Under the pieces are notes generated by a model. It did not search any database, had not been told where the DNA came from, and saw only the letters and a program-made list of their open reading frames with translations. Both the position numbers and the translations under genes were made by a program. This document shows, one piece after another, positions 1 through 64,000 of a stretch of 64,000 nt of DNA. The stretch is taken from positions 660,672 through 724,671 of the forward strand of contig CP030759.1 in assembly GCA_003290465.1 (NCBI GenBank), in the 5' to 3' direction. The DNA is from Candidatus Sumerlaea chitinivorans (GTDB taxonomy: Bacteria; Sumerlaeota; Sumerlaeia; Sumerlaeales; Sumerlaeaceae). Positions within the stretch are counted from its first letter, which is position 1. Each line of letters begins with the position of its first letter.

Positions 1-2
1 AC

Positions 3-278
3 TTTGAAGTTCTGGAGGCAGCAGCGGCTCAGCCACCTTGCGATAGAAACGATTGGGAAATCCTACGCGCCACCTACTCCTATTATCGTCATGTAGAAAC
101 AGCTGTGCGTCTCGCGTGTGGAGAGCGGGGAACGACCCTGCCGAAAGACCCCACGAAACAGCGCAACGTTGCGATCCAATGCGGAAAAGAGAATGCCGAG
201 GAACTTGTGAGGGAGCTCACTGAGAGGATGCATGAGGTCAGAGAAGTCTTCCAGCGGTGCATGGCCCACGAATCGTGA
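3..278 (+). CDS. glnE: GlnE C-terminal fragment (glutamine synthetase adenylyltransferase)
   Basis: An open frame enters from the left edge and stops at 276-278, giving the last 91 residues of a larger protein. It reads LRATYSYYRHVETAVRL, then TTLPKDPTKQRNVAIQCG, and ends with an EELVRELTERMHEVREVF segment. This matches the C-terminal helical domain of the adenylyl-removing/adenylyltransferase enzyme GlnE, which has a conserved LR..Y...R..E..LRL stretch, an LP.D....R.A core and a VR..F end. GlnE adenylylates and de-adenylylates glutamine synthetase according to nitrogen status. Catalytic nucleotidyltransferase motifs lie outside the window. The call rests on the pattern of this end alone, so confidence is moderate to good. 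Confidence 0.72.
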   Translation, partial: FEVLEAAAAQPPCDRNDWEILRATYSYYRHVETAVRLACGERGTTLPKDPTKQRNVAIQCGKENAEELVRELTERMHEVREVFQRCMAHES

Positions 279-366
279 TACTCTCGACGGATGGGTAAGA
301 TCCAACAAAGTGCTAATGTGTTTTCGCTTGATGAGATGCTCGAGAATCTAAGTATTTACTAACATT

Positions 367-1074
367 ATGAGTGACGCAAAAGTGACTTACAGCGAGTTTG
401 TTTTACGCCGACTGCATTCTCTGACGGGGGTTATTCCCCTCACATTTTTTATTTTCTTCCACTTCTTTGCAAATTCATATTCGACGAAGGGACCAGAAGC
501 ATTCAATGCAACGGTGGCAACGTTAAGAGGACTGCCGTATTTGCACGCGATTGAGTGGGGATTGCTATTTGCTCCTTTTCTTTTCCACATGATCTACGGT
601 CTCTGGGTCGTCTACACGGGAAAGCCAAATCCCCTCCGTTATAAGTACCCCAGAAACTGGGCCTACTTATTTCAGCGAGTCACTGCCATCGTTCTCTTCG
701 TGTTCATCCTTTACCATGTCATTTCGTTGCGGTTTATGGATTATCGAGCGATCAACCCCGCCACGGGGAAGCTCGACTTTTACAACCACCTCCATCATGA
801 GTTCCAGAATCCGTTGATTTACTGGTGGTACGTGGTGGGCATTGCGTGCACAGCTTTCCATTTGGCGAATGGTCTGTGCACATTTTGCATGACGTGGGGG
901 ATTACCGTCGGTCGGACCTCGCAACGGTATTTTGCTTATGCCATGACAGGTTTAGGCATCCTGCTTTTTGTGGTAGGCGTGAGCGCAATCCATGGATTCC
1001 TGAATCCCCCCAAGGACGCAGTAAAGACAGCACAAGAAGTTTCAGTGCAGGCCGCAACCGTGCAAAACCCCTAA
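367..1074 (+). CDS. sdhC: Succinate dehydrogenase cytochrome b558 subunit (SdhC family)
   Basis: This 235-residue membrane protein has about five hydrophobic segments and matches the SdhC/FrdC cytochrome b558 family, the membrane anchor of succinate:quinone oxidoreductase. H32, H74, H117 and H165 sit in successive membrane segments with spacings of 42, 43 and 48. This is close to the spacing of the four axial haem ligands in Bacillus-type di-haem SdhC, so binding of two b haems is likely. The gene normally precedes sdhA and sdhB, but here a strong hairpin terminator follows at once and the next gene is on the other strand. The flavoprotein and Fe-S subunits must therefore be elsewhere. No clear Shine-Dalgarno precedes the ATG. 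Confidence 0.9.
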   Translation: MSDAKVTYSEFVLRRLHSLTGVIPLTFFIFFHFFANSYSTKGPEAFNATVATLRGLPYLHAIEWGLLFAPFLFHMIYGLWVVYTGKPNPLRYKYPRNWAYLFQRVTAIVLFVFILYHVISLRFMDYRAINPATGKLDFYNHLHHEFQNPLIYWWYVVGIACTAFHLANGLCTFCMTWGITVGRTSQRYFAYAMTGLGILLFVVGVSAIHGFLNPPKDAVKTAQEVSVQAATVQNP

Positions 1075-1099
1075 CAATTTCTGTGGATGCTTAGAAACT

Positions 1100-1145
1100 A
1101 CGGGCGAGCATGGACTATGTCGAAGCCTGCTCGCCCGTTTTCTTT
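1100..1145 (+). terminator. Rho-independent terminator after sdhC
   Basis: An 11-bp perfect stem (1100-1110 with 1128-1138, acgggcgagca/tgctcgcccgt) is followed by a T-rich run (tttttcttt). It lies between the convergent sdhC and nfu genes and most clearly serves sdhC. Confidence 0.85.
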
Positions 1146-1175
1146 GAAGCAAAGCCGAGAGTCATTTCAAAGGCC

Positions 1176-1493
1176 TCAGATCATTTCTACCGAAACGACC
1201 TCTGGAACCATTTCGACAATGCGTGCTTCGACACCCATCTTTAAGGTGTAAATTGAGCTTGGGCATCCAACGCAGGCTCCCTGAAGCCGTACGTAGACCA
1301 CACGATTTTCCACCCGCACGAGCTCGATGTCGCCACCGTCTGCTTGAATGTACGGACGGATTTGCGCAATCAACGGTTCGACCTTCGCGAAGATGGCTGT
1401 ATCCACTGGACTGCCAGTACTTTGCTCCTGAGGAGATGCGTCCGAGCTCGAGGCCTGCTCCTGCTGCTTGCGAATTGGATCGAAAATACCCAT
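1176..1493 (-). CDS. NfuA/NifU C-terminal-like Fe-S scaffold protein
   Basis: This 105-residue protein consists of a short polar Gln/Ser-rich N-terminus and an NFU domain (about residues 33-105). The domain carries IQADGGDIELVRV and a CxxC pair in ACVGCPSS (C74, C77), which holds a labile [4Fe-4S] cluster in the family for delivery to apo-proteins. The ATG at 1493 is preceded by GGGAGA about 9 bases upstream. A longer in-frame reading to 1613 would run into the upstream glycosyltransferase and adds no recognisable domain, so the short form is preferred. It follows the GT4 gene on the same strand after 50 bases. The A-type domain of NfuA is absent, as in many stand-alone Nfu proteins. Confidence 0.85.
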   Translation of the reverse strand: MGIFDPIRKQQEQASSSDASPQEQSTGSPVDTAIFAKVEPLIAQIRPYIQADGGDIELVRVENRVVYVRLQGACVGCPSSIYTLKMGVEARIVEMVPEVVSVEMI

Positions 1494-1543
1494 CGTTGCG
1501 GTTCTCCCATCTGTTTTCCTATGCGTAACAGAATGAACGGCTC

Positions 1544-2701
1544 CTATTCGTTCCTGAATCCGGATCCGCTCTCCTGCAAGACTTCCCAATACACCGCCTT
1601 TAAGCGGGCGCACATCCTCTCGGCGCTAAACTCCTGCTGTGCTTGTTCCGAGGCGGCACGCGAAAATCGCTCGCGTAGGGCCGGGTCAGACAGCAATCGG
1701 TTCAATGCTTCAGCAAGTGCGGTGGGATTGCCCGGCTCGACCACGAGGCCCGTTTCGCCATGCCGATTTACATACGGCACCCCGGTCGCGAGGGCAGTGC
1801 TGACAACCGGGAGGCCACAGGCCATGGCTTCAATCTGACAAATACCGAAGGCTTCGCTTCGCAGGTGTGAGGGCAGACAAAAAACTCGGGAGGCATGAAG
1901 ATAAGCCACCACATCTTGGTCGTCCAGCTCCCCCAGAAAGACACAGCGTTCGGCGAGATCCCAATCGCGAACCATTCGCTTTAGCTTCGATTCTTCGGGG
2001 CCTGTCCCAATGATGAGAAGCTTCCCTGATGGCACACTCCGCATTGCTTCGATAAGAAAATGCAGCCCTTTGTAATAGCGCAACCGCCCTACAAAAAGAA
2101 TCAACTGCTCGCCCCACTGCTGCCGAATCTCTAAGACTTTCTTTTCCACAGTGGGGGATTTTTGGAAGCGATCGAGCTCGATCCCAAGCGGAACAATGCG
2201 GAGTTTTTCCCGGTATTTCCGAAGCCACGGAGAGCTCTCCACGTAATTCGGCGAAGTAGGCATGATGCGGCGCGCCCGATCCATCATCCGTCGCTGAACG
2301 TGCGCAAAGAAAATCATCGCAGCGCGCTGGCGCACGACATCGCTGTGGTAAGTCATGACGAACGGGGTCTGAATCCCCCCAAGGAGGTACGCAAGGTCAC
2401 CGGTAGGATTGGGATGGTGGAAATGCAAAAGATCCGCTCGTTGCGCTTCCTCACGCAAGGCACGTACGAATGCAGGACTCAAGGGCGCACTCCAAACCCG
2501 GCACCACTCCGGAACTCGCCGCACTCGGACACCATCCAGAACTTCTGTGCCCGCCTTTGCGGGCCCCCGACAAACCAGCACAGAGGTTTCAAATTCATCC
2601 CGCGTCCCTCGGGCCATCAGGTTGATGGTGTTCTCAATGCCTCCTCGGACGGGAGGGAAATAGTCCTTATAGATGTGCAGGACGCGAGGTCGTTGGATCA
2701 T
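1544..2701 (-). CDS. GT4-family glycosyltransferase
   Basis: This 385-residue GT-B fold retaining glycosyltransferase belongs to the GT4 family. The N-terminal half has the glycine-rich PPVRGGIE acceptor loop (17-23) and the MTYHSD segment. The C-terminal half has LFVGRLRYYKGLHFLIEAM, which starts the donor-binding domain, and the E-x7-E motif E283...E291 in SEAFGICQIEAM. It probably adds a sugar to a lipid-linked glycan at the cytoplasmic face. The substrate cannot be read from sequence. Its ATG overlaps the stop of the upstream GT4 gene by ATGA, so the two are translationally coupled. Confidence 0.88.
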   Translation of the reverse strand: MIQRPRVLHIYKDYFPPVRGGIENTINLMARGTRDEFETSVLVCRGPAKAGTEVLDGVRVRRVPEWCRVWSAPLSPAFVRALREEAQRADLLHFHHPNPTGDLAYLLGGIQTPFVMTYHSDVVRQRAAMIFFAHVQRRMMDRARRIMPTSPNYVESSPWLRKYREKLRIVPLGIELDRFQKSPTVEKKVLEIRQQWGEQLILFVGRLRYYKGLHFLIEAMRSVPSGKLLIIGTGPEESKLKRMVRDWDLAERCVFLGELDDQDVVAYLHASRVFCLPSHLRSEAFGICQIEAMACGLPVVSTALATGVPYVNRHGETGLVVEPGNPTALAEALNRLLSDPALRERFSRAASEQAQQEFSAERMCARLKAVYWEVLQESGSGFRNE

Positions 2702-3822
2702 TGTCTGCCTTGCGCATCATGGATTGCAGCATCATAGATGGTCAAGATCTCCTCGATCCATCGCTCATAGGTGTGGTGCTTAAGAACGCGTTCTCGGGCC
2801 GTGGAGGCAAGCATGTGGGCGGTTGCGGGTTCATTCAGCAATCGGAGAATCGCCCGCGCCAATGCCTCCGGATCGCCCGGCGGAACCAACAAGCCGTTGA
2901 CGCCGTCTTCAATGATCTCTGGTAGACAGCCCACTTGGGTTGCGACAAGAGGTACGCCGCTCGCCATGCTCTCGTAGGCAATCCGACTTGATCCTTCGCT
3001 TCCCAAGGAAGCAATCACTGAAATGTCGAGTGAGGCCAACAGACGTTCCACTTGAGGCACCCAGCCAAGCAATACCGTTCGACCCTCAATGCCGTACTCG
3101 CGGATTAGTCCTTCGAGGTAATCGAATTTGCCTTGAGAACCTCGTCCCGCCAGCACGAAGCGCGCCAAGGGAACAGCTTTCGCCACTGCGGCAGCCGCAG
3201 AAATAAAGATGTGTTGGCCCTTCACGTTCTGAAGGCGCGCCACTAAACCAATGAGCGGCATGGTGGCGTCCGTGGCTCCCAGTTCTTTTCGCAGTCCCTC
3301 GTCGCGCTGCGAGGGGTGAAAGCGATCCGTATCCACGGCAGAATAGATCACGTGTACCTTATTTGCCATGTCTGCCAAACTCGCCGCCGCTTGTTGGGAG
3401 ACCGCGATCACTTGGCTTGTTGCCTTTCGCAAGAGCCAGCGATTCAGGATATGTCGTTGCATCGGGACGACGACATGCCGTGTTCGCACGATGGGTATTT
3501 TGGACTGAAAGAGCACGCGATGAACTGCCGCGAGCCAGTGATCCTTACCGCGATGGCAGTGAATGACGTCAGGCCTCCACTCTCGAATTAAGCGATGGAA
3601 CGCAAAAAGGTCTTTTGAATCGGACGTCAGCTGGAAGCTACCAGAATAATTGAGCGCTACTGCTGGCAACTCCGCTTGTTGTGCTCGTGATTCCAACTCG
3701 TAGCCTTTTCGGACCACAAGTAAAGCGTCATGCCCTGCTCGTCTGAGTTCACGAGCAAGATCGACGCAGTGAGCGGCTTCCCCAATGTACTTTCGGGCAC
3801 TGTTGGTAATGAGTATGCGCAT
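2698..3822 (-). CDS. GT4-family glycosyltransferase
   Basis: This 374-residue GT4 glycosyltransferase is the first gene of a two-gene unit. The N-terminal domain opens with MRILITNSARKYIGEAAH and includes RPDVIHCHRGKDHW. The donor domain begins with LVARLQNVKGQHIFISAA and carries the E-x7-E motif in SEGSSRIAYESMASG, followed by GVPLVATQVGCLPEI. Having two consecutive GT4 enzymes with a 4-base overlap suggests sequential steps in building one glycan, for example an O-antigen, exopolysaccharide or glycolipid. No polymerase, flippase or sugar-nucleotide gene is adjacent, so the product is unknown. Confidence 0.88.
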   Translation of the reverse strand: MRILITNSARKYIGEAAHCVDLARELRRAGHDALLVVRKGYELESRAQQAELPAVALNYSGSFQLTSDSKDLFAFHRLIREWRPDVIHCHRGKDHWLAAVHRVLFQSKIPIVRTRHVVVPMQRHILNRWLLRKATSQVIAVSQQAAASLADMANKVHVIYSAVDTDRFHPSQRDEGLRKELGATDATMPLIGLVARLQNVKGQHIFISAAAAVAKAVPLARFVLAGRGSQGKFDYLEGLIREYGIEGRTVLLGWVPQVERLLASLDISVIASLGSEGSSRIAYESMASGVPLVATQVGCLPEIIEDGVNGLLVPPGDPEALARAILRLLNEPATAHMLASTARERVLKHHTYERWIEEILTIYDAAIHDAQGRQ

Positions 3823-3982
3823 GGATGTCTTCGCTTTTTATAAACGTAGTCATAACGGGCATTTCGTGGGTGGGTGCAGTCAAGCATGGAGCACGCCCTC
3901 AGTCATGCGGGGGAATATGCTTTTCTGGGAGCTGCGGTGACGGTATATAAACGTCATTGAAATGAAAACTGGAGGACGAGCC

Positions 3983-4513
3983 GTGAGAGTGGTAATTCGC
4001 CAAGGAAACATTGTGGAAACTTCTGCAGAAGTCATCGTCAATGCAGCGAACACAGATCTGATCTTAGGTGGGGGAGTGGCCGGTGCGATTCGGCGTGCAG
4101 GCGGCGAATCCATCCAGCAAGAGTGCAGCGCGCACGGGCCGATTCACGTGGGCGAAGTAGCTGTGACAGGCGCGGGGCGATTGCCCCAGCGATACATCTT
4201 TCATGCCGCCACCATGACTCTTCGTGACGCGCAGACCTCCGCTGAAATCGTGGCGGCGTGTACGCGCAATGCTCTCCAAAAAGCCGAAGAGCTGGGTTGC
4301 CGCAGCATCGCATTTCCAGCGCTTGGGACTGGAGTGGCCGGCCTGGCGCTACGGACATGTGCCGAGGCAATGCTGCGCGAGATCTACGAATTCCGCTTGA
4401 AGGCAAAAAACCTCGAACTCGTCGAGCTGGTACTTTTTGATCCGCAAGCTGCACGCGTCTTTGCGGAAGAATGGGCACGGCTGAGTCATGCCTCATCGGC
4501 TCAGGAGTCTTAG
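3983..4513 (+). CDS. Macrodomain protein (ADP-ribose / O-acetyl-ADP-ribose binding)
   Basis: This is a 176-residue single macrodomain. The ligand loop VNAANTDLILGGGVAGAI and the second glycine-rich loop FPALGTGVAGL match MacroD/YmdB-type domains that bind ADP-ribose and often hydrolyse O-acetyl-ADP-ribose or mono-ADP-ribosyl-Asp/Glu. I place the start at GTG 3983 because GGAGG (3971-3975) lies 7 bases upstream. The in-frame ATG at 3962 has no ribosome site, and a TATAAA box at about 3945 would put the transcript start close to it. The gene is convergent with scpB, overlapping its end by 4 bases. A PARP-like partner is not visible nearby. Confidence 0.88.
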   Translation: MRVVIRQGNIVETSAEVIVNAANTDLILGGGVAGAIRRAGGESIQQECSAHGPIHVGEVAVTGAGRLPQRYIFHAATMTLRDAQTSAEIVAACTRNALQKAEELGCRSIAFPALGTGVAGLALRTCAEAMLREIYEFRLKAKNLELVELVLFDPQAARVFAEEWARLSHASSAQES

Positions 4514-5721
4514 GCTTCCGAGGCGCCGTTGTCCGCAGCCCTCTTCCTGTCACTCACGTCCGAGTTTTCGGGGGATGTTTCGACACGCTCTGCAGGTTTG
4601 GAGTGCTCCAAATCATTAGAAAGCTCATCTCCAGAGGGGGTCTGGCTCGCCGAATGAGATGACGTCGGGGTCAAATTCCCCTCGGGGCTCGATGTGTTGT
4701 CGCTGGGGCCTACTTTTCGAGTGCTCTGTTCTGGTTCGATTCGCCTCTTGGGGCTGTCCTCTTGCTCGTACATGCGCTTAAGTTCCTGAATGGACGGCAA
4801 ATCGCCCAAACTCCTTAAACCGAAAGTTTTCAGGAATAGATTCGTCGTCGCATATAACTGAGGGCGACCGATAACCTCTCGCCGGCCGCTTACCTCGATG
4901 AGCCCAAGCTCAAGAAGCGTGTGGATCGGGGCACTCGAATCTACCCCACGAATCGCTTCGATCTCGGCGCGTGTTACGGGCTGCTTATAGGCAATAATCG
5001 CAAGGGTTTCGAGTGTTGCGGGCGAGAGGGAATTGCGCCTGCGGTTCCGCTGCATGCGGAAAATCCAGTCTGCAAACTGGGGTCTGGTGGCGAATTGAAA
5101 CCCTCCTGCCACTTCGACGATTTGCAGTGCCCCCCCGCGCTGCTCGTATTCTAATTGTAGCTCCAGCAGAAGCGCGCGGACGCAACGTGGATGAAGATTA
5201 TTCATCAGGCGTGAAATGCGGGGGATACTGAGGGGTTCGGTGGTGGCAAAGAGCAATGCCTCGAGGATATTCCGTGCTTCTCGCACCGTCTGAATTCTCA
5301 GGTCAGGTCCCTCGGTTTTGTTCTCATTCCCTGACCCTTTTGCTGGCGGCGCAACAAATTCGAGTTCGTGAAGCAACGCGATCGTGCCGTCGTCCTCAGC
5401 AGCAATTCTTGCGAGCTCGTCGTCCTCGCGAGAATTCGCTCTCTCCAGCTGCGAGACAGCTTCGGCCGTTGGACTGCTCTCTGCTTCTGCAGGGAGCACA
5501 TTTTTCTGTTCCGAAGGGAGTGGCGAAGGTGTCGAAGTCCCGTTCGTGTTGTGGTTAAGTGCTGGCGAAGAGGAGGACTCGACAATGATCTCCCTGGTCG
5601 GCTCAGCGTTGTCTTGGCTTAGCGGAGGAGCAGTCGCACTACTTTCAGTGTCTTCGCCCTGCGCTGGATGCAGCGTATTCTCTTGCGTGGTTGTATCCTC
5701 AGGATTCGGCGTTGTCGTCAT
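4510..5721 (-). CDS. scpB: Segregation and condensation protein B, long-tailed
   Basis: The ScpB core of tandem winged helices spans roughly residues 140-315. It runs from REARNILEALLFATTEPLS, through SPATLETLAIIAYKQPVTRAEIEAIRG (in two parts), to EVIGRPQLYATTNLFLKTFGL. ScpB binds ScpA and bridges SMC heads in chromosome condensation. The protein is about 403 residues, about twice the usual ScpB length. It has about 135 residues of acidic, Ser/Thr/Pro/Glu-rich sequence before the core and about 85 disordered residues after it. It overlaps the end of scpA by about 23 bases. ATGs at 5784 and 5742 are also in frame, and 5721 gives the least overlap. No strong ribosome site decides between them. 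Confidence 0.88.
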   Translation of the reverse strand: MTTTPNPEDTTTQENTLHPAQGEDTESSATAPPLSQDNAEPTREIIVESSSSPALNHNTNGTSTPSPLPSEQKNVLPAEAESSPTAEAVSQLERANSREDDELARIAAEDDGTIALLHELEFVAPPAKGSGNENKTEGPDLRIQTVREARNILEALLFATTEPLSIPRISRLMNNLHPRCVRALLLELQLEYEQRGGALQIVEVAGGFQFATRPQFADWIFRMQRNRRRNSLSPATLETLAIIAYKQPVTRAEIEAIRGVDSSAPIHTLLELGLIEVSGRREVIGRPQLYATTNLFLKTFGLRSLGDLPSIQELKRMYEQEDSPKRRIEPEQSTRKVGPSDNTSSPEGNLTPTSSHSASQTPSGDELSNDLEHSKPAERVETSPENSDVSDRKRAADNGASEA

Positions 5722-6469
5722 GTCGCGGCTCGGAAAACTCATATTCAATTTGCTCAGGTCCCCGAAGGATTCGAATCGTGTCAAAAGGGTTTTCTTGCAC
5801 GATGCGAATGCGGCGCAATCGCGTAAGCTCCAACACCGCCATAAATGTGGTGATAATTTCCAGTTTGTTCAGACATCTTCCGAACAACTTTGTGAGATCA
5901 ATTTCTGACTCTCGTCTCAGCAAGTCCTCAATGTATTGAATTTTCTCTTCGACGGTGAACTGCTCGACCAAATCTGGGCGATAGGGCTGCACATCCACAT
6001 AGCGCAAGACGCGAGCGAATGCACGGTAAAGAAGCGAGACGTCTAAGGAGAGTTCTTTCGTTCGTTCCGGCACAACCTCTACGGAGGCGATTCGATACAA
6101 AACTCGCGCGGCAGCTTCTTCTCGTTCGCGCAGAGCGGCAGCGGCTTCCTTATACTTTCGGTACTCTACCAGTTGGCGCATGAGTTCGCGCGCACTCATG
6201 ATAGCTCCCAGTTCTTCCTCCTGCTCTTCCGGTTCAGGAGGAGCGGGCAGAAGAGTGCGCGCCTTCAGGTGAATCAGAGTCGCGGCCATGACCAAAAACT
6301 CACCCGCAACCTCAAGATCCAGCTCTTGCATGACGTGGAGATAGTCTAAGTACTGGCGCGTGATTTCCGCGATAGGAATGTCATAGATATCCATCTCGTT
6401 AATCTTCACGAGATGAAGCAACAGATCGAAGGGCCCCTCAAAAACTGGTAGTTTGATCGTATAAGCCAT
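5699..6469 (-). CDS. scpA: Segregation and condensation protein A
   Basis: This 256-residue kleisin opens with YTIKLPVFEGPFDLLLHLV, followed by EITRQYLDYL and HLKARTLLP, the classical ScpA N-terminal signature that contacts the SMC neck. The C-terminal winged helix includes IITTFMAVLELTRLRRI, which binds the SMC head cap. With ScpB it forms the SMC-ScpAB condensin. The ATG at 6469 lies 4 bases after the stop of the upstream protease gene, with GGGG just before it. The longer open frame to 6553 lacks family sequence. The order site-2 protease-scpA-scpB is common in many bacterial phyla. Confidence 0.93.
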   Translation of the reverse strand: MAYTIKLPVFEGPFDLLLHLVKINEMDIYDIPIAEITRQYLDYLHVMQELDLEVAGEFLVMAATLIHLKARTLLPAPPEPEEQEEELGAIMSARELMRQLVEYRKYKEAAAALREREEAAARVLYRIASVEVVPERTKELSLDVSLLYRAFARVLRYVDVQPYRPDLVEQFTVEEKIQYIEDLLRRESEIDLTKLFGRCLNKLEIITTFMAVLELTRLRRIRIVQENPFDTIRILRGPEQIEYEFSEPRHDDNAES

Positions 6470-6473
6470 ACCC

Positions 6474-7139
6474 CTACATCTGCACCCACGACAGCAAGAA
6501 TTGGATTGGCACCATATAGGCCGAGGCCAGCAGGGCGCGCACGGGCGGAACAAGGATTGCTACCCACAGAATCAGAAAGCCGTATTGATGCAAGAACATC
6601 CAGAGGCCCCAAAGTCGCTCATTTCCCCGAATCAGAAAATGATAGACAATATGGCTACCATCCAGAGGTGGGATGGGGAGAAGATTGAACATACCCAGCA
6701 CAACGTTGAGGACAATAAATGTCTGCACCAGAGTCACAAGAATGGATAGGAAACTCTCAGGCAGGCTACTGAGCAAGTTTGCATGGACCGCAAGCTTTAG
6801 GACGCCAGCAAAAAGAATCGCGAGAAAAAAGTTCGAGAGGGGGCCGGACAAAGCGACCCATACGGTCCATATGGGACGTCGAAAATGAAGCTCGTTCACG
6901 GGCACGGGTTTTGCCCAGCCGATCATGGGTACACCTGAAAACAGCGCCAATAAGGGGAGAACTACTGTGCCAATGGGGTCAATGTGAGCGATAGGATTCA
7001 GCGTCAATCTCCCTCGATAAGCTGCGGTCATATCGCCTGCTGCTCTGGCAGTCAACGCATGCGCAAATTCATGCACGGTCAGGGAGAACAGGAACACCGG
7101 AATATATAACAGTAGTTCGGGACTAAACCTAAAATCCAC
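6474..7139 (-). CDS. Site-2 protease family (M50) intramembrane metalloprotease
   Basis: This 221-residue polytopic membrane protein carries the zinc motif HEFAH (H23, E24, H27) in its first membrane segment and NLLPIPPLDG with D160 as the third ligand. These are the two hallmarks of M50B site-2 proteases without a PDZ domain. The internal stretch GRLTLNPIAHIDPIGT is also typical of the YwhC-like subgroup. The protease probably cleaves transmembrane segments of unknown substrates. It is the first gene of the operon with scpA and scpB. This association is conserved, but its functional reason is not known. Confidence 0.9.
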   Translation of the reverse strand: MDFRFSPELLLYIPVFLFSLTVHEFAHALTARAAGDMTAAYRGRLTLNPIAHIDPIGTVVLPLLALFSGVPMIGWAKPVPVNELHFRRPIWTVWVALSGPLSNFFLAILFAGVLKLAVHANLLSSLPESFLSILVTLVQTFIVLNVVLGMFNLLPIPPLDGSHIVYHFLIRGNERLWGLWMFLHQYGFLILWVAILVPPVRALLASAYMVPIQFLLSWVQM

Positions 7140-7192
7140 GTTTTCGGTCCTTGGGCAAAATCTTCCCCTTCGTAAAGCCGCTGTGTTTTCTA

Positions 7193-9262
7193 CTATTTAT
7201 GCCCTTCTGAATTCGTCCGATAACGTATGCCACTTGGAGGACAGCCCGCACGGATCAGCGCAATCGAGCCATGAGTGAAATACGGATGTGAACCGTGGTA
7301 AAGGGCGCGGGGCCGGAAGCCGGGAAGGGACTCACACCTCACACGTCGCAATGAGCTGCACCAAGTTTCGGTTGCAAGGTCTAAGTCGGGGGAGACTCGA
7401 TAAATCCGCAAAACAAGGACCTGTTTGCGAACAGTTTCATGGATCACCGCCCCCACCCACACCGCACACTCGCCAAGCCGAAAATCCGATTTCCAAAGGC
7501 GCAGTACCTCGCGCGATGATGTAGTCTCGCGGCTCAGAGTGTGATCCGCCGGACGCATAAACACGAAGCATGGCAAAATGGGACGCGTGGCTTCGCGAGT
7601 AAAAAACGCGTTCGGCGCGACTTCACGCCATCCGGAGTCTTGCAGATCGTCGAGGATTTCCGTCGGAGAGCCAAGAAGAAGGATATTGATGGGGATGCTG
7701 GGTTCCCCAGTAATTCGTCGAGCCTCTCTAGGAAGATGAGGAAGAAGTGACTCAAGTGTTAAAAATTCTTGCTTGGGCTTGCGGTCAAAAGTGTCTGGGG
7801 GGACCTTCGCCAGAGAGGGGGTAGTGTACATCCCGCCGACGACAAGCAACCCGTATAGACCCGCGACCAACCAATCTGCCCGGCGATCCGTATCTTCCGG
7901 CGTAAATAGGTTCTGCGACAACGTCCAAGCAACCACGAATGCTCCCAGTCCAAGGCATGCCCCAGCCAAAAGATCGCTTGGATAATGGACGGCGAGATAA
8001 ACCCGAGTAAACGCAATGAGTGGAATAGTCCCAAAACCCACAAAGGCCAAAACAAGCTTCAGGAGGGGCGAGCCACGATACCGCCATGCCCACGTGGTAG
8101 CTGCACAAAAAAAGGCTGTTGCCCCAGCGACGTGGCTACTGGGGAAACTGAACGCTGTGCCTACCTCAATGAGAGTTCCTTCTGGGCGGAAACGAGCTAC
8201 GAGGATCTTGAAAAATTCGCTTGTACCCAGTGCGAAGGTGACGGACGCCGCCAATAAGAACGCACTGCTACGCTGTCGCCGAAGCCATGCCCCAATAGCA
8301 CCTAAAAGTGCCACAAGTAAGAGGAGCCTGCCAGAGCCTAACCCAGTAATAAACAGATTAAGTTGCAGAGTAGCTGGTCGGCGCAGTTGCTCCAACAAAG
8401 CAACGGACGCTTGGTCAAAATGACGTAGCGAACTTGAGTGATGAATCGCATGCGCCAAAAGTGCGAATCCTGCAAGCAGAGCAATGGACAAAGCCCAACC
8501 AACCGTAGCTTGGAGTCCCCATTTGCCACTGAGACACATCCGCTTTTCCACATAGCGGAAAAGTCCGGGATGACGTTGTGCTAATCGCGCGTAGGATGGG
8601 CTCTCGACAATTCGCGTTCCCACGCGGGCAAGCCAAGAAGCGAAAGTTCCGCGGAATCGCCAGAGTGTCTGGACCAACCAGCCGGTGAGGAGAGCACTGA
8701 CGAAACCGGTAAACACCAAAAGTGAGAAACCGCCTAAGTAATTCGCTGCCTCCTGCCAGCTTGCTCCAAGGAGAAAACCGGCGCCAAGGTGCACGATTGT
8801 CCACAGGAGACATGCAAAGACCATCCACCCCAGGAAGCGTCCCACAGGATAATGCGTAGCGCCCGCAAGAAAGGAAGCGATGGGGCGTAAGACGCCTGAA
8901 AACTGTGCTGGAACAAAAAAGATGCCCCCACGCCGCGCAAACTGGCGTTCCACCTTCTCGAGGAAGGACTTCTTTAAAATCCGCGCGTCCTCACTGAAAA
9001 GGCCGCGGCCTTTATGTCTCCCAATCAGGTAGTTTGTGTACTCGCCAAGAAAGTGCGCAGTGAAAACGAGCGCAAACATCTCCACGAAGTCGAACACCTG
9101 AAGATAACAAAGAAACCCTGCAAAGGCAAGTACCAGCGAGCCCGGGAGAAAGTGCCCGATAACTAAGAGCGTCTCAAGATAGGTCAGAAGGAACAGAAAA
9201 AAATATGCCCATGCCCCAAGCGAGGCAAGATGGGCCAAAACCGATTCAAGAAATTGCTCCAT
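7193..9262 (-). CDS. DedA-PAP2-LssY_C three-domain membrane fusion protein
   Basis: This 689-residue membrane protein has three recognisable modules. Residues about 1-205 are a DedA/VTT domain, with FLPGSLVLAFAGFL, a GRHKGRG loop and FSGVLRPIASFLAG. Residues about 265-450 are a PAP2 phosphatase with the full three-part signature: KILVARFRP (K352-P360), PSSH (374-377), and R420, H426 and D430 in TRVYLAVHYPSD. Residues about 485-680 match an LssY C-terminal domain (WVGAVI, YRVSPDLDLATETW). Some DedA proteins move undecaprenyl phosphate and PAP2 enzymes dephosphorylate prenyl diphosphates, so a combined carrier-lipid recycling enzyme is plausible by inference. It lies 2 bases after nadD in a prenyl synthase operon. 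Confidence 0.88.
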   Translation of the reverse strand: MEQFLESVLAHLASLGAWAYFFLFLLTYLETLLVIGHFLPGSLVLAFAGFLCYLQVFDFVEMFALVFTAHFLGEYTNYLIGRHKGRGLFSEDARILKKSFLEKVERQFARRGGIFFVPAQFSGVLRPIASFLAGATHYPVGRFLGWMVFACLLWTIVHLGAGFLLGASWQEAANYLGGFSLLVFTGFVSALLTGWLVQTLWRFRGTFASWLARVGTRIVESPSYARLAQRHPGLFRYVEKRMCLSGKWGLQATVGWALSIALLAGFALLAHAIHHSSSLRHFDQASVALLEQLRRPATLQLNLFITGLGSGRLLLLVALLGAIGAWLRRQRSSAFLLAASVTFALGTSEFFKILVARFRPEGTLIEVGTAFSFPSSHVAGATAFFCAATTWAWRYRGSPLLKLVLAFVGFGTIPLIAFTRVYLAVHYPSDLLAGACLGLGAFVVAWTLSQNLFTPEDTDRRADWLVAGLYGLLVVGGMYTTPSLAKVPPDTFDRKPKQEFLTLESLLPHLPREARRITGEPSIPINILLLGSPTEILDDLQDSGWREVAPNAFFTREATRPILPCFVFMRPADHTLSRETTSSREVLRLWKSDFRLGECAVWVGAVIHETVRKQVLVLRIYRVSPDLDLATETWCSSLRRVRCESLPGFRPRALYHGSHPYFTHGSIALIRAGCPPSGIRYRTNSEGHK

Positions 9263-9264
9263 TC

Positions 9265-9858
9265 TTAGGAGGAGTACAACTCGTACTCAGAAATGTATTG
9301 CAGAACTCGGCGAGGGACCCACTTCGAAACATCTTGTTTTTGCGCCAATGCAGCCCGGACCGCACTACTGCTGACGGCGGGTAAGACTCCTTCGGGAGTC
9401 GTGCCGTTAGATTCTACTTTTACCCCAACGCGCGGGATCACTAAAAACTCAATTTCTCTTCGAAGGGCGTCGTGATCTTTCCATTCGTCCAGTTCATCTA
9501 AAATGTCGCTACCCACAATCAGGGAAAACTGGCTTTCCGGATATTGGGCCTTAAGTTGTCGGATGGTATCGATTGTGTAGCTGGGTCCTTCATGCTCGCC
9601 CTCGATTGGCAGAACCCACACTTTATCTCCAAGATGCTCGAAGGCGATCTTTGCCATTTTCACGCGGTGCTTAAAGTCAGCCATCGCCTTGCCGAAAGGA
9701 TGTTGGTACGTTGGAATGACAAACACATGATCTAAAGGCCAAACAAGAAGTGCGTAATGAACAGCCAGCACGTGGGAGACATGCGGAGGGTCAAAACTAC
9801 CACCGAAGATTCCGATGTGCCGCGGAATCCGATAGGCTTCTGATGGAACACCACTCAT
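9265..9858 (-). CDS. nadD: Nicotinate-nucleotide adenylyltransferase
   Basis: This 197-residue protein converts nicotinate mononucleotide and ATP to deamido-NAD in NAD synthesis. It has the nucleotidyltransferase motif GIFGGSFDPPHVSH near the N-terminus, LIVGSDILDELDEW in the middle and the closing VSSSAVRAAL, matching the family ISST/SxxR motif. The ATG at 9858 overlaps the stop of the upstream prenyl synthase as ATGA, which fixes the start. The longer frame to 9933 lies inside that gene. In many bacteria nadD neighbours yqeK and rsfS, but here those two are about 12 kb away. Confidence 0.93.
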   Translation of the reverse strand: MSGVPSEAYRIPRHIGIFGGSFDPPHVSHVLAVHYALLVWPLDHVFVIPTYQHPFGKAMADFKHRVKMAKIAFEHLGDKVWVLPIEGEHEGPSYTIDTIRQLKAQYPESQFSLIVGSDILDELDEWKDHDALRREIEFLVIPRVGVKVESNGTTPEGVLPAVSSSAVRAALAQKQDVSKWVPRRVLQYISEYELYSS

Positions 9859-10883
9859 TTTTCCCGTCCTGCGAGGTATTCGGTGATTTCTTCCAAACTG
9901 GCGCGGAGTCGCTCGGGGAGCTCCTTCAGGCACGCAAGAGCATTATCCTTAAGTTCCAGACAAATTCGCTCTGCCTCTTTCAAAGCCCCGCATTTTGCAA
10001 AAATCTGCAATGCTTGCTGAACATCCTCGTCCGTGGTCGCTTCGCGAGGCCGATCAAGGATCTGTAAGAGGGCTTGTTGGTCTGCTGATGAAGCGTGTTC
10101 GAACGTGTATGCCACAAGGAAGCTACGTTTACCTTCGCGGATGTCCGAGCCAATCACGTCGCGGCCTTTGCCCACGGTTAAATCAATCAAGTCATCACGG
10201 ATTTGGAACATTGGGCCGATGAATAGACCATATCGGCTCAACGCTTCTTCGATCTCTTGGGACGCATCTGCCACAATGGCCCCAGCAATTAGAGGTGCAG
10301 CTAAATAGTAACCGGTCTTCTCCTTCACAATGCGCATATATTGCTGAATGGTGATTTTGCCGCTCCGCGCGTTCATGTCGAGGGCTTGACCGCGGTGCGT
10401 GTGGTCGAGGGTGGCTGCCATGAGCGTGAAGAAACGCACGACTTTTTCCGTGGGCATCTTCCCGTATCCCAGCAGCAATGCCGCGAAGATCTTCGTGAAG
10501 AGGTAGTCGCCGATATTGATGGCGTGGGGGATTCCATATTTGCGCCACACGGAGAGGCGACCTCTGCGAAACTCGTCGCCGTCCTCAATATCATCGTGCA
10601 CAAGGCAGAAATTGTGCATCAATTCAATTGCAGCCGCAAATGGCATTGCGTGATGCAAGTTCCCGCCGAGACAGTGGGTAACGAGCAGACAGAGCAGAGG
10701 CCGAATACGTTTCCCCTGATTCACAGCCTCTTCGTCGAGGCCAAGTGCGTATGCCAACGCATCATCGAGGTTGGGAATGGGATCTTCGTTGGGACGAATT
10801 AGGTGGCGCAGCACGTGGTCCACCTCTCGGCAGACCTCGTTCAAGAACAATTCGAGTTCTGATGAAAGTTTCTTTGCGACCAT
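9855..10883 (-). CDS. Polyprenyl (probably short-chain) diphosphate synthase
   Basis: This 342-residue trans-isoprenyl diphosphate synthase has the first aspartate-rich motif in VHDDIEDGDEFRRGR and the second in FQIRDDLID. It condenses isopentenyl diphosphate with allylic diphosphates. The residue five positions before the first Asp motif is Phe (NFCLVHDD), and an aromatic residue there usually limits the product to C15-C20. Geranylgeranyl or farnesyl diphosphate is therefore more likely than a long quinone side chain, although this is inference. The start at 10883 leaves a short divergent promoter region shared with the pseudouridine synthase gene. It is first in an operon with nadD and the DedA-PAP2 gene. 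Confidence 0.9.
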   Translation of the reverse strand: MVAKKLSSELELFLNEVCREVDHVLRHLIRPNEDPIPNLDDALAYALGLDEEAVNQGKRIRPLLCLLVTHCLGGNLHHAMPFAAAIELMHNFCLVHDDIEDGDEFRRGRLSVWRKYGIPHAINIGDYLFTKIFAALLLGYGKMPTEKVVRFFTLMAATLDHTHRGQALDMNARSGKITIQQYMRIVKEKTGYYLAAPLIAGAIVADASQEIEEALSRYGLFIGPMFQIRDDLIDLTVGKGRDVIGSDIREGKRSFLVAYTFEHASSADQQALLQILDRPREATTDEDVQQALQIFAKCGALKEAERICLELKDNALACLKELPERLRASLEEITEYLAGREK

Positions 10884-10930
10884 TTCTCTTGTATCGGAAT
10901 ACCAAGAAACCCCGAATTGAAGAAAAAACC

Positions 10931-11686
10931 ATGACCTCCGACGACAAAATTCCATCACCAGACTCGCAGGCGATTCGCCTGCAAAAATATCTTGCCCAGT
11001 GCGGATTTGGTTCGCGACGCCGTTGCGAGTCGCTCATCGCAGAGGGGCGAGTTCAAGTGAATGGACAGGTCGTGACGACCTTAGGCTCGAAGGTCATTCC
11101 GGGGCGGGATCACGTGGTGGTGGGTGGGCAGCGGGTCGCTTTGCCGCCAAAAAAGGTCTACTACGCTTTCCACAAGCCTCGCGGCTACGTCACAACTGCC
11201 CGTGACGAACTCGGTCGCCAAACGATTTATGACTTGCTTCGCTCGTTGCCGACCAAGGTGTTCCCAGTAGGCCGACTGGATAAGGATTCTGAGGGGCTTT
11301 TGCTTCTTACCAATGACGGCGAGCTTGCCCATCGGCTCATGCACCCTAGGCATGGTGTTGAAAAGGAATATAGAGTCGAGGTGCGTGGAGAGGTCACTCC
11401 GGCCTCCTGCGAGCGCATGTGCTTAGGGGTTGAGAAAGACGGCATAACCTACAAAGCAGCCCAAGCGAAGATCCTTAAAAGGGCGCGCGAGACCACGTTG
11501 CTGCGCATTGTTCTCACCGAAGGAAAGAAACGTCACATTCGTCGCATGTGCGAAGGGCTAGGCTACCGTGTCGTGCGCTTGATACGCGTGCGCGAAGGCC
11601 CAATCAAATTGGGTGATCTACAGCCAGGCAAAGTGCGTCCCCTTACACCAAAAGAAATAGAGGCACTCTACGCGGAGACGGCTTGA
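10931..11686 (+). CDS. RsuA/RluB-family pseudouridine synthase
   Basis: This 251-residue protein has an N-terminal S4 RNA-binding domain (RLQKYLAQCGFGSRRRCE, then EGRVQVNGQ) and a pseudouridine synthase domain. The catalytic-loop motif is GRLDKDSEGLLLLTNDGEL, in which the Asp attacks the uridine. KKRHIRRMCEGLGY near the C-terminus is also family-typical. It modifies 23S rRNA (RluB-like) or 16S rRNA (RsuA-like), and the sequence alone does not decide which. The ATG at 10931 begins MTSDDKIPSPD. The upstream in-frame extension overlaps the divergent gene and is not believed. Confidence 0.92.
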   Translation: MTSDDKIPSPDSQAIRLQKYLAQCGFGSRRRCESLIAEGRVQVNGQVVTTLGSKVIPGRDHVVVGGQRVALPPKKVYYAFHKPRGYVTTARDELGRQTIYDLLRSLPTKVFPVGRLDKDSEGLLLLTNDGELAHRLMHPRHGVEKEYRVEVRGEVTPASCERMCLGVEKDGITYKAAQAKILKRARETTLLRIVLTEGKKRHIRRMCEGLGYRVVRLIRVREGPIKLGDLQPGKVRPLTPKEIEALYAETA

Positions 11687-11815
11687 GACCGCCTTTCGGC
11701 TGACGGCGAAAGACCAAAGCTTGTCAGTACGTGGTGGGCTCATCTAACGAGTGAACTACAAATAAAGGCCAGGTGTCGGGTAGCGCTGTCGCGAAGAACG
11801 CCGGTTGTTGAGGAA

Positions 11816-12724
11816 TTAATAACCAGAGCGACTATCTTTGCTTCCCTTCACGATCGCCACGCTGGCACTTGCGCCAATGCGCGAAGCGCCGCTTTGGATC
11901 ATTTCTTGAGCTGTGGAGCAATCGCGGATTCCACCCGAAGCTTTGACGCCCATGTCTTCGCCGACGATCCGGCGCATCAGTGCCACGTCTTCTGCTGTGG
12001 CTCCTCCATGCCCAAATCCGGTGGATGTCTTTACAAAATCAGCCCCCGCCGCCTTTGCCAGAACGCATGCAGCGATTTTCTGATCATTGTTGAGCAGCCC
12101 AGTCTCAAGAATCACTTTGACCACATGGCCTGCCGCTGCTTTCACTACCGCCCGGATGTCGTCGTACACGTACGCATAATTGCCAGACTGAAGCTTGCCG
12201 ACATTGATCACCATGTCGATTTCATCCGCTCCATGGCCAATGGCGTCCCGAGTTTCAAATGCTTTAGCGTCGGTGCTCATGGCGCCGAGCGGAAATCCCA
12301 CAACTGCACAAACGCGAACCCCTGTCCCCGATAACAGGCGCGCACACAGTTCGACATACGAAGTATTCACGCATACCGACGCGAACTTGTACTGAATCGC
12401 CTCGTGGCAGAGTTTCTCAATTTCCTTCTCGGTTGCGTTCGGTTTCAGGAGCGTATGGTCGATGAACTGCGCCAGATTTTCGCACTGCAGACCTTTCACG
12501 CTCGTGCACACCACCCGGCTTGCGCCTTGCTCCAGCATCTCTTTGCTCATGCGCGTGCGTGCCTCTGTGCAGTCCGGGCACTCGCACGTTTGAGCGTCGT
12601 GTGGTTGCGAGACGACGGCTTGGACACTTGGAGTGGTGCTTGCGGGCGCATTCAGTATAGCGGTGACTCGGCGCACCACTTCTTCCACAATTAGGCTCAA
12701 TTCTTCCGAACGCAGATCAGCCAT
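11816..12724 (-). CDS. deoC: Deoxyribose-phosphate aldolase with N-terminal amphipathic helix
   Basis: This 302-residue class I aldolase splits 2-deoxyribose 5-phosphate into glyceraldehyde 3-phosphate and acetaldehyde. The catalytic domain (about 83-295) shows FIDHTLLKP, the Schiff-base lysine K232 in FVKTSTGFG, EIDMVINVG (D170) and K261 in GVKASGGIRD. About 80 residues precede it. Residues 5-24 form an amphipathic helix (RSEELSLIVEEVVRRVTAIL), then a Pro/Thr/Ser linker follows and a cysteine cluster CECPDC at 47-52. Helix plus linker is the form of an encapsulation peptide for bacterial microcompartments, and aldolases of this family occur in sugar-phosphate compartments. No shell protein gene is in the window, so targeting is inference. 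Confidence 0.93.
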   Translation of the reverse strand: MADLRSEELSLIVEEVVRRVTAILNAPASTTPSVQAVVSQPHDAQTCECPDCTEARTRMSKEMLEQGASRVVCTSVKGLQCENLAQFIDHTLLKPNATEKEIEKLCHEAIQYKFASVCVNTSYVELCARLLSGTGVRVCAVVGFPLGAMSTDAKAFETRDAIGHGADEIDMVINVGKLQSGNYAYVYDDIRAVVKAAAGHVVKVILETGLLNNDQKIAACVLAKAAGADFVKTSTGFGHGGATAEDVALMRRIVGEDMGVKASGGIRDCSTAQEMIQSGASRIGASASVAIVKGSKDSRSGY

Positions 12725-12769
12725 TTCCCTTACTCGCTCCGCGTAATCATCCTATGCGCTACTACTTAG

Positions 12770-14248
12770 CTACTCTGGCTTCATGAGTGGAAACAGAATA
12801 ACGTCGCGAATCGAAGGAGAATTTGTCAACAACATCACGAGCCGGTCAATGCCAATTCCCAAACCGCTTGCCGGAGGCATGCCATGCTCCAGAGCCCGAA
12901 TGTAATCCTCGTCCATCCGGTGAGCTTCTTCGTCTCCGCGCTCACGGGCAAGCATCTGTTCCCGGAAACGCTCGTATTGCTCTTTGGGGTCGTTCAGCTC
13001 CGAGTACCCATTCGCGACTTCCATGCCGCAAATGAAGAGCTCAAACCTCTCGGCAACGTTTGGATCAGTGGGTTTGGCTTTTGCCAACGGGCTCGTGGCT
13101 TTCGGAAACTCCGTGATGAATACAGGCGCAATCAACTTGGGTTCCACTAAGTGCTCAAACATTTCCACGATCAACTGGGGAGTGGACCCACTTACTTCAG
13201 GCATGAAGAAGGGCCGAATTTTCTGAAGCGTCACCTCAGGTGGATCCGCCCACGAGAGCTCTAAGTCCCCTGCTCCGTCCACATAGGTTCGGATGGCATC
13301 CAAATAGGTGATCCGAGGAAATGGCGGCCCAAGGTCAAATTCATGCTCGCCAAAAACGAAGCGCGTGGTGCCAAATACCTGCTTCGCGACCTCGCGGATT
13401 GTCTCCTCCGTTAGCTGCATGGTATCGCGGTAATCCCAGTACGCGGTATAGAGTTCGAGCATTGTGAACTCAGGATTGTGCCGCGTCGAAATGCCTTCGT
13501 TCCGGAAATTTCGATTCAGCTCAAAGATCCTCTCGAACCCGCCCACCATCAACCGCTTCAGGTAAAGCTCGGGGGCGATGCGTAAGTATAGATCGATGTC
13601 CAAAGCATTGTGATGTGTCTTGAAAGGTCGAGCATTGGCCCCGCCGTAAATTGGCTGCATCATGGGGGTTTCGACCTCAAGGTAACCCCGCCCCATCAGG
13701 TAGTTACGCATCGCCGCAACAATTTGGCTCCGCTTTACGAAACACTCGTGAACTTCCTCGTTCACGATCAAATCCACGTAGCGGCGGCGATACCGGAGTT
13801 CTTGATCCTTGAGACCATGCCATTTCTCTGGAAGAGGGCGAACAGACTTCGTCAGGATCTGAAAGTCATGCGCGAGAACTGTGAGCTCTCCGGTTCTTGT
13901 GACAAAAACCTCCCCTTCGACTCCTACGATGTCGCCCAGATCCGTGTAGTGCTTGAGGACGTGAAATGCAAGCTCGGGCACCACGTCCTTCTTCACGTAA
14001 CACTGGATTTGTCCGGTTTCATCGCGAAGGTGAAAAAAAGCAGCCTTGCCCATCATGCGAAGCGTCATGATGCGGCCAGCCACCCGCACGCGGCATTTCG
14101 ATTCGATCAAAGCGTCTGAGTTCTGCCGGATTTCCTCCGCGTGGTGAGTCGGTAGCCAGCGATTTACGTAGGGGTTCAATGATTCGCTGCGCATCCGTTC
14201 GGCTTTTTCGTAGCGCAGCCGGATAATCTCGTTATGGTCGGGAAGCAT
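12770..14248 (-). CDS. lysS: Lysyl-tRNA synthetase, class II
   Basis: This 492-residue class IIb synthetase has an N-terminal OB-fold anticodon-binding domain (about 50-160, VRVAGRIMTLRMMGKAAFFH). The catalytic domain shows motif 1 (LEVETPMMQPIYGGANARPF), motif 2 (FRNEGISTRHNPEFTMLE) and motif 3 (GLGIGIDRLVMLLTN). The length and the GGANARPF signature are standard for LysS. It charges tRNA-Lys with lysine. It lies 5 bases downstream of zapA on the same strand, so the zapB-like, zapA and lysS genes probably form one transcript. Confidence 0.96.
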   Translation of the reverse strand: MLPDHNEIIRLRYEKAERMRSESLNPYVNRWLPTHHAEEIRQNSDALIESKCRVRVAGRIMTLRMMGKAAFFHLRDETGQIQCYVKKDVVPELAFHVLKHYTDLGDIVGVEGEVFVTRTGELTVLAHDFQILTKSVRPLPEKWHGLKDQELRYRRRYVDLIVNEEVHECFVKRSQIVAAMRNYLMGRGYLEVETPMMQPIYGGANARPFKTHHNALDIDLYLRIAPELYLKRLMVGGFERIFELNRNFRNEGISTRHNPEFTMLELYTAYWDYRDTMQLTEETIREVAKQVFGTTRFVFGEHEFDLGPPFPRITYLDAIRTYVDGAGDLELSWADPPEVTLQKIRPFFMPEVSGSTPQLIVEMFEHLVEPKLIAPVFITEFPKATSPLAKAKPTDPNVAERFELFICGMEVANGYSELNDPKEQYERFREQMLARERGDEEAHRMDEDYIRALEHGMPPASGLGIGIDRLVMLLTNSPSIRDVILFPLMKPE

Positions 14249-14253
14249 AGGGT

Positions 14254-14571
14254 CTACTGTGATGAGAGGAACTCCTCAATTTTCTTTGTGAGATTGTCCA
14301 CGCGGCGCTTGACCTCTTCGGTGAGTCCCGCCTCCGCGTGAATGTCGTCCTTCAATGTAAGCAGATCTAATGCAATCAGGAAAGCGGACTGGATGGCAAG
14401 GCGACAACTATCAATCGTCGTCTGCGCGCTTTTGACCTCGCGCATCGTGTCGTCCACAATCTTTGCAGCCTTGCGAATCCGGTCGTGCTCGTGGGCAGGC
14501 GCACGCAGCTTGAACGTCTGCCCGTAGATCTGAATTTCGATCGCAACCGGATTATTTACCGATTCATTCAT
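14254..14571 (-). CDS. zapA: Cell division protein ZapA
   Basis: This 105-residue protein has a ZapA-type N-terminal globular domain (VAIEIQIYGQTFKLRAP, then EHDRIRKAAKIVDDTM) followed by a C-terminal helical segment rich in Glu/Lys that would form the coiled-coil dimer. ZapA binds FtsZ and cross-links protofilaments at midcell. The ATG at 14571 overlaps the end of the upstream coiled-coil gene by 8 bases. The longer reading from 14589 is less likely. Family assignment is by pattern over a short protein, but the neighbouring coiled-coil gene supports it. Confidence 0.83.
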   Translation of the reverse strand: MNESVNNPVAIEIQIYGQTFKLRAPAHEHDRIRKAAKIVDDTMREVKSAQTTIDSCRLAIQSAFLIALDLLTLKDDIHAEAGLTEEVKRRVDNLTKKIEEFLSSQ

Positions 14572-14872
14572 GCACGCCGCCACGATCAAGTTCTGCGATT
14601 TCGGTTTCTAACGTATCGATACGGTTGAGTATCACCTTCAAACGATCCTTCACCTCAGCTTCTTTCTGATCGCGGGCAGTCAACTCCTTCTCCAAATCTT
14701 GGATCCGTTCATGCAAACGCCGGTTTTCCTCATCTGTGACCTTTTTCTGTTCAGCAATCTGATAGAGCTCGCGATTGAGTCGCTGAAGCTCTGCAACACG
14801 TGCCTTTGCTTCTTCGACTTTTTGCATGAGTGCTTGGACTTTTTCTTCGAGTGCTTCAATGCGATCGAGCAT
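14564..14872 (-). CDS. Small coiled-coil protein, ZapB-like
   Basis: This 102-residue protein is predicted to be one almost continuous coiled coil: MLDRIEALEEKVQALMQKV, repeated heptads with Leu/Val at a and d positions, and a terminal DTLETEIAELDRGG. It has no other domain. It immediately precedes and overlaps zapA, so it resembles the ZapB-like partners that bind ZapA and support the Z-ring. ZapB is poorly conserved, so the family name is inference from form and position. Confidence 0.7.
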   Translation of the reverse strand: MLDRIEALEEKVQALMQKVEEAKARVAELQRLNRELYQIAEQKKVTDEENRRLHERIQDLEKELTARDQKEAEVKDRLKVILNRIDTLETEIAELDRGGVHE

Positions 14873-15060
14873 CTTTACGCTGTCTCCACAACTTCAGTTG
14901 ATTTTCGTTGAGGCTGGTGAAAGTTCTGAGCGCGTTCAAGAGAAATCTCAGAAGAAAATCAAGCCTTCTCAGCCAGGCGCGCCGCGGATTTTAATTGCAC
15001 GGCCAGAGCGAGATGCCGCCGAGAGCGCTCTGGGGTGAGGTACGAAAGGATTGTCAAACT

Positions 15061-15672
15061 GTGTCTTCGTTATTACCTGAAACTATTGAGCGCCTCATTC
15101 ATGAGCTGAGTCGTCTGCCGACCATCGGGCGCAAGTCCGCTCAGCGATTGGCGTTTCACCTCTTGCGCGCACCCGCTGATCATGCTCAGGCATTGGCAGA
15201 GGCGCTTCAGAAGCTTCATCGTACCGTGAAGCTCTGTGAACAGTGCTTTTTTTTGACCGAGACGCAACGATGCGCAATTTGCGAGGATCCTACGCGCGAT
15301 GCAACGCTCTTATGTGTGGTAGAGGAACCCACCGACGTCCTCGCTTTCGAAAAAGCGGGCGTCTACAAAGGACTCTACCACGTCCTTCACGGGAAGCTCT
15401 CGCCGCTACACGGGATCATGCCAGAAAACCTTCGGATTCGAGAATTGACGGAGCGCCTTGAACGAGCGAATCCCCCTGTGCGCGAGCTTATTCTTGCATT
15501 GTCTCCCACCGTGGATGGCGATGCCACAGCTCTGTATGTGGCGAACGCTGTCTCAGGCAAAGTGGCAAAAGTTACCCGCTTGGGCGTAGGACTCTCGATT
15601 GGATCCTCTTTAGAATATGCCGACGAACTTACTCTTCAGCGTGCGTTAGAATCACGTCGAACCTTCGAGTAA
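15061..15672 (+). CDS. recR: Recombination protein RecR
   Basis: This 203-residue protein has the RecR layout. An N-terminal helix-hairpin-helix (LSRLPTIGRKSAQRLAFHLL) is followed by a C4 zinc finger (CEQC ... CAIC), a TOPRIM domain (LLCVVEEPTDVLAFEKAG) and the closing GSSLEYADELTL. RecR loads RecA with RecO during gap and break repair. I place the start at GTG 15061 because AAGGA (15046-15050) lies 10 bases upstream and the length then equals that of typical RecR. Earlier in-frame TTG and ATG codons add non-family sequence. The usual dnaX-ybaB neighbours are absent. Confidence 0.93.
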   Translation: MSSLLPETIERLIHELSRLPTIGRKSAQRLAFHLLRAPADHAQALAEALQKLHRTVKLCEQCFFLTETQRCAICEDPTRDATLLCVVEEPTDVLAFEKAGVYKGLYHVLHGKLSPLHGIMPENLRIRELTERLERANPPVRELILALSPTVDGDATALYVANAVSGKVAKVTRLGVGLSIGSSLEYADELTLQRALESRRTFE

Positions 15673-15692
15673 TCCCAAAACCGAGTGGCAAC

Positions 15693-16106
15693 CTATTCCT
15701 CCAAAACCTCGATGCCGTGTTCCTTGAGTAGCTTCTCAACCTTGGACGGGGTTTGGACTCCAAGCACGGCAATCGCTCGATGGGCCTGCTTGCCAACGCA
15801 CGTATAGATATAATCCAAATTGATCTTCGCATCTGCTAAGACACGCAAGGCGCGATCGAGTGCACCTGGCTCATCAATCAGCTTTACCGCAACGGCAGCG
15901 CCGGTTTCTGGGGCCAACCCCAGCTCCTCTAAAGCCGCTTCGGCTTTCTGAGGGGTGTCCACCACTAGCCGAACCCACCCGCGTTTGCCCGCACTCGAGG
16001 CCGTGATACCCCGGATGTTCACTTTCGCTTGCGCAAGGACAGTTGTAAGCCGCACTAACTGACCCGGCTGATTTGGGATCTGGACGGCGATTTCCGTTAC
16101 CGACAT
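15693..16106 (-). CDS. Tandem ACT-domain protein
   Basis: This 137-residue protein consists of two ACT domains, about 3-66 (EIAVQIPNQPGQLVRLTTVL, NIRGITASS) and about 70-137 (KLIDEPGALDRALRVLADA, NLDYIYTCV). Stand-alone tandem ACT proteins bind amino acids or other small effectors and are thought to act as sensors. No enzymatic domain is attached. The start at 16106 (MSVTEIAVQ) has a G-rich stretch a few bases upstream. ATG 16121 and a longer reading to 16193 are possible. The longer one adds a hydrophobic N-terminus that does not fit a cytosolic ACT protein. The gene converges with recR. Confidence 0.85.
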   Translation of the reverse strand: MSVTEIAVQIPNQPGQLVRLTTVLAQAKVNIRGITASSAGKRGWVRLVVDTPQKAEAALEELGLAPETGAAVAVKLIDEPGALDRALRVLADAKINLDYIYTCVGKQAHRAIAVLGVQTPSKVEKLLKEHGIEVLEE

Positions 16107-16396
16107 GGTGCGCTCACCCATTGCATAATCTCGTGGGACCTCAACCGAGATCCAAGAAATTGCGAAAAACGCCAGAAGACAAGCAAAATTCACACAGGCT
16201 GGCGCCCAAAGATTATGATCACGCAGAGCTCGTTTCCATGCAATGTTGTTATGCTCACTTATTCCAACTGATTAGAAAAACGAACTGTCTTTACCCCGCA
16301 GGTATCTTTTTCTTGATTATCTTTCCGTGAAAGCTACTAAATTGCTACGGAGAAGGTTATGCGAAGCTGATACAAATCTAACTTAAGGAGACAACA

Positions 16397-16711
16397 ATGA
16401 AGATTGCCCTGGAACTTGGAGAATCCCTTGATGTTGTTTTAATGAACAAAGAGCAAGTGGTGGGGACGTTAAGTTTGCAGATTCGAGGTCTTGCTCAAGC
16501 TGTCGCCCAGCCAAAAGCTCTGGCTGCAAAAGCTGCTGTGTCGGAAGCTCGCCCATCAGCTCCCGCCAAGAAAAAACGCACTATGTCCCCTGAAGCGCGC
16601 GAGAGACTCAGACAAGCACAGTTGCGTCGGTGGGCAAAAGTGAAGGGGGTACAGCAACAAGGAGGGGAGCAGGCATCGTCTGGCGGTGAAGGCGTACCTC
16701 CCCAACAGTAA
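16397..16711 (+). CDS. Small basic protein with a KKRTMSPEAR...RRWAK C-terminal motif
   Basis: This 104-residue protein has a strong ribosome site (taaggag) 7 bases before the ATG and its own terminator, so it is very probably expressed. Residues 1-30 look like a small globular element (MKIALELGESLDVVLMNKEQ, then VVGTLSLQIRG). An Ala/Pro-rich linker leads to a basic segment (54-82, KKKRTMSPEARERLRQAQLR, then RWAKVKG) and a Gln/Gly tail. The MSPEAR-R-AQ-RWAK pattern recurs at the ends of uncharacterised, putatively nucleic-acid-binding proteins. I do not recognise a defined family, and DNA or RNA binding is only an inference from charge. Confidence 0.72.
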   Translation: MKIALELGESLDVVLMNKEQVVGTLSLQIRGLAQAVAQPKALAAKAAVSEARPSAPAKKKRTMSPEARERLRQAQLRRWAKVKGVQQQGGEQASSGGEGVPPQQ

Positions 16712-16736
16712 AGAAACGACTTACTAAGTAAAGCAA

Positions 16737-16774
16737 GGCCCACTCGTGCAGGTGGAACGAGTGGGCCAGTTTTT
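16737..16774 (+). terminator. Rho-independent terminator
   Basis: An 11-bp perfect stem (16737-16747 with 16757-16767, ggcccactcgt/acgagtgggcc) with a 9-base loop is followed by agttttt. It closes the small basic protein gene and stands before a convergent permease gene. Confidence 0.88.
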
Positions 16775-16823
16775 CTGCCTTCTGCGCCAATAACTTCGGC
16801 TGGGGAAAGCCTAAAGTTCGATT

Positions 16824-18536
16824 TCAGAAGAACATGACTGCAGATAAGATAAGCCCTGCTAATACAAGGGTTAAGCTATAGAAGAAGAGCTTAAACAGTA
16901 AGGCATTGATATCCAGTTTGAGGAATCCGCAGATCCACACATTTTGCGTTGTTGTAGGATCCTGAAGCATACTAACAGATTTGATTGCTCCCATGGTTGC
17001 CGCGGCAGGCATGAAATTTGAGAATAGTCGCGCAACGCCCACCCCCAATCCCCATTCATTGAGCGGGCCACGGTAAAGGGCTAACGGTGAGGCTAAGAAG
17101 AAGAAGACAACATAGCTCACTGCACGCGTTGGAATGACATGAGCGAGGAGCGGGGTCAGGATAGCGTCCACTTTCGGGTGGGTTGCCGCCGAAACCAGCA
17201 TTCCAATTCCCAACATTAGGATGACAGGGGCAGCAACGTCGCCAATGCCATCCATCATGGCTCGGCTAAGCCTTTGAAGGGCGCGCGGTCGGGGCGTCGT
17301 CAGATAGCCAAAAGCAAGTGCCGCAAGAAAGGCGGGTACGTAGGCGGTTCCAAAACCTAATAAGAGAATAAACAATAAAGGAGTAAGTGGCGTGAGCATA
17401 TTCCAATACGTTGTCACCCGCCCCCTCTTATAGTACTCGTATTGGGTCTGAAGGATTGCCCAACCCAGAAGTAGCCACGTTGCCCATCGAAGGATTTGTA
17501 GTATTTTGGGCCACGTGACATCCCGAATCGCTGCAAGACGAGTGAATCCCTCACCGGTGGCCCCTACAAACATAGCAGCCGACCCGCTCCTTGACGCAGC
17601 AAAACCTCGCAGCGCCTCCCCAATTTGGCCAGCAAAACAAATCACGATGATCGGAATGAGAAATGCCACCAGAACCCCGATGGATACTGCAACAGTGCGC
17701 TTGGTCACTGGACTGCGCTTCATCCGGAGAAGCTCAATTGTGAGAAAAGCCAAAAGCACGACAGCCTGAATTGCTGCCCAAATCAAAAAATACCGCTGAG
17801 CCAGCGCTTCATCGACATTAAATTGATTGGCAGAGGTAGCCCAATAAGTCGGCGCAAGGGAGGTCCCGATTGGGAACGCCAACAGCATCATGCCCCCCAC
17901 CGTTGCTGCGGGGATGCCCAGCGAGAGTAGTACCGGAAACATGACCGTTCCGAGCATAATAATCGCGGGCAACCCGCCGATTGCGGTGAAGATGAGGACG
18001 GTGATGGCACTCATGGTGAGCGAGACGAGGAATGGATTCTCTCCGCCAAATTCCGCGGCATATTTGATGATTCGTTCGGCAATTTGCGCGTCCGAGATAA
18101 AACGCGCAAACATACCGCCGAGGAGCGTGTAGACGATCGCTTTGCTCAGTAAGAAGGCACCGGTGGACTTCGGTGCCACTGTGCCCTCCAAAATCGAGCC
18201 CAAAATCCCGTCGGAGCCAAATAAAGGGATGCGCGCAATCACGCCGATTCCAAACGCCATGAGTGGGAGCGCGATGAGTGCTGGGAGCTTCCGCGTTGCG
18301 ATGAGCGAGGCAATGACTAAAAAAAGCACCAAAATGCCGCCGGCGGCCACGTAGTTGTGTGACGTAACAGACGACGCTGCATCCGACGCCGAGCCGGACA
18401 CAGCCTGCGAAGCCGCGGCCGACGCCGTGGTTTGAGCCACCGCACCAGCGCTCTGAGCGGCCACATGTCCAGACGCGAGCAAAATTAGAATTGAAATTAA
18501 TGCCACAAGCCAGATCTGCGATCTTTTCAACTTCAT
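16824..18536 (-). CDS. Polytopic permease, GntP/ion-transporter superfamily-like
   Basis: This 570-residue protein has about 12-14 hydrophobic segments. It starts with a hydrophobic segment ending in HVAAQ that could be a cleaved signal, followed by an Ala/Ser-rich stretch of about 35 residues. The loop patterns AIGGLPAIIMLGTVMFPVLL and FPIGTSLAPTYWATSANQFN, and their later counterparts around LYRGPLNEWGLGVGVARL, resemble re-entrant loops of the ion-transporter superfamily (GntP, DctM, DcuC types). The substrate, perhaps an organic acid, cannot be assigned. It starts 5 bases after the DUF4416 gene, so the two are co-transcribed. Confidence 0.72.
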   Translation of the reverse strand: MKLKRSQIWLVALISILILLASGHVAAQSAGAVAQTTASAAASQAVSGSASDAASSVTSHNYVAAGGILVLFLVIASLIATRKLPALIALPLMAFGIGVIARIPLFGSDGILGSILEGTVAPKSTGAFLLSKAIVYTLLGGMFARFISDAQIAERIIKYAAEFGGENPFLVSLTMSAITVLIFTAIGGLPAIIMLGTVMFPVLLSLGIPAATVGGMMLLAFPIGTSLAPTYWATSANQFNVDEALAQRYFLIWAAIQAVVLLAFLTIELLRMKRSPVTKRTVAVSIGVLVAFLIPIIVICFAGQIGEALRGFAASRSGSAAMFVGATGEGFTRLAAIRDVTWPKILQILRWATWLLLGWAILQTQYEYYKRGRVTTYWNMLTPLTPLLFILLLGFGTAYVPAFLAALAFGYLTTPRPRALQRLSRAMMDGIGDVAAPVILMLGIGMLVSAATHPKVDAILTPLLAHVIPTRAVSYVVFFFLASPLALYRGPLNEWGLGVGVARLFSNFMPAAATMGAIKSVSMLQDPTTTQNVWICGFLKLDINALLFKLFFYSLTLVLAGLILSAVMFF

Positions 18537-18541
18537 TGCAT

Positions 18542-19099
18542 TCAGTCCTGCTCTTGAATGGGCTTAATTGTTTCAGAACGATAAAAAGCGCGAAGCGATT
18601 CGCGAACTGCAAGAAAGAATCGCTTTGCCGTCTCACTTCGGTAGTCCGGATAGGTCCAAGGCCACGGCTCGAAGCCCGAGCCACGGCGGTAAACCAACGT
18701 CACCTCTTCGTAAATCCCGTCCCGCACATAGATTCGGTGAGAATAGTCTTTCGTCGTCGCGAGCACGACTTTGGATAGCGAAACATAGCCCGGGTCGATA
18801 TTTACCGTCCTTTTCCCTTGGACGCTATACAAAGCCTCGAGGCGGTTTGTGTGTAATTTGATCGGCGCTAGTTCATGCGGCTGGATGGGGACCGTTGTTG
18901 CCACCCACTGGCGCAGGAGACTGGATCCCATTTCGTCGGCATAGTAGTCCGTAAGGTCGAACTCAATGACCTCGCTGGAAAGTTCTATAGCAGAAAAGTC
19001 ATAGGTCAGGCGTCGAGCTGCCTCGGCCAGCTGATCTGGTGAATTTGCCAGCAGACCGAAAAACAGTTTTACCGGCTGTGGTGTCTTTGGTATGCCCAT
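18542..19099 (-). CDS. DUF4416 family protein
   Basis: This 185-residue protein matches DUF4416 along its whole length. It shows PVKLFFGLLANSPDQL near the N-terminus, EFDLTDYYADEMG, APIKLHTNRLEAL, VNIDPGYVSLSKVVLATTKD, HRIYVRDGIYEEVTL and WTYPDY. The conserved acidic, Asn, Lys and Tyr residues suggest an enzyme or a nucleotide-binding protein, but the function is unknown. The gene stands between a GT-C-like membrane protein (3-base gap) and a permease (5-base gap), so the context hints at envelope or transport chemistry. Confidence 0.88.
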   Translation of the reverse strand: MGIPKTPQPVKLFFGLLANSPDQLAEAARRLTYDFSAIELSSEVIEFDLTDYYADEMGSSLLRQWVATTVPIQPHELAPIKLHTNRLEALYSVQGKRTVNIDPGYVSLSKVVLATTKDYSHRIYVRDGIYEEVTLVYRRGSGFEPWPWTYPDYRSETAKRFFLAVRESLRAFYRSETIKPIQEQD

Positions 19100-19102
19100 A
19101 GC

Positions 19103-20500
19103 TCAATACCGGTACTGAAGCGTGGCAAGCTGCACAAGGACATAGAGAGTAAAGAGCACGTACCACGCCACCAGTACCACCCGTTGTTCTCTTCCTTTCA
19201 AAGATTGCACGGTTCCAGCGAAAATGAACCACGCGGGGTCGAAGCACAAACGTTGGCGAGGGGCGTCGCCGCCATAGGCCAAGATGAGCACGAGGCCGGT
19301 TGCAACGAGCATTCCCAATGGAATCGTAGCGATTCGCACATCATGCTTTGCCAGATTGAACAGTCCGACCAAACCCAAGGGGTAAATCACTAAATACAGC
19401 ATCCACATCCCCGGATAAAGTTCGTAAGCCGGGTTTGGTCCGAAGGCGCGAACCCAGGCGTAAGGCGATAAGAGTAAACGTGGAATGGCCCCAGCAAAGT
19501 GGGCGAGGGCTTGGGGGATCGTCCGAAGGTGATCCGGCAATTGAACACTCAAGCTATAAACCAGTTGGGAAAGGTAATCTGCTCCCTTCGTTGTGTAGGA
19601 CATCCAAACCACTACCAAAAGAGCTGCAAGGCACGTTCCAAAGACCCATTTGCGTGGAACCACGGCCAGCCCATAGAGTGCGCATCCCGCCAATAGCCCA
19701 AACAATGCGTATGCTCGGGTGATGCTGATCATGAGTCCAAGCGCGAGAACGACGGGTATCCATGCCAGGCGTCGGTTCCCGACGAACTCCAAAACAGCGG
19801 AAAGAGAACACGTCACAAACACAGTCAGGAGAGCATCTTTAAGAAGAAAGGAAGCCCAGTAGCCAAGGTTGGGATACAACGCGATGAACCACGATGCGAA
19901 AAGGGGAGCTCGGGATAGGTGGGGTTGAAGTTCCATCTTACCTTGGGACTGGCTAAGTAGCAAAAATGCAGCGCGGTACACAGCTATCGGCAAAAATCCA
20001 AGCATGAGATAATTTGCAAAGATCGGGACTCGATAGTCGTTGCCAAACAAGTAAAACAAGCCAGCCACAAAGCGTTGGTAGCCTGTGTGCAGGGTCCCGA
20101 GGTAGGGCAGAGAGCCTTTTAGGGAGAGTTCCGGAAAGAAGCCTTCTCGCCATGCTTGAGCGATAGCATTAGCTTCGCGGAGATAACTAAGATCATCCCG
20201 CAGTCCTACTTGCCGATCCGGATCGTGGATTCCAACCGCCAACCCGACCAAAAGTTGGAAAAACACTGTACAGGCGGAAATCGTAAGTAATGAGATCCGG
20301 TGGGGTCGAGAAGTATACGAAATGGAGAGGACGGCGTACACGAGTAGTCCCACAAACGGCAGAAGCCAGAAAAGGAGGGGAAAGACAGGATATACTGCAA
20401 CACCAAGTAGAAAAATGCATATGAGAGCGATGTCGGTTTTATGGATTTCCACGGGACGTAGGCCCATGGTTTGATCAATGACCCTTTTCGCCCAATGCAC
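19103..20500 (-). CDS. Polytopic GT-C-like membrane protein, putative glycan assembly
   Basis: This roughly 465-residue protein has about 11-12 hydrophobic segments and an early extracytoplasmic loop with charged RDDLSYLREANAIAQAW. That arrangement resembles GT-C fold mannosyl/arabinosyltransferases and O-antigen polymerases, although no named family is certain. I place the start at GTG 20500 because AAGGAG lies 9 bases upstream (20510-20515). The longer open frame to ATG 20590 begins inside the carD terminator hairpin and cannot be the real start. It heads an operon with the DUF4416 gene and the permease. Confidence 0.72.
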   Translation of the reverse strand: MHWAKRVIDQTMGLRPVEIHKTDIALICIFLLGVAVYPVFPLLFWLLPFVGLLVYAVLSISYTSRPHRISLLTISACTVFFQLLVGLAVGIHDPDRQVGLRDDLSYLREANAIAQAWREGFFPELSLKGSLPYLGTLHTGYQRFVAGLFYLFGNDYRVPIFANYLMLGFLPIAVYRAAFLLLSQSQGKMELQPHLSRAPLFASWFIALYPNLGYWASFLLKDALLTVFVTCSLSAVLEFVGNRRLAWIPVVLALGLMISITRAYALFGLLAGCALYGLAVVPRKWVFGTCLAALLVVVWMSYTTKGADYLSQLVYSLSVQLPDHLRTIPQALAHFAGAIPRLLLSPYAWVRAFGPNPAYELYPGMWMLYLVIYPLGLVGLFNLAKHDVRIATIPLGMLVATGLVLILAYGGDAPRQRLCFDPAWFIFAGTVQSLKGREQRVVLVAWYVLFTLYVLVQLATLQYRY

Positions 20501-20557
20501 GGTAGAGGACTCCTTCGGGAGTGATCCAAATTCGAAGGGGTAGCAGCGTTCTACAAC

Positions 20558-20593
20558 AAAAAAGATGAGCGATGGGAGTTTGTGTCCCATCGC
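20558..20593 (-). terminator. Rho-independent terminator after carD
   Basis: A 9-bp stem (20585-20593 with 20569-20577 read on the minus strand, gcgatggga/tcccatcgc) with a 7-base loop is followed by tcatctttttt. It ends the carD transcript and separates it from the downstream GT-C operon. Confidence 0.85.
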
Positions 20594-20625
20594 CCACCAC
20601 TTGAGTGGATCTTGCTAAACCACCG

Positions 20626-21165
20626 TTAAGCTTTCTTAGCCTGTTTTCTCGCCTCGCGCTCTTTCTGCGCCTTCTTCTTCGTCATTTGTTTCAGAGCTTC
20701 GTCGATTGCCTCCTCGACTTTCGTTTTTGATTCTTCGCGTACGTAGGCAATCTCTTCGACGAGAAAACGCTTGGCCTGCTCCATGATTTCACGCTCTTTG
20801 CCTTTCAGGTCATTGGACAGATCGAGCGTGTAAAGGTCTCGCAGCAATTTGGAGATTTTCATCGGGTCGCCGCTATTGAGCGTTTCTCTATACGACTGAT
20901 ATTGCATGTGTGGGTCACTACGGTTGGGAGACGTGGGCACTTTCAAGCTTGCCAGTACCTTCTTAGCTTCTTCCTTCGTCATCGGTCGGCGAACGCCTCT
21001 CCGTTCCAGCTGATACTTGGGTACAAGAACGGATGCATTATTCGGGCCAACGAACACGTAAAACTCGGTGGTTTTGCCATCAACCGTCATGACCCGGATC
21101 CCTTGAATTTCGCAAATCCCGATCGTTGGCTCAATGACTTTATCGCCCGTTTTGAAATCCACCAT
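20626..21165 (-). CDS. carD: CarD/CdnL-family RNA polymerase-binding regulator
   Basis: This 179-residue protein has the CarD N-terminal Tudor-like RNAP-interaction domain (MVDFKTGDKVIEPTIGICEI, then VPKYQLERRGVRRP) and a C-terminal helical domain. CarD binds the RNAP beta lobe and stabilises the open complex at many promoters. The C-terminus ends in an unusually basic Lys/Ala/Glu-rich helix (MTKKKAQKEREARKQAKKA), which could add DNA contacts. A clear terminator follows. It is the last gene of a same-strand run with yqeK and rsfS. Confidence 0.92.
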   Translation of the reverse strand: MVDFKTGDKVIEPTIGICEIQGIRVMTVDGKTTEFYVFVGPNNASVLVPKYQLERRGVRRPMTKEEAKKVLASLKVPTSPNRSDPHMQYQSYRETLNSGDPMKISKLLRDLYTLDLSNDLKGKEREIMEQAKRFLVEEIAYVREESKTKVEEAIDEALKQMTKKKAQKEREARKQAKKA

Positions 21166-21207
21166 TTTTCACCAACTACCTTTCTTACAAAGTCGCGAAC
21201 CAGTAGC

Positions 21208-21573
21208 TTACTGCCAACTCAAACGTGGTGCGTCGCCCCACAACCGTTCTAAATCGTAAAATTGGCGCGCTTCTTCCAACATAGCATGGGCAATGACGCT
21301 GCCAAAATCAAACACAATCCAATTCGTTGCTCGAAACCCGTCAATACGCTCAGCGCAAATCCCTTCGGGCTCGAGGTGCTCTTCGAGACGTTTCCCGATA
21401 GCCCGAAGGTGTGTTTGGCTCGTGCCCGTGAAGATCACAAAAAAATCTGCAACATTCGAAAGTCCCCGAACGTCGAGAATTACAATGTCGGTTGCCTTTG
21501 CCTCGTCGGCAACTTGTGCAATGCGTCGGGCTTTGATTTCTGCGCTGATATTATCCGTTTTCTTTTTCGCCAA
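21208..21573 (-). CDS. rsfS: Ribosomal silencing factor RsfS
   Basis: This 121-residue protein of the YbeB/Iojap family blocks joining of ribosomal subunits by binding uL14 under starvation. It shows KATDIVILDVRGLSNVADFF, VIFTGTSQTHLRAIGKRLEE, WIVFDFGSVIAHAML and the closing ARQFYDLERLWGDAP, all typical. The apparent start is TTG at 21573 with GGGG a few bases upstream. It follows yqeK by 18 bases, and the yqeK-rsfS pairing is common. Confidence 0.94.
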   Translation of the reverse strand: MAKKKTDNISAEIKARRIAQVADEAKATDIVILDVRGLSNVADFFVIFTGTSQTHLRAIGKRLEEHLEPEGICAERIDGFRATNWIVFDFGSVIAHAMLEEARQFYDLERLWGDAPRLSWQ

Positions 21574-21591
21574 ACCGACCCCTTTCCGTTA

Positions 21592-22164
21592 CTAAGCTGT
21601 CAACGATTTCAAAGTCTCCACCGTCGCGGGATGAAGATCCCGATGTGAGGATTTTACATAAGCAGCTTTCCGTTTCAGCACTTCTAAAAGCGCTGCATCA
21701 ACATTTTGCCGTGCTAACGCTCGGATCTCCTCAACTCCTTGAAAGTCTCGCGACGGTTCACAATAGTCCGCAACTAACAGCAGCCTCAGCAAAGGTGACG
21801 GGTGTGGCTTGCCCGTCGGATGCCACGCAATTGCTTCCAGAATTTCTGGATCTTCGATACCGAACACCAATTTTGCAACCGCCGCACTGGCTGGCGCGTG
21901 CAAAAGCTGTGCCGGACCTTCCACATACGGATGTTTGGCAAGGCCAGCTCTCTCCAGAGCGTGAAGCATCTCAGCTGGAGGCATGGACTTTGCGGCATCG
22001 TGGAGTAGCCCAACAATTGCCACTTTTGTACCGCTGACCCCGTACTTTGCTGCTAAGCTGGTTGCGGTTTGTACAACTCCAAACGTGTGAAGAAGCCGCT
22101 TGGGGCCTAAGTTCTTGGTGAGGTACTCCGTTGCACGGTCAAACTCGCCCCGCTGCCACTCCAT
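21592..22164 (-). CDS. yqeK: YqeK-type HD-domain nucleotide hydrolase
   Basis: This 190-residue HD-superfamily protein shows RLLHTFGVVQTATSLAAKYG (first His), LLHDAAKSM (the HD pair), a third His region in LLHAPASAA, AIAWHPTGKP and LLLVADYCEPSRDF. This order matches YqeK, a symmetrical Ap4A hydrolase. In other bacteria it sits between nadD and rsfS. Here rsfS is adjacent but nadD has moved to another operon in the same window. The His/Asp metal ligands appear complete. Confidence 0.88.
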   Translation of the reverse strand: MEWQRGEFDRATEYLTKNLGPKRLLHTFGVVQTATSLAAKYGVSGTKVAIVGLLHDAAKSMPPAEMLHALERAGLAKHPYVEGPAQLLHAPASAAVAKLVFGIEDPEILEAIAWHPTGKPHPSPLLRLLLVADYCEPSRDFQGVEEIRALARQNVDAALLEVLKRKAAYVKSSHRDLHPATVETLKSLTA

Positions 22165-22222
22165 TCACCGCCACCTAAGTATAAATTTGCGGCGTAAAAT
22201 ACAATCGAAAGTGTGTGAAATT

Positions 22223-24730
22223 CTACTGAACTGGTCGAAGTTCCCCGACGATCTCTCTCGCCTTCTGGGCGGAGAGCGGTTTGGAAATCACTCCCGCAAT
22301 TGACGCACTCTGGAGGACTCGGGTGGTGGTCACAGGAAAACTCGTAAGAAGATAGACTCGAGGACAGGAGGCTTTTTTAAGGAATTCGCAAAACGAGACC
22401 CACTGGGCAGGCGATTGCACGTTAACCTCCGCAAAAACAAAGTCCCACTCAACTTTCGGGAGTTTGGCCGCATCGTTCGCCATCGTTTCGATTTCCCACA
22501 CCTCATGACCAAGCTGCCGAAACAATTGGGTTGTTAAAGTGCGGCAAGTTGGGTCTTCATCGATCACTAAGATGCGTTTCTTTTTAAGGCCCTCTGGTTC
22601 GCCCGTTGAGACATCGTTTCTGGCAACCATATTTTTGCGTAAACGTAGCGTTGGCTCATCATCGGGCACTGCTACTTTCGCAAACGCCAGCGACTTCACA
22701 AACTGGGGGAGTGAAAGACTCTTCCCCTTGCTCTCACTGCCCATTTCACCGTTTAAAGGCCTTTCATCCAGTTGATTGTAATCCGCAGGAATTGCCTCGA
22801 TCACAAGGTTCACCGCTTGTGGACCTTCTTCGCTCGAAAACCGAAGTATACCACCATGGGGCAGAGATTCTACTTGGCGCATGATCAAGGTCGCAATCTC
22901 AATAACCACTTTGTTTCGGTTTGCGACAACTGGCAGGCTCTCAGGGATACTATTGTGGAAACGATAGCGACGATCCCACGTTTGCAGGTCATCGATACCC
23001 CATGACTGGACCAGTCTTAGTGCTTGGCTAATCAGATCCGAGAGAGACCACGTCGCAATCTCTTCTTCCGCGCCTGCAGCAACTTGAAGCTGCACTTGTC
23101 GAATGAGCTCAAGACCACGACTTGTGAGCTCAGAAATAACTGTCGTTGCCTTTTCGGGCTTCAAGGCCAGCTGTTCACAGTGCATCGAGATCGAAGCCAG
23201 TAAATTCGTGAGCTGTTGCGTCAAGCCGATGGCGAGTTCCCCGACTGTCCGCATTCTTTCGTGGCGGATGATGCGCTTTTGTGTGATCTGAATGTCTCGA
23301 GAGAGGCGAGACACTTCTGCTCGGAGAGTTCTCAAGGCAAGTACGTAGGTCAGGTATTTTCGAAACACAAGCTCGGGTGTGTTCCGGAGTAGGATAAACT
23401 CAGTACTTTGGAGAGTGGGGGAGGGTGAAAGAATTTTGTCCTCCGTGACGAGCAGTATCACGGGGATCTGCGTTTGTCGTGACCGGGTTGTAAATTGGGT
23501 AAGCCAGCTCTCCGTGACTTCTTCCGTTGCCGTGTCAATGACGGCGCACTCGGGGGCAAATGCTTCGCAGTTCGCAAAGAACTCGCTCGCGCCCTCAAAA
23601 GTCACCAGTTGGTATTGCTCGCTGTTCGCAACCCGCACGAATCTTTCCTGGACCGACGGGTCGCGGCTCAGTAAGAGAACCACTGGGGATGAATCGGTTT
23701 TCAGGCGGAGCTGGCGGCGGAAAGTGTCGAATTCCGAAATACCCGTGTGCTCACTTGTTCCCCATACGCAGTTGCGGCCGTTCTCCTTGGCATAGTAAAG
23801 CATGCGGTCGGCAAGGACTAACAGATCTTCCCACGCCTGCGCATGCTGGTTGGAAGCCACCCCAAAACTTGCTGTGACGAGGGACTGAACGCCTGCGCTC
23901 CGAAAAGTTGCGCTTTCGATGGTGGTGCGAAGTTTTTCCGCGACGCGCAACGCCTCCTGTTCATCGGTTTCAGGCAGAAGAAGCAAAAATTCCTCCCCAC
24001 CGTATCGACCAAGTGTATCACTCACCCTGAGGTTGGACTTAAGAATTTGGGAGACTTGTCGTAATACGTAGTCGCCATAGCGATGGCCGTACGAGTCGTT
24101 GATCGCCTTGAAACGATCAAGGTCAAGCATGACGCAGCTCAGGGGAGCCCCATTTCTTACGGCGCGGGAGAATTCGCGCTCAAGCAATTCCAGCATATAG
24201 GCATGATGATAAAGCCCCGTCAGCCCATCCCGCACAGACTGTCGTTCGAGCTCTTGAACAGTCTCCAATAGTTGGCGCTGTGTTCCGGCCCGCAGGAGCA
24301 AATTGGAGAGTAAGGCGTGAGCGTGGAGATGCGACTCATTGATATTGAGAAAACCATCAATCAAGCCGCATTCCATGAGCTCCAGCGCTAAGCTCTCCCG
24401 CCAAGCCTCGTAAACCAGGCAAATCGGCGTCACTGGATAAGACTCGCGCAGCTTTGATAGAACGATGCGCAACGAACGATCCGAGGGAGCTTTCCCGGCA
24501 TAAAGCAGAATTACACCGCGCTGAGTAATGGGGTGAAAGGTGTCAATTTCGCGGAGGCGGGACAATGTGACGTAAGGAAGCGTGGGGTACAACCAGCACC
24601 GCTCAATGCGAGAGCGAACGTCGGACGGGACGTGGTAAAAGATAACGGTACGAGCCTGCTCCATGAATCGGGCTGTCTGCTCCCGTTCATCCGTAGGGGC
24701 ACTCTCGTCTGGGGAAGTTTCCCAATCCAT
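22223..24730 (-). CDS. Multidomain GGDEF protein with degenerate kinase and receiver modules
   Basis: This 835-residue soluble signalling protein has several modules. Residues about 28-150 are a receiver-like fold without acidic-pocket signatures. Residues about 165-325 are a GGDEF domain with GGEEF (244-248) and a complete I-site R235-x-x-D238, so diguanylate cyclase activity with product feedback is likely. Residues about 348-460 are a second receiver-like domain. Residues about 485-550 resemble a kinase dimerisation helix (GELAIGLTQQLTNLLAS), but the phospho-accepting His is Gln505. The ATPase region about 595-690 shows no clear N or G boxes. Residues 717-830 are a receiver in which the phospho-Asp is Glu768. 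It would make c-di-GMP under control that does not depend on its own phosphorylation. Confidence 0.85.
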   Translation of the reverse strand: MDWETSPDESAPTDEREQTARFMEQARTVIFYHVPSDVRSRIERCWLYPTLPYVTLSRLREIDTFHPITQRGVILLYAGKAPSDRSLRIVLSKLRESYPVTPICLVYEAWRESLALELMECGLIDGFLNINESHLHAHALLSNLLLRAGTQRQLLETVQELERQSVRDGLTGLYHHAYMLELLEREFSRAVRNGAPLSCVMLDLDRFKAINDSYGHRYGDYVLRQVSQILKSNLRVSDTLGRYGGEEFLLLLPETDEQEALRVAEKLRTTIESATFRSAGVQSLVTASFGVASNQHAQAWEDLLVLADRMLYYAKENGRNCVWGTSEHTGISEFDTFRRQLRLKTDSSPVVLLLSRDPSVQERFVRVANSEQYQLVTFEGASEFFANCEAFAPECAVIDTATEEVTESWLTQFTTRSRQTQIPVILLVTEDKILSPSPTLQSTEFILLRNTPELVFRKYLTYVLALRTLRAEVSRLSRDIQITQKRIIRHERMRTVGELAIGLTQQLTNLLASISMHCEQLALKPEKATTVISELTSRGLELIRQVQLQVAAGAEEEIATWSLSDLISQALRLVQSWGIDDLQTWDRRYRFHNSIPESLPVVANRNKVVIEIATLIMRQVESLPHGGILRFSSEEGPQAVNLVIEAIPADYNQLDERPLNGEMGSESKGKSLSLPQFVKSLAFAKVAVPDDEPTLRLRKNMVARNDVSTGEPEGLKKKRILVIDEDPTCRTLTTQLFRQLGHEVWEIETMANDAAKLPKVEWDFVFAEVNVQSPAQWVSFCEFLKKASCPRVYLLTSFPVTTTRVLQSASIAGVISKPLSAQKAREIVGELRPVQ

Positions 24731-24855
24731 TCCGCTTCGTACCTTTTAACTGCTTTTCTATGCCAAAGTGACCACGTTTGCGACGAAAAACTACATGTGG
24801 CTACCGCAAGATTGTTCTTTGCAACAGCGAGTCTACGTGGTCTTTGACTCGTTCC

Positions 24856-25812
24856 ATGGTGAGTTTTCAGGCAACAATAGGCGCGATTCTTGGCGTGTTT
24901 CTCTTGGGTGCGCTGGGCTATTTTGCCTTTCGCCGCAGACTGATCTCGCAGCATGGGCTGACCGAGATCTCGCGGGTGCTTATTGATCTGTGTCTGCCGG
25001 CGGCGCTGTTTTATGCGATGTTTGTCCAATATGATCCCACAAAAACGTCCGTGCTTTGGTTCGTGGGTTCGGCTCAGCTGCTTTTCCTTGTTGTAGGAAT
25101 GCTCGCTATGTGGGGGCTGGCTACTTTGTGGCGGCCTCCACAGCCTATTGGGACGCTCTGCGGCTTGGCGTCGCTCCAAAACAACGTCTACTTGCCTCTC
25201 CCGATTGCCTTGGCTGTCCTGGGACCCAGCAAGCATATCGAGGTCCAATTCGTCATCGGTTGCTTCGTGCTATTCTTTACCCCAATCCTTTGGTCCGTGG
25301 GGGTTGTTCTATTGACGCGATCTCACACTGAACATGCGGGATGGTGGAGCTTGGCAAAGAAAGGGCTGAATCCCCCATTTTTTGCTGCCATTGCTGGTCT
25401 CGGAGCAAAGATGTTGTGGCTAAATACCGGTTGGCAATCTCCCAAGCTCCTGCTTGATGTTCTCCAAATGTTAGGAAACGCCACGGTACCGCTGGCAATG
25501 TTGGTGTTGGGTGGCATGCTTGCTGAGACGCAAATTAGTAAAGCTCTGGAGTGGCGTGGCATTACGGCAGTCGCACTCGTGAAGCTGCTCATAGTACCGG
25601 TTTCTGCACTTGTGTTTCTCAGGCTTGTTCCCATCGCCGATCCCGTGGTGCGATTCATTATCCTTCTTGAGGGAACCATGCCTCCCGCCACAAACATTTC
25701 AATCATCGTACGGCGTTTTGGAGGCGAAACAGATTTCGTGGCGACCACCACCTTCGTAACCTATCTTGCATGTCTTTTCACGGTTCCTTTGTGGCTTTTG
25801 CTCAGTCCGTGA
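24856..25812 (+). CDS. AEC-family (auxin efflux carrier-like) transporter
   Basis: This 318-residue protein has about ten hydrophobic segments in two inverted halves. The N-terminal half reads ILGVFLLGALGYFAFRRRL and LIDLCLPAALFYAMF. Later come NVYLPLPIALAVLG, GNATVPLAMLVLGGML and EGTMPPATNISIIVRRF, which are hallmarks of the AEC family of anion/organic-acid permeases. The start at ATG 24856 fits the family start. The extension to 24778 is not hydrophobic and overlaps the promoter of the divergent GGDEF gene. Substrate unknown; malonate or malate-like anions are known for relatives. Confidence 0.88.
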   Translation: MVSFQATIGAILGVFLLGALGYFAFRRRLISQHGLTEISRVLIDLCLPAALFYAMFVQYDPTKTSVLWFVGSAQLLFLVVGMLAMWGLATLWRPPQPIGTLCGLASLQNNVYLPLPIALAVLGPSKHIEVQFVIGCFVLFFTPILWSVGVVLLTRSHTEHAGWWSLAKKGLNPPFFAAIAGLGAKMLWLNTGWQSPKLLLDVLQMLGNATVPLAMLVLGGMLAETQISKALEWRGITAVALVKLLIVPVSALVFLRLVPIADPVVRFIILLEGTMPPATNISIIVRRFGGETDFVATTTFVTYLACLFTVPLWLLLSP

Positions 25813-25823
25813 AGACTGGGGCG

Positions 25824-26354
25824 TTACACTGGTCCCGGAGCGTAATCGTCCTCCTCTTCCTCGTCGTCGTAGTAATAGTAGTCGTCTTCGTCTCCGCCAA
25901 TGAACCGGTCGAGTGAATACGAGCCAGCCCCACCGATCAATAGACCGAGCGAGATCAATAATAAGACGAGATGATACTCAAACCCCGGCGCAGGTACGCC
26001 GTCAAGGCGGTGGGTGAACCAGAACCCATTCTTCACCGTCGTGAGTGCTGCGGCTGTCGCTATGTTGATCATCAGCGGCAGCATGGTCACCCGCACAAGG
26101 AGCCCCAAGACACAGCTCAGCGCCGCGACGATCTCCACCCAGCCGCTAATTTGCGCGAGGAGGACCTTATAGTGTTCTGGTATGTAGGAGACGGTGAAGA
26201 GACTCGTAAATTCTTCCACCCACGCTTCCGGCCCCTCCCAGCCAAAAGGCTCGAATCGCACTAATTTGTCCATCCCGTGCGGAATAAAAACTGCTGCAAG
26301 GGCGATCCTGCAAAAAACAGCAGCCGTGCTGCGTTGCGTTCGGAACAAACCCAT
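25824..26354 (-). CDS. DoxX-family membrane protein with acidic-tyrosine tail
   Basis: This 176-residue four-helix membrane protein of the DoxX type shows FCRIALAAVFIPHGMDKL, a WVEIVAALSCVLGLLVR segment and TTVKNGFWFTH. The ATG at 26354 follows GGAGG with 6 bases between. The last 25 residues are a striking acidic, tyrosine-rich tail (GGDEDDYYYYDDEEEEDDYA) that would lie in the cytoplasm or at the membrane face. DoxX proteins are linked to quinone or redox functions, but most are uncharacterised. The gene converges with the AEC transporter, 11 bases apart. Confidence 0.85.
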   Translation of the reverse strand: MGLFRTQRSTAAVFCRIALAAVFIPHGMDKLVRFEPFGWEGPEAWVEEFTSLFTVSYIPEHYKVLLAQISGWVEIVAALSCVLGLLVRVTMLPLMINIATAAALTTVKNGFWFTHRLDGVPAPGFEYHLVLLLISLGLLIGGAGSYSLDRFIGGDEDDYYYYDDEEEEDDYAPGPV

Positions 26355-26551
26355 CTTTGTCCTCCGTCGCGCGAGAGCTAACATGTCGCATTCATCCCTG
26401 AGCACTCAGCAGAGGCAATTGCAATTATTTGTGAATGACCGTGGGTGTACTACCGCCAAATTGCTCAAACCCAGAGTGAGTTGGGCGGGAACTCAGGATA
26501 GATTCGCACCAAAAAACGTCGCGAGAACCTGTAGGCAAGCTCGCTCCGCTT

Positions 26552-27793
26552 TTACTCTGGTTGGTCCGGCATCTGGCCGCGGGTGAAACAAAGCACAAAC
26601 GCCAGCAAAGCAGCAACTGCCGCCACACCCGCACTAAAAAGATAGAGGTTCGCGAGTGGGTCTTGCCCAGAAAAAGGCAAGACTCGCCTCAAAAAGTTTG
26701 TCAGCGGTTGTTCGAAAATTCCACCACGCGTGACCTGTCCTCCGACAAGGTTGCTCACGATGCCCGCCCATCCAAAATACACAAATGCAAACAGGGTCTG
26801 AGCACTGGCCTTGAACTTATAGGGGGCATGGGAGTTGATGTAGGAGACTGCCGCAGCGTAGAACAACCCAAAGGTAATGGCATGGAGTGCGGAGATTGCC
26901 ACGATCTCAGTTGGGCTGGTTGCTTTCCACACGAGAATCCAGCGTATACTTTGCACAACCGCCGCAAACGCGAGCAGGCGCTCGGCACCAAATTTCTTCA
27001 GCAAGCGGTGCGCAGCAAAGAAAACCGGAACTTCGAGCACAGCGGCGAGTGAATAGGAGGAGGCGATGAGCGTGTGGTCAGCCCCCATGTTTTTCATCAA
27101 GATCGACTGTAGCGTATAGCTTAGGCTGTGTGCGCATTGGTAGAGAAAGACGAATCCCAGAAAAATCGCAACAGGGGGGCGGCGGAGAAAATACCATTGG
27201 ACCGCCCAAAAGGATGGCCGGTCGGATGCGCGCACAACTTTAGCCTCGGGCACGGGCATCACACACACAAACGTCGCAGCACAAAGTGCCGCATACAGGG
27301 GGAAAATGAAGCGAAGATTTCCATCGGTCAGCCTGTCTGCCACGTAGGCGACAGCGAGATTTGTGACGACAAATCCCAACGATCCGTAGGCTCGCAAGGG
27401 ACCGAACCAGCGCTCACTCCCGCGATGGCTAAACAGCAGGCCGTGGAGCAACTGAACGAGCGGCGTGCTAAACACATTGAAAGCGAAGACAACGCAGACG
27501 ATTGCCCAATACGAAGGTACGAAAGCAATACTCCAGAAAAGAAGACCAGAAATTGCCAAGTTGGCAAGGATGAGTTGTTTTTTTCTGAACACAACGTCCG
27601 CAAAGTAACCCCATGCTTGTTGAAACAGAACGATGGTGAGGCCTCCAAGGGCTGTGATGAGGCTTATTTGGGATTCGCTAAATTGCCGATCAAAGCGCAG
27701 ATAAAGGACGAACGACGGAAGCAAGATACCAATGGGCGCCTGCATGAGAAAAAAGACGAGGCGCAACAGCTTATGGCGCGGAAGTTCGTGCAT
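26552..27793 (-). CDS. MFS transporter, LacY-like / MFS_1-like group
   Basis: This protein of about 413 residues has 12 hydrophobic segments. Features are QAPIGILLPSFVLYLRFDRQ, the loop-2/3 signature GYFADVVFRKKQLILAN, and RAYGSLGFVVTNL at helix 5, a pattern shared by the MFS_1-like (nucleoside:H+ symporter or phenylpropionate permease) group. The substrate is unknown. I prefer ATG 27793, with helix 1 about 15 residues in. A GTG at 27871 would add a polar stretch with no ribosome site. The gene is divergent from the large repeat-protein gene. Confidence 0.83.
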   Translation of the reverse strand: MHELPRHKLLRLVFFLMQAPIGILLPSFVLYLRFDRQFSESQISLITALGGLTIVLFQQAWGYFADVVFRKKQLILANLAISGLLFWSIAFVPSYWAIVCVVFAFNVFSTPLVQLLHGLLFSHRGSERWFGPLRAYGSLGFVVTNLAVAYVADRLTDGNLRFIFPLYAALCAATFVCVMPVPEAKVVRASDRPSFWAVQWYFLRRPPVAIFLGFVFLYQCAHSLSYTLQSILMKNMGADHTLIASSYSLAAVLEVPVFFAAHRLLKKFGAERLLAFAAVVQSIRWILVWKATSPTEIVAISALHAITFGLFYAAAVSYINSHAPYKFKASAQTLFAFVYFGWAGIVSNLVGGQVTRGGIFEQPLTNFLRRVLPFSGQDPLANLYLFSAGVAAVAALLAFVLCFTRGQMPDQPE

Positions 27794-28096
27794 AAGTTTC
27801 TTACAGTGATCCGCTCCTTCCCCTGGAGCAACATTCAAGTGCGCGGGTTCGAGGTTCAAGACTTCGACCACGATCCGGGCTGCTATCCAAGTTGTTCAAA
27901 ATCGGTACACCCAATAGCGAGTCGGTAGACGGGAATCACCGACCGGCACATGCAAAGCGTTCAAGATACGCAAGTTAACGGCTAATATTCCTTGTTGATT
28001 TTTCTGCGGCACTATGTTTGCCTTCCTCCGTAGAGGTGCGAGCGAGTCGCAAGGCAGATCGAACGCTCTATACTGCGTTGCAAAAAGGAATGAGCC

Positions 28097-30433
28097 ATGA
28101 ACACGCAACGATACATTATCGCTACCACGATTGCAGGTTTCTTTCTGCTCCCCGTTTTGTGCGGAGCCCAACCCCGGTATCCGCAGAGTATGGGAATTCT
28201 TAACCGTGGACAGGAGCAATCCCAAGGAGGAGAGCAGGAAAGCAGTAAGAGGCGCGGGAGGGGCCAAGCCACCATCACTCAGCAAACACAGACACCCTCC
28301 AGCGTTGGCTCCCAGCAACAAGGGAGCAACCTCACACAACAATCACTCCGCGACTTTCGTTCGGGCGGTCGCCGGTCCTCACAGAATCAGTCTGGCAGCA
28401 GTGGGCAGAGTGACAGTGGGCAGTCAAGTCAAGGCAGTAGCTGGAGAAGTGGATCGGATCAGCTCGGCCAAGGGGCAGGCCACGGACGGCTTGGACAATC
28501 TGTGGGCAGTCAGAGTGGAGGAGAACAGGGGACAGGGGCCTCTCAAAGCGATTTGACCCAGCAACGGAAGCGACAGCTTCAGGAGCGGCTTGAGCAACTG
28601 AGGAATCGCTCGGGCCAAGGTCAGTCTGAGGCGCTTACAGAGCAAGCCGGCGAGGGGGCTACAGGACTTTCGAACCGTGGCATCGAAAAGAAGGATATAC
28701 GCCGCGGCATGACGTTGGAGCAGCTTCGGTCTCGGAGACAAACTGAAGGCCAAGGCCAACAGACCGGCCAAGACCAAGCAACGCAAACTGGACAACAAGT
28801 TTCCGGCGAGCAGCAAACCGTCGGACAGCAAACGGGAACCAGTGGGCAGGGAACCGGAAAGCGGACGCGCGAAGATTTACGGAAGCTGATAGAAGAACGA
28901 CGTAAGCAGGGCCAAGGACAGACTGGGGAAGCCGGCCAAGCGGGACAGCAAGGCCAGCAGACTGGGGCGGAGCAAAGCCAAGGTGTTGGTGAGCAGACGG
29001 GCGGTCAGCAGGTTGGCACCGGTACCAGCGCAGGTGGCAAACGTACCCGCGAGGACCTGCGAAAGCTGATCGAAGAGCGCCGTAAGCAGCAGCAAGGCCA
29101 AACAGGTGAGGCTGGTCAGGCGGGACAACAAGCGGGTCAACAACAAGGGCAGCAGACCGAGGCAGGGCAAGACCAATCGGCTGGTCAGCAAGCTGGAGAA
29201 CAGCAGGCTGGGACCGGTGCAGGATTAGGCGGGAAACGGACGCGCGAAGATTTACGCAAGCTGATAGAAAAACGCCGTAAGCAGGGCCAAGGACAGACAG
29301 GTCAAACTGGTCAAGCTGGACAAGCGGGACAGCAAGGGCAGCAGCAAGGTGTGGGTGAGCAGACGGGCGGTCAGCAGGTTGGCGCCGGTACTGGCGCAGG
29401 TGGCAAACGTACCCGCGAAGATCTCCGAAAGCTGATTGAGGAGCGCCGCAAGCAGCAGCAAGGCCAGACTGGTGAAGCTGGGCAAACTGGACAAGAGGGG
29501 CAGCAGCAAAGCCAGCAACAATTGAGTGGGAACCAACGTTTTGGGCGAAATCAACTTGATGACGCCGAACGGCAAAGAATTCGCAATATGCTCCAGCAGG
29601 GGCAGCATCAGGATGTAAGCGAGCTGGTTCAACGATTGCGGCAAGAGCATGGCGATCGCCTCAACACCGAAGAAGGACGCTCCGCCTTTAGACAGCAGCT
29701 TCAAGAGCTCCGGCGTGCCCGCGGAGAACAGCAAGCGCAATTGCTGGGTGCCAATCTCGAGCAAAAGAGAGCAGAGTTTTTGGAGCAACGGCGTTCCCAG
29801 CTTCTGACGGGTCAAGATGCAATCACCCGGTTTGGGAACATCGAAGCGAAGCCCCGTTTCCAACTTCAGCAACAGGATCTCGAGAAATTGCACCGCGGAG
29901 AATTGCCATCGGTGGTTCCGCTCCCCCGCGGCGATTGGGGCAGGCTCCGACGTCCGCTTGAGCGCGAACTGCGCTATGTCCATGAATCGTGGTACTGCCC
30001 GCCCCCGCCTCGCTATCGCGACAGAGGCGTAGACTATTTCCACTTCTCGTGGCATTATTGGGATGGGCGCTACCGCTACGACCATTCGTGGGCCATCAAC
30101 ATTTTCATCAGCATCGGGCATACCCGATACGGCGGCTATGATGGCGTGATCATTGGCGGACGGTATTTCTGCTACGGATGGGGCTGGATTGACGGTTGCA
30201 TTGATTACGGCGACTGCCGCGTGTGGGTACCGGGCTTCTGGGCGCCCTACACGGTGACCGAGTGCTGTGATTGCGAAGTGTGGGTTCCTCCCGTTTATGA
30301 CTGGGTGTGGACCGGGTGCTGCTGGGAGCAAGTGCTTGTCGCCGGCGGATACTTTACACGCAAACCAGCAAACTGCTATACAGTAACCCGTTATCGTTGG
30401 GTTCCGGGCCATTACCAGTACTATCGCTGTTAG
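28097..30433 (+). CDS. Secreted Gln/Gly-rich repeat protein with C-terminal WxxGxW-like domain
   Basis: This 778-residue protein has a signal peptide (about 1-24, ending LCGA-QP). Residues 36-250 are Gln/Gly/Ser-rich. Residues 255-453 hold four copies of a basic helix KRTREDLRKLIEERRKQ (at 255, 315, 380 and 437) joined by GQ-rich linkers. Residues 485-600 are charged helix (DDAERQRIRNMLQQ and QQLQELRRARGEQ). Residues 630-778 are an aromatic, Cys-rich domain with motifs WVPGFW and WVPGHY, like YXWGXW repeat proteins. The last part resembles secreted WxxGxW proteins of unknown role, while the repeat half matches nothing I know. The ribosome site AAGGA is 8 bases before the ATG, and a perfect terminator follows. 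Surface or matrix function is inferred. Confidence 0.85.
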   Translation: MNTQRYIIATTIAGFFLLPVLCGAQPRYPQSMGILNRGQEQSQGGEQESSKRRGRGQATITQQTQTPSSVGSQQQGSNLTQQSLRDFRSGGRRSSQNQSGSSGQSDSGQSSQGSSWRSGSDQLGQGAGHGRLGQSVGSQSGGEQGTGASQSDLTQQRKRQLQERLEQLRNRSGQGQSEALTEQAGEGATGLSNRGIEKKDIRRGMTLEQLRSRRQTEGQGQQTGQDQATQTGQQVSGEQQTVGQQTGTSGQGTGKRTREDLRKLIEERRKQGQGQTGEAGQAGQQGQQTGAEQSQGVGEQTGGQQVGTGTSAGGKRTREDLRKLIEERRKQQQGQTGEAGQAGQQAGQQQGQQTEAGQDQSAGQQAGEQQAGTGAGLGGKRTREDLRKLIEKRRKQGQGQTGQTGQAGQAGQQGQQQGVGEQTGGQQVGAGTGAGGKRTREDLRKLIEERRKQQQGQTGEAGQTGQEGQQQSQQQLSGNQRFGRNQLDDAERQRIRNMLQQGQHQDVSELVQRLRQEHGDRLNTEEGRSAFRQQLQELRRARGEQQAQLLGANLEQKRAEFLEQRRSQLLTGQDAITRFGNIEAKPRFQLQQQDLEKLHRGELPSVVPLPRGDWGRLRRPLERELRYVHESWYCPPPPRYRDRGVDYFHFSWHYWDGRYRYDHSWAINIFISIGHTRYGGYDGVIIGGRYFCYGWGWIDGCIDYGDCRVWVPGFWAPYTVTECCDCEVWVPPVYDWVWTGCCWEQVLVAGGYFTRKPANCYTVTRYRWVPGHYQYYRC
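28859..29455 (+). repeat. Four tandem coding repeats of about 57-65 codons
   Basis: Four copies of a 51-base helix-coding unit start at 28859, 29039, 29234 and 29405. Copies 1 and 3 share the spelling acgcgcgaagatttac and copies 2 and 4 share acccgcga. The linkers after copies 1 and 3 also match each other (GVGEQTGGQQVG). Expansion therefore probably occurred by duplication of a two-repeat block of about 370 bases. Confidence 0.85.
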
Positions 30434-30458
30434 TTGCCGCAGGACATTTCAAAATGCC

Positions 30459-30498
30459 CGGTGTGGAGCTGATTCGAGCTCCACACCGAGTTTTTTTT
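30459..30498 (+). terminator. Rho-independent terminator after repeat-protein gene
   Basis: A 12-bp perfect stem (30459-30470 with 30477-30488, cggtgtggagct/agctccacaccg), a 6-base loop and a run of eight T make this the strongest terminator in the window. Confidence 0.93.
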
Positions 30499-30582
30499 AG
30501 CTGACTTCTGAAATGCACGAGCGCTTTTCCTAACTCCCAGCACGAATGAAGTCGTGAAACTCATACAAGGGAGCGGTATGTC

Positions 30583-33363
30583 ATGAAGGGGAAGGGTACA
30601 TCAGGAGTTCCGGCGCTCGTGTTTCTTCTGGGGACATTGGCTTGGTGCAGCATTTCATTCGCCGATGCACCAAGCGCGCGGGCCAGTGAGACAACTCAGA
30701 CTGCGCATTCCGTTGCTTGGGTTGAGCAGACGTCGGGAACCATTGGCGAGGGACTCGTGCTATTGCGAGGGCGCGGGGATTGGCAAAAAGCGTTGGTGAG
30801 CGATGATTTCCGTGAAGACCTCAACACGACGTGGAGCGAGCGTACGGACTTGTCGCGCGCTCCCATGCGCCGCCGAAACGAACGTCTATCCGCCGCACCG
30901 CGCACGTATATGACAACTAAGGAGCTGGCTGCTGGCGTGATTGGAAAACAGCCCACCGGCTGTTTGTCTGGCAAGATCGTTTACCTATCGGGTGGGCACG
31001 GGTGGACTTGCGATATAACGAGCAGCTCCATGTGGTATACTCAACGCCCTCTCACCTTCGGAATCGTCGAGGATTTTGGCAATCTTGACCAAGCTAATAT
31101 GTTCGCAGATTTTTGTTGGCGCGCAGGCGCCACGATTGTGCCTCTGCGGCCCCTTGGGAATCAGCCAGTTGAACGTGTGGTCGATAATACGAGCCCACAA
31201 GCGAGATTCGAAGGCCGCTGGTATACCTCGAAGTCCCCAATCTACTTTGGTAAGTGGTATGATGCTGCGCCATACTACTTTGCCATCGCGAGCAAGGAAG
31301 AAACCGCAGTTGCACGTTATCAGCCCTTCATCCCGGTGTCGGATTACTATCCAGTGTATTGTTGGGCGCGCGACGGTGCTGACCGTGTGACCCAAACCTA
31401 CCGAATTCGCCATGCTGGGGGAGTCACAGAAGTTCAAGTGAACCATCGTCGTGTTGGGAAGGGCTGGATTTACCTCGGCGAGTACTACTTCAATCGCGGC
31501 TCCGACGGCTTTGTGGAAGTTACAAACGAAGTTTCGGACCCAGCCGATGCAGACGGTAAGCATGTCGTCATCGCAGATGCCATTCGCTTTGGAAACGGGC
31601 TGGGCGACACGAATCGCGGGGGCGGGATCTCGGGCCATCCGCGTGAAGAAGAGGCGGCGCGCTACTGGGCCGAACGCGCGTTGCCCATTGGGGCACCTCC
31701 TCTGTACGATGTGATGGACAGTTCCGATCAAGACAACAACGTCGGGACGCCGCCTCGCACAACAGCTTACATGAACCGGGAAAGCGAAGGCACTTTCTTC
31801 GATCGCATTTATTTAGGGTTTCACTCCAACGCCGTAGGTGGGCGCGGGGTGGTGGGACTTTTTGGGAAGGACGCGGATAAAAGGCCGGATCACCAAGTAG
31901 AATTTGCAGAACTTGTTGCCAAGCAACTTAACGAGGACCTTACCACCACTGGCGCTATCGCACTCCCAGTGCCATGGAACGTCCGCAAGAAGCTCACCGA
32001 TTCGCATATCAACTTCGGTGAAATCCGTCGGGACGCAATCAACAACGAGATGTGTGCAACCATTGTTGAGGTCGCTTTCCACGATAACCCACTCGATGCA
32101 ATCTTGCTGCGTGACCCGCAATTCCGTCAGTTTGTCGCACGCTCGATGCTGAAGGCGATCACCCGATTCTTGTATGCGCATTCCGGCAATTCGTCCCAAC
32201 CGGTTTTTCCGCCCGAGCCGCCGCGCTTGATTTCTGCGGTTGCACTTACCACGTCATCTGTCGCCCTCCAATGGCTGCCTCCTGCTGAAAATCCCGTCGG
32301 CGGGGATGCTCCTGAAGCCTACCGTGTTTACTACTCACGCGATGGGTTCTCGCTCGACGGTGGTCGCATCGTGGGGCTTACGACGGGTACTGTCATCACT
32401 GACTTGCCCACCACTGGCCCGCATTATTTCCGAATTGCGGCTGTGAACCGCGGAGGGGAGAGTGCCCCCTCGCGGCTGCTCGGTGCGTATTGCTCCACCG
32501 AGGCGCCCACGCGAGAACGCGTCCTTGTTGTCTCGGCCTTCACGACATTTAGTGAGGACGTCGCCCTCACCCAAAGTGAACCTCTCGGCCTGGGAAGCCC
32601 TTTGCATGCTGGAGGCGACTTTGTTCGGTTGATTCCGAGAAAAATGAATGCGGGGAATTATGTGAGTCACTGGGGCAATGCCCTTGCAGCAAACAACGTG
32701 AGCTTCGATTCCATTGCGAGCGAAATTCTGACGAGCATGACGATTTCACCGACCAACTATGGAGCGGTTCTCCTTCAATTCGGCCGACAGTCCGTGCGCG
32801 ATGGAGTACTATCGTCGCAAACGCGCAGATGGTGCGAGACATTTGCTGCTCTAAAAGGGAAACTGATTGTAAGTGGAAGCAACGTCGTGGAGGAGTTGGA
32901 TGACGCTACGACCCGTCCCACCGCAACGGATCGAGCGTTTGCACGAAACTTCCTGCGTAGCCGATTTGTGAGGGGTGACCTCGGGGCAACCGTACCGTTG
33001 GTTGCAGAAAAACGAGCACTCCGCACCACTTCCCCATTAATGTTGGACATCGGTTCTGGCGATGCCTATCGGGCTGTGGGAAACGATGCTTTCGCGCTGG
33101 TGGGAGAGGGCAGACCACTCTTACGGTATGGCAGCGAAAGTGGGCAACTCGCGGCTGCCCTTGTTTCGCCGAAAGCCGGCAAAGGTGGAAAAGTCATCGT
33201 CATGGGCTTCCCACTTGAGGCGATTCACCCCCCAGCGATTCGTGCTTCGCTCCTCGGCGAAATGCTTGAGACTCTCGGTGTAGGCCGACCACCCAGCACA
33301 AAGGGGAAGGAGAGCCAAGCCAGCGCCACGAAACAACGCTCCTCACAGCGCGTACGCAGGTGA
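30583..33363 (+). CDS. Secreted N-acetylmuramoyl-L-alanine amidase with golvesin-type insert and FN3 domain
   Basis: This 926-residue exported protein has a signal peptide (about 1-28). Amidase_3-type zinc and catalytic residues can be traced: H139 in YLSGGHGW, E163 in GIVEDFGNL, H414 in GFHSNA and catalytic E496 in VEVAFHDN. Between the second and third of these lies a golvesin C-terminal-like domain (about 240-338: YPVYCWARDGADRVTQTYRI, GKGWIYLGEYYFNRG, VVIADAIRFG). A fibronectin type III domain follows (about 545-632), then a C-terminal domain (640-900) I cannot name with certainty. It probably cleaves peptidoglycan or modifies a surface polymer. A GGGAG ribosome site precedes the ATG. Confidence 0.85.
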   Translation: MKGKGTSGVPALVFLLGTLAWCSISFADAPSARASETTQTAHSVAWVEQTSGTIGEGLVLLRGRGDWQKALVSDDFREDLNTTWSERTDLSRAPMRRRNERLSAAPRTYMTTKELAAGVIGKQPTGCLSGKIVYLSGGHGWTCDITSSSMWYTQRPLTFGIVEDFGNLDQANMFADFCWRAGATIVPLRPLGNQPVERVVDNTSPQARFEGRWYTSKSPIYFGKWYDAAPYYFAIASKEETAVARYQPFIPVSDYYPVYCWARDGADRVTQTYRIRHAGGVTEVQVNHRRVGKGWIYLGEYYFNRGSDGFVEVTNEVSDPADADGKHVVIADAIRFGNGLGDTNRGGGISGHPREEEAARYWAERALPIGAPPLYDVMDSSDQDNNVGTPPRTTAYMNRESEGTFFDRIYLGFHSNAVGGRGVVGLFGKDADKRPDHQVEFAELVAKQLNEDLTTTGAIALPVPWNVRKKLTDSHINFGEIRRDAINNEMCATIVEVAFHDNPLDAILLRDPQFRQFVARSMLKAITRFLYAHSGNSSQPVFPPEPPRLISAVALTTSSVALQWLPPAENPVGGDAPEAYRVYYSRDGFSLDGGRIVGLTTGTVITDLPTTGPHYFRIAAVNRGGESAPSRLLGAYCSTEAPTRERVLVVSAFTTFSEDVALTQSEPLGLGSPLHAGGDFVRLIPRKMNAGNYVSHWGNALAANNVSFDSIASEILTSMTISPTNYGAVLLQFGRQSVRDGVLSSQTRRWCETFAALKGKLIVSGSNVVEELDDATTRPTATDRAFARNFLRSRFVRGDLGATVPLVAEKRALRTTSPLMLDIGSGDAYRAVGNDAFALVGEGRPLLRYGSESGQLAAALVSPKAGKGGKVIVMGFPLEAIHPPAIRASLLGEMLETLGVGRPPSTKGKESQASATKQRSSQRVRR

Positions 33364-33550
33364 GCGTGCTGAAACCAGCGATACGGTGAGAGAAGCGCTG
33401 CCGAGACGCAGGCTGATTCCCGGCGTGTGCTCGTGTTTGTTGACCCTAGGGAAGAGGAGAGAGCGGGTCGACCGGACGAACGACGCTTGAATCAGCGTCT
33501 GCCGCAACCGAGAGCCACTCTGCGGGGTGCTTGACTTTGTTTTTGTGGGT

Positions 33551-33847
33551 TCAGAACGCGTCTTCAGCGTCTATTAAAGGCACGCGCAGCGGCCGCACCA
33601 TGGTGATCGCATCTTTGCGGATGTAGACATAGTGGTGAAGGGCCTCGTGGCTTTCCTCGTTGCGCATAATAGATGGTTCCGAAAACTCATTGGGTGCCTC
33701 AAGCCAGCAGGCATGATTCAGGCGAACGAATGCATGATTGGGTGCGGCGAAAAACTCTTCCAACGAGCAGTCCAACTCACCAAACCACTCCTCACCGTCG
33801 TAGCCATTGCGTACAGTTAGCCCTACCCAAGGTTTTTGTTTGTTCAT
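33551..33847 (-). CDS. Hypothetical 98-residue protein
   Basis: From ATG 33847 the protein reads MNKQKPWVGLTVRNGYDG, with EEWFGELDCSLEEFFAAPNH, FVRLNHACWLEAP and a C-terminus YVYIRKDAITMVRPLRVP. The last section looks like a beta strand-rich end with YVYI and VRPLRVP, and there are no membrane or signal segments. I do not recognise the family. A longer reading to 34024 crosses the promoter of the divergent M16 gene and is disfavoured. The base composition and codon pattern are coding-like. Confidence 0.68.
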   Translation of the reverse strand: MNKQKPWVGLTVRNGYDGEEWFGELDCSLEEFFAAPNHAFVRLNHACWLEAPNEFSEPSIMRNEESHEALHHYVYIRKDAITMVRPLRVPLIDAEDAF

Positions 33848-33999
33848 AGTTCCCACTTTCGGATGTGCCAGCGGCATAACGTCAAGAAGACTTCCATAGA
33901 CTGGACTGTTTCGCTTGAACGGATTAGAAGTTGGAGAGTAAGGCTCAGCAAGTGCACTGTCAGAGACATAACGACTAATAATAGGGAGCGCACCCAAAC

Positions 34000-35580
34000 G
34001 TGAAAAATCTCTGCCGCATGGCACTCATGGTTTGTGTTCTCGCAGCTTGGAGTGTTCCAATGGTTGGGGGCTCCGCTCGCTTGAGCGAGAGCGTTCAGGA
34101 GATTCGACTGGCAAACGGTTTTACGGCGCTTGTAGTGCCTCGACACCAAGCCCCTTTCTTCTCCGCGGTGATCTATGTAGACGCGGGAGGAGTGGATGAA
34201 GAACTGGGCGAATCCGGTAGCGCGCATTTGCTCGAGCACATGGCTTTCAAAGGAACGCCTTGGATCGGCACTCGAGATTGGGCTTCGGAGCGCAAGCTGC
34301 TAACAGAAATTGAACAGATCGCTGAAGAAATCGTTGCGGAAAACACAAAGGCGACACCCGATCAGGCAACTTTGGCTCGGCTGCGAGCCCGCCTAAGCGA
34401 ACTGCAAAAAGAAGCTGCACAATTCGTTGTTCCAAACGAGTACGACCAAATTATTACGCGGGCCGGGGGGCAGGAAATCAATGCTACGACAAGTAAGGAC
34501 TGGACAAACTACTTCATGACCTTGCCATCGAACCGCCTCGAACTGTGGGCTATGATGGAAAGTGAGCGTCTCACCTATCCGGCGTGGCGCGAGTTCTATA
34601 AGGAACGAGATGTGGTTGCGGAAGAACGCCGAATGCGCACCGAGGACTCCCCAGCCGGAAGATTGTATGAGGAGTTTATCGTGGGTGCGTTCAAGGCCCA
34701 TCCATACGGAACCCCAGTTATCGGGTGGATGAACGATCTTGAAAACCTTACCGTTCGGCGCACAGCAAACTTTTACCACCGTTACTACCGTCCTGACAAT
34801 ATGGTGGCTGTCCTCGTGGGCGATCTGGATTCCACTCAAGTGAAACCGATTCTTGAGAAGTACTTCGGCTCGCTTCCGAAAGGGGCGCAGGCAACAAGGC
34901 GTTTGCCAATCGAACCGCCACAAAACAGCTTTCGAAAGATCGAAGTACCATTCGACGCACAGCCGCAAGTGCTCATCGGCTGGCACAAGCCGACTTACCC
35001 TGATCGCGACGCCTACGTGTTTGAAGTGCTTCAGTACCTGCTAACGGCAAACGGCCGTTCAGCGCGACTTTTCGAGCGGCTCGTGAAAAAGGACGGGCTT
35101 TGTGAATCTGTCGAGTGTTTTACCGCACCGGGGGACAAGTACCCGAACCTCTTTTGTATCTGGATGACTCCGCGGGCTCCTCACACTGCTCAAGAGGTCC
35201 AATCCGTGCTCTGGGAGGAACTCGAACGGCTCAAACGTGATCCGGTGACGACAGAAGAGCTCGAGAAAACAAGGAACCAAATCGATGCTTCATTCCTACG
35301 AGAATTAGAATCCAATCTGGGGTTCGCACGGCGTCTTGGGGCCTACTATCTTCTGACTCGCGACGCCCACGCGTTGGACAAATTCCGAGACGCGATGAAA
35401 TCCGTCACAGCTGAAGAAATCCAAGCCGTGGCACAACGATATTTCACTCGGGACAACACTACCGTCGCTGAAATCGTCCCCAAATCCCGCTTATCCGCAA
35501 CTCCCAAGGTTGAGGAGGCGCGAGACCGCGCTTCAGCACCACTGACAACGTCTACTAAACCCAGTTCGTCCGCAAAGTGA
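34000..35580 (+). CDS. M16 zinc peptidase, catalytic subunit, exported
   Basis: This 526-residue exported metallopeptidase has a signal peptide (about 1-26), then the inverted zinc motif H76-L-L-E79-H80 in SGSAHLLEHMAFKG. The third ligand Glu is in VVAEERRMRTEDSP (about 208). About 50 residues of helical insert lie between them, more than in typical M16. RYYRPDNMVAVLVGDLD and the C-terminal M16_C domain follow. Only one M16 N/C pair is present, so it needs a partner: the next gene supplies the non-catalytic half. The start is GTG 34000 with GGGAG upstream. It probably degrades periplasmic peptides. Confidence 0.93.
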   Translation: MKNLCRMALMVCVLAAWSVPMVGGSARLSESVQEIRLANGFTALVVPRHQAPFFSAVIYVDAGGVDEELGESGSAHLLEHMAFKGTPWIGTRDWASERKLLTEIEQIAEEIVAENTKATPDQATLARLRARLSELQKEAAQFVVPNEYDQIITRAGGQEINATTSKDWTNYFMTLPSNRLELWAMMESERLTYPAWREFYKERDVVAEERRMRTEDSPAGRLYEEFIVGAFKAHPYGTPVIGWMNDLENLTVRRTANFYHRYYRPDNMVAVLVGDLDSTQVKPILEKYFGSLPKGAQATRRLPIEPPQNSFRKIEVPFDAQPQVLIGWHKPTYPDRDAYVFEVLQYLLTANGRSARLFERLVKKDGLCESVECFTAPGDKYPNLFCIWMTPRAPHTAQEVQSVLWEELERLKRDPVTTEELEKTRNQIDASFLRELESNLGFARRLGAYYLLTRDAHALDKFRDAMKSVTAEEIQAVAQRYFTRDNTTVAEIVPKSRLSATPKVEEARDRASAPLTTSTKPSSSAK

Positions 35581-35591
35581 GGGCCGATTCG

Positions 35592-37175
35592 ATGAAACGA
35601 GCGCTGCGCATCACACACTTTCTGCCACAAGTTTGGTGCGCGATTGCGATGCTTCTCTTTGTCATCGCTCACGTTGAAAGTAGCTTTGCCACCAAAATCG
35701 CTAAAAGTGGGCAAAGTGTTTCAGAAAACGATCCTTTCCCGCCGGCTCATCTGAGTGGGACCTCCGTCACGCTGGAGCGAGGATCCTACCGTCTTCCTAC
35801 CCGTCCAGAGCAATTGCCAGATCAGCCGTTTCGGTACACCGTGCCACAGGTAACTCGAACCACGATGTCAACAGGTCTGCGCGTGTTCTACTATCCGAGC
35901 CGCGATTTGCCGATAGATTACTTCATCGTGGTCATCAAGGCTGGGACGCGGTACGATCCAGCAGAAAAGGTCGGGCTTGCCGATCTGACGGCGCGAGTCG
36001 TGCGAGCCGGGGGGGCAGGCAATCGAACGGGGGACGAGGTGGATGCTGAGTTGGAAAAGCTAGGCGCGGAGCTGTCTGTTTCGGTTGAGCGTGACTATAT
36101 CAGATTTCAACTCTTCACACTTTCCGAGAACTCAGAAAAGGCTCTGCAAATCTTCCGGGACGTTCTGATGGCGCCTCGCTTTGAAGAAGAGAAGTTCACG
36201 ACCGAGAAAAATCTCGCACTTGAGCGCTTGCGCCGGCAAAATGACGACCCCGCGGAGGTCTCGCGACGTGAATTCCGAAAGATCGTGTACGGCACCACGC
36301 ATCCGCTTGCCCGCACGCCCACCCGCGAGTCGCTCGCTTCAATCAGCCTCGACGACCTGAAGAGTTTCTACCGAGCATATTACCACCCAGCTTCGGCGTG
36401 GGTAGGTGTCGTTCATCACCGAGAGTTACGCGAGACAAGCCGCACACTGGAACAGTTCTTTTTAGACTGGCGAGGGGAGCAGGTTCCTCACCTGCCACAA
36501 ATTGTGGAGGAAACGCCGAATTCTCCCAGCAAAGTTGGGCGAGTCTACTTTTCTTGTAAACCCGGTGCTCAAATGCAGATACGCATGGGACATTTTGGAC
36601 GTAGACGAGATCCTGCAGACCAGCCAGTCGTGGACATCCTAAACAATCTTTTTGGTACCGGCGGATTTTCCTCACGACTCATGAAAGTTGTCCGAACCCA
36701 GCATGGTTTTGCGTATGGCGTGGGTGGAGGTGTATTTGAAGACGATCCGGTTGGCCTCTTTGTGGCAGTAGCAAGCACGAAGACCACGAACACCACCGCA
36801 GCCCTCGAAGCCATGCGATCTGTCATCGTAAGCATGTTGGAGGAGAAACCCTCTCCTGCGGAGCTGGAAACAGCGAAGCGAGATGTCCTCTACACATTTG
36901 CCACGCGCATGGATAATCCACGTGAAATCGTCTGGCAGTGGCTGCTCCACGATTTTTATGGCTTCCCCCCTGAGTATTTGCTCCACTATCCGGACCGCGT
37001 CGGCGCAGTGACCGCTGATGACGTTTTTGCGTGTGCACGTCGCTACATAAAGCCAAAGGAAATTCGTTGTTATCTGGTCGGTGCGTGTGATGCGCTTCGC
37101 GAGTCGTTGGCTGCCGAGTATTCGATAGAGGAGTGGCCTCTAACCAATCTTGCTGACGAAACCACGACGCACTGA
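35592..37175 (+). CDS. M16 peptidase-like protein, non-catalytic subunit
   Basis: This 527-residue exported M16 homologue keeps the fold (VFYYPSRDLPIDYFIVVIKA, YYHPASAWVGVV, GGFSSRLMKVVRTQHGFAYG) but lost the zinc site. HxxEH is replaced by ADLTAR in GLADLTARVV. The Arg/Tyr pair in RTQHGFAYG, which anchors substrate in the inactive half of heterodimeric M16 proteases, is retained. GAGGG at 35579-35583 overlaps the stop of the upstream gene and lies 8 bases before ATG 35592, so the two are translationally linked. A GTG at 35577 is possible. Confidence 0.93.
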   Translation: MKRALRITHFLPQVWCAIAMLLFVIAHVESSFATKIAKSGQSVSENDPFPPAHLSGTSVTLERGSYRLPTRPEQLPDQPFRYTVPQVTRTTMSTGLRVFYYPSRDLPIDYFIVVIKAGTRYDPAEKVGLADLTARVVRAGGAGNRTGDEVDAELEKLGAELSVSVERDYIRFQLFTLSENSEKALQIFRDVLMAPRFEEEKFTTEKNLALERLRRQNDDPAEVSRREFRKIVYGTTHPLARTPTRESLASISLDDLKSFYRAYYHPASAWVGVVHHRELRETSRTLEQFFLDWRGEQVPHLPQIVEETPNSPSKVGRVYFSCKPGAQMQIRMGHFGRRRDPADQPVVDILNNLFGTGGFSSRLMKVVRTQHGFAYGVGGGVFEDDPVGLFVAVASTKTTNTTAALEAMRSVIVSMLEEKPSPAELETAKRDVLYTFATRMDNPREIVWQWLLHDFYGFPPEYLLHYPDRVGAVTADDVFACARRYIKPKEIRCYLVGACDALRESLAAEYSIEEWPLTNLADETTTH

Positions 37176-37309
37176 CTTTCGTAATTAAGTAGCTCGGGAC
37201 TATGCGCCGGCAAGCATCTGCGACACCTGGGATGACTTCACGAATCGTGGCGCTGAAGGACGATAGTGTTCACCTTCAAGGACGGGGCGAATGAGGGACA
37301 AGGCGGGCA

Positions 37310-38434
37310 ATGAAGATCGCGATTGATGCGCGGATGATCGAGCACTCTGGAATTGGATCCGTCCTGCGTGGATTGCTGCCACCTTTGTTAGAACTGGGTC
37401 ACGAACAGGGGTTCCAGTTTGTTCTGCTCGGAGATCGCGAGAAGCTGCAGCGCTATCTTCCTTCGCTTGCGCCCGAAGATGTTGCCCAATGGCGTGCACC
37501 AGTGTTCAGTCTGCATGAGCAGTGTTTTCCTCCCCGGTTGCCAGACGTAACTTTGTGGCATTTTTTCCATTACAACGTCCCTACGTTCCTCCGTAGGCCG
37601 TTTGTAGTGACGATCCACGATCTGATTCCTCTTGTGGCCCGCAACTTCGCTAATTCGGCTACTCACAGACTGGCCGTGCGCTATTTAATGCAGCGTCAGG
37701 TTCGCGACGCCCAAGCTGTTATAGTCCCCTCTCAGTTTACCCGCGACGAGTTGATCCAGCGTTTTCCAAATGCAAAGGGGAAAGTTCATGTCATTCCGCA
37801 TGCCGTCGCGCCGGCCTTTACGACAGTTTCTGAGGAGCGGGTGGAACAGGTTCTAAAGCGTCTGGGGATCCAGCGCCCATACCTTTTATGCGTGAGTATC
37901 CACAAGCCTCACAAGAATTTATCGTTTCTGCTTCGTGCTTTCAGCCAGTGGAGTCGCGAGCAACAGAACGGTGCCAATTTGGTCATCGCCGGACTGCGGC
38001 CGCGTGATCTTGGCGATCTTCGCCGTTTGACGGTCCAGCATAACGTGGTAGAGCGCGTTCGCCTGATTGCAGAGTTTCTGGCGGAATCAGATTTAGCTGC
38101 ACTTTACCAAGCTGCAGAAGTGCTTGTCGTCCCCTCCCTCTACGAGGGTTTTGGCCTCCCCGTTCTCGAGGCGCAAAGCGTGGGAACTCCCGTTCTATGC
38201 TCGCAAGCAGGCAGCCTCCCCGAAGTCGCCGGCAACGGCGCTCTCTACTTTGATCCGCATTCCGAGGAGGCACTCATTGATCAGTTAAAGAAGATACGCA
38301 AAGACCGTGCCCTGCGTGCACGTGTGGAGTCTCTCGGTAGAGCAAATGTGAGGCGGTTTAGCTGGCAAGTCTCTGCTCGCAATCTCGTGGAAGTTTACGT
38401 GAATTTGCTGCAGTCGAAACGGGTTGCCACCTAA
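37310..38434 (+). CDS. GT4-family glycosyltransferase
   Basis: This 374-residue GT4 enzyme begins MKIAIDARMIEHSGIGSVLR, a start pattern of the mannosyltransferase-like GT4 group with DAR and GIG. It continues with VVTIHDLIPLVARNF and VIVPSQFTRDELIQRFP, then the donor domain YLLCVSIHKPHKNLSFLLRA and the E-x7-E site in PSLYEGFGLPVLEAQSVG. GGGACAAGGCGGGCA precedes the ATG. It stands alone between the M16 pair and a convergent SGNH gene, so its glycan target is unknown. Confidence 0.9.
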   Translation: MKIAIDARMIEHSGIGSVLRGLLPPLLELGHEQGFQFVLLGDREKLQRYLPSLAPEDVAQWRAPVFSLHEQCFPPRLPDVTLWHFFHYNVPTFLRRPFVVTIHDLIPLVARNFANSATHRLAVRYLMQRQVRDAQAVIVPSQFTRDELIQRFPNAKGKVHVIPHAVAPAFTTVSEERVEQVLKRLGIQRPYLLCVSIHKPHKNLSFLLRAFSQWSREQQNGANLVIAGLRPRDLGDLRRLTVQHNVVERVRLIAEFLAESDLAALYQAAEVLVVPSLYEGFGLPVLEAQSVGTPVLCSQAGSLPEVAGNGALYFDPHSEEALIDQLKKIRKDRALRARVESLGRANVRRFSWQVSARNLVEVYVNLLQSKRVAT

Positions 38435-38524
38435 CAACGCAGCATCGTGCACTCCCACTGAAAGCACATCACAGTACCCTAAATGTCTTAATCACTATTT
38501 GAGTTGATGAAAAAACGTCGGTGT

Positions 38525-39793
38525 CTACCCATCGACATGAAGAGTTGAGGAAGTCGTTCCATCCCGCATACATCGGGGGAGCCGCGACTGCTTATCAATA
38601 CGTAGTAAGCGCTCAGCGATGTGGGGGGCAATGAATTCAGCGATTCTTTTGGCGAAGGCACTGGTATAGTGAACCTGATCGACATAAAGTGGTTCGGTCA
38701 ACCCCTCCTGCAAATCCGCAGCCCAAAGGAAATTGTCGCCTAATTCACCTTTGCGATGGAGTTCTTCCATAATAGGGTAACCGTAAACGGAAAACATTTT
38801 TTTGCCCCTATGGCCAAACGGATGATACCTGAGGTCGCATTTATATGCCGGGATCGGCTGCCAAACGAAGAGCACGGCACAGCCCACACTTTTAGCGACG
38901 GCCTCGATCTGCTGCTTGTTTCGCCTATAGGTGCCGATCACCGACGAGAGGACTTGTTCGTTCTTAAAGTACCTGATATCAGCTTCGGTCAGTTCGAAAT
39001 CTTGTGGTGTAAGTTGGTAAACTTGTGTTTGTCGCGGTGACAGTGTTTCCATCATCAGCCTCACAAACGGCCAATCGTTTAGATAACTCACCCAAGGTGA
39101 AGGAGGGGGCTTGTATCTCACCACAACATCGAGCAACTCAGCAAGTTCACGGGAGTATTTTGGTACGTTGTCGATGTAGAAAAACTCATTAAGACCATCG
39201 AAGAAAACGGCAACATCTGGGATTTGATTCTGTGTTATCCAGCTCTGAAAATATGCCCGTTCTTGGGAGGAATAGAACGAATTCGTGCCAAAATTATACA
39301 CGCAGACGTTGCCCAAATTGAATTTTTCCCGCAGAATATCTTGCACGTAAGAAGGGATTGTCTGCCAGTCTGGCAGCCCATAGCCAAAAGTTGTGGATCC
39401 GCCGAAAAAAAACACATTCAAGTTGCTTGCAGCGGGCGGCCAAGGCCCTTGATTTCGCACTCGGCGATATCCGTGTTCGGAGATATTCACGTACTTACCC
39501 TGAAACCGACGTTCGCGAAATGTTGTGAAGGGATCAAACTTGACCGGGCGGCCCCACATTTCGTTTAACATCGCCTGAACTTCATCATGCGATAAGTCTG
39601 GGTAGATTTTCCGCTCCAGTTCTAATGTAAACTCGCGGCCATACCGAGCAATCACGGGGTTAGGGGGAGGGAAAAACCGATGAGATATTTTCAGGGCAAC
39701 CCACGCAAAAACGTTTAGAACCATCCAAAGAATGAGAATGGTGAGGAGGCCGTAAGCGGCCACACGGTATGCCTTTGCAATAGCTTTTAGCAT
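38525..39793 (-). CDS. Membrane-anchored SGNH/GDSL-type hydrolase
   Basis: This protein of about 422 residues has one N-terminal membrane segment (about 12-35) and a periplasmic SGNH-like domain. Block I is FFFGGSTTFGYGLPDWQTI (Ser in GGST), then YNFGTNSFYSSQE (block II), FFDGLNEFF (block III-like) and DQVHYTSAFAKRIAEF near the end, giving the Asp/His pair. Such proteins often add or remove acyl groups from surface glycans. ATG 39793 and ATG 39835 are both possible starts and neither has a strong ribosome site. It converges with the GT4 gene. Confidence 0.83.
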   Translation of the reverse strand: MLKAIAKAYRVAAYGLLTILILWMVLNVFAWVALKISHRFFPPPNPVIARYGREFTLELERKIYPDLSHDEVQAMLNEMWGRPVKFDPFTTFRERRFQGKYVNISEHGYRRVRNQGPWPPAASNLNVFFFGGSTTFGYGLPDWQTIPSYVQDILREKFNLGNVCVYNFGTNSFYSSQERAYFQSWITQNQIPDVAVFFDGLNEFFYIDNVPKYSRELAELLDVVVRYKPPPSPWVSYLNDWPFVRLMMETLSPRQTQVYQLTPQDFELTEADIRYFKNEQVLSSVIGTYRRNKQQIEAVAKSVGCAVLFVWQPIPAYKCDLRYHPFGHRGKKMFSVYGYPIMEELHRKGELGDNFLWAADLQEGLTEPLYVDQVHYTSAFAKRIAEFIAPHIAERLLRIDKQSRLPRCMRDGTTSSTLHVDG

Positions 39794-39950
39794 AGTTTGA
39801 TACAGTCGCTTCCGAAAACATACAATCACAACCATTCAATCAAGCCAGAACGCATGCCACACCCCTATTTGCTCACTGTCACGCTTGACACTCTCGAAAG
39901 GTCTCTGAGAGATTCTATAACGTAAAGTTACTGCTCAAGTGCGTGAGAGT

Positions 39951-40340
39951 ATGTGGAAGCCGTATTTGTTGAAATTGTTCCTGCTCCTGGCGGTGTTGAA
40001 CGGGCGACTTGCTTCTGCTCAGGAGAGCCCCGATATAGAGATCTGGTTGCGCGAGCGAGTTGGGCGCTTTGGGGATTATGAATTCCCCATCATAGGCGGG
40101 AGTGCAGAGTATCCCACGCCGGTGGGCGCTTTTCAGGTCGAGTGGAAATCGCGTCTTTGGTGGTCAAAGCAATGGAATGCCCCAATGCCGTACGCAGTTT
40201 TTTTCTACGGTGGGGCAGCGATCCACGAGGGCTCACTTTCCTCGCATAGCCACGGCTGTGTGCGTGTGCCGGCTTCGGCCGCCCGATACATCTACAATTT
40301 GGCGCGGGAGAAACAGACGCGGGTTTTCGTGTACCCCTAA
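39951..40340 (+). CDS. Small exported L,D-transpeptidase (YkuD domain)
   Basis: This 129-residue protein has a signal peptide (about 1-24, LNGRLASA-QE) and a compact YkuD domain. It shows PTPVGAFQVEWKSR, AVFFYGG, AIHEGS and the catalytic SHSHGCVRVP, where Cys is the nucleophile and His an active-site partner. This family forms 3-3 peptidoglycan cross-links or attaches lipoproteins. The domain is at the short end for YkuD and has no LysM or other cell-wall-binding domain. GTGAGAGT lies just before the ATG. Confidence 0.88.
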   Translation: MWKPYLLKLFLLLAVLNGRLASAQESPDIEIWLRERVGRFGDYEFPIIGGSAEYPTPVGAFQVEWKSRLWWSKQWNAPMPYAVFFYGGAAIHEGSLSSHSHGCVRVPASAARYIYNLAREKQTRVFVYP

Positions 40341-40680
40341 CGACGCAAGTGTGGCTACTCCCCATTATTTTGCTGTATTGTTCTGGCCCTCACTGATGTT
40401 GGGGGATGCACCAAACACGTAACCTGCTGGCGGCGCCATTCCCTCTTCTGCCTGGGCTGTTCAGGGGCGTCGCGCTAAGAAGATGAGAATAGGCATTGCG
40501 GTTGTTGCCGGCCCTCGATGTGCCGCCCACAGGATGCAACCTGCGGAGATTCGTGCCTTTATGTGTGGCTGGAGGGCTGTGGGTGCCAACTCTTGCTTAT
40601 CGTTGGTGGGGTGCATCCCAGGCATAAGAACTTGCGCTTGACCCTTTTTTCGCATCTCATGAAACGACGACAAAGCTAAT
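40341..40680. other. Intergenic region of 340 bases, no gene seen
   Basis: No convincing coding frame, RNA gene or terminator is visible. A 10-base inverted repeat (gggatgcacc at 40403-40412 and ggtgcatccc at 40610-40619) has copies too far apart for a terminator. The region carries the promoter of the DnaE-like gene, which I could not place. Confidence 0.5.
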
Positions 40681-43600
40681 GTGATGAAAACCTTCAGTTT
40701 TGTACATCTGCATGTTCACAGCCACTACTCGCTTGAGGATGGCATCGCGAGTGTTGACGAGCTCGTGGCTCGGGCAGCCGAGCTCGGAATGGAAGCGCTC
40801 GCTCTCACCGATCACAATTCCCTTGGCGGAGCAGTCGCATTTACTCAGGCCTGCCGACGCCACTCCATTAAGCCAATCTTAGGTGCGGAGCTGGATGTTC
40901 CTCCCCTAAGTGTGCGCGTGCGGGGGGATGTTTACTTCCGGTTACTTTTTCTTGTTGCGGACCCACATGGCTATGAAAACCTCGTAAAATTAATCACCAT
41001 TGCCCAGTCGAATCGGACATCCGCCATTTTCCCGATTACGGCGGATGTACTTGCCGAGTATGCCACTGGCCTTGTGGTTTTAGCGGGAGGACGGGCTTCG
41101 GAGCTCTATTACCTTCTCGACCATGGCAACGAGCTCGAAGCAGACGCTCACCTTGCTCACCTCGTGCGGATTTTTGGCAGCGAGAATGTATTCGTCGAAC
41201 TTCAGGACTTTGGTCAGCCACGCGATGCGAAGGTCAATGCCTTGCTTGCTGGGTTGGCCCGCCACCGAGCCCTTCGTTTGGTCGCAACCAATGACGTGCA
41301 TTATGTGCGTCCCGACGACGCCATTTGCCATGACCTTTTGAAAGGGGAACCTGCACCGCAAACCCTACCCATCACCCCGCCCTCACGGTGTATCACCACT
41401 CGCCATCTTGCTACTGCTGCAGAAATGAGTGCAAAGTTTGCCTCGTTTCCCGAGGCCCTCAGTGCCACCATCGATATTGCTGATCGCTGTAATTTTAAAC
41501 TTGCGCTGAACCGGGACCGATTTCCCGTCCACGAATTTTGTCGTGGTTTCGATGCAGACGCTTTTCTTGGCGATTTGACCTTTCGGGAAATCCACCACCG
41601 CTTCCCCGAAACAACCCCGGAGATCAAGTTGCGACTCGACGAAGAATTTCAGGCCATCCGCGAATTATCGCTTGCGCGCTATTTTCTATTCCTTTGGGAA
41701 ATCGCCCAATTCTGTCGCTCTCAAGGCATTGTTCTGGGGGCAGGACGAAGCGAACTTCTCTCTAGCCTAACTGCCTACACCCTGGGCATCACCCAGGTGA
41801 ATCCTCTCGAGTTCAAATTTCGCCCACCTACTTTCTCCGCAAATCAAGCCTTGACCCAAGCCATTGAGATCGAAGTCCCGCTGCGCCACGTGCCAGCGGT
41901 TCTGGCCCACTTGCAGGAGACTTTCGGTCGTCATCGGTGTTGTTGGGCGGGTGCCTACGAAAAAATGAAGAAAGAAGACCAGCTGCGACGTAAAATTGCT
42001 GAGTGGTATGGTTGCCGGCCGAAAGATCTCGAGCGTCCCTCGGCGGAAATTGTCGCCCGTCTTGAGGGTTCGCCGCTCCCGCCCCTCCAAGAACTCTTTC
42101 CTGCCCACGTGAATGAGGTCCAATTGCCTCATCCCGCCGTCACGGCCTATCTCATGCAGCGGTTGGGGCAGCGCTTCAGTCATTTGCGCCAACTTCAGGA
42201 TGAGCTTGTTGTCTCGGGAGAAAGCTTGGATCGGCTGGTGCCTCGTATCTCTGTCAATGGCGACGAGGTGAGTCAGATGGACGCCGCCGCCCTCAGCGCA
42301 CTCGGAATCCCCCGTTTGGTTGTCGTTCATTCTGACATGCTCGACATTCTTGATAAGGCCTCCGAGCTTGTGCGCGCCGAGGAAAATCCGCGGTTTGATC
42401 CCCAGCGAATCCCCTTGGATGATGACGATACCTACGCCCTCTTTGGGCGCGGAGCAACCACAGGACTTGGCCCTTTCAATTCCATCACACTGAAATCGCT
42501 CCTTCGTAGGCAGCGCCCCACCACGTTCATGGGTCTGTTCAAGGTAAAGACGAACGATCCCACGAACCAAGCGGATATTCAGACGCATGTGGCACATTGC
42601 CTAATTGCCTACCGATGCGCCTACATCAAAGCCCATTATCCGCTCAGTTTCATGACCGCGCTCTTATCCCACTACCTCATCAATCGGCTCCCGTTGGAAA
42701 TCCCATTACGCGAGGCGCGGCAAATGGGGCTGCGCGTCCTTCCGCCTCACATCAACCGCAGCGTCTACGAGTTCTCGATTGAAAATCGCGCGATCCGGAT
42801 GGGGCTTGGGATGATCTATGGGGTCGGCCGCAAAGTCTATGCGGAGATTGAGCGGGCGCGCCGGGGTCGCGAATTCACCGATCTTCATGATCTTTGCCAG
42901 CGCACGGAACCGTCACTTGTCAAAAGTGACGTCTTGGCCAACCTGATCAAGGCCGGCGCGCTCGACTGCTTTGAAATGAGCCGGGCACAGATGCTTCGAT
43001 TGGTCGAAGAGCATGGCAAGCTTCTTCGAAAGTCCGACAGTGCCTCACTCTTCGATTCCGTCGGCGAAAACGCCGGGATCGCTGAGCTTGTCCCACCCGA
43101 GGAACCCGAGCTACCGCTCGCCCACCGCCTCCAACTCGAAGTGGCGGCAACGGGCATCACCATCTCGCAGGACTTAATGGAATGCTACCGCGACGAGATT
43201 CGCCGATGCCGTGCCATTTCGCCTCGTCAACTTTCGCGTCGCATGGTTCGGAGCGAACGCTACGTCGTCGGATTCGTGGATCACATTGAAGAAGAAAGTC
43301 CCCTCGCCGAAAAAGGGGATCAGGTCCTGATAGATTTGGAAGGGTATGTTGTTACAATGCCCACCCGCTTGGCAGCGCATTTTGCGCCTGTCTTATCCTC
43401 CAAGCAGCCCGTGATGCTGGGCGGACAGGTGGACTGCCGCGGCGATGAAGTCTTTCTCCGCGCCATGTCCGCATTTACTCTTCCAATGATCGCAGAGATG
43501 GGCGCCAAAGTACTCGCACTCGAGCTGAACTTGGCGAACGAAGATTCGCGCACTCTCCGCATGCTTGCCCGGATTGCGGGGCAGTACCGCGGAGGCAAAA

Positions 43601-43836
43601 CGACGCTACGAATCCAGAATAGCCCCCCTGGCGCACTCTCGAGATTCCTGCACTTTCTGGTCGAGAGGACCCATGTGTTTTTCTGTCCCCCGTTCTATGA
43701 CGCGTTACGGAAACTTCTCCCAGAGAAGTGCATTCGCATTGTGCCAGCACCCGATACGGATCCCATGCTCCTTCACGTCTTAGAGCCTACGGTCTTTCCG
43801 AAGCCCGAACGGAATAACTTAGGTGCCTCGGATTAG
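40681..43836 (+). CDS. DnaE-like protein: intact PHP domain, degenerate polymerase
   Basis: This 1051-residue protein is homologous to the DNA polymerase III alpha subunit. The PHP domain (1-280) retains HLHVHSHYS (H9, H11, H13), LTDHN (H45), GAE (70) and VATNDVHYV. The palm is degenerate. GPGRGSAAGS is GAGRSELLSS (353-362). The position of the catalytic DxD reads E396-I-E398 (AIEIEVP). The third catalytic Asp position appears to be V547. The fingers, with YQEQVM and the GFNKSHS region, are missing: TTFMGLF (614-620) leads almost directly to CLIAYRCAYIKAHYP. The helix-hairpin-helix region (685-765, VLPPHINRSVYEF and IYGVGRK) and an OB-like part (850-930) remain. It therefore cannot be the replicative polymerase. 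Start is GTG 40681 or ATG 40684. Confidence 0.85.
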   Translation: MMKTFSFVHLHVHSHYSLEDGIASVDELVARAAELGMEALALTDHNSLGGAVAFTQACRRHSIKPILGAELDVPPLSVRVRGDVYFRLLFLVADPHGYENLVKLITIAQSNRTSAIFPITADVLAEYATGLVVLAGGRASELYYLLDHGNELEADAHLAHLVRIFGSENVFVELQDFGQPRDAKVNALLAGLARHRALRLVATNDVHYVRPDDAICHDLLKGEPAPQTLPITPPSRCITTRHLATAAEMSAKFASFPEALSATIDIADRCNFKLALNRDRFPVHEFCRGFDADAFLGDLTFREIHHRFPETTPEIKLRLDEEFQAIRELSLARYFLFLWEIAQFCRSQGIVLGAGRSELLSSLTAYTLGITQVNPLEFKFRPPTFSANQALTQAIEIEVPLRHVPAVLAHLQETFGRHRCCWAGAYEKMKKEDQLRRKIAEWYGCRPKDLERPSAEIVARLEGSPLPPLQELFPAHVNEVQLPHPAVTAYLMQRLGQRFSHLRQLQDELVVSGESLDRLVPRISVNGDEVSQMDAAALSALGIPRLVVVHSDMLDILDKASELVRAEENPRFDPQRIPLDDDDTYALFGRGATTGLGPFNSITLKSLLRRQRPTTFMGLFKVKTNDPTNQADIQTHVAHCLIAYRCAYIKAHYPLSFMTALLSHYLINRLPLEIPLREARQMGLRVLPPHINRSVYEFSIENRAIRMGLGMIYGVGRKVYAEIERARRGREFTDLHDLCQRTEPSLVKSDVLANLIKAGALDCFEMSRAQMLRLVEEHGKLLRKSDSASLFDSVGENAGIAELVPPEEPELPLAHRLQLEVAATGITISQDLMECYRDEIRRCRAISPRQLSRRMVRSERYVVGFVDHIEEESPLAEKGDQVLIDLEGYVVTMPTRLAAHFAPVLSSKQPVMLGGQVDCRGDEVFLRAMSAFTLPMIAEMGAKVLALELNLANEDSRTLRMLARIAGQYRGGKTTLRIQNSPPGALSRFLHFLVERTHVFFCPPFYDALRKLLPEKCIRIVPAPDTDPMLLHVLEPTVFPKPERNNLGASD

Positions 43837-43875
43837 GATATCCGCGAAGACCAAACTAACTTGCGAGGTGTGCGC

Positions 43876-44505
43876 ATGAAGAAGAGTTTCCTACTTGCGC
43901 TTCTGATTGGGGCTGGGCTTGTCGGTGCCGCCCCCCATGCTCAGGCGAAGCCCTATGCAATCTTCCATACGTCCAAGGGCGACTTCATTGTTGAACTTCT
44001 TCCGGAGAAAGCTCCGAAGACCGTCGAGAATTTCATTGGTTTAGCCACCGGACGCAAGACGTGGAAGCATCCAGCTACGAACGAAGTCATGACCAGCAAG
44101 CCGCTCTACAATGGCACGGTGTTCCATCGCACGATTCCGAAATTTATGATTCAAGGTGGCGACCCGCTGGGGAATGGCACGGGCACTCCCGGCTACGAAT
44201 TCGAGGATGAGTTCAGTGACCTGAAGTTCGACGCCCCCGGTTATCTTGCGATGGCCAACCGCGGGCCAAACACGAATGGCAGTCAGTTCTTTATCACAGT
44301 TGCCCCGACTCCACACCTGAATAACCGTCACACCATTTTTGGCAAGGTGGTGTCGGGCATGGATGTCGTGGTGGCGATCTCCGAGCTGCCAAGCGAACCC
44401 GGCACAGGCCGAGCCCTGAATCCGGTCAAACTCAACAGCGTCGAGATCGTCGACTCGTTGCCCTCCCCAAAACCAGCTGCTTCGGACGCGGCAACGACGA
44501 AGTAG
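43876..44505 (+). CDS. Exported cyclophilin-type peptidyl-prolyl isomerase
   Basis: This 209-residue protein has a signal peptide (about 1-24, GAAPHAQA-KP) and a cyclophilin domain. It shows IFHTSKGDFIVELLPEKAP, TVENFIGLATG, NGTVFHRTIPKFMIQGGDP (the active-site FHR and QGGD), YLAMANRGPNTNGSQFFIT and LNNRHTIFGKVVSGMDVV. It accelerates prolyl isomerisation in the periplasm. GAGGTG lies before ATG 43876. The TTG at 43861 is a less likely start. It follows the DnaE-like gene by 39 bases. Confidence 0.93.
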   Translation: MKKSFLLALLIGAGLVGAAPHAQAKPYAIFHTSKGDFIVELLPEKAPKTVENFIGLATGRKTWKHPATNEVMTSKPLYNGTVFHRTIPKFMIQGGDPLGNGTGTPGYEFEDEFSDLKFDAPGYLAMANRGPNTNGSQFFITVAPTPHLNNRHTIFGKVVSGMDVVVAISELPSEPGTGRALNPVKLNSVEIVDSLPSPKPAASDAATTK

Positions 44506-44598
44506 GTGCGACCGTTGCGACTCCGAATGAAACCCCCAACTTGGCGTGTATTCGTAAGCAAAGAATCGTCCTCTTATCTGTGAAGGAGTCCAAGGCCT

Positions 44599-44826
44599 AT
44601 GCCAATTTACGAATACGTCTGCGACAAGTGTCAGAAAGAGTTCTCCGAGCTTGTATACTCCGAAGTGGATCTGCAAGCGGTGGCTTGTCCGGCTTGTGGG
44701 TCAAAGGAGTTCCACAAGCTTATGTCCACCAGTGCTGTCGGAGTTGCCCAAGCTAAGTCGAGCAGCTCAAGCAGTGCACCCAGCGGCGGTTCCTGCTGCG
44801 GCGGCAGCTGCGCGTGCGGCTTCTAA
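44599..44826 (+). CDS. FmdB-family zinc ribbon protein
   Basis: This 75-residue protein begins MPIYEYVCDKCQKEFSEL. It has paired CxxC motifs (C8, C11 and C30, C33) in the FmdB zinc ribbon, followed by a Ser-rich linker and a cysteine-rich tail GGSCCGGSCACGF. FmdB proteins are small regulators or metal-site proteins of poorly known role. A GAAGGAG ribosome site precedes the ATG. It heads a two-gene unit with the next small protein. Confidence 0.9.
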   Translation: MPIYEYVCDKCQKEFSELVYSEVDLQAVACPACGSKEFHKLMSTSAVGVAQAKSSSSSSAPSGGSCCGGSCACGF

Positions 44827-44844
44827 AACTCAGTGAGGAAGATC

Positions 44845-45027
44845 ATGCGACCCAAAGGAAGACTCCGCATTACCGACCCAGAAAAAATGCCAGTCATCAC
44901 GACCGGCATCCACATGAGCGCGAAAGATAGACCGCCGCTCAAAGAGGAGCTCACTGGCGGCAACCAGCCTGCCGACGAAAGTGGCGTAGCTGAGTTGGTG
45001 TGCAAGTTTATTGAGCAATCTAAGTAG
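44845..45027 (+). CDS. Hypothetical small protein (about 60 residues)
   Basis: This small open frame follows FmdB by 18 bases and ends 3 bases before a strong terminator, a position typical of a real second gene. It reads MRPKGRLRITDPEKMPVIT, then TGIHMSAKDRPPLKEE, and ends ELVCKFIEQSK. GAGGA lies 4 bases before ATG 44845. A GTG at 44833 would lengthen it by 4 residues. I do not recognise a family. Confidence 0.6.
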   Translation: MRPKGRLRITDPEKMPVITTGIHMSAKDRPPLKEELTGGNQPADESGVAELVCKFIEQSK

Positions 45028-45030
45028 CCT

Positions 45031-45077
45031 CGGGCTGGACGCGCACACACTCTTCAAGCGCGCCCAGCCCGTTTTTT
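45031..45077 (+). terminator. Rho-independent terminator after the FmdB unit
   Basis: The stem is cgggctgg (45031-45038) with ccagcccg (45064-45071), extended inside by a further five pairs around one mismatch. It is followed by six T. Confidence 0.92.
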
Positions 45078-45281
45078 GTTCTCATTGTGAAAGGCTGCAG
45101 CGATCTGCCTGAGGGCGTTTTTCCGCACACGCTTCCCGGCGAGACACGCCGAATCCTCCCGCACTGCAAAAGCCCTCCGCCCCCTGTGTTTACACCTTCA
45201 CGTGACTTGGTCGCTGCCGGGGGTGATACGAAAGCCGGAGCCCACCCAAAACCACCACGCGTGGCCGCTACCGGCGGTTTG

Positions 45282-46889
45282 CTACCGCTTGGGCTCGTAA
45301 AACATCAGCCGCGTGTTCAGCGTACGTAACTCATCCTGCCGAACGGGAATGTAGTTTCGATCCAGCGCCTCGCGAATTTCCGGAATTCGGCCTGTCTGGT
45401 CGAGGTCCAGCACCACAAATGCAATTTTCTTTTCGTTGAGCAGCCGAGCGATCCGTTCCACGGTTTCCACGCCTCGCCCTCGGATGCCGTCGAGCTTTTC
45501 GTTGTGGTACTTCAGCGACCACAGGAAGATTTCCGAGTAATCCTCGGCAATCCGACGTTGCGCAAGGAACGCATAGTAGGGCGGACTCAACACCAACCCA
45601 TCTTCCGGCACGCGCCGCCGGATTTGATTCACCACCTGTTCGGTTGTGTGAGCGTCGAGTTCATACGAGCGCTGAGCAAGCGTGGCCCGAATGAACCCGA
45701 TCGGCGCAGCGAGTGTGACGAGCCCCAGCCCCAAGAATAGGACCCACCGACTTAGCGGTGTCGTGTCGAGAAAAAGTTCGCGCCACTTTATCCCCTGCAC
45801 CGGCGGGATCACGTGCGCAACTGCCATTGCGGCAAACGCCGCCACGTACGGCTCCCCAAGACAAAAAATGTAGTCCATCGTCCCGCCTTTCGATACGTAG
45901 ACAATGGAGCACATCGAGAAGATCGCCCACCACACGGCGAACTCCGCGATGGGCGGCAGGGATTGTTTCGTCCGCAGCGCAAGGCCAAGCCCGACTAAAG
46001 CCAGAAGGATAAACCCACCCTCCAGCCGCAGCACATCCATGCCTTCCCGCTGGATTTTCCCCAATGCATAGGTAAACACATTTTCTCCCGGCGGCAGCAG
46101 CTCTCGCCTCGGAAAAGATCCAACTTGATTGAAGATGACGTTCTCGAGGTATGCCCCCGTGCGCCATTCCATCACGCCGACGACGCCCAGCACAAGCACC
46201 ACAAACGGCACCACGTAGAACCATGCCACCCGCTTCCGCCGCACAAGAAGATACCCCGCGGCAAACAAAGCGTAGGGGGCCGCCGTCATATTTGTGAGCG
46301 TCGCAAAGCCCGCGCATAGGCCAGCACCCACAAGCGCGGTCTTTCCCCCCTGCAGAATGAGCAGGAAGGTGAGCAGGAGCCAGACGATTTCCTGATGCTC
46401 ACTTTGGTAGCCCAGCGACCACCAAAACCCAATTGGGAGCGCAAGATAGATGATCCCAGCCCCAACCCCCACCCAAGGTTTCATGGAAGGCGAGATCCCC
46501 CACGCACATCGCCGGGCCGCCGCCGCCACAAGCCACGCCGTGAGCAGGTGAACCGTCAATGAGAAGATGCGGAAACCATAGAGCATGGGGACGCCCAAGG
46601 CACGCGCGCATTTTGCCAAAGCCGTCCCCACCAGAAGGTGCATCGGAGGTTGCGGCGCCAGCAGCTCCTTGTAAAGCACCGCCCCCTCGCTCATCCGCCA
46701 CGACAGGTACATGTAGTTGCCATCGCCGAAGTCGATGTAGCCCGTATCCCAGTGAGAGGCAACAAGTGCTGCGTACAGTAAGCTGACAATCGCCAGAACA
46801 AGCGTGGGGTAGGCGAACCTGGCTCGTTCTCCGCCCTCCACCTCAAGCTGCGCTTGTTCGATGTGTTGAGATTCTGTCGCCCCGTTCAT
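45282..46889 (-). CDS. GT39-type GT-C membrane glycosyltransferase
   Basis: This 535-residue protein has about 11 membrane segments. The first periplasmic loop carries the GT-C signature in YIDFGDGNYMYLSWRM (Asp in DFGDG) and EGAVLYKELLAPQPPMHLLV, typical of the GT39/PMT and ArnT group that uses polyprenyl-phosphate sugars. The C-terminal soluble part (about 425-535) follows the last membrane segment. It probably transfers a sugar to a surface glycan or protein. The start codon at 46889 lies 13 bases after the stop of the polysaccharide deacetylase gene, so both are one unit. Confidence 0.87.
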   Translation of the reverse strand: MNGATESQHIEQAQLEVEGGERARFAYPTLVLAIVSLLYAALVASHWDTGYIDFGDGNYMYLSWRMSEGAVLYKELLAPQPPMHLLVGTALAKCARALGVPMLYGFRIFSLTVHLLTAWLVAAAARRCAWGISPSMKPWVGVGAGIIYLALPIGFWWSLGYQSEHQEIVWLLLTFLLILQGGKTALVGAGLCAGFATLTNMTAAPYALFAAGYLLVRRKRVAWFYVVPFVVLVLGVVGVMEWRTGAYLENVIFNQVGSFPRRELLPPGENVFTYALGKIQREGMDVLRLEGGFILLALVGLGLALRTKQSLPPIAEFAVWWAIFSMCSIVYVSKGGTMDYIFCLGEPYVAAFAAMAVAHVIPPVQGIKWRELFLDTTPLSRWVLFLGLGLVTLAAPIGFIRATLAQRSYELDAHTTEQVVNQIRRRVPEDGLVLSPPYYAFLAQRRIAEDYSEIFLWSLKYHNEKLDGIRGRGVETVERIARLLNEKKIAFVVLDLDQTGRIPEIREALDRNYIPVRQDELRTLNTRLMFYEPKR

Positions 46890-46902
46890 CCTTGGATGCC
46901 CC

Positions 46903-48393
46903 TCAACCGACGTTCACAAGTCGCAGCTCGTAAGCCTCGCACAGTCGCGCAGCTGTCTCGAACCGTACGCTCCCGGCCGACGCGAACACAAAATACTCAA
47001 ACGTGTCCCAATAACCCGGGAACATCCGTTTGTCGTTGAGCGTGTTGTGCCACAGCAGGACGAAGGCGCCGCCTCGAGTCGCGCTTGCCGCGAGCAGTTT
47101 GGCCAATCGCTCGAGAGCAAGCTGTGAGGGAATGTTTTCGTACACCGCCAACGTCATATCCATGACCACAAGCGGCAACTCCACCATCGGCACTTCCTGG
47201 CGTTTCTCCAAATCGAAGGGGCGGAAGCAGCCCGACCAGCCGCAGCGAAAACCCGCACGGTCCGCGAACCCAAGTGACGCGTCGTAGCGCAGACCGGCTT
47301 GGGCAAGCGCATACCACGTCTCCGGCAGGGCAATGCGCAGGTAGTGTTGCCGCGCACCCACCAGTTCTTGGCCCGACGCTTCCGCAAGCGCGCGCGCCTC
47401 CTGCGCGATCAGCTCCGGCGAACGAAATGTTTCATACGACGGATGGAGTCCCAGTTCGTCGCCGTTTGCGCTGATGCGCATGAATAGCTCACGTATCGGC
47501 TGATCCTCGAGCCGATAGTCGCAATCCAAGGGAGCCGATCCGCCGCCCATCAGATAAAACGTCGAAGGCGCCCCCAAGCGTTCCTTAAGGGCAAAGAGAT
47601 CGTCGAAACTATCGTAGGGATCGCGTCGCAGCCCAGCCAGCACGAGGCTTGCCATTCGAATTTCACTCGTTGCCTCCCGAGCGTTGCCTCGCATCATTGC
47701 TCCCACCGTGCGCCGGAGCCCCGAAAGGCCACGATACTTGCGCAAAACGTCCACGTCGTGCGTCAGCACAAACGTCGGGACCTGCTCGGTCTCAGGCCCG
47801 GCTGGAGCTCGGCCAATTCCTCCAAGGATCATCTCCTCGATCCGCTCGAACCAGCGGTTGACCAAGGGCTCTTCGTAGAACTCTGGGCCGAGGATCGAAT
47901 GGGCACACAGAAAGCGACCATGGGCATCCGGCGTCGAGACCACGTATTCTTCGTAACGGCTCAAAAACCAAAATGCCGCAGCCACCAGATCCAAAGAAAG
48001 TTTGAGCGTGCCGGCTTCGCCCCGTTCTACGTATTTGCGAAACCCATCACGGTTTGCTGCCTCCAGCAGGGCAGCGGGAGCCTCAGGGAGGTCTGGAAGG
48101 ACGAGAAAGTTCGGTCCAAAGAAGCGACTCCGCTCAACCCACACGGTCAATTTCGGCCGCGGCTGGGCCGGCGTCGGCGCTTTCGCCTGCGAGATGTCTT
48201 CTTCCGTGGCGTACAGGACCTCCACGACCGGAGGGTCGCCGGCCCGAAGCGCCTGAGTCCTTTCGGAGAAGTCCGCAATCTGCAGCGGCCAGCCAATCCA
48301 TCGCGCAAAGGTCCGCATGACGTAATCCGCGCACGGCGCAAACTCATCCGCCGCACGCACGAACAGGATCTGAATTGCCTCGCTCACGCTCAC
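46903..48393 (-). CDS. Polysaccharide deacetylase family protein with DUF7033-like N-terminus
   Basis: This 496-residue protein has an N-terminal half (1-200) resembling the DUF7033 domain: LSLDLVAAAFWFLSRYEEY, FEYFVF-type strands and a PLVNRWFE linker. The C-terminal half is a NodB-like deacetylase fold with THDVD (211-215), GLHPSYE (His 317) and LLWHNTLND near the end. These would carry the metal-binding Asp and His residues. This architecture is common in exopolysaccharide clusters and in unstudied phyla. It precedes a GT-C gene by 13 bases. It probably deacetylates a surface glycan, but the substrate is unknown. Confidence 0.87.
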   Translation of the reverse strand: MSVSEAIQILFVRAADEFAPCADYVMRTFARWIGWPLQIADFSERTQALRAGDPPVVEVLYATEEDISQAKAPTPAQPRPKLTVWVERSRFFGPNFLVLPDLPEAPAALLEAANRDGFRKYVERGEAGTLKLSLDLVAAAFWFLSRYEEYVVSTPDAHGRFLCAHSILGPEFYEEPLVNRWFERIEEMILGGIGRAPAGPETEQVPTFVLTHDVDVLRKYRGLSGLRRTVGAMMRGNAREATSEIRMASLVLAGLRRDPYDSFDDLFALKERLGAPSTFYLMGGGSAPLDCDYRLEDQPIRELFMRISANGDELGLHPSYETFRSPELIAQEARALAEASGQELVGARQHYLRIALPETWYALAQAGLRYDASLGFADRAGFRCGWSGCFRPFDLEKRQEVPMVELPLVVMDMTLAVYENIPSQLALERLAKLLAASATRGGAFVLLWHNTLNDKRMFPGYWDTFEYFVFASAGSVRFETAARLCEAYELRLVNVG

Positions 48394-48562
48394 TCAGCGA
48401 CTCCACCAAAATCTCTGCACCCTTGCGCGCCATTTGCCGGCAACCCATCCCTCGACGTCAAGCGTTGCCTGACGGGGTGGCCCCACAAAACGGATTTTGC
48501 GACTGCCCACCCCAAAGAACCCTCAAGCACGCCTCTACGAGCACGATTCACGCCCAGAGGGT

Positions 48563-49357
48563 TTATTGCGCGCGCCCAGCGGATTCGCGTAGCTTCTCCA
48601 TGAGTTCAAGCAACTGCTCGGTCTGCTGAGTTTCCGTGGCGTGACGGAGCGCCGATGCAACTTCGCGAAAAACCTTGCGGCTGGCATCGTCGTAGGGCGC
48701 CTGCGGATCGTCGGCAGCACCGGTCAACCGCGCTGCGACGTCCTCCGCAGCGTCCATATTGGCAAATTCGCAAATGGACTCCAAGACTGGGACGAGGGCC
48801 GCCCCTGCCTGCGACTTCTTTTCCCGAACCGACTGTAGCGCCGTATCCAAGGCATCTTTTGTTTCCGTCGCGTTGGGTTCCTGAAACTCGAGCGTCACCA
48901 CGTTGCGTGCGTATGGCTCCTCCTCCTCCCAAGTGTACAATGTGATTTTCAGTGGCGCCGTGAAGCGTGATGGAAGCTGCGCGTAGAGGCTCTGATCACC
49001 TAAGGCACGCCGCAGCGGCACCGTGGTGCCGCCCCCCATATCCACGTATCCGCGGACAACTGTGGCAGGCGGGAAGTCTGCTATCGTCTGGAGCCGGACC
49101 GTGAGGCGGCCGTCCGCGTTCACCTCTACCGTAGCGGGGAAGCGCCCCAACTGCGTTCGGCCCTGCGTCTCCCAAAGTTCAAGGCGCTGGCTTTGAGTTG
49201 TTTGCTCGACGTGGGCCGAGGCGACACGCAGCGAACGCGGCTGTTCCTGTGTCGGACGTTCCTGCCCGGGGCCGCACCCCGCAAGTCCAAGCCCCGCCAG
49301 CAAAATTGTAAATTGATAAAAACCTTTAACAAACTTCTGCCAACGCATGGATCCCAT
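48563..49357 (-). CDS. Hypothetical lipoprotein
   Basis: This 264-residue protein has a clear lipobox LGLAGC (Cys 28) after a hydrophobic signal. The mature part has a beta-rich stretch (about 60-150: ATVEVNADGRLTVRL, VVRGYVDMGGGTTVPLR, ITLYTWEEEEPYARN) and a helical C-terminus (about 155-264) with several EE/AL runs. No family is recognised. I place the start at ATG 49357 (ATG 49348 is also possible), because the longer frame to 49513 crosses the region upstream of the strongly expressed gene on the other strand. It is likely anchored to the outer membrane or inner-membrane periplasmic face. Confidence 0.72.
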   Translation of the reverse strand: MGSMRWQKFVKGFYQFTILLAGLGLAGCGPGQERPTQEQPRSLRVASAHVEQTTQSQRLELWETQGRTQLGRFPATVEVNADGRLTVRLQTIADFPPATVVRGYVDMGGGTTVPLRRALGDQSLYAQLPSRFTAPLKITLYTWEEEEPYARNVVTLEFQEPNATETKDALDTALQSVREKKSQAGAALVPVLESICEFANMDAAEDVAARLTGAADDPQAPYDDASRKVFREVASALRHATETQQTEQLLELMEKLRESAGRAQ

Positions 49358-49505
49358 CAGCTCGTCTGTCGTAAACAGTCTCCGTCTCGTTGTCACAGCG
49401 CAGCTTGAGCGTCGGCGGCGGCGCCACGCAAGATAAAAGCGCGTGCGGAGCGACGGAACGCTTTCAAACGTTCCAACAAAAAACGCATGCCCGTTCCTTT
49501 TTTGC

Positions 49506-49534
49506 TTGAACACCGTGAGAGTTCTGACATAGAA
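49506..49534 (+). promoter_or_regulatory. Possible sigma-70 promoter for secreted protein gene
   Basis: TTGAAC (49506-49511) is followed after 17 bases by ATAGAA (49529-49534), weakly matching -35 and -10. The downstream gene has a perfect GGAGG ribosome site, so a promoter near here is expected, but the match is modest. Confidence 0.3.
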
Positions 49535-49592
49535 ATGGCCCTGTAATGGCGAAAGCCAAATTAAACATCAAAATAACAAGGAGGACTGCACA

Positions 49593-50606
49593 ATGCGCAA
49601 GTTCTTGATTGCAGCTGTCGCGATGATCGCGGCAGCAAGCTACGCCGACACAACGGCGACCTACGTCGGGAAAATTACGCTCCCTGCGGCGTACAATACC
49701 GGTTTTGCTGCGACCATTGATTTTTACAACGCCGATCAATCCTTGGTCGTTGGGTTGTTCAATGCCCGCAAAGTCGTAAAGGTCACGGATCCTCTGGGCA
49801 CTCCCGGCGTCACGGAGCTGGCCGACTTGAGCACGGACTGGCCGTGGGGCTCTGGTCGTGGTATTTCCGGCATTAACATTGACCAAGCGACCGGCAACAT
49901 CTTTGGCGGCGGCGACCCGGGCGTGAACGGTGGCGCGTTCATTCTCTCGCCAACCGGCACGAAGCTTCTCATTGGCAACCCGGCGAACCGTATGACCTCG
50001 CTGGCGAAGTTCAACGATGCGGGCACGACCGCGGTCGGAACGTACGTTCTCTCGTCGTCCATCCGTACGTATGACGTTACGCAGACGTCCATGCCGCAGA
50101 TCTCGGTGACCGCTGTCTTCAGCTCACCGTGGAACGCGAATATCCGCGACGTTGCTGTCAGCAGCGACTACAGCCGCGTTTACTATTCGCGCAATGGTAC
50201 GACCGCTGATGGTTATGCTGTCGTGCAAGACCCGACCCCGGGCGACGGTGACCTGTCCGGCCTGAGTTCAACTGGTATCTATCAGGCTTCCGGAACGAAC
50301 GGCATCGGCGCGATGGGCTTGGGCCTCTGGCAGGTGAGCGGCAAAGAGTATCTGCTGGTGCCCGACGTGACCGCGAAGAAGGTCACGATCATTGATGTGG
50401 ATACGTCCAACCCGTCGGCCAGCCAAGTCGTCCTGCACGTGGGTGACGCCTCGATGCTTTCAACAATCCGCGATGCGTGCGTGGGGAACATCGGCGGCAC
50501 GAATTACCTGTTCGTGACGGACGTTGGCACAGGCGCGAGCGAGGTTGAGATCGAAATCTTCCAACTCAGCGGGTTCGCGAGCGTGGGCGACTGGTCGCTC
50601 TATTGA
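49593..50606 (+). CDS. Secreted beta-rich protein, probably abundant
   Basis: This 337-residue exported protein has a short signal (MRKFLIAAVAMIAAASYA) cleaved near residue 18. The mature part is Gly/Asn/Thr/Asp-rich and composed of repeated strand-turn units (DFYNADQSLVVGLFNARK, GISGINIDQATGNIFGGG, DVAVSSDYSRVYYSRNGT, KKVTIIDVDTSN), as in a beta-propeller. Strong features are AAGGAGGAC just before the ATG, a terminator after the stop and marked preference for C/G-ending codons such as CGT/CGC and AAC. These signs point to high expression. I do not recognise a specific family. A surface layer, matrix or binding protein is possible. Confidence 0.8.
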   Translation: MRKFLIAAVAMIAAASYADTTATYVGKITLPAAYNTGFAATIDFYNADQSLVVGLFNARKVVKVTDPLGTPGVTELADLSTDWPWGSGRGISGINIDQATGNIFGGGDPGVNGGAFILSPTGTKLLIGNPANRMTSLAKFNDAGTTAVGTYVLSSSIRTYDVTQTSMPQISVTAVFSSPWNANIRDVAVSSDYSRVYYSRNGTTADGYAVVQDPTPGDGDLSGLSSTGIYQASGTNGIGAMGLGLWQVSGKEYLLVPDVTAKKVTIIDVDTSNPSASQVVLHVGDASMLSTIRDACVGNIGGTNYLFVTDVGTGASEVEIEIFQLSGFASVGDWSLY

Positions 50607-50642
50607 TCGTCGCGTAAATCCCTGTATAGTTGATTCCATTTT

Positions 50643-50683
50643 CCTCTCCGGTGGGCAAGGCCCCGCCGGAGAGGTTTCTTTTT
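50643..50683 (+). terminator. Rho-independent terminator
   Basis: A 9-bp stem cctctccgg (50643-50651) with ccggagagg (50666-50674) is followed by tttcttttt. It ends the secreted beta-rich gene. Confidence 0.9.
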
Positions 50684-50993
50684 GTCCACCATTTCTTTAG
50701 CCTCTTCGTCCCCCTCCGCGAGGCAAGCCCAGACTCGTTCGTCTTTGGACGTCAGGTGTCGTCATCGAACGCAGGTCTTGACCAAACGATTCTAAAGCGC
50801 CGTAAACGGGTGTGACGCGACATCGTGAGATGGGTAGCCCTTGCTGAGCGTTAGACAGCAAGCGAAACTGAACATGCGTTTTTCCCTGTTGCAGCCACGG
50901 CAAAGGCTTCAAAAAAACGTCCCTACGCTGCTTGCAATGGCGAGCCACACTGAGCTCGATGCAGAGGGATCCGCGGCAGGGCGCCGCTCATTT
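50684..50993. other. Intergenic region of about 310 bases, no gene seen
   Basis: Several short open frames occur here, but none has a ribosome site with a family-like product. I see no RNA gene. The stretch precedes a set of short direct repeats upstream of the next gene. Confidence 0.45.
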
Positions 50994-51090
50994 GCGCCGG
51001 AATTCCCAAAAGTGCACAGGGCACAAAAAGATGCTTGATCCACACCTCGGAATTCCCAAATCTTAAAATCCTCGCGCCGGGATTACCCAG
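50994..51090 (+). promoter_or_regulatory. Three phased direct repeats upstream of 51118 gene (candidate operator)
   Basis: Copies at 50994-51010 (gcgccggaattcccaaa), 51044-51060 (acctcggaattcccaaa) and 51074-51090 (gcgccgggattacccag) start 50 and 30 bases apart, close to whole helical turns. The first two share the 13-mer cggaattcccaaa. The last ends 27 bases before the start codon. Regulatory function is inference. Confidence 0.45.
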
Positions 51091-51117
51091 TTTTTTGGGC
51101 AGAAGGGGATTTCTACA

Positions 51118-52470
51118 ATGCGGAACGAGTGGTTGGGCTTTACTCTACGGAGGGGATGTTTTGTTTTTGGAACGGTCGCCTTGCTTGCGGCAGGGGGGCC
51201 TTCGACGCCAGCTGTGGCGGGGCCGCGAAACGATTTCAGTCGGACGGCACTCGACGTCGCAAATGCCATGCTGCCCCCACAAGAGTTCCAATTTGCAGGG
51301 GTGGGGGGAAGCGCAGAGGGTTCGGAATCGTACGCATTCTACGGTGAACCGTCTCTTGAACACTTCGGAAACGCATTGAACCAAGACGTCTCTAAGTTCG
51401 CTCCCAGTTCCGTGAACGATGTGCGCCTTCAGACGCGCCGGCCATTTCCAGCGGCGGTTCGACGTCTCTTCGAAAACCGACAGCCGGGGGACGAAGCGTT
51501 GCCATGGGATCGCGCGCTGGCCAACGATCCTACCTATGTGATCGTGACGCCCGACGATGATATCACGGCGGTGATCGAGGGTTTAGGGGAAGCTCGGGGA
51601 CCGCAGGACTTACGGGTCATCCTTCTCGATCCCGGCTATTATGAGCAGCACATCCGTTGCCTGCGGGATTGGACGTGGCTGGTCGGGCGCGGTCGCGACA
51701 CAACTGTGATCAGTTTGCCCGTAGATACGGACGCTGCCGTGATGAGCAGGACTTATCCGACGGAAAGTGTTGCGTGGCTTGGTGAACACAGTGGAATTGC
51801 CGACCTGTCCATCCTGAATTTCGGTGGAGCCTCCCGCTTGTCCCACACGATCGCGCTCGACATATTTGGCTACCGCAAGTTGGACAGCGACGGCAGGCTT
51901 CGCGACGACGTGCGTTACCGGACCGACGTTCGCCTAAAGAATGTTCGTCTTGCGTCCTACGGCGGCGACACCATTTTTGCCCGTGGAATGTATCGGGGGG
52001 TTTGGAAGCCGGTTCCCCGATCTTCGCGATTGCTTGTTGAGGATTGCGTCATTGAGGGAAGCTACGACTGCTTTTCCTTTGAGTGCGATGTCGAGTGCTA
52101 TCGAACGACATTTATCTATCGAAACCGTGATGTGCGCGGCTCACGCTTTTTCTGGGGACTCGGCAACGAAATGCGAGATCGGTTCGTGACGTTCAAAGCC
52201 GTGGACTGCGAATTTTTCTTAGAGGTCATGCCCAGCACTGGGATTATGATCACGGGGTCAAATCTTCTGGATAACTCACAGCGCGGTGTCCACTATCAAT
52301 TTGAGAACACTCGCGGATTTTGGCTTTATACAGGGCTTGCCTTCGAGATCTCGGGAAATCCATTTCACAGCGAGTCCGTGGCCAACGACAATATTGGAGT
52401 TGTAACAGCGCGCAAGTCGTTTCTCAGGTCTGGGATCCTGCGCAATGGCACGTGGACTCCCCGACGCTAA
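51118..52470 (+). CDS. Exported protein with pectate-lyase/beta-helix-like fold
   Basis: This 450-residue protein has an N-terminal signal (about 1-35, ending STPAVAGP). From about residue 130 it shows a right-handed beta-helix-like series of short strands: YVIVTPDDDITAVIEGLGEA, VILLDPGYYEQHIR, WLVGRGRDTTVISLP, GIADLSILNFGG, DVRLKNVRLAS, LLVEDCVIEGSYDCFSFEC. This layout resembles pectinesterase or pectate-lyase-like surface proteins. Pectinesterase catalytic motifs are not certain. It probably binds or modifies a carbohydrate outside the cell. AAGGGG lies about 8-10 bases before the ATG. Confidence 0.75.
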   Translation: MRNEWLGFTLRRGCFVFGTVALLAAGGPSTPAVAGPRNDFSRTALDVANAMLPPQEFQFAGVGGSAEGSESYAFYGEPSLEHFGNALNQDVSKFAPSSVNDVRLQTRRPFPAAVRRLFENRQPGDEALPWDRALANDPTYVIVTPDDDITAVIEGLGEARGPQDLRVILLDPGYYEQHIRCLRDWTWLVGRGRDTTVISLPVDTDAAVMSRTYPTESVAWLGEHSGIADLSILNFGGASRLSHTIALDIFGYRKLDSDGRLRDDVRYRTDVRLKNVRLASYGGDTIFARGMYRGVWKPVPRSSRLLVEDCVIEGSYDCFSFECDVECYRTTFIYRNRDVRGSRFFWGLGNEMRDRFVTFKAVDCEFFLEVMPSTGIMITGSNLLDNSQRGVHYQFENTRGFWLYTGLAFEISGNPFHSESVANDNIGVVTARKSFLRSGILRNGTWTPRR

Positions 52471-52517
52471 CCGAAGGGAGCGGAAGCGCTCCTGCCTGAT
52501 GGGTGCGAGCCAGGCCT

Positions 52518-53822
52518 TTAGTTAGACGAACCGAGCACTCGCTCGAAAATGTGATCCACGTGGCGAAGAAAGGCAGTGGGATCGAAAATTGCCGCCAACT
52601 TCTCGTCGGACAGCGCGGCTCGAACCCGGGGCTCCGCCCGCAGCCGCTCTTGGAAGGTGACGTTGGAGTCAGCCCATGTTTCCATGGCGGCACGCTGGAC
52701 GATCTCATAAGCTTCCTCGCGACTGAGCCCGTGCTCGACTAAAGCGAGCAGTGCGCGCTGCGAGTAGATTAGGCCACGCGTAAGCTCTAAGTTGCGCTGC
52801 ATGTTCTCCGGGTAATAGTGCAATCCCTCGAGCACGCCCCGGATTTGTCGCAGCATGTAATGCAAGAGGGTGGTCGCGTCTGGCAAAATCACGCGCTCCG
52901 TAGAGGAGTGGCTGATGTCGCGCTCGTGCCACAGCGCATTGTTTTCGAGGGCCGTAACCACATAGCCGCGCAGCAGACGGGCAAGGCCCGTCAGTTGTTC
53001 ACATTTCACGGGATTACGCTTATGCGGCATGGCACTTGAGCCTTTTTGTCCGGCGCGGAAGGGTTCCTCAAGCTCGCGTACCTCGGTGCGCTGGAGATGA
53101 CGAATCTCGGTGGCGATCTTCTCGAGGGTGGAGGCGCAAATCGCGAGGGCGCAGACGAGCTGAGCGTGGCGATCGCGCTGGATGACCTGAGTCGCGACCG
53201 GCGCACTCGCAATGCCCAGGCGTCGGCAGACGATAGCCTCGAGTTCGGGCCCAGTATGCGCGTAGGTGCCCACAGCTCCGGAGATCTTCCCCACGGCCAC
53301 TTGCTCGAAGGCAGAGCGCAGGCGCTCGGCGTTGCGCTGCATTTCTGCATAGTATAGGAGAAATTTTAAACCCAGCGTGATCGGCTCGGCGTGCACACCG
53401 TGCGTGCGGCCGATCACAACCCTGTTTTTGTGTTCGAGCGCCAAACGCCGAAGGGTGGCAAGGAGGCCCTCGACTTCTGCGAGAATGAGCTCACCTGCCC
53501 GCTTGAGGCGCAGGGCTTGGGCGGTGTCCACCACATCGTTGGAGGTGAGTCCCATATGGACAAAACGCGAGGCGGGGCCGATGTGCTCGGCCAAGCAGGT
53601 GGTGAAGGCAATGACGTCGTGGTGCACCGTCTTCTCGATTTCCTCAATGCGCTCGACCGTGAAGGCAGCCCGCTCGCGAATCGTCTCGAGTTCCTCAAGG
53701 GGGATCTGCCCCAATTCATGCCACGCTTCGCAGGCGGCAAGTTCCACCTCCAGCCATGCAGCAAACTTGGATTGTTCGCTCCAAAGCTCGGTCATTTCTG
53801 GCGTGGAATAGCGTGGGATCAT
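52518..53822 (-). CDS. purB: Adenylosuccinate lyase
   Basis: This 434-residue member of the fumarase/aspartase superfamily starts MIPRYSTPEMTELWSEQ, as PurB does. It has HMGLTSNDVVDTAQALRL, GRTHGVHAEPITLGLKF and the signature GSSAMPHKRNP with catalytic Ser/Lys residues. It acts twice in purine synthesis, releasing fumarate from SAICAR and from adenylosuccinate. Its ATG overlaps the stop of purN as ATGA, so the two purine genes are translationally coupled. Length is normal. Confidence 0.96.
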   Translation of the reverse strand: MIPRYSTPEMTELWSEQSKFAAWLEVELAACEAWHELGQIPLEELETIRERAAFTVERIEEIEKTVHHDVIAFTTCLAEHIGPASRFVHMGLTSNDVVDTAQALRLKRAGELILAEVEGLLATLRRLALEHKNRVVIGRTHGVHAEPITLGLKFLLYYAEMQRNAERLRSAFEQVAVGKISGAVGTYAHTGPELEAIVCRRLGIASAPVATQVIQRDRHAQLVCALAICASTLEKIATEIRHLQRTEVRELEEPFRAGQKGSSAMPHKRNPVKCEQLTGLARLLRGYVVTALENNALWHERDISHSSTERVILPDATTLLHYMLRQIRGVLEGLHYYPENMQRNLELTRGLIYSQRALLALVEHGLSREEAYEIVQRAAMETWADSNVTFQERLRAEPRVRAALSDEKLAAIFDPTAFLRHVDHIFERVLGSSN

Positions 53823-54472
53823 ACTTTCTTACCCTCCGATTCTCTTGGTTCTCGCTGCGGGAAATGGACGACCCTGCCACGAATCTCCCATGGCTCCTCC
53901 GTCACCATCTTGATGGCTTCGGAGTAGGCAATGTGCTCTTGCTCAAGAATGCGGGCGGAAAGCGTTTCTTCGGTGTCGCCCGGCAGCACAGGGACCGCGC
54001 GTTGGACGATAATGGGGCCGCTATCCACGCCGGCGTCGACAAAATGCACCGTGCAGCCGCTGATCTTCACGCCGTACTCCAGCGCTTGGCGTTGGGCGTG
54101 AAGACCGGGGAAGGAGGGAAGCAGTGCTGGGTGGATGTTCAAAATGCGCTGCGGATAGGCTTCCAGCAGGGGTGGGCCCACAATGCGCATGTAGCCGGCT
54201 AAAATCACATATTCGACACCATACGATTTCAGAAGCCGAACGATTTCCACCTCGTAGGCGTCCTTGCTTGGGAATTCGCGCTGAAGTACGACGTGGTGCG
54301 GCACACCGTATTGCTTCGCAATGGCAATCGCGCCCGCGTCCGCGTTGTTGACGATGAGGCAGGCCACCTGTGCCCGCGCGAAATAGCCATAGCTCTGCTT
54401 GCGCAGAATAGCTTCAAAGTTCGATCCACGGCCCGAGGCGAGCACGCCCAAAAGTATCGGTTTCACTTCCAT
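53819..54472 (-). CDS. purN: Phosphoribosylglycinamide formyltransferase
   Basis: This 217-residue protein transfers a formyl group from 10-formyl-THF to GAR in de novo purine synthesis. It shows LGVLASGRGSNFEAIL (phosphate loop), ILAGYMRIVGPPLLEAYP, RILNIHPALLPSFPGLHAQR (catalytic Asn and His) and CTVHFVDAGVDSGPIIVQ (catalytic Asp). It is the first gene of a two-gene unit with purB. The sequence is complete and of normal length. Confidence 0.96.
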   Translation of the reverse strand: MEVKPILLGVLASGRGSNFEAILRKQSYGYFARAQVACLIVNNADAGAIAIAKQYGVPHHVVLQREFPSKDAYEVEIVRLLKSYGVEYVILAGYMRIVGPPLLEAYPQRILNIHPALLPSFPGLHAQRQALEYGVKISGCTVHFVDAGVDSGPIIVQRAVPVLPGDTEETLSARILEQEHIAYSEAIKMVTEEPWEIRGRVVHFPQREPRESEGKKV

Positions 54473-54586
54473 GGCTTGGACCTTTCGACTTATGTCACGT
54501 GCTACCCAGTTCTATTAGGTCTGCCCTCGCAAAAGGGGCCGATGGAGGCAGCACTGCACAAGGCCTTGGTTTACTTGAGCAAAACT

Positions 54587-55018
54587 TCAATGCGTTTGAG
54601 GCACACGAATATGTGTGTCGTATGCCCGGAGGAGATCTCCGTGAGCGGTGCAGATCGGTCGTTCGCCAACGCGCCCGATCACGTATTCGCCCCCGCTTGG
54701 ACATTTTGGGGTGTAGAGAGGGGAGCGCTGGGTGTCGTCGTCCCACGGGTATCGTCGCCCGTACTCGTATTGGCGGAGGTAGCGGCTTGCCAGAACCTTT
54801 GCATCGGGCGCGAAGGCACCGGGGCGGGCGTGGGTGTCGCGTGCCCACTCCTGTTTCGCGTCTTGGAGCCGCTCGAGGTTGTAGAGGCAGATTTGCTCGC
54901 GGCCTTCGTACGTCATCGGAACATCCACCGGATGTTTCCAGTTCGGGGCAAGGCTGCACCCAGCAAGAAAACTTGTTGCGACAATCATCCCCAACCACAC
55001 GGCTTGCCGTGCTTTCAT
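54587..55018 (-). CDS. Lipoprotein with pseudopilin-like CPSGG tail
   Basis: This 143-residue protein has a lipobox SFLAGC (Cys 21). After a Pro-rich linker the mature part carries helix CLYNLERLQDAKQEWARD, and the C-terminus ends with YTPKCPSGGEYVIGRVGE, then RPICTAHGD. The CP.GG.Y..G..G..P.C..HG pattern is known from the C-terminal beta-domain of type II/IV-like pseudopilins in PVC-type phyla, usually behind an N-terminal prepilin helix. Here that helix has been replaced by a lipid anchor. Function unknown. ATG 55018 is preferred over 55048 because it gives a normal signal peptide. Confidence 0.75.
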   Translation of the reverse strand: MKARQAVWLGMIVATSFLAGCSLAPNWKHPVDVPMTYEGREQICLYNLERLQDAKQEWARDTHARPGAFAPDAKVLASRYLRQYEYGRRYPWDDDTQRSPLYTPKCPSGGEYVIGRVGERPICTAHGDLLRAYDTHIRVPQTH

Positions 55019-55159
55019 TTTGCGTTCATCCCCTTGCGTAACGTTCAACCAGTTTTAGCCGCTCGCATATTTGGGGGAAGCTCGCAATGAAAATTCGCAC
55101 AGGATGAGTCGGATGAGGAAAGCGCACGATCCCACGCGGGTGAGCCTAATAGATTTTGG

Positions 55160-55993
55160 TCAGGCCGGGCTCAGTAGGAATTCCTGCGTGATGGGGGCGG
55201 TGCTTGCGACGACCTGTTGGAGTTCCTCGTCGCTCGCGTAGGGCTTTCGGGGAATCACGTACGCGGAGATGTGATCACGCAAGTTTTTGCGCAGCGGGAA
55301 CGGGGTGAGGGTAAGGCCGAATTTGCCATTGGGCCGCGTGACGGTGATAGAATCGCAGTCGTCAAGATATGGGATATCGGCGATGGTCGCGGAGCCGGTG
55401 AAATCGGTGCAAAGTAGAAGGGAGATTTGATCGCACACCTGCAATAAACGCAGATCCTCGGCAAACGTGCCTGTGGGCACAGCAGGAAGAGGAGTCACAT
55501 CCGAATGGGTGTTCGTTTTGGACAGATCGTTCAGCGAGAGCCCTGCGCTTTGGTGCTCGGTTTCCAGCTCTTTCCATTGCTCCATGAGCTTCTTATGTTC
55601 CGCAAGGAACTGCCCAAGAGCGATCGCCTCGCGCGGGCTGAGGCGTGCCATGTTGATTTCGTTCTCCGCAAGGTAAATGAAGTGAGCCGCAACAAGCCGC
55701 GCGCCGGAGTAATTTTTCATCTCAGCCAAGTGAGCGATGCTCCGCGTCCAGATGGAGAAGCTTTCCTTTGGGGGCATTTCGAGGAAGGAGCGAGGGGCGC
55801 CGTCATGATTGAGGGTTGGACGCGCATCGACCTCGGCCCAGCCATGATCGTGGTTGGCAATCGCAGACATGATGGCGCCGCCGGGACGTGCCTTTCGGAA
55901 GTTCCACGCCGCCGCAATCACACCTGCGATCCGCGCATGTTCCACTTGCGGGATCAGCATCCATTTGTCCGCACCCCACGTTCGTCGAATCAT
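55160..55993 (-). CDS. DUF3891 family protein
   Basis: This 277-residue soluble protein matches DUF3891. It begins MIRRTWGADKWMLIPQVEHA, has AIMSAIANHDHGWAEVDARP and WTRSIAHLAEMKNYSGARLV, and ends with strand-rich PNGKFGLTLTPFPL and a final helix. The HDHGW group with nearby Asp and His residues suggests a metal-dependent HD-like hydrolase, but no activity is known. It is separated from neighbours by about 150 bases each side. Confidence 0.88.
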   Translation of the reverse strand: MIRRTWGADKWMLIPQVEHARIAGVIAAAWNFRKARPGGAIMSAIANHDHGWAEVDARPTLNHDGAPRSFLEMPPKESFSIWTRSIAHLAEMKNYSGARLVAAHFIYLAENEINMARLSPREAIALGQFLAEHKKLMEQWKELETEHQSAGLSLNDLSKTNTHSDVTPLPAVPTGTFAEDLRLLQVCDQISLLLCTDFTGSATIADIPYLDDCDSITVTRPNGKFGLTLTPFPLRKNLRDHISAYVIPRKPYASDEELQQVVASTAPITQEFLLSPA

Positions 55994-56141
55994 GTCTTCA
56001 AACCATGATCTGCGATCTCAGACAGATCAAGAAACTTCTGTAAGCCCACAACAGAAATACCTTCCTGAACTTGGTGAAAACTTGTACGGCCGCGCTCAAG
56101 AGTTTTCAAGCCCGAGTCGCGATGAAACGCGGCGAGAATTC

Positions 56142-56882
56142 TCAGTTCGCAAAAGATTGCAGAGTAGCCCGGCAAAAGCTGAGACAATAAACGTCACGTG
56201 CTCCGCCGGCACGGAGGACGCGTGCGCATTCGTTGAGGGTTGCCCCCGTCGTATAAACGTCGTCGACGAGGAGGAAGACTTTCCCATGAATCGCGGGGGG
56301 ATCGGGCACGGAAAACGCATCGCGGATATTGTCGGCGCGCTCGCGTTTGTTGAGCTTTGTCTGAGAGGGGGTATTGCGCACGCGCCGGAGAGCCGATAAG
56401 GCAAGTGGCACGCGAAAGGCCTTGGCGATCGGGTGGGCCAGCAGCTCGGACTGGTTAAAACCCCGTTCGCGCCGACGTGTGCGATGGAGCGGCACAGGAA
56501 CCACGGCATCGAATGCCACATGGGCGAATTCGCTGCGTGCAACTTCGAGCATGCGCATCGCCATCCACGGGGCATACTCTTCACGGTAGTTGTATTTGAG
56601 GCGCTCGACAATCGTGCGGGCGACGCCCTCATACGGGGCCACCGCTCGCGCCGCGCTGAAAAAGATTTCTCCCGCGGGGCAATGCTCGCACTTGCGCCCC
56701 GCGGGAGCGTCTTCCATTCCACACACCGGACACAGTGGCTGCGTGAGTTGCCGCACGCTCTTTAAGCATCTCGGGCACACAAGTTCGCACGACTCAAATA
56801 CTCGCTCTCCGCACCCGCAACAGAGGCGGGGAAAGAGGAAATCTACCGCAATGTGCCCAAGCGAAACAAACGCACGCCACAC
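56142..56882 (-). CDS. comF: ComF-family phosphoribosyltransferase-like protein
   Basis: This 246-residue protein has two N-terminal CxxC pairs ([10 protein letters not shown] ... CPRC, then CPVC ... CEHC) that form a zinc finger. A type I PRTase domain follows with [21 protein letters not shown] and the PRPP loop [18 protein letters not shown]. ComF proteins act in DNA uptake in competent bacteria, though homologues are found widely. It lies 12 bases downstream of pgk. Other competence genes are not in the window. Confidence 0.88.
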
Positions 56883-56894
56883 GGCGTCACCGGT

Positions 56895-58091
56895 TTATTT
56901 ATCGTTCAATGCTTCGATTCCGGGCAGCTTCTTGCCCTCGAGGAACTCAAGGGAAGCGCCGCCGCCAGTGGAGATGTGGGTCATCTTGTCGGCGAGCCCG
57001 AACTTCTTCACTGCGGCCGCACTGTCGCCACCACCGATCACAGTGACGGCGCCGGAGTCTGCAAGGGCTTGAGCAATAGCCTTTGAGCCGCCAGCAAACT
57101 CGTCGATCTCGAACACTCCGACGGGCCCATTCCACACAATGGTCTTCGCCTGCTTGATCTCGTTGACGTAGAGTTCCGCGGTCTTGGGTCCGATATCCAC
57201 GCCCATCCATCCGTCAGGAATGGCGTGAGATTCGACCACCATGCGAGGCACGTTGGGATCGGGTTTTTCTGTGGACTGGCAGACGAGGTTGTCCACGGGC
57301 AGGAGCAGCTTCTTGCCGAGGGCTTTCGCTTCCTCGAGTGTCTGTTTTGCCACCTCGAGAGTTTCGGGCTCGAAGAGCGACGAGCCGATCGAACCACCCT
57401 GTGCTTTGATAAAGGTGTAGGTCATCCCACCACCCAGAAGCAGCACGTCGACCTGCTTCAGCAAATTCGAGATGACTCCGATCTTTGTGGAGACTTTGGA
57501 GCCACCCAAAATAGCCACAAAAGGCCGAACGGGGTTCGCAAGAGCCTCGCCCAGATACTTCAGCTCCTTCTCAACGAGGAAGCCGGCCACGCTCACCGGA
57601 ACAAAATGAGTGATGCCTTCCGTGGAGGCGTGGGCCCGGTGGACCGAGCCAAAGGCGTCCTGAACAAAAATGTCGGCCAGAGCAGCAAGCTTCTTTGCGA
57701 ACTCAGGATCGTTCTTTTCTTCCTCAGGATGGAAACGGACGTTTTCCAGCATGAGCACTTCGCCCGGTTGAAGGGCGGCGACCATTTGCTCTACTTCCGG
57801 CCCGACGCAGTCCGGCGCCATTTTGACATCCTTGCCGATGAGTTCGCCTAAGCGCTTGGCCGCGGGGGCGAGGCTCATGGAGGGAACAACCTTGCCTTTG
57901 GGGCGTCCGAGGTGCGAGGCAAGAATCACGCGAGCACCCTTTTCAACGAGGTACTTGATCGTGGGCAGCGACTCGCGGATCCGGATATCGTCGGTGATGG
58001 TTTCGCCATCCATCGGAACGTTGAAGTCCACCCGGACAAAGACCCGTTTGCCTTGCAAGTCCTGGAGATCGGCGATTGTCTTCTTGGCCAT
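56895..58091 (-). CDS. pgk: Phosphoglycerate kinase
   Basis: This 398-residue enzyme transfers phosphate between 1,3-bisphosphoglycerate and ADP in glycolysis. It opens with [20 protein letters not shown] (signature), then [57 protein letters not shown], and the C-terminal [14 protein letters not shown] with [16 protein letters not shown]. Start ATG 58091 has GAGG (58098-58101 on the minus strand) about 6 bases upstream. Length and motifs are normal. It probably carries comF in its transcript. Confidence 0.97.
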
Positions 58092-58244
58092 AAATTCTCC
58101 TCACTTTTCTAAATTTCACCGAAAGTGTGGGCATGCAAAAAGTCCGCAATCAACTAAAAGGCAAACACCGAATAGTCGCGCATTTTGTCGGTATTCGTAT
58201 CGCGCGGAAGGTTGGAATACTTCCGTGGGTTCCCCCTGATGTGT

Positions 58245-58331
58245 GGAGGGGTGGCCGAGTGGTTAATGGCAACAGACTGTAAATCTGTCGCGCTCCGCGC
58301 TACGGAGGTTCGAATCCTCCCCCCTCCACCA
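58245..58331 (+). tRNA. tRNA-Tyr (GTA)
   Basis: Acceptor stem ggagggg pairs with cccctcc, the anticodon stem is acaga/tctgt with loop ctgtaaa giving anticodon GTA, a long variable arm follows, and the T arm is ggaggttcgaatcctcc. CCA is encoded. The long variable arm fits bacterial tRNA-Tyr. Confidence 0.96.
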
Positions 58332-58342
58332 CTTTACTCCTT

Positions 58343-59590
58343 TCACGGTCTAACCTGACGACTTGCCAAGGGATCCACAAGGCGGATCAGCGCATCTTTG
58401 AGCTCTTTGAGTGGGGCGCGGTATACCAAGCCGACAGGGCGCTGGGACTGGGCCGCATGTTCCTTTAAGCCACTTCCAGTGAGAACCGCGACAATTGTGG
58501 CGGCCGCATCTAATTTGCCCTGAGCAATGAGCTTGCGTAGGACGGCGATTCCCACCGCTGCGGACGCCTCCACAAAAAATCCGTCAGCAGCAAGCTGTGC
58601 ACGAGCTTCAAGAATCTCTTCTTCGTCAGCGGTTTCGGCCAGCCACCCATACTCGCGCGCCATTTGAAGGATCTCCGCTGCTCCCGGCGGGTCACCCGAG
58701 GAAAGCGCTTCTGCAACAGTCGTGGCTGGCGGAAATACGACCGGTTCATACGTGCCGGCTCCAATCGCAGCCGCGATCGGAGCAATGCGCGCGGGCTGGG
58801 CGACAATCATCGTGGGGATGGCCCGGCAAAATCCATGTTGGCGCAGCTCCAGCCACCCTTTGAAAATTCCGCGGATGTGGCCACAAGCGCTTGTTGGCAC
58901 CACGACATAGTCGGGAACCCCAGCTCCGAATTGCTCCCACATCTCAAAGGCCTCAAACTTGTAACCTTCCGCACGAATTGGGCCGTTACCCGACACCATG
59001 CGGATCCCGAGCTCGGACGCGATTTCGAGAGCCCCGTGCTTGAGTGTGGAGAAATTGTCGCATTCAACTTCAAGCACGTAGGCGCCATGCGCCGCCATGG
59101 GAGAGATCTTGGCTGGGGATGTGCCTGCGGGCACAATGATAATCGCTCGCATACCGGCACGTGCTGCGTAAGCCGCAACGGAGTGCCCCATGTTGCCGGT
59201 TGAGATGGTGGCTAAGTAGTTTTCGCCACATGCGCGTGCATGAGCGGCGCAGGCGAACGTACCTCGGTCCTTGAAGCTCCAAGTGGGGTTGACGGTCTCG
59301 TTTTTCAAGAGCAACCGATTCGCGCCGACCCAGCGGCTTAGGCGCCTTCCCGCGGAAAGCAGGGGCGTATTCCCCTCACCGAGAGAAAGCGAAAGATCAA
59401 GGGGGGCGATATTCCAGAAGTCAGAAAACCGTTCGTATACTGAGCGCCCAGCGCGAAGCTGGTTTCGCACCTCTGCGTCAGCGCGAACTTCGAGAAGCTC
59501 CCCATTATCCCCAAACTCGTGCAAATGTGCTAAATCGTAGCGTCGTCCGCTACGTAGCCCGAATAAATATGCCTCAACCATTGGCGTCAT
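58343..59590 (-). CDS. thrC: Threonine synthase
   Basis: This 415-residue PLP enzyme of the fold-type II group converts O-phosphohomoserine to threonine. It shows LGEGNTPLLSAGRRLSRW, the PLP-lysine in NPTWSFKDRG, TISTGNMGHSVAAYAARAG, PTSACGHIRGIFKGW and the closing VLTGSGLKEHAAQ. The start ATG 59590 overlaps the end of the upstream gene as ATGA, which suggests a shared transcript with two unknown genes. Tryptophan synthase beta was rejected because GNTPLL and GSGLK fit threonine synthase better. Confidence 0.9.
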   Translation of the reverse strand: MTPMVEAYLFGLRSGRRYDLAHLHEFGDNGELLEVRADAEVRNQLRAGRSVYERFSDFWNIAPLDLSLSLGEGNTPLLSAGRRLSRWVGANRLLLKNETVNPTWSFKDRGTFACAAHARACGENYLATISTGNMGHSVAAYAARAGMRAIIIVPAGTSPAKISPMAAHGAYVLEVECDNFSTLKHGALEIASELGIRMVSGNGPIRAEGYKFEAFEMWEQFGAGVPDYVVVPTSACGHIRGIFKGWLELRQHGFCRAIPTMIVAQPARIAPIAAAIGAGTYEPVVFPPATTVAEALSSGDPPGAAEILQMAREYGWLAETADEEEILEARAQLAADGFFVEASAAVGIAVLRKLIAQGKLDAAATIVAVLTGSGLKEHAAQSQRPVGLVYRAPLKELKDALIRLVDPLASRQVRP

Positions 59591-60285
59591 GTTAGTGGGA
59601 AAAGCTCCATGCGGAAAAAGCGAAAACTGAGGCGTCGCCTCCTCTCCGCAGACGTCTCCCCACCCGGGTGCTCTGGCAGAGCGAAGTTTGGGCTGAAAAA
59701 TAGCGTGTTTTGGTCGGTCAAAAGCTCGCGCCGGATCAAGAATTCACGCGTTTGAAAAACAGACTTAGGCTCAAAAGCTAATTCCCCCACGGGAAGGTTG
59801 TTCAGGCGCAGTTCCAAACGGGGTTCAGGTACTCGTGTCATTCGCAGACGAAGGGGAACGTAAGGGGAACGAGTGCGGCCAAGTGTGTTCAATAGCTCAA
59901 GGGGTAAGGAGAGCGAGACTTCAGCGTCGATCATGGTCACCGGGAAGACGTCTTCCTGCAACTGAACATTGCCCCCGTAAACTTCCACTTTCCATAGCAG
60001 TGAGTCGTATGGCACGAATGGCGCGACTTCCAAGCGCACGGCGAGATGGCATTCTGGGGGAATCTTCGGTAACACGCACCACCCTGGAGAGTTGCCCAAC
60101 CAATTCCAGCTAATGGAGCCGGATTTCTCGGGGCCGAGAAAAGCACCCCCAAGGTGGCATAGCCATTGGTTCTCACCAAATTCCAATCGCCATTGGGGCT
60201 TCATCGCGCTGAGGTCTGGAGCTGGGATAATCCTTTCGGGTCTATCCGAAGTTAGATTAGTGGCTTTGTGCAACTCGCTCATCAT
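59587..60285 (-). CDS. Hypothetical 232-residue protein upstream of thrC
   Basis: This soluble protein has no signal peptide or membrane segment. It has a beta-rich body (QWRLEFGENQWLCHLGG, WNWLGNSPGWCVLPKIPPE, EVYGGNVQLQEDVFPVTMI, LRLRMTRVPEPRLELRLNNL) and a basic C-terminus (SAERRRRLSFRFFRMELFP). No family is recognised. It resembles a carbohydrate-binding or jelly-roll module, but this is weak. It overlaps thrC by 4 bases and follows a lipoprotein gene by 10 bases, so three genes form one operon. Confidence 0.68.
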   Translation of the reverse strand: MMSELHKATNLTSDRPERIIPAPDLSAMKPQWRLEFGENQWLCHLGGAFLGPEKSGSISWNWLGNSPGWCVLPKIPPECHLAVRLEVAPFVPYDSLLWKVEVYGGNVQLQEDVFPVTMIDAEVSLSLPLELLNTLGRTRSPYVPLRLRMTRVPEPRLELRLNNLPVGELAFEPKSVFQTREFLIRRELLTDQNTLFFSPNFALPEHPGGETSAERRRRLSFRFFRMELFPLT

Positions 60286-60295
60286 ACGTCTCTTG

Positions 60296-60829
60296 TTAAT
60301 TTGAGCGGCTTTTGTTTGTCGCTGAGCGTGATGGGTTCGCTTGGGAAGTCTTGGTGGGCGGAAGAGTGCGAATTGAACTCGCAGCCCCTTGGATCACTGC
60401 AAAAGTTGCTTCGTTGCCGGGCTTGAAAACAAGACGATGCCCCTCCGGTGCGGGGAAATCGTAGAAAATTGCACGCCCTTGGATGGTCCCTTGGGGTGGC
60501 AGCGTGGAGGGAACATCGATTGCTGCCACTTCAGGAGAATAGGGGACGAGCTGGCGTGTGCCCTGCACAATCAGTGCAAAATGCGTGGGACTTACGCGAT
60601 ACTCTCGGTCTGTTTGGTTCGTGATCGCAAACACGATGAAGTTCCCCTTTGCCTCGGCAGCCATTAGAAAGGGCTGGGTGTTTGGGTCGAAGATCATCTC
60701 GCCTGATGTTAAGCGATCCCCTTGGGAAGCTGTTTTTGCCTTCCCAGAGAATTGCTGGGTGATGGACGAGCATCCCCCCCAGAGCATCAAACTCATCGCA
60801 AGACACAAAACGTGTATGGCCCGCATCAT
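60296..60829 (-). CDS. Hypothetical lipoprotein upstream of thrC
   Basis: This 177-residue protein has a signal ending in lipobox MLWGGC (Cys 20). The mature part has an Ig-like strand series typical of DUF4352-like domains (GNFIVFAITNQTDREYRVSP, THFALIVQGTRQLVP, then ATFAVIQGA) and a Thr/Ser/Lys-rich tail. The function is unknown. TAAGGAG is 5 to 8 bases upstream of the two adjacent ATG codons. It is the first gene of the unit leading to thrC. Confidence 0.75.
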   Translation of the reverse strand: MMRAIHVLCLAMSLMLWGGCSSITQQFSGKAKTASQGDRLTSGEMIFDPNTQPFLMAAEAKGNFIVFAITNQTDREYRVSPTHFALIVQGTRQLVPYSPEVAAIDVPSTLPPQGTIQGRAIFYDFPAPEGHRLVFKPGNEATFAVIQGAASSIRTLPPTKTSQANPSRSATNKSRSN

Positions 60830-60931
60830 CCGAACTCCTTAACTTAGGATTCATCGAAGAGGATGTGGGAATGCGCAACAAAAAGATCACTTGCCATCCG
60901 GTGATGGCATACAAAGCTTACATTGCCCGCT

Positions 60932-61690
60932 ATGAAACAAGTGGATATAGCGATAGTGATTCCTGAAGGGCCGGTGGGTCGCCACGTGGTTGGTTTAGCC
61001 CAAAGCGCCAAGAGAATTCATTTTGGTCTCCATGTGGGATGGATAGGGGAGTTTGCGGGCCGTTCCGCTGCCTTCGCCAGCATTTTTCCGGTGGAAAACG
61101 ACGCGTATGTTTGTGTGCGGCATTTGGCTTACTTATTGCAGCCAAAGTTGATTGTCCACCTTGGGGAAGCAGTTGCTGTGTCTGAAAAATGTCTTCGTGG
61201 CGAGATCGTGATCGCGCAGGAAGCTCGCCGCGTGTTCTGTCCGCCGGCAGTCGCGGAGAATTTGCTCGAATGTTCAGACCTGCTTCTTCGGGGGGAGGAA
61301 CTACGCGAGGAACTCGATGCCCCTCCTGTCGTGCTGCCAGAGCATCTTGTTGCCAAGCTCAGAAAGTCAGCAGATTTCGCGCTTCCTCAAACCGCAATAC
61401 AGACCGCTGTCAAGTTTGCACGGATCGGCTCTGCAAAGCATTCGCCCACAAGATGGGGAGTCCACAGATTTATCAGAAAGCAGTTTGGCGTCGAACTTGT
61501 GGATGGTGAGTCGTATGGGGCGTTGCTTGCGGCACAGGACTGCGCACTTCCCGCCATTGTAGTCAAAATTGTGACGTCAGATTGTGGTGCGGTCGCGGAC
61601 CCTCCGAGAGCTTCCGAAATGAATGCGTGGCTGCGCGACGGCGCCAAGTTTCTCAGAGAACTCATTGCATCGGTCGCTCGTGAATTGTAG
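60932..61690 (+). CDS. Nucleoside phosphorylase-like (MTAN superfamily) protein
   Basis: This 252-residue protein resembles the PNP_UDP_1 superfamily that cleaves N-glycosidic bonds of nucleosides, such as MTAN and futalosine hydrolase. A VVGLAQSAKRIHF segment and a GEIVIAQEARRVF core precede the diagnostic end GVELVDGESYGALLAAQDC, then ALPAIVVKIVTSDCG. These align to VDMES-A and R-iSD in the family, with Gly for Met and the catalytic Asp in SD retained. It is divergent and probably uses a different substrate. ATG 60932 is chosen over TTG 60923. Its last 29 bases overlap the end of the tolC-like gene in opposite orientation. Confidence 0.7.
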   Translation: MKQVDIAIVIPEGPVGRHVVGLAQSAKRIHFGLHVGWIGEFAGRSAAFASIFPVENDAYVCVRHLAYLLQPKLIVHLGEAVAVSEKCLRGEIVIAQEARRVFCPPAVAENLLECSDLLLRGEELREELDAPPVVLPEHLVAKLRKSADFALPQTAIQTAVKFARIGSAKHSPTRWGVHRFIRKQFGVELVDGESYGALLAAQDCALPAIVVKIVTSDCGAVADPPRASEMNAWLRDGAKFLRELIASVAREL

Positions 61691-63491
61691 CCATCGGCCT
61701 CTCAAGCAAAGCTGGCACGTGGCAATGAGCTTGCCTTAGCTGACACCGACTCTTGGAAAAAGATTTCCCTGTTACGTGCTTCTTGGCCTCAGCGCCTTGT
61801 GGGGTCAGGGTGATTCCAAGCCTTTGCAGAAGCGTTCCCTTCGCTCGCTCAAGCTGAACGATGGATTTGTTATAGTCGATAATTGCGCGGAGGAGATTGC
61901 TTCGCGCACTGGCAAGAGCCGTTTGGAACTGAAGGACTTCGAAACTCGTCGCAAGGCCGACTTGCTGGCGGCGCATTCCTGTTTCAACCTTTTCGCGGTT
62001 AAATTCGACTGTGGCTTTGCCGACTTCTATTTGCTGGCGGTTTGTTTCTACGGCTCGCAGCGACGCGCGAACATCCTGAATGATGTCGTTATGCACTTTC
62101 TGCATCATTACTGCTGCCGATTGGACTCCTTTCTCTGCCTGCAAATAGCGATATCGAGCGGCTCGGTTCTGCAGGGGGTAGCTGAACTGAATGCCTATGC
62201 GCCAGTTGCCATAATCGTTCCCGGTGGTGCCTTCCCACGCGTCGCCTGCGGTATCGTCGGCGCTTATCGCTAAATACCGAGCGAAGAGATCGAGTTGGGG
62301 AAGTTTTTGATTGCGGGCAACCTCCCGACGGATTTGAGCCTGCTCGAGTTGGAGGCGGATTTGCTCAAATTCCGGCCGATAGAGAAGGGCATCCCGAATG
62401 TACTGCTCTTCTTTGCCGCGGACTGGGTACTCTGGTACTTCCGGTAAGTCCAACGGAACAAGCGTTACATCCTGCATTTCGGTAATCTCAGCGAGTTGGT
62501 TCTTCAGCTGATCGCTGATATCCTCCACTTGCTGGAGGGCAGTAATTAGTAATTGCTGTCGAGCCGCAACGTCAGCTTTGGCTTGTAGAACATCAAGTTC
62601 TGGAAGAACGCCTGCGTTGAATTTCGCTGTATTTACTCGCAAGAGTTCTTGAGCTTGGGCAAGAGAGATCCGCAGCACGTCTACGTTCGCTGTGGCGTAG
62701 ATAAGCTCATAGTAAGTTGTGATCGAGCGGGTCAATTCTGCGAATAATTGCCCACGATACGCCTCCTTCGCAATCCGCTCGCCGTACTGTGCCAGCAGGA
62801 TCCCGGATTCAGTGACGAATCGCCCGGCATTCTTTAGCAGAGGTTGGGAGACTTGCACACCTGCACCGGTTGCGTAGTAAGGGCTAAAATAGAGCGGATT
62901 GTTATTTTCGATTGTGGACTGCTGAAAGAGGAGTTCAATCAGTCCTCCGGAGGGAAGAAGCTGACCCACTGACATTTGAGCCGAATAATCCCGTTGTTTT
63001 AGGCTCTCTGGTTGACCAGTTGGTGGGCCATTCTTGTAGGGGACAGGTGTGTTGGTGCGGTCAACTCCCACCGTCCCCCCCAGTCGAAGATCATAAATGC
63101 CTTTCTGGGCATTCACCTCATCTTTGGCCGCCTCTCTGGAAAGCTCCGCAACCTTGATGTTAAGGTTCTTGGCTAAGGTGCGCACAACAACTTCGTTAAG
63201 TCCGATCGTAAGTTTTCGTGGGCTTCGCGTGTGCAGATACGCTTCGAATTCGGCAATGTCCGGCAGCCTTAGTGATCCTGTGGTCTCAACGCTTAAAGCA
63301 GTTCCAGTGAGCGTTGTCCCGGTTGCGTGATGTTCGAGCTGGGAAACCGAGGACACAGCAGGCGTTTCCCCCGTCGAGGCAGTGGTAGTGTCGTCAAACG
63401 ATCGTGCTGATGCTGCACTTGTGATAACGCTACAGACCGTAAGGAAAGCGACAAACAATGTTACCTTGCGCACAAAACACACTTCGGGCAT
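61662..63491 (-). CDS. TolC-family outer-membrane efflux protein
   Basis: This protein of about 609 residues has a signal peptide (VTLFVAFLTVCSVITSAASA) and the tandem OEP repeats of TolC: LNVKVAELSREAAKDEVNAQ-like helix starts (LNIKVAELSREAAKDEVNAQ), QVSQPLLKNAGRF, LAQAQELLRVNTAKFNAG, QKLPQLDLFARYLAIS and IDYNKSIVQLERAKGTLLQR. About 75 residues before the first repeat are Thr/Ser-rich and unusual. No RND or ABC pump or membrane-fusion gene is beside it. Start is ATG 63491 (GAGG 6 bases before), with 63494 and 63512 alternatives. Confidence 0.9.
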   Translation of the reverse strand: MPEVCFVRKVTLFVAFLTVCSVITSAASARSFDDTTTASTGETPAVSSVSQLEHHATGTTLTGTALSVETTGSLRLPDIAEFEAYLHTRSPRKLTIGLNEVVVRTLAKNLNIKVAELSREAAKDEVNAQKGIYDLRLGGTVGVDRTNTPVPYKNGPPTGQPESLKQRDYSAQMSVGQLLPSGGLIELLFQQSTIENNNPLYFSPYYATGAGVQVSQPLLKNAGRFVTESGILLAQYGERIAKEAYRGQLFAELTRSITTYYELIYATANVDVLRISLAQAQELLRVNTAKFNAGVLPELDVLQAKADVAARQQLLITALQQVEDISDQLKNQLAEITEMQDVTLVPLDLPEVPEYPVRGKEEQYIRDALLYRPEFEQIRLQLEQAQIRREVARNQKLPQLDLFARYLAISADDTAGDAWEGTTGNDYGNWRIGIQFSYPLQNRAARYRYLQAEKGVQSAAVMMQKVHNDIIQDVRASLRAVETNRQQIEVGKATVEFNREKVETGMRRQQVGLATSFEVLQFQTALASARSNLLRAIIDYNKSIVQLERAKGTLLQRLGITLTPQGAEAKKHVTGKSFSKSRCQLRQAHCHVPALLERPMATIHERPMQ

Positions 63492-63522
63492 CATTCCCCT
63501 CTTCGTTCCCATGAAATTGTCA

Positions 63523-64000
63523 TCAGGGGTGAACTTCAACGGTGATACGATTGCCAGAGCGATCCGTGATTCGTAGGTCTAAGGCCTGAAACTCGGCCAG
63601 AGCTCGTTCCAAAACAGAGTAGTCTCGTGAGGTCAGGACACTGAGAATTCCGACGTCGCCGTAGAAACTTCGGACAAGGCAGCGCGTGCCTTTGCCCAAA
63701 AACGTCTCAATCTGCCGAGCGATTAACTCAAGATCATTTGCCCGTACGTTGGTGAACATAACCTGAAACTTCGCTTTTTCCAGCTGGGTCTGTGCCCATA
63801 CGATTCCTGCTTGGCCCGCAAGATTTTTGTACGCGACTCGCATGGCATTCCGGATGGCCTCATCCCTCGCGACTCCAGCATCCTTCTCGCTCGCGCGTTC
63901 GACGACTTCTGTCCGCGCAAGCTCAGCCCCGTCGTCGGCTCGTGCCACTCGCAGTTCAACCCGACTTTCGTAAGTGGCGATTGTATCGTACAGGACCTCT
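63523..64000 (-). CDS. Hypothetical protein, truncated at window edge
   Basis: The frame is open to the right edge and gives the last 158 residues. It shows VLYDTIATYESRVELRVARA, RDEAIRNAMRVAYKNLAGQA, KFQVMFTNVRANDLELIARQ, a YGDVGILSVLTSRDYSVLE segment and a final RITDRSGNRITVEVHP. Two successive alpha-beta units look like the repeated N/C domains of outer-membrane assembly or stress proteins, but I do not recognise the family. It lies 31 bases upstream of tolC on the same strand, so the two are probably co-transcribed. Confidence 0.62.
   Translation of the reverse strand, partial: EVLYDTIATYESRVELRVARADDGAELARTEVVERASEKDAGVARDEAIRNAMRVAYKNLAGQAGIVWAQTQLEKAKFQVMFTNVRANDLELIARQIETFLGKGTRCLVRSFYGDVGILSVLTSRDYSVLERALAEFQALDLRITDRSGNRITVEVHP

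Follow-up and report, generated by a model that had tools for sequence, protein, structure and literature searches.

What becomes of a replicative DNA polymerase subunit once its catalytic residues are gone? The question is posed by a gene of Candidatus Sumerlaea chitinivorans BY40, here called pseudo-dnaE, which lies in the 64,000-nucleotide stretch of DNA analysed in this work (the window; positions 660672-724671 of a single-contig genome of 3,289,105 bp). The two main surveys of C-family polymerases (2013, PMC3919608; 2026, PMC12926913) describe PolC and DnaE1-3, the later one covering the four active groups only. Catalytic Asp residues have been described as absolutely conserved in the family, and the 2013 survey discarded fragments whose active site was not intact (PMC3919608), so a polymerase-dead DnaE would have been filtered out. 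The same survey set aside strongly diverged extra copies of DnaE, termed DnaEX (PMC3919608). A literature search that covered few subscription journals found no polymerase-dead C-family group, and the view of the initial annotation that the gene belongs to no described class agrees with both surveys.

The gene is an uninterrupted open reading frame of 1051 codons that starts with GTG and has ATG (40684) as its next codon. Domain matches are to PHP, DNA_pol3_alpha (positions 3-169 of 260), DNA_pol3_finger (the first 68 of 166 positions) and HHH_6, while the score against the NCBIfam DnaE models falls far under the equivalog cut-offs. The nearest solved structures are the Pol III alpha subunits of Taq, E. 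coli and M. tuberculosis. An AlphaFold2 model built with 27 orthologues as input (mean pLDDT 87.7, pTM 0.83) has a DnaE fold, with Taq Pol III alpha (DnaE) as the top Foldseek match (E 7e-58). Profile matches, solved relatives, the model, Foldseek and hhalign thus agree on homology and on the DnaE domain order, as was first proposed from the PHP-fold, HhH, OB and C-terminal parts. A sequencing artefact or frameshift as the origin of the gene is ruled out, given that the frame is open in the orthologues of more than 30 genomes. The features discussed below are as follows.

40681..43836, + strand: pseudo-dnaE, encoding a 1051-aa DnaE-fold protein (open reading frame, domain matches, AlphaFold2/Foldseek)
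40696..41505, + strand: PHP domain, aa 6-275, with 7 of 9 metal ligands (domain match, ligand alignment)
40939..40941, + strand: R87, replacing a PHP ligand His (alignment)
41089..41091, + strand: G137, replacing a PHP ligand Cys (alignment)
41860..41874, + strand: palm strand A394-I-E396-I-E398, at the place of E. coli D401-F-D403-V-D405 (alignment)
42319..42321, + strand: V547, at the place of catalytic D555 (alignment)
42550..42588, + strand: aa 624-636, site of about 110 missing DnaE finger residues (alignment)
42727..42993, + strand: HhH region, aa 683-771, the best kept part, with 8 of 9 DnaE1-invariant residues (HHH_6 match, conservation)
43039..43056, + strand: SASLFD, aa 787-792, at the place of the DnaE1 clamp motif QxSLF (alignment)
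43195..43770, + strand: OB and C-terminal domain, aa 839-1030, homologous to the C-terminal half of DnaE1 (model, homology)

We first consider the polymerase site. Aligned with the DnaE1 of BY40, the protein reads A394, E396 and V547 at E. coli D401, D403 and D555. The initial annotation was right that the triad is lost, but its register for the first pair was one Asp late, its E398 corresponding to D405. Among approximately 30 orthologues none has Asp at the D403 position, only two sister sequences have it at D401 and a single fragment has it at D555, and no family member has the complete triad. The fingers are truncated as well, although the deletion comprises about 110 residues (108-113) and not the roughly 190 initially proposed: the segment has 119 residues in BY40 DnaE1, 11 in BY40 pseudo-DnaE and 6-27 across the family. 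Of the positions invariant in 38 DnaE1 proteins, BY40 pseudo-DnaE keeps 4 of 31 in the palm and thumb and 0 of 22 in the deleted finger. With no Asp triad and truncated fingers, polymerisation of DNA cannot be expected of pseudo-DnaE, judging from these alignments. One basic residue within the otherwise erased site is altered yet strongly kept: 27 of 30 family members carry Arg (R545, 42313-42315, in BY40) in place of the palm Lys that precedes catalytic D555 by two residues.

The separate, full-length DnaE that the initial annotation envisaged in the same genome was found at about 1441 kb; both this DnaE1 and a DnaE2-like gene at about 1587 kb have intact polymerase sites. Compared with DnaE1, pseudo-DnaE has the same fold and the same order of PHP, palm, thumb, partial fingers, HhH, OB and C-terminal domain; it differs in the absent catalytic triad, the loss of some 110 finger residues and the incomplete set of PHP ligands.

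The family is confined to one class in the genomes searched. A family profile recovered it from 35 of 39 Sumerlaeia genomes, in which it persists as an open frame of about 1050 aa; these include all 20 genomes with a completeness of 90% or more and a contamination of 5% or less. The profile had no match in four genomes of lower completeness or higher contamination, among them G028, in which a fragment is present. No member was found with this profile in 347 other genomes (one of the sister class and 346 of other phyla), with two candidates scored per genome. Among the best 80 matches of a search of genome contigs, which relied on PHP motifs and would overlook relatives with a degenerate PHP site, the Asp triad was absent only in five Sumerlaeota loci, and the other frames read keep it. 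In a phylogenetic tree the family forms one clade (SH-aLRT 100), and the DnaE1 and DnaE2 proteins of Sumerlaeota each form a separate single clade. The tree places pseudo-DnaE with DnaE2, a grouping that may be long-branch attraction. Most simply, pseudo-dnaE is an ancient paralogue that was fixed before Sumerlaeia diversified.

If the protein does not polymerise, it could act through its PHP domain, and the initial annotation had described this domain as intact and the protein as reduced to a PHP enzyme. Active C-family PHP domains bind three metals through nine ligands, HHDHEH[C/H]DH (PMC12926913, PMC3666897). All nine (HHDHEHCDH) are present in each of the 18 Sumerlaeota DnaE1 proteins read, that of BY40 included. 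BY40 pseudo-DnaE keeps seven (H11, H13, D20, H45, E70, D205 and H207) and reads R87 and G137 in place of the sixth (His) and seventh (Cys), giving the pattern HHDHE-R-G-DH; the domain is therefore not intact. By analogy with other trinuclear PHP enzymes, we take these two positions to belong to one metal site. Of the DnaE1-invariant PHP positions (38 DnaE1 proteins), 27 of 38 are kept. None of approximately 28 relatives checked has the full set, and two (L009 and L016) have eight. The ligands are mostly lost in L019-L021 and L025-L033, and the site is also eroded in two members of the window's own family (L011 and L014). Several lineages have an erased site that reads HLGARS or FVPLFCRS instead of FVHLHVHS, with the rest of the protein kept. 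As two ligands are lost here and the site is eroded in several relatives, normal PHP proofreading, or normal trinuclear PHP chemistry, is unlikely for pseudo-DnaE.

The best-surviving alternative, raised already in the initial annotation, is a PHP-dependent nuclease or phosphatase, serving proofreading or end-processing, with an altered metal centre and a DnaE body that finds the DNA. Non-canonical prokaryotic PolX provides a precedent, given that these PHP-bearing polymerases have lost polymerase residues and dNTP-binding parts and act as polymerase-dead PHP exonucleases (PMC9226535). They belong to another polymerase family, however, and their PHP site is functional whereas that of pseudo-DnaE is degraded. 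Five proteins of our family, that of BY40 and four relatives at approximately 35-45% identity to it (L005, L006, L007 and L010), keep the identical seven ligands. This recurrence makes a residual metal-dependent role conceivable, and such a role may exist in these five. Nevertheless, the surveys call the nine-residue set active, no member has it, in several lineages the site is completely erased although the protein persists, and the PHP site of DnaE1 in the same genomes is already complete. A PHP reaction is thus an unlikely function for the family as a whole on the residues present, a stand-alone PHP enzyme as the common function is not supported by the ligand counts, and we regard the nuclease or phosphatase reading as unlikely overall. 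The variant PHP domain of E. coli DnaE (PMC3666897), in which the fold persists as a structural element although metal ligands have been lost, offers a parallel for the domain itself, but E. coli DnaE is an active polymerase.

The genomic context was examined for partners. Neighbours in the window include M16 peptidases, a glycosyltransferase, an L,D-transpeptidase, a cyclophilin and others, and no operon partner of pseudo-dnaE conserved across Sumerlaeia was found. The gene directly downstream on the same strand (43861-44505) encodes a cyclophilin-type peptidyl-prolyl isomerase. Such a gene follows pseudo-dnaE immediately and on its strand in six genomes of the window's family (G000-G004 and G007), with some of the genes overlapping, and it is possible that the two form an operon. 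Elsewhere in the window, two related M16-type peptidase genes form a tandem pair (34000-37172), in an order that is conserved in G001 and G007. A reading as a defence system was ruled out, as pseudo-dnaE has no match among the PADLOC anti-phage defence models.

ImuB, a Y-family polymerase that has no activity, works as a hub bound to the clamp, and pseudo-DnaE might be a similar hub in a mutasome-like translesion complex together with DnaE2 and PolY. In one genome (G005) pseudo-dnaE stands tail to tail with a PolY-DnaE2 pair, and the tree joins pseudo-DnaE with DnaE2, although long branches may be the cause. For the non-catalytic role proposed below, ImuB is the nearest working analogue, in that a polymerase fold is reused without catalysis, although pseudo-DnaE does not belong to the ImuB system. 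Like pseudo-DnaE, DnaE2 (ImuC) is a non-replicative DnaE-type protein present in addition to DnaE1, and its PHP site is degenerate. However, DnaE2 retains its polymerase site, and pseudo-dnaE lies outside the SOS/DnaE2 cassette and occurs without detected DnaE2: a DnaE2 resembling that of BY40 could be found in no more than about 11 of the 35 genomes with pseudo-dnaE, and PolY was looked for and not found in the carrier G002. In BY40 the PolY-DnaE2 cassette (L053, 7725-12682; approximately 1585.5-1590.5 kb) has a perfect palindrome, AGAACAAATGTTCT, just upstream. Boxes of this type were also found in G001 and G005 and, with one mismatch, at the PolY locus of G006, and the palindrome is likely a LexA box of Sumerlaeota. 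No such SOS-like box was found in the approximately 250 bp upstream of the pseudo-dnaE genes examined, where the only match had three mismatches, and no shared palindromic motif upstream of these genes exceeded the shuffled control. The patchy occurrence of DnaE2 and the absence of SOS boxes weaken the case for a mutasome subunit, which we consider improbable.

Two further observations concern the BY40 cassette and its box. The DnaE2-like protein (L053, 8921-12682) has 1254 aa, with extra linker stretches, a degenerate PHP site and an intact polymerase triad. The sole other perfect copy of the palindrome in the genome (L196, 2335580) lies among genes that look by eye like those of a Mu-like prophage.

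The HhH region and other non-catalytic positions are the best conserved in the family and nearly invariant, and BY40 pseudo-DnaE keeps 8 of 9 DnaE1-invariant positions in the HhH region and 4 of 5 after residue 771 (38 DnaE1 proteins). This conservation speaks for a structural or regulatory function. At the place of the clamp motif, which reads QISLF, QASLF or QTSLF in Sumerlaeota DnaE1 proteins, the family has SLFD, TLFD, DLFD, QFFG and similar sequences; the LF type is kept, with F791 retained in 89% of the family, and Gln is kept in few. Clamp binding may be weak or gone, given that the clamp-like motif lacks Gln in most members. A profile search found one beta-clamp gene in BY40. The region after the motif is homologous to the OB and C-terminal domain of DnaE1 (hhalign probability 97, E 1e-10).

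Mean pairwise identity is 30% in the pseudo-DnaE family compared with 52% in DnaE1, and this faster evolution is as compatible with a dispensable or condition-specific role as with a part in the replisome. In a same-genus pair, dN is 0.065 and dS 0.587, and the ratio of approximately 0.11 indicates purifying selection. What has been retained under it comprises the DnaE architecture, the HhH region, the degenerate clamp-motif position (xxLF) and the OB and C-terminal domains. That the gene is decaying without a function that matters, or is a regulator unrelated to replication, would suit the fast divergence and the repeated erosion of sites but is highly improbable for an open frame of about 1050 aa that is kept in 35 of 39 genomes of the class, under this degree of constraint and with the HhH and other positions nearly invariant.

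Hence, we propose with moderate confidence that pseudo-DnaE is a C-family pseudo-polymerase that would serve without catalysis, binding DNA as a scaffold or regulator either in the replisome or on repair intermediates. DNA would be bound by the HhH region, and the xxLF patch could make contact with the beta clamp; the ligand of the OB and C-terminal domains could be single-stranded DNA or else the tau arm of the clamp loader. The protein would thereby occupy or position the active DnaE1, or exchange with it; we infer a role as scaffold, placeholder or regulator around DnaE1, acting by binding.

More tentatively, the replisome or clamp loader of Sumerlaeia might contain a dedicated, constitutive non-polymerising alpha subunit, fixed before the class diversified, that takes up a slot on tau or the clamp and acts there in fork coupling or polymerase exchange. 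To our knowledge this would, if true, be the first non-polymerising alpha subunit among C-family polymerases and a counterpart of the Y-family protein ImuB. Pseudo-DnaE would extend the idea of the pseudo-polymerase, as known from ImuB and non-canonical PolX, to the bacterial replicase family, and makes testable what role a replicative polymerase subunit may have when it is no longer able to copy DNA.
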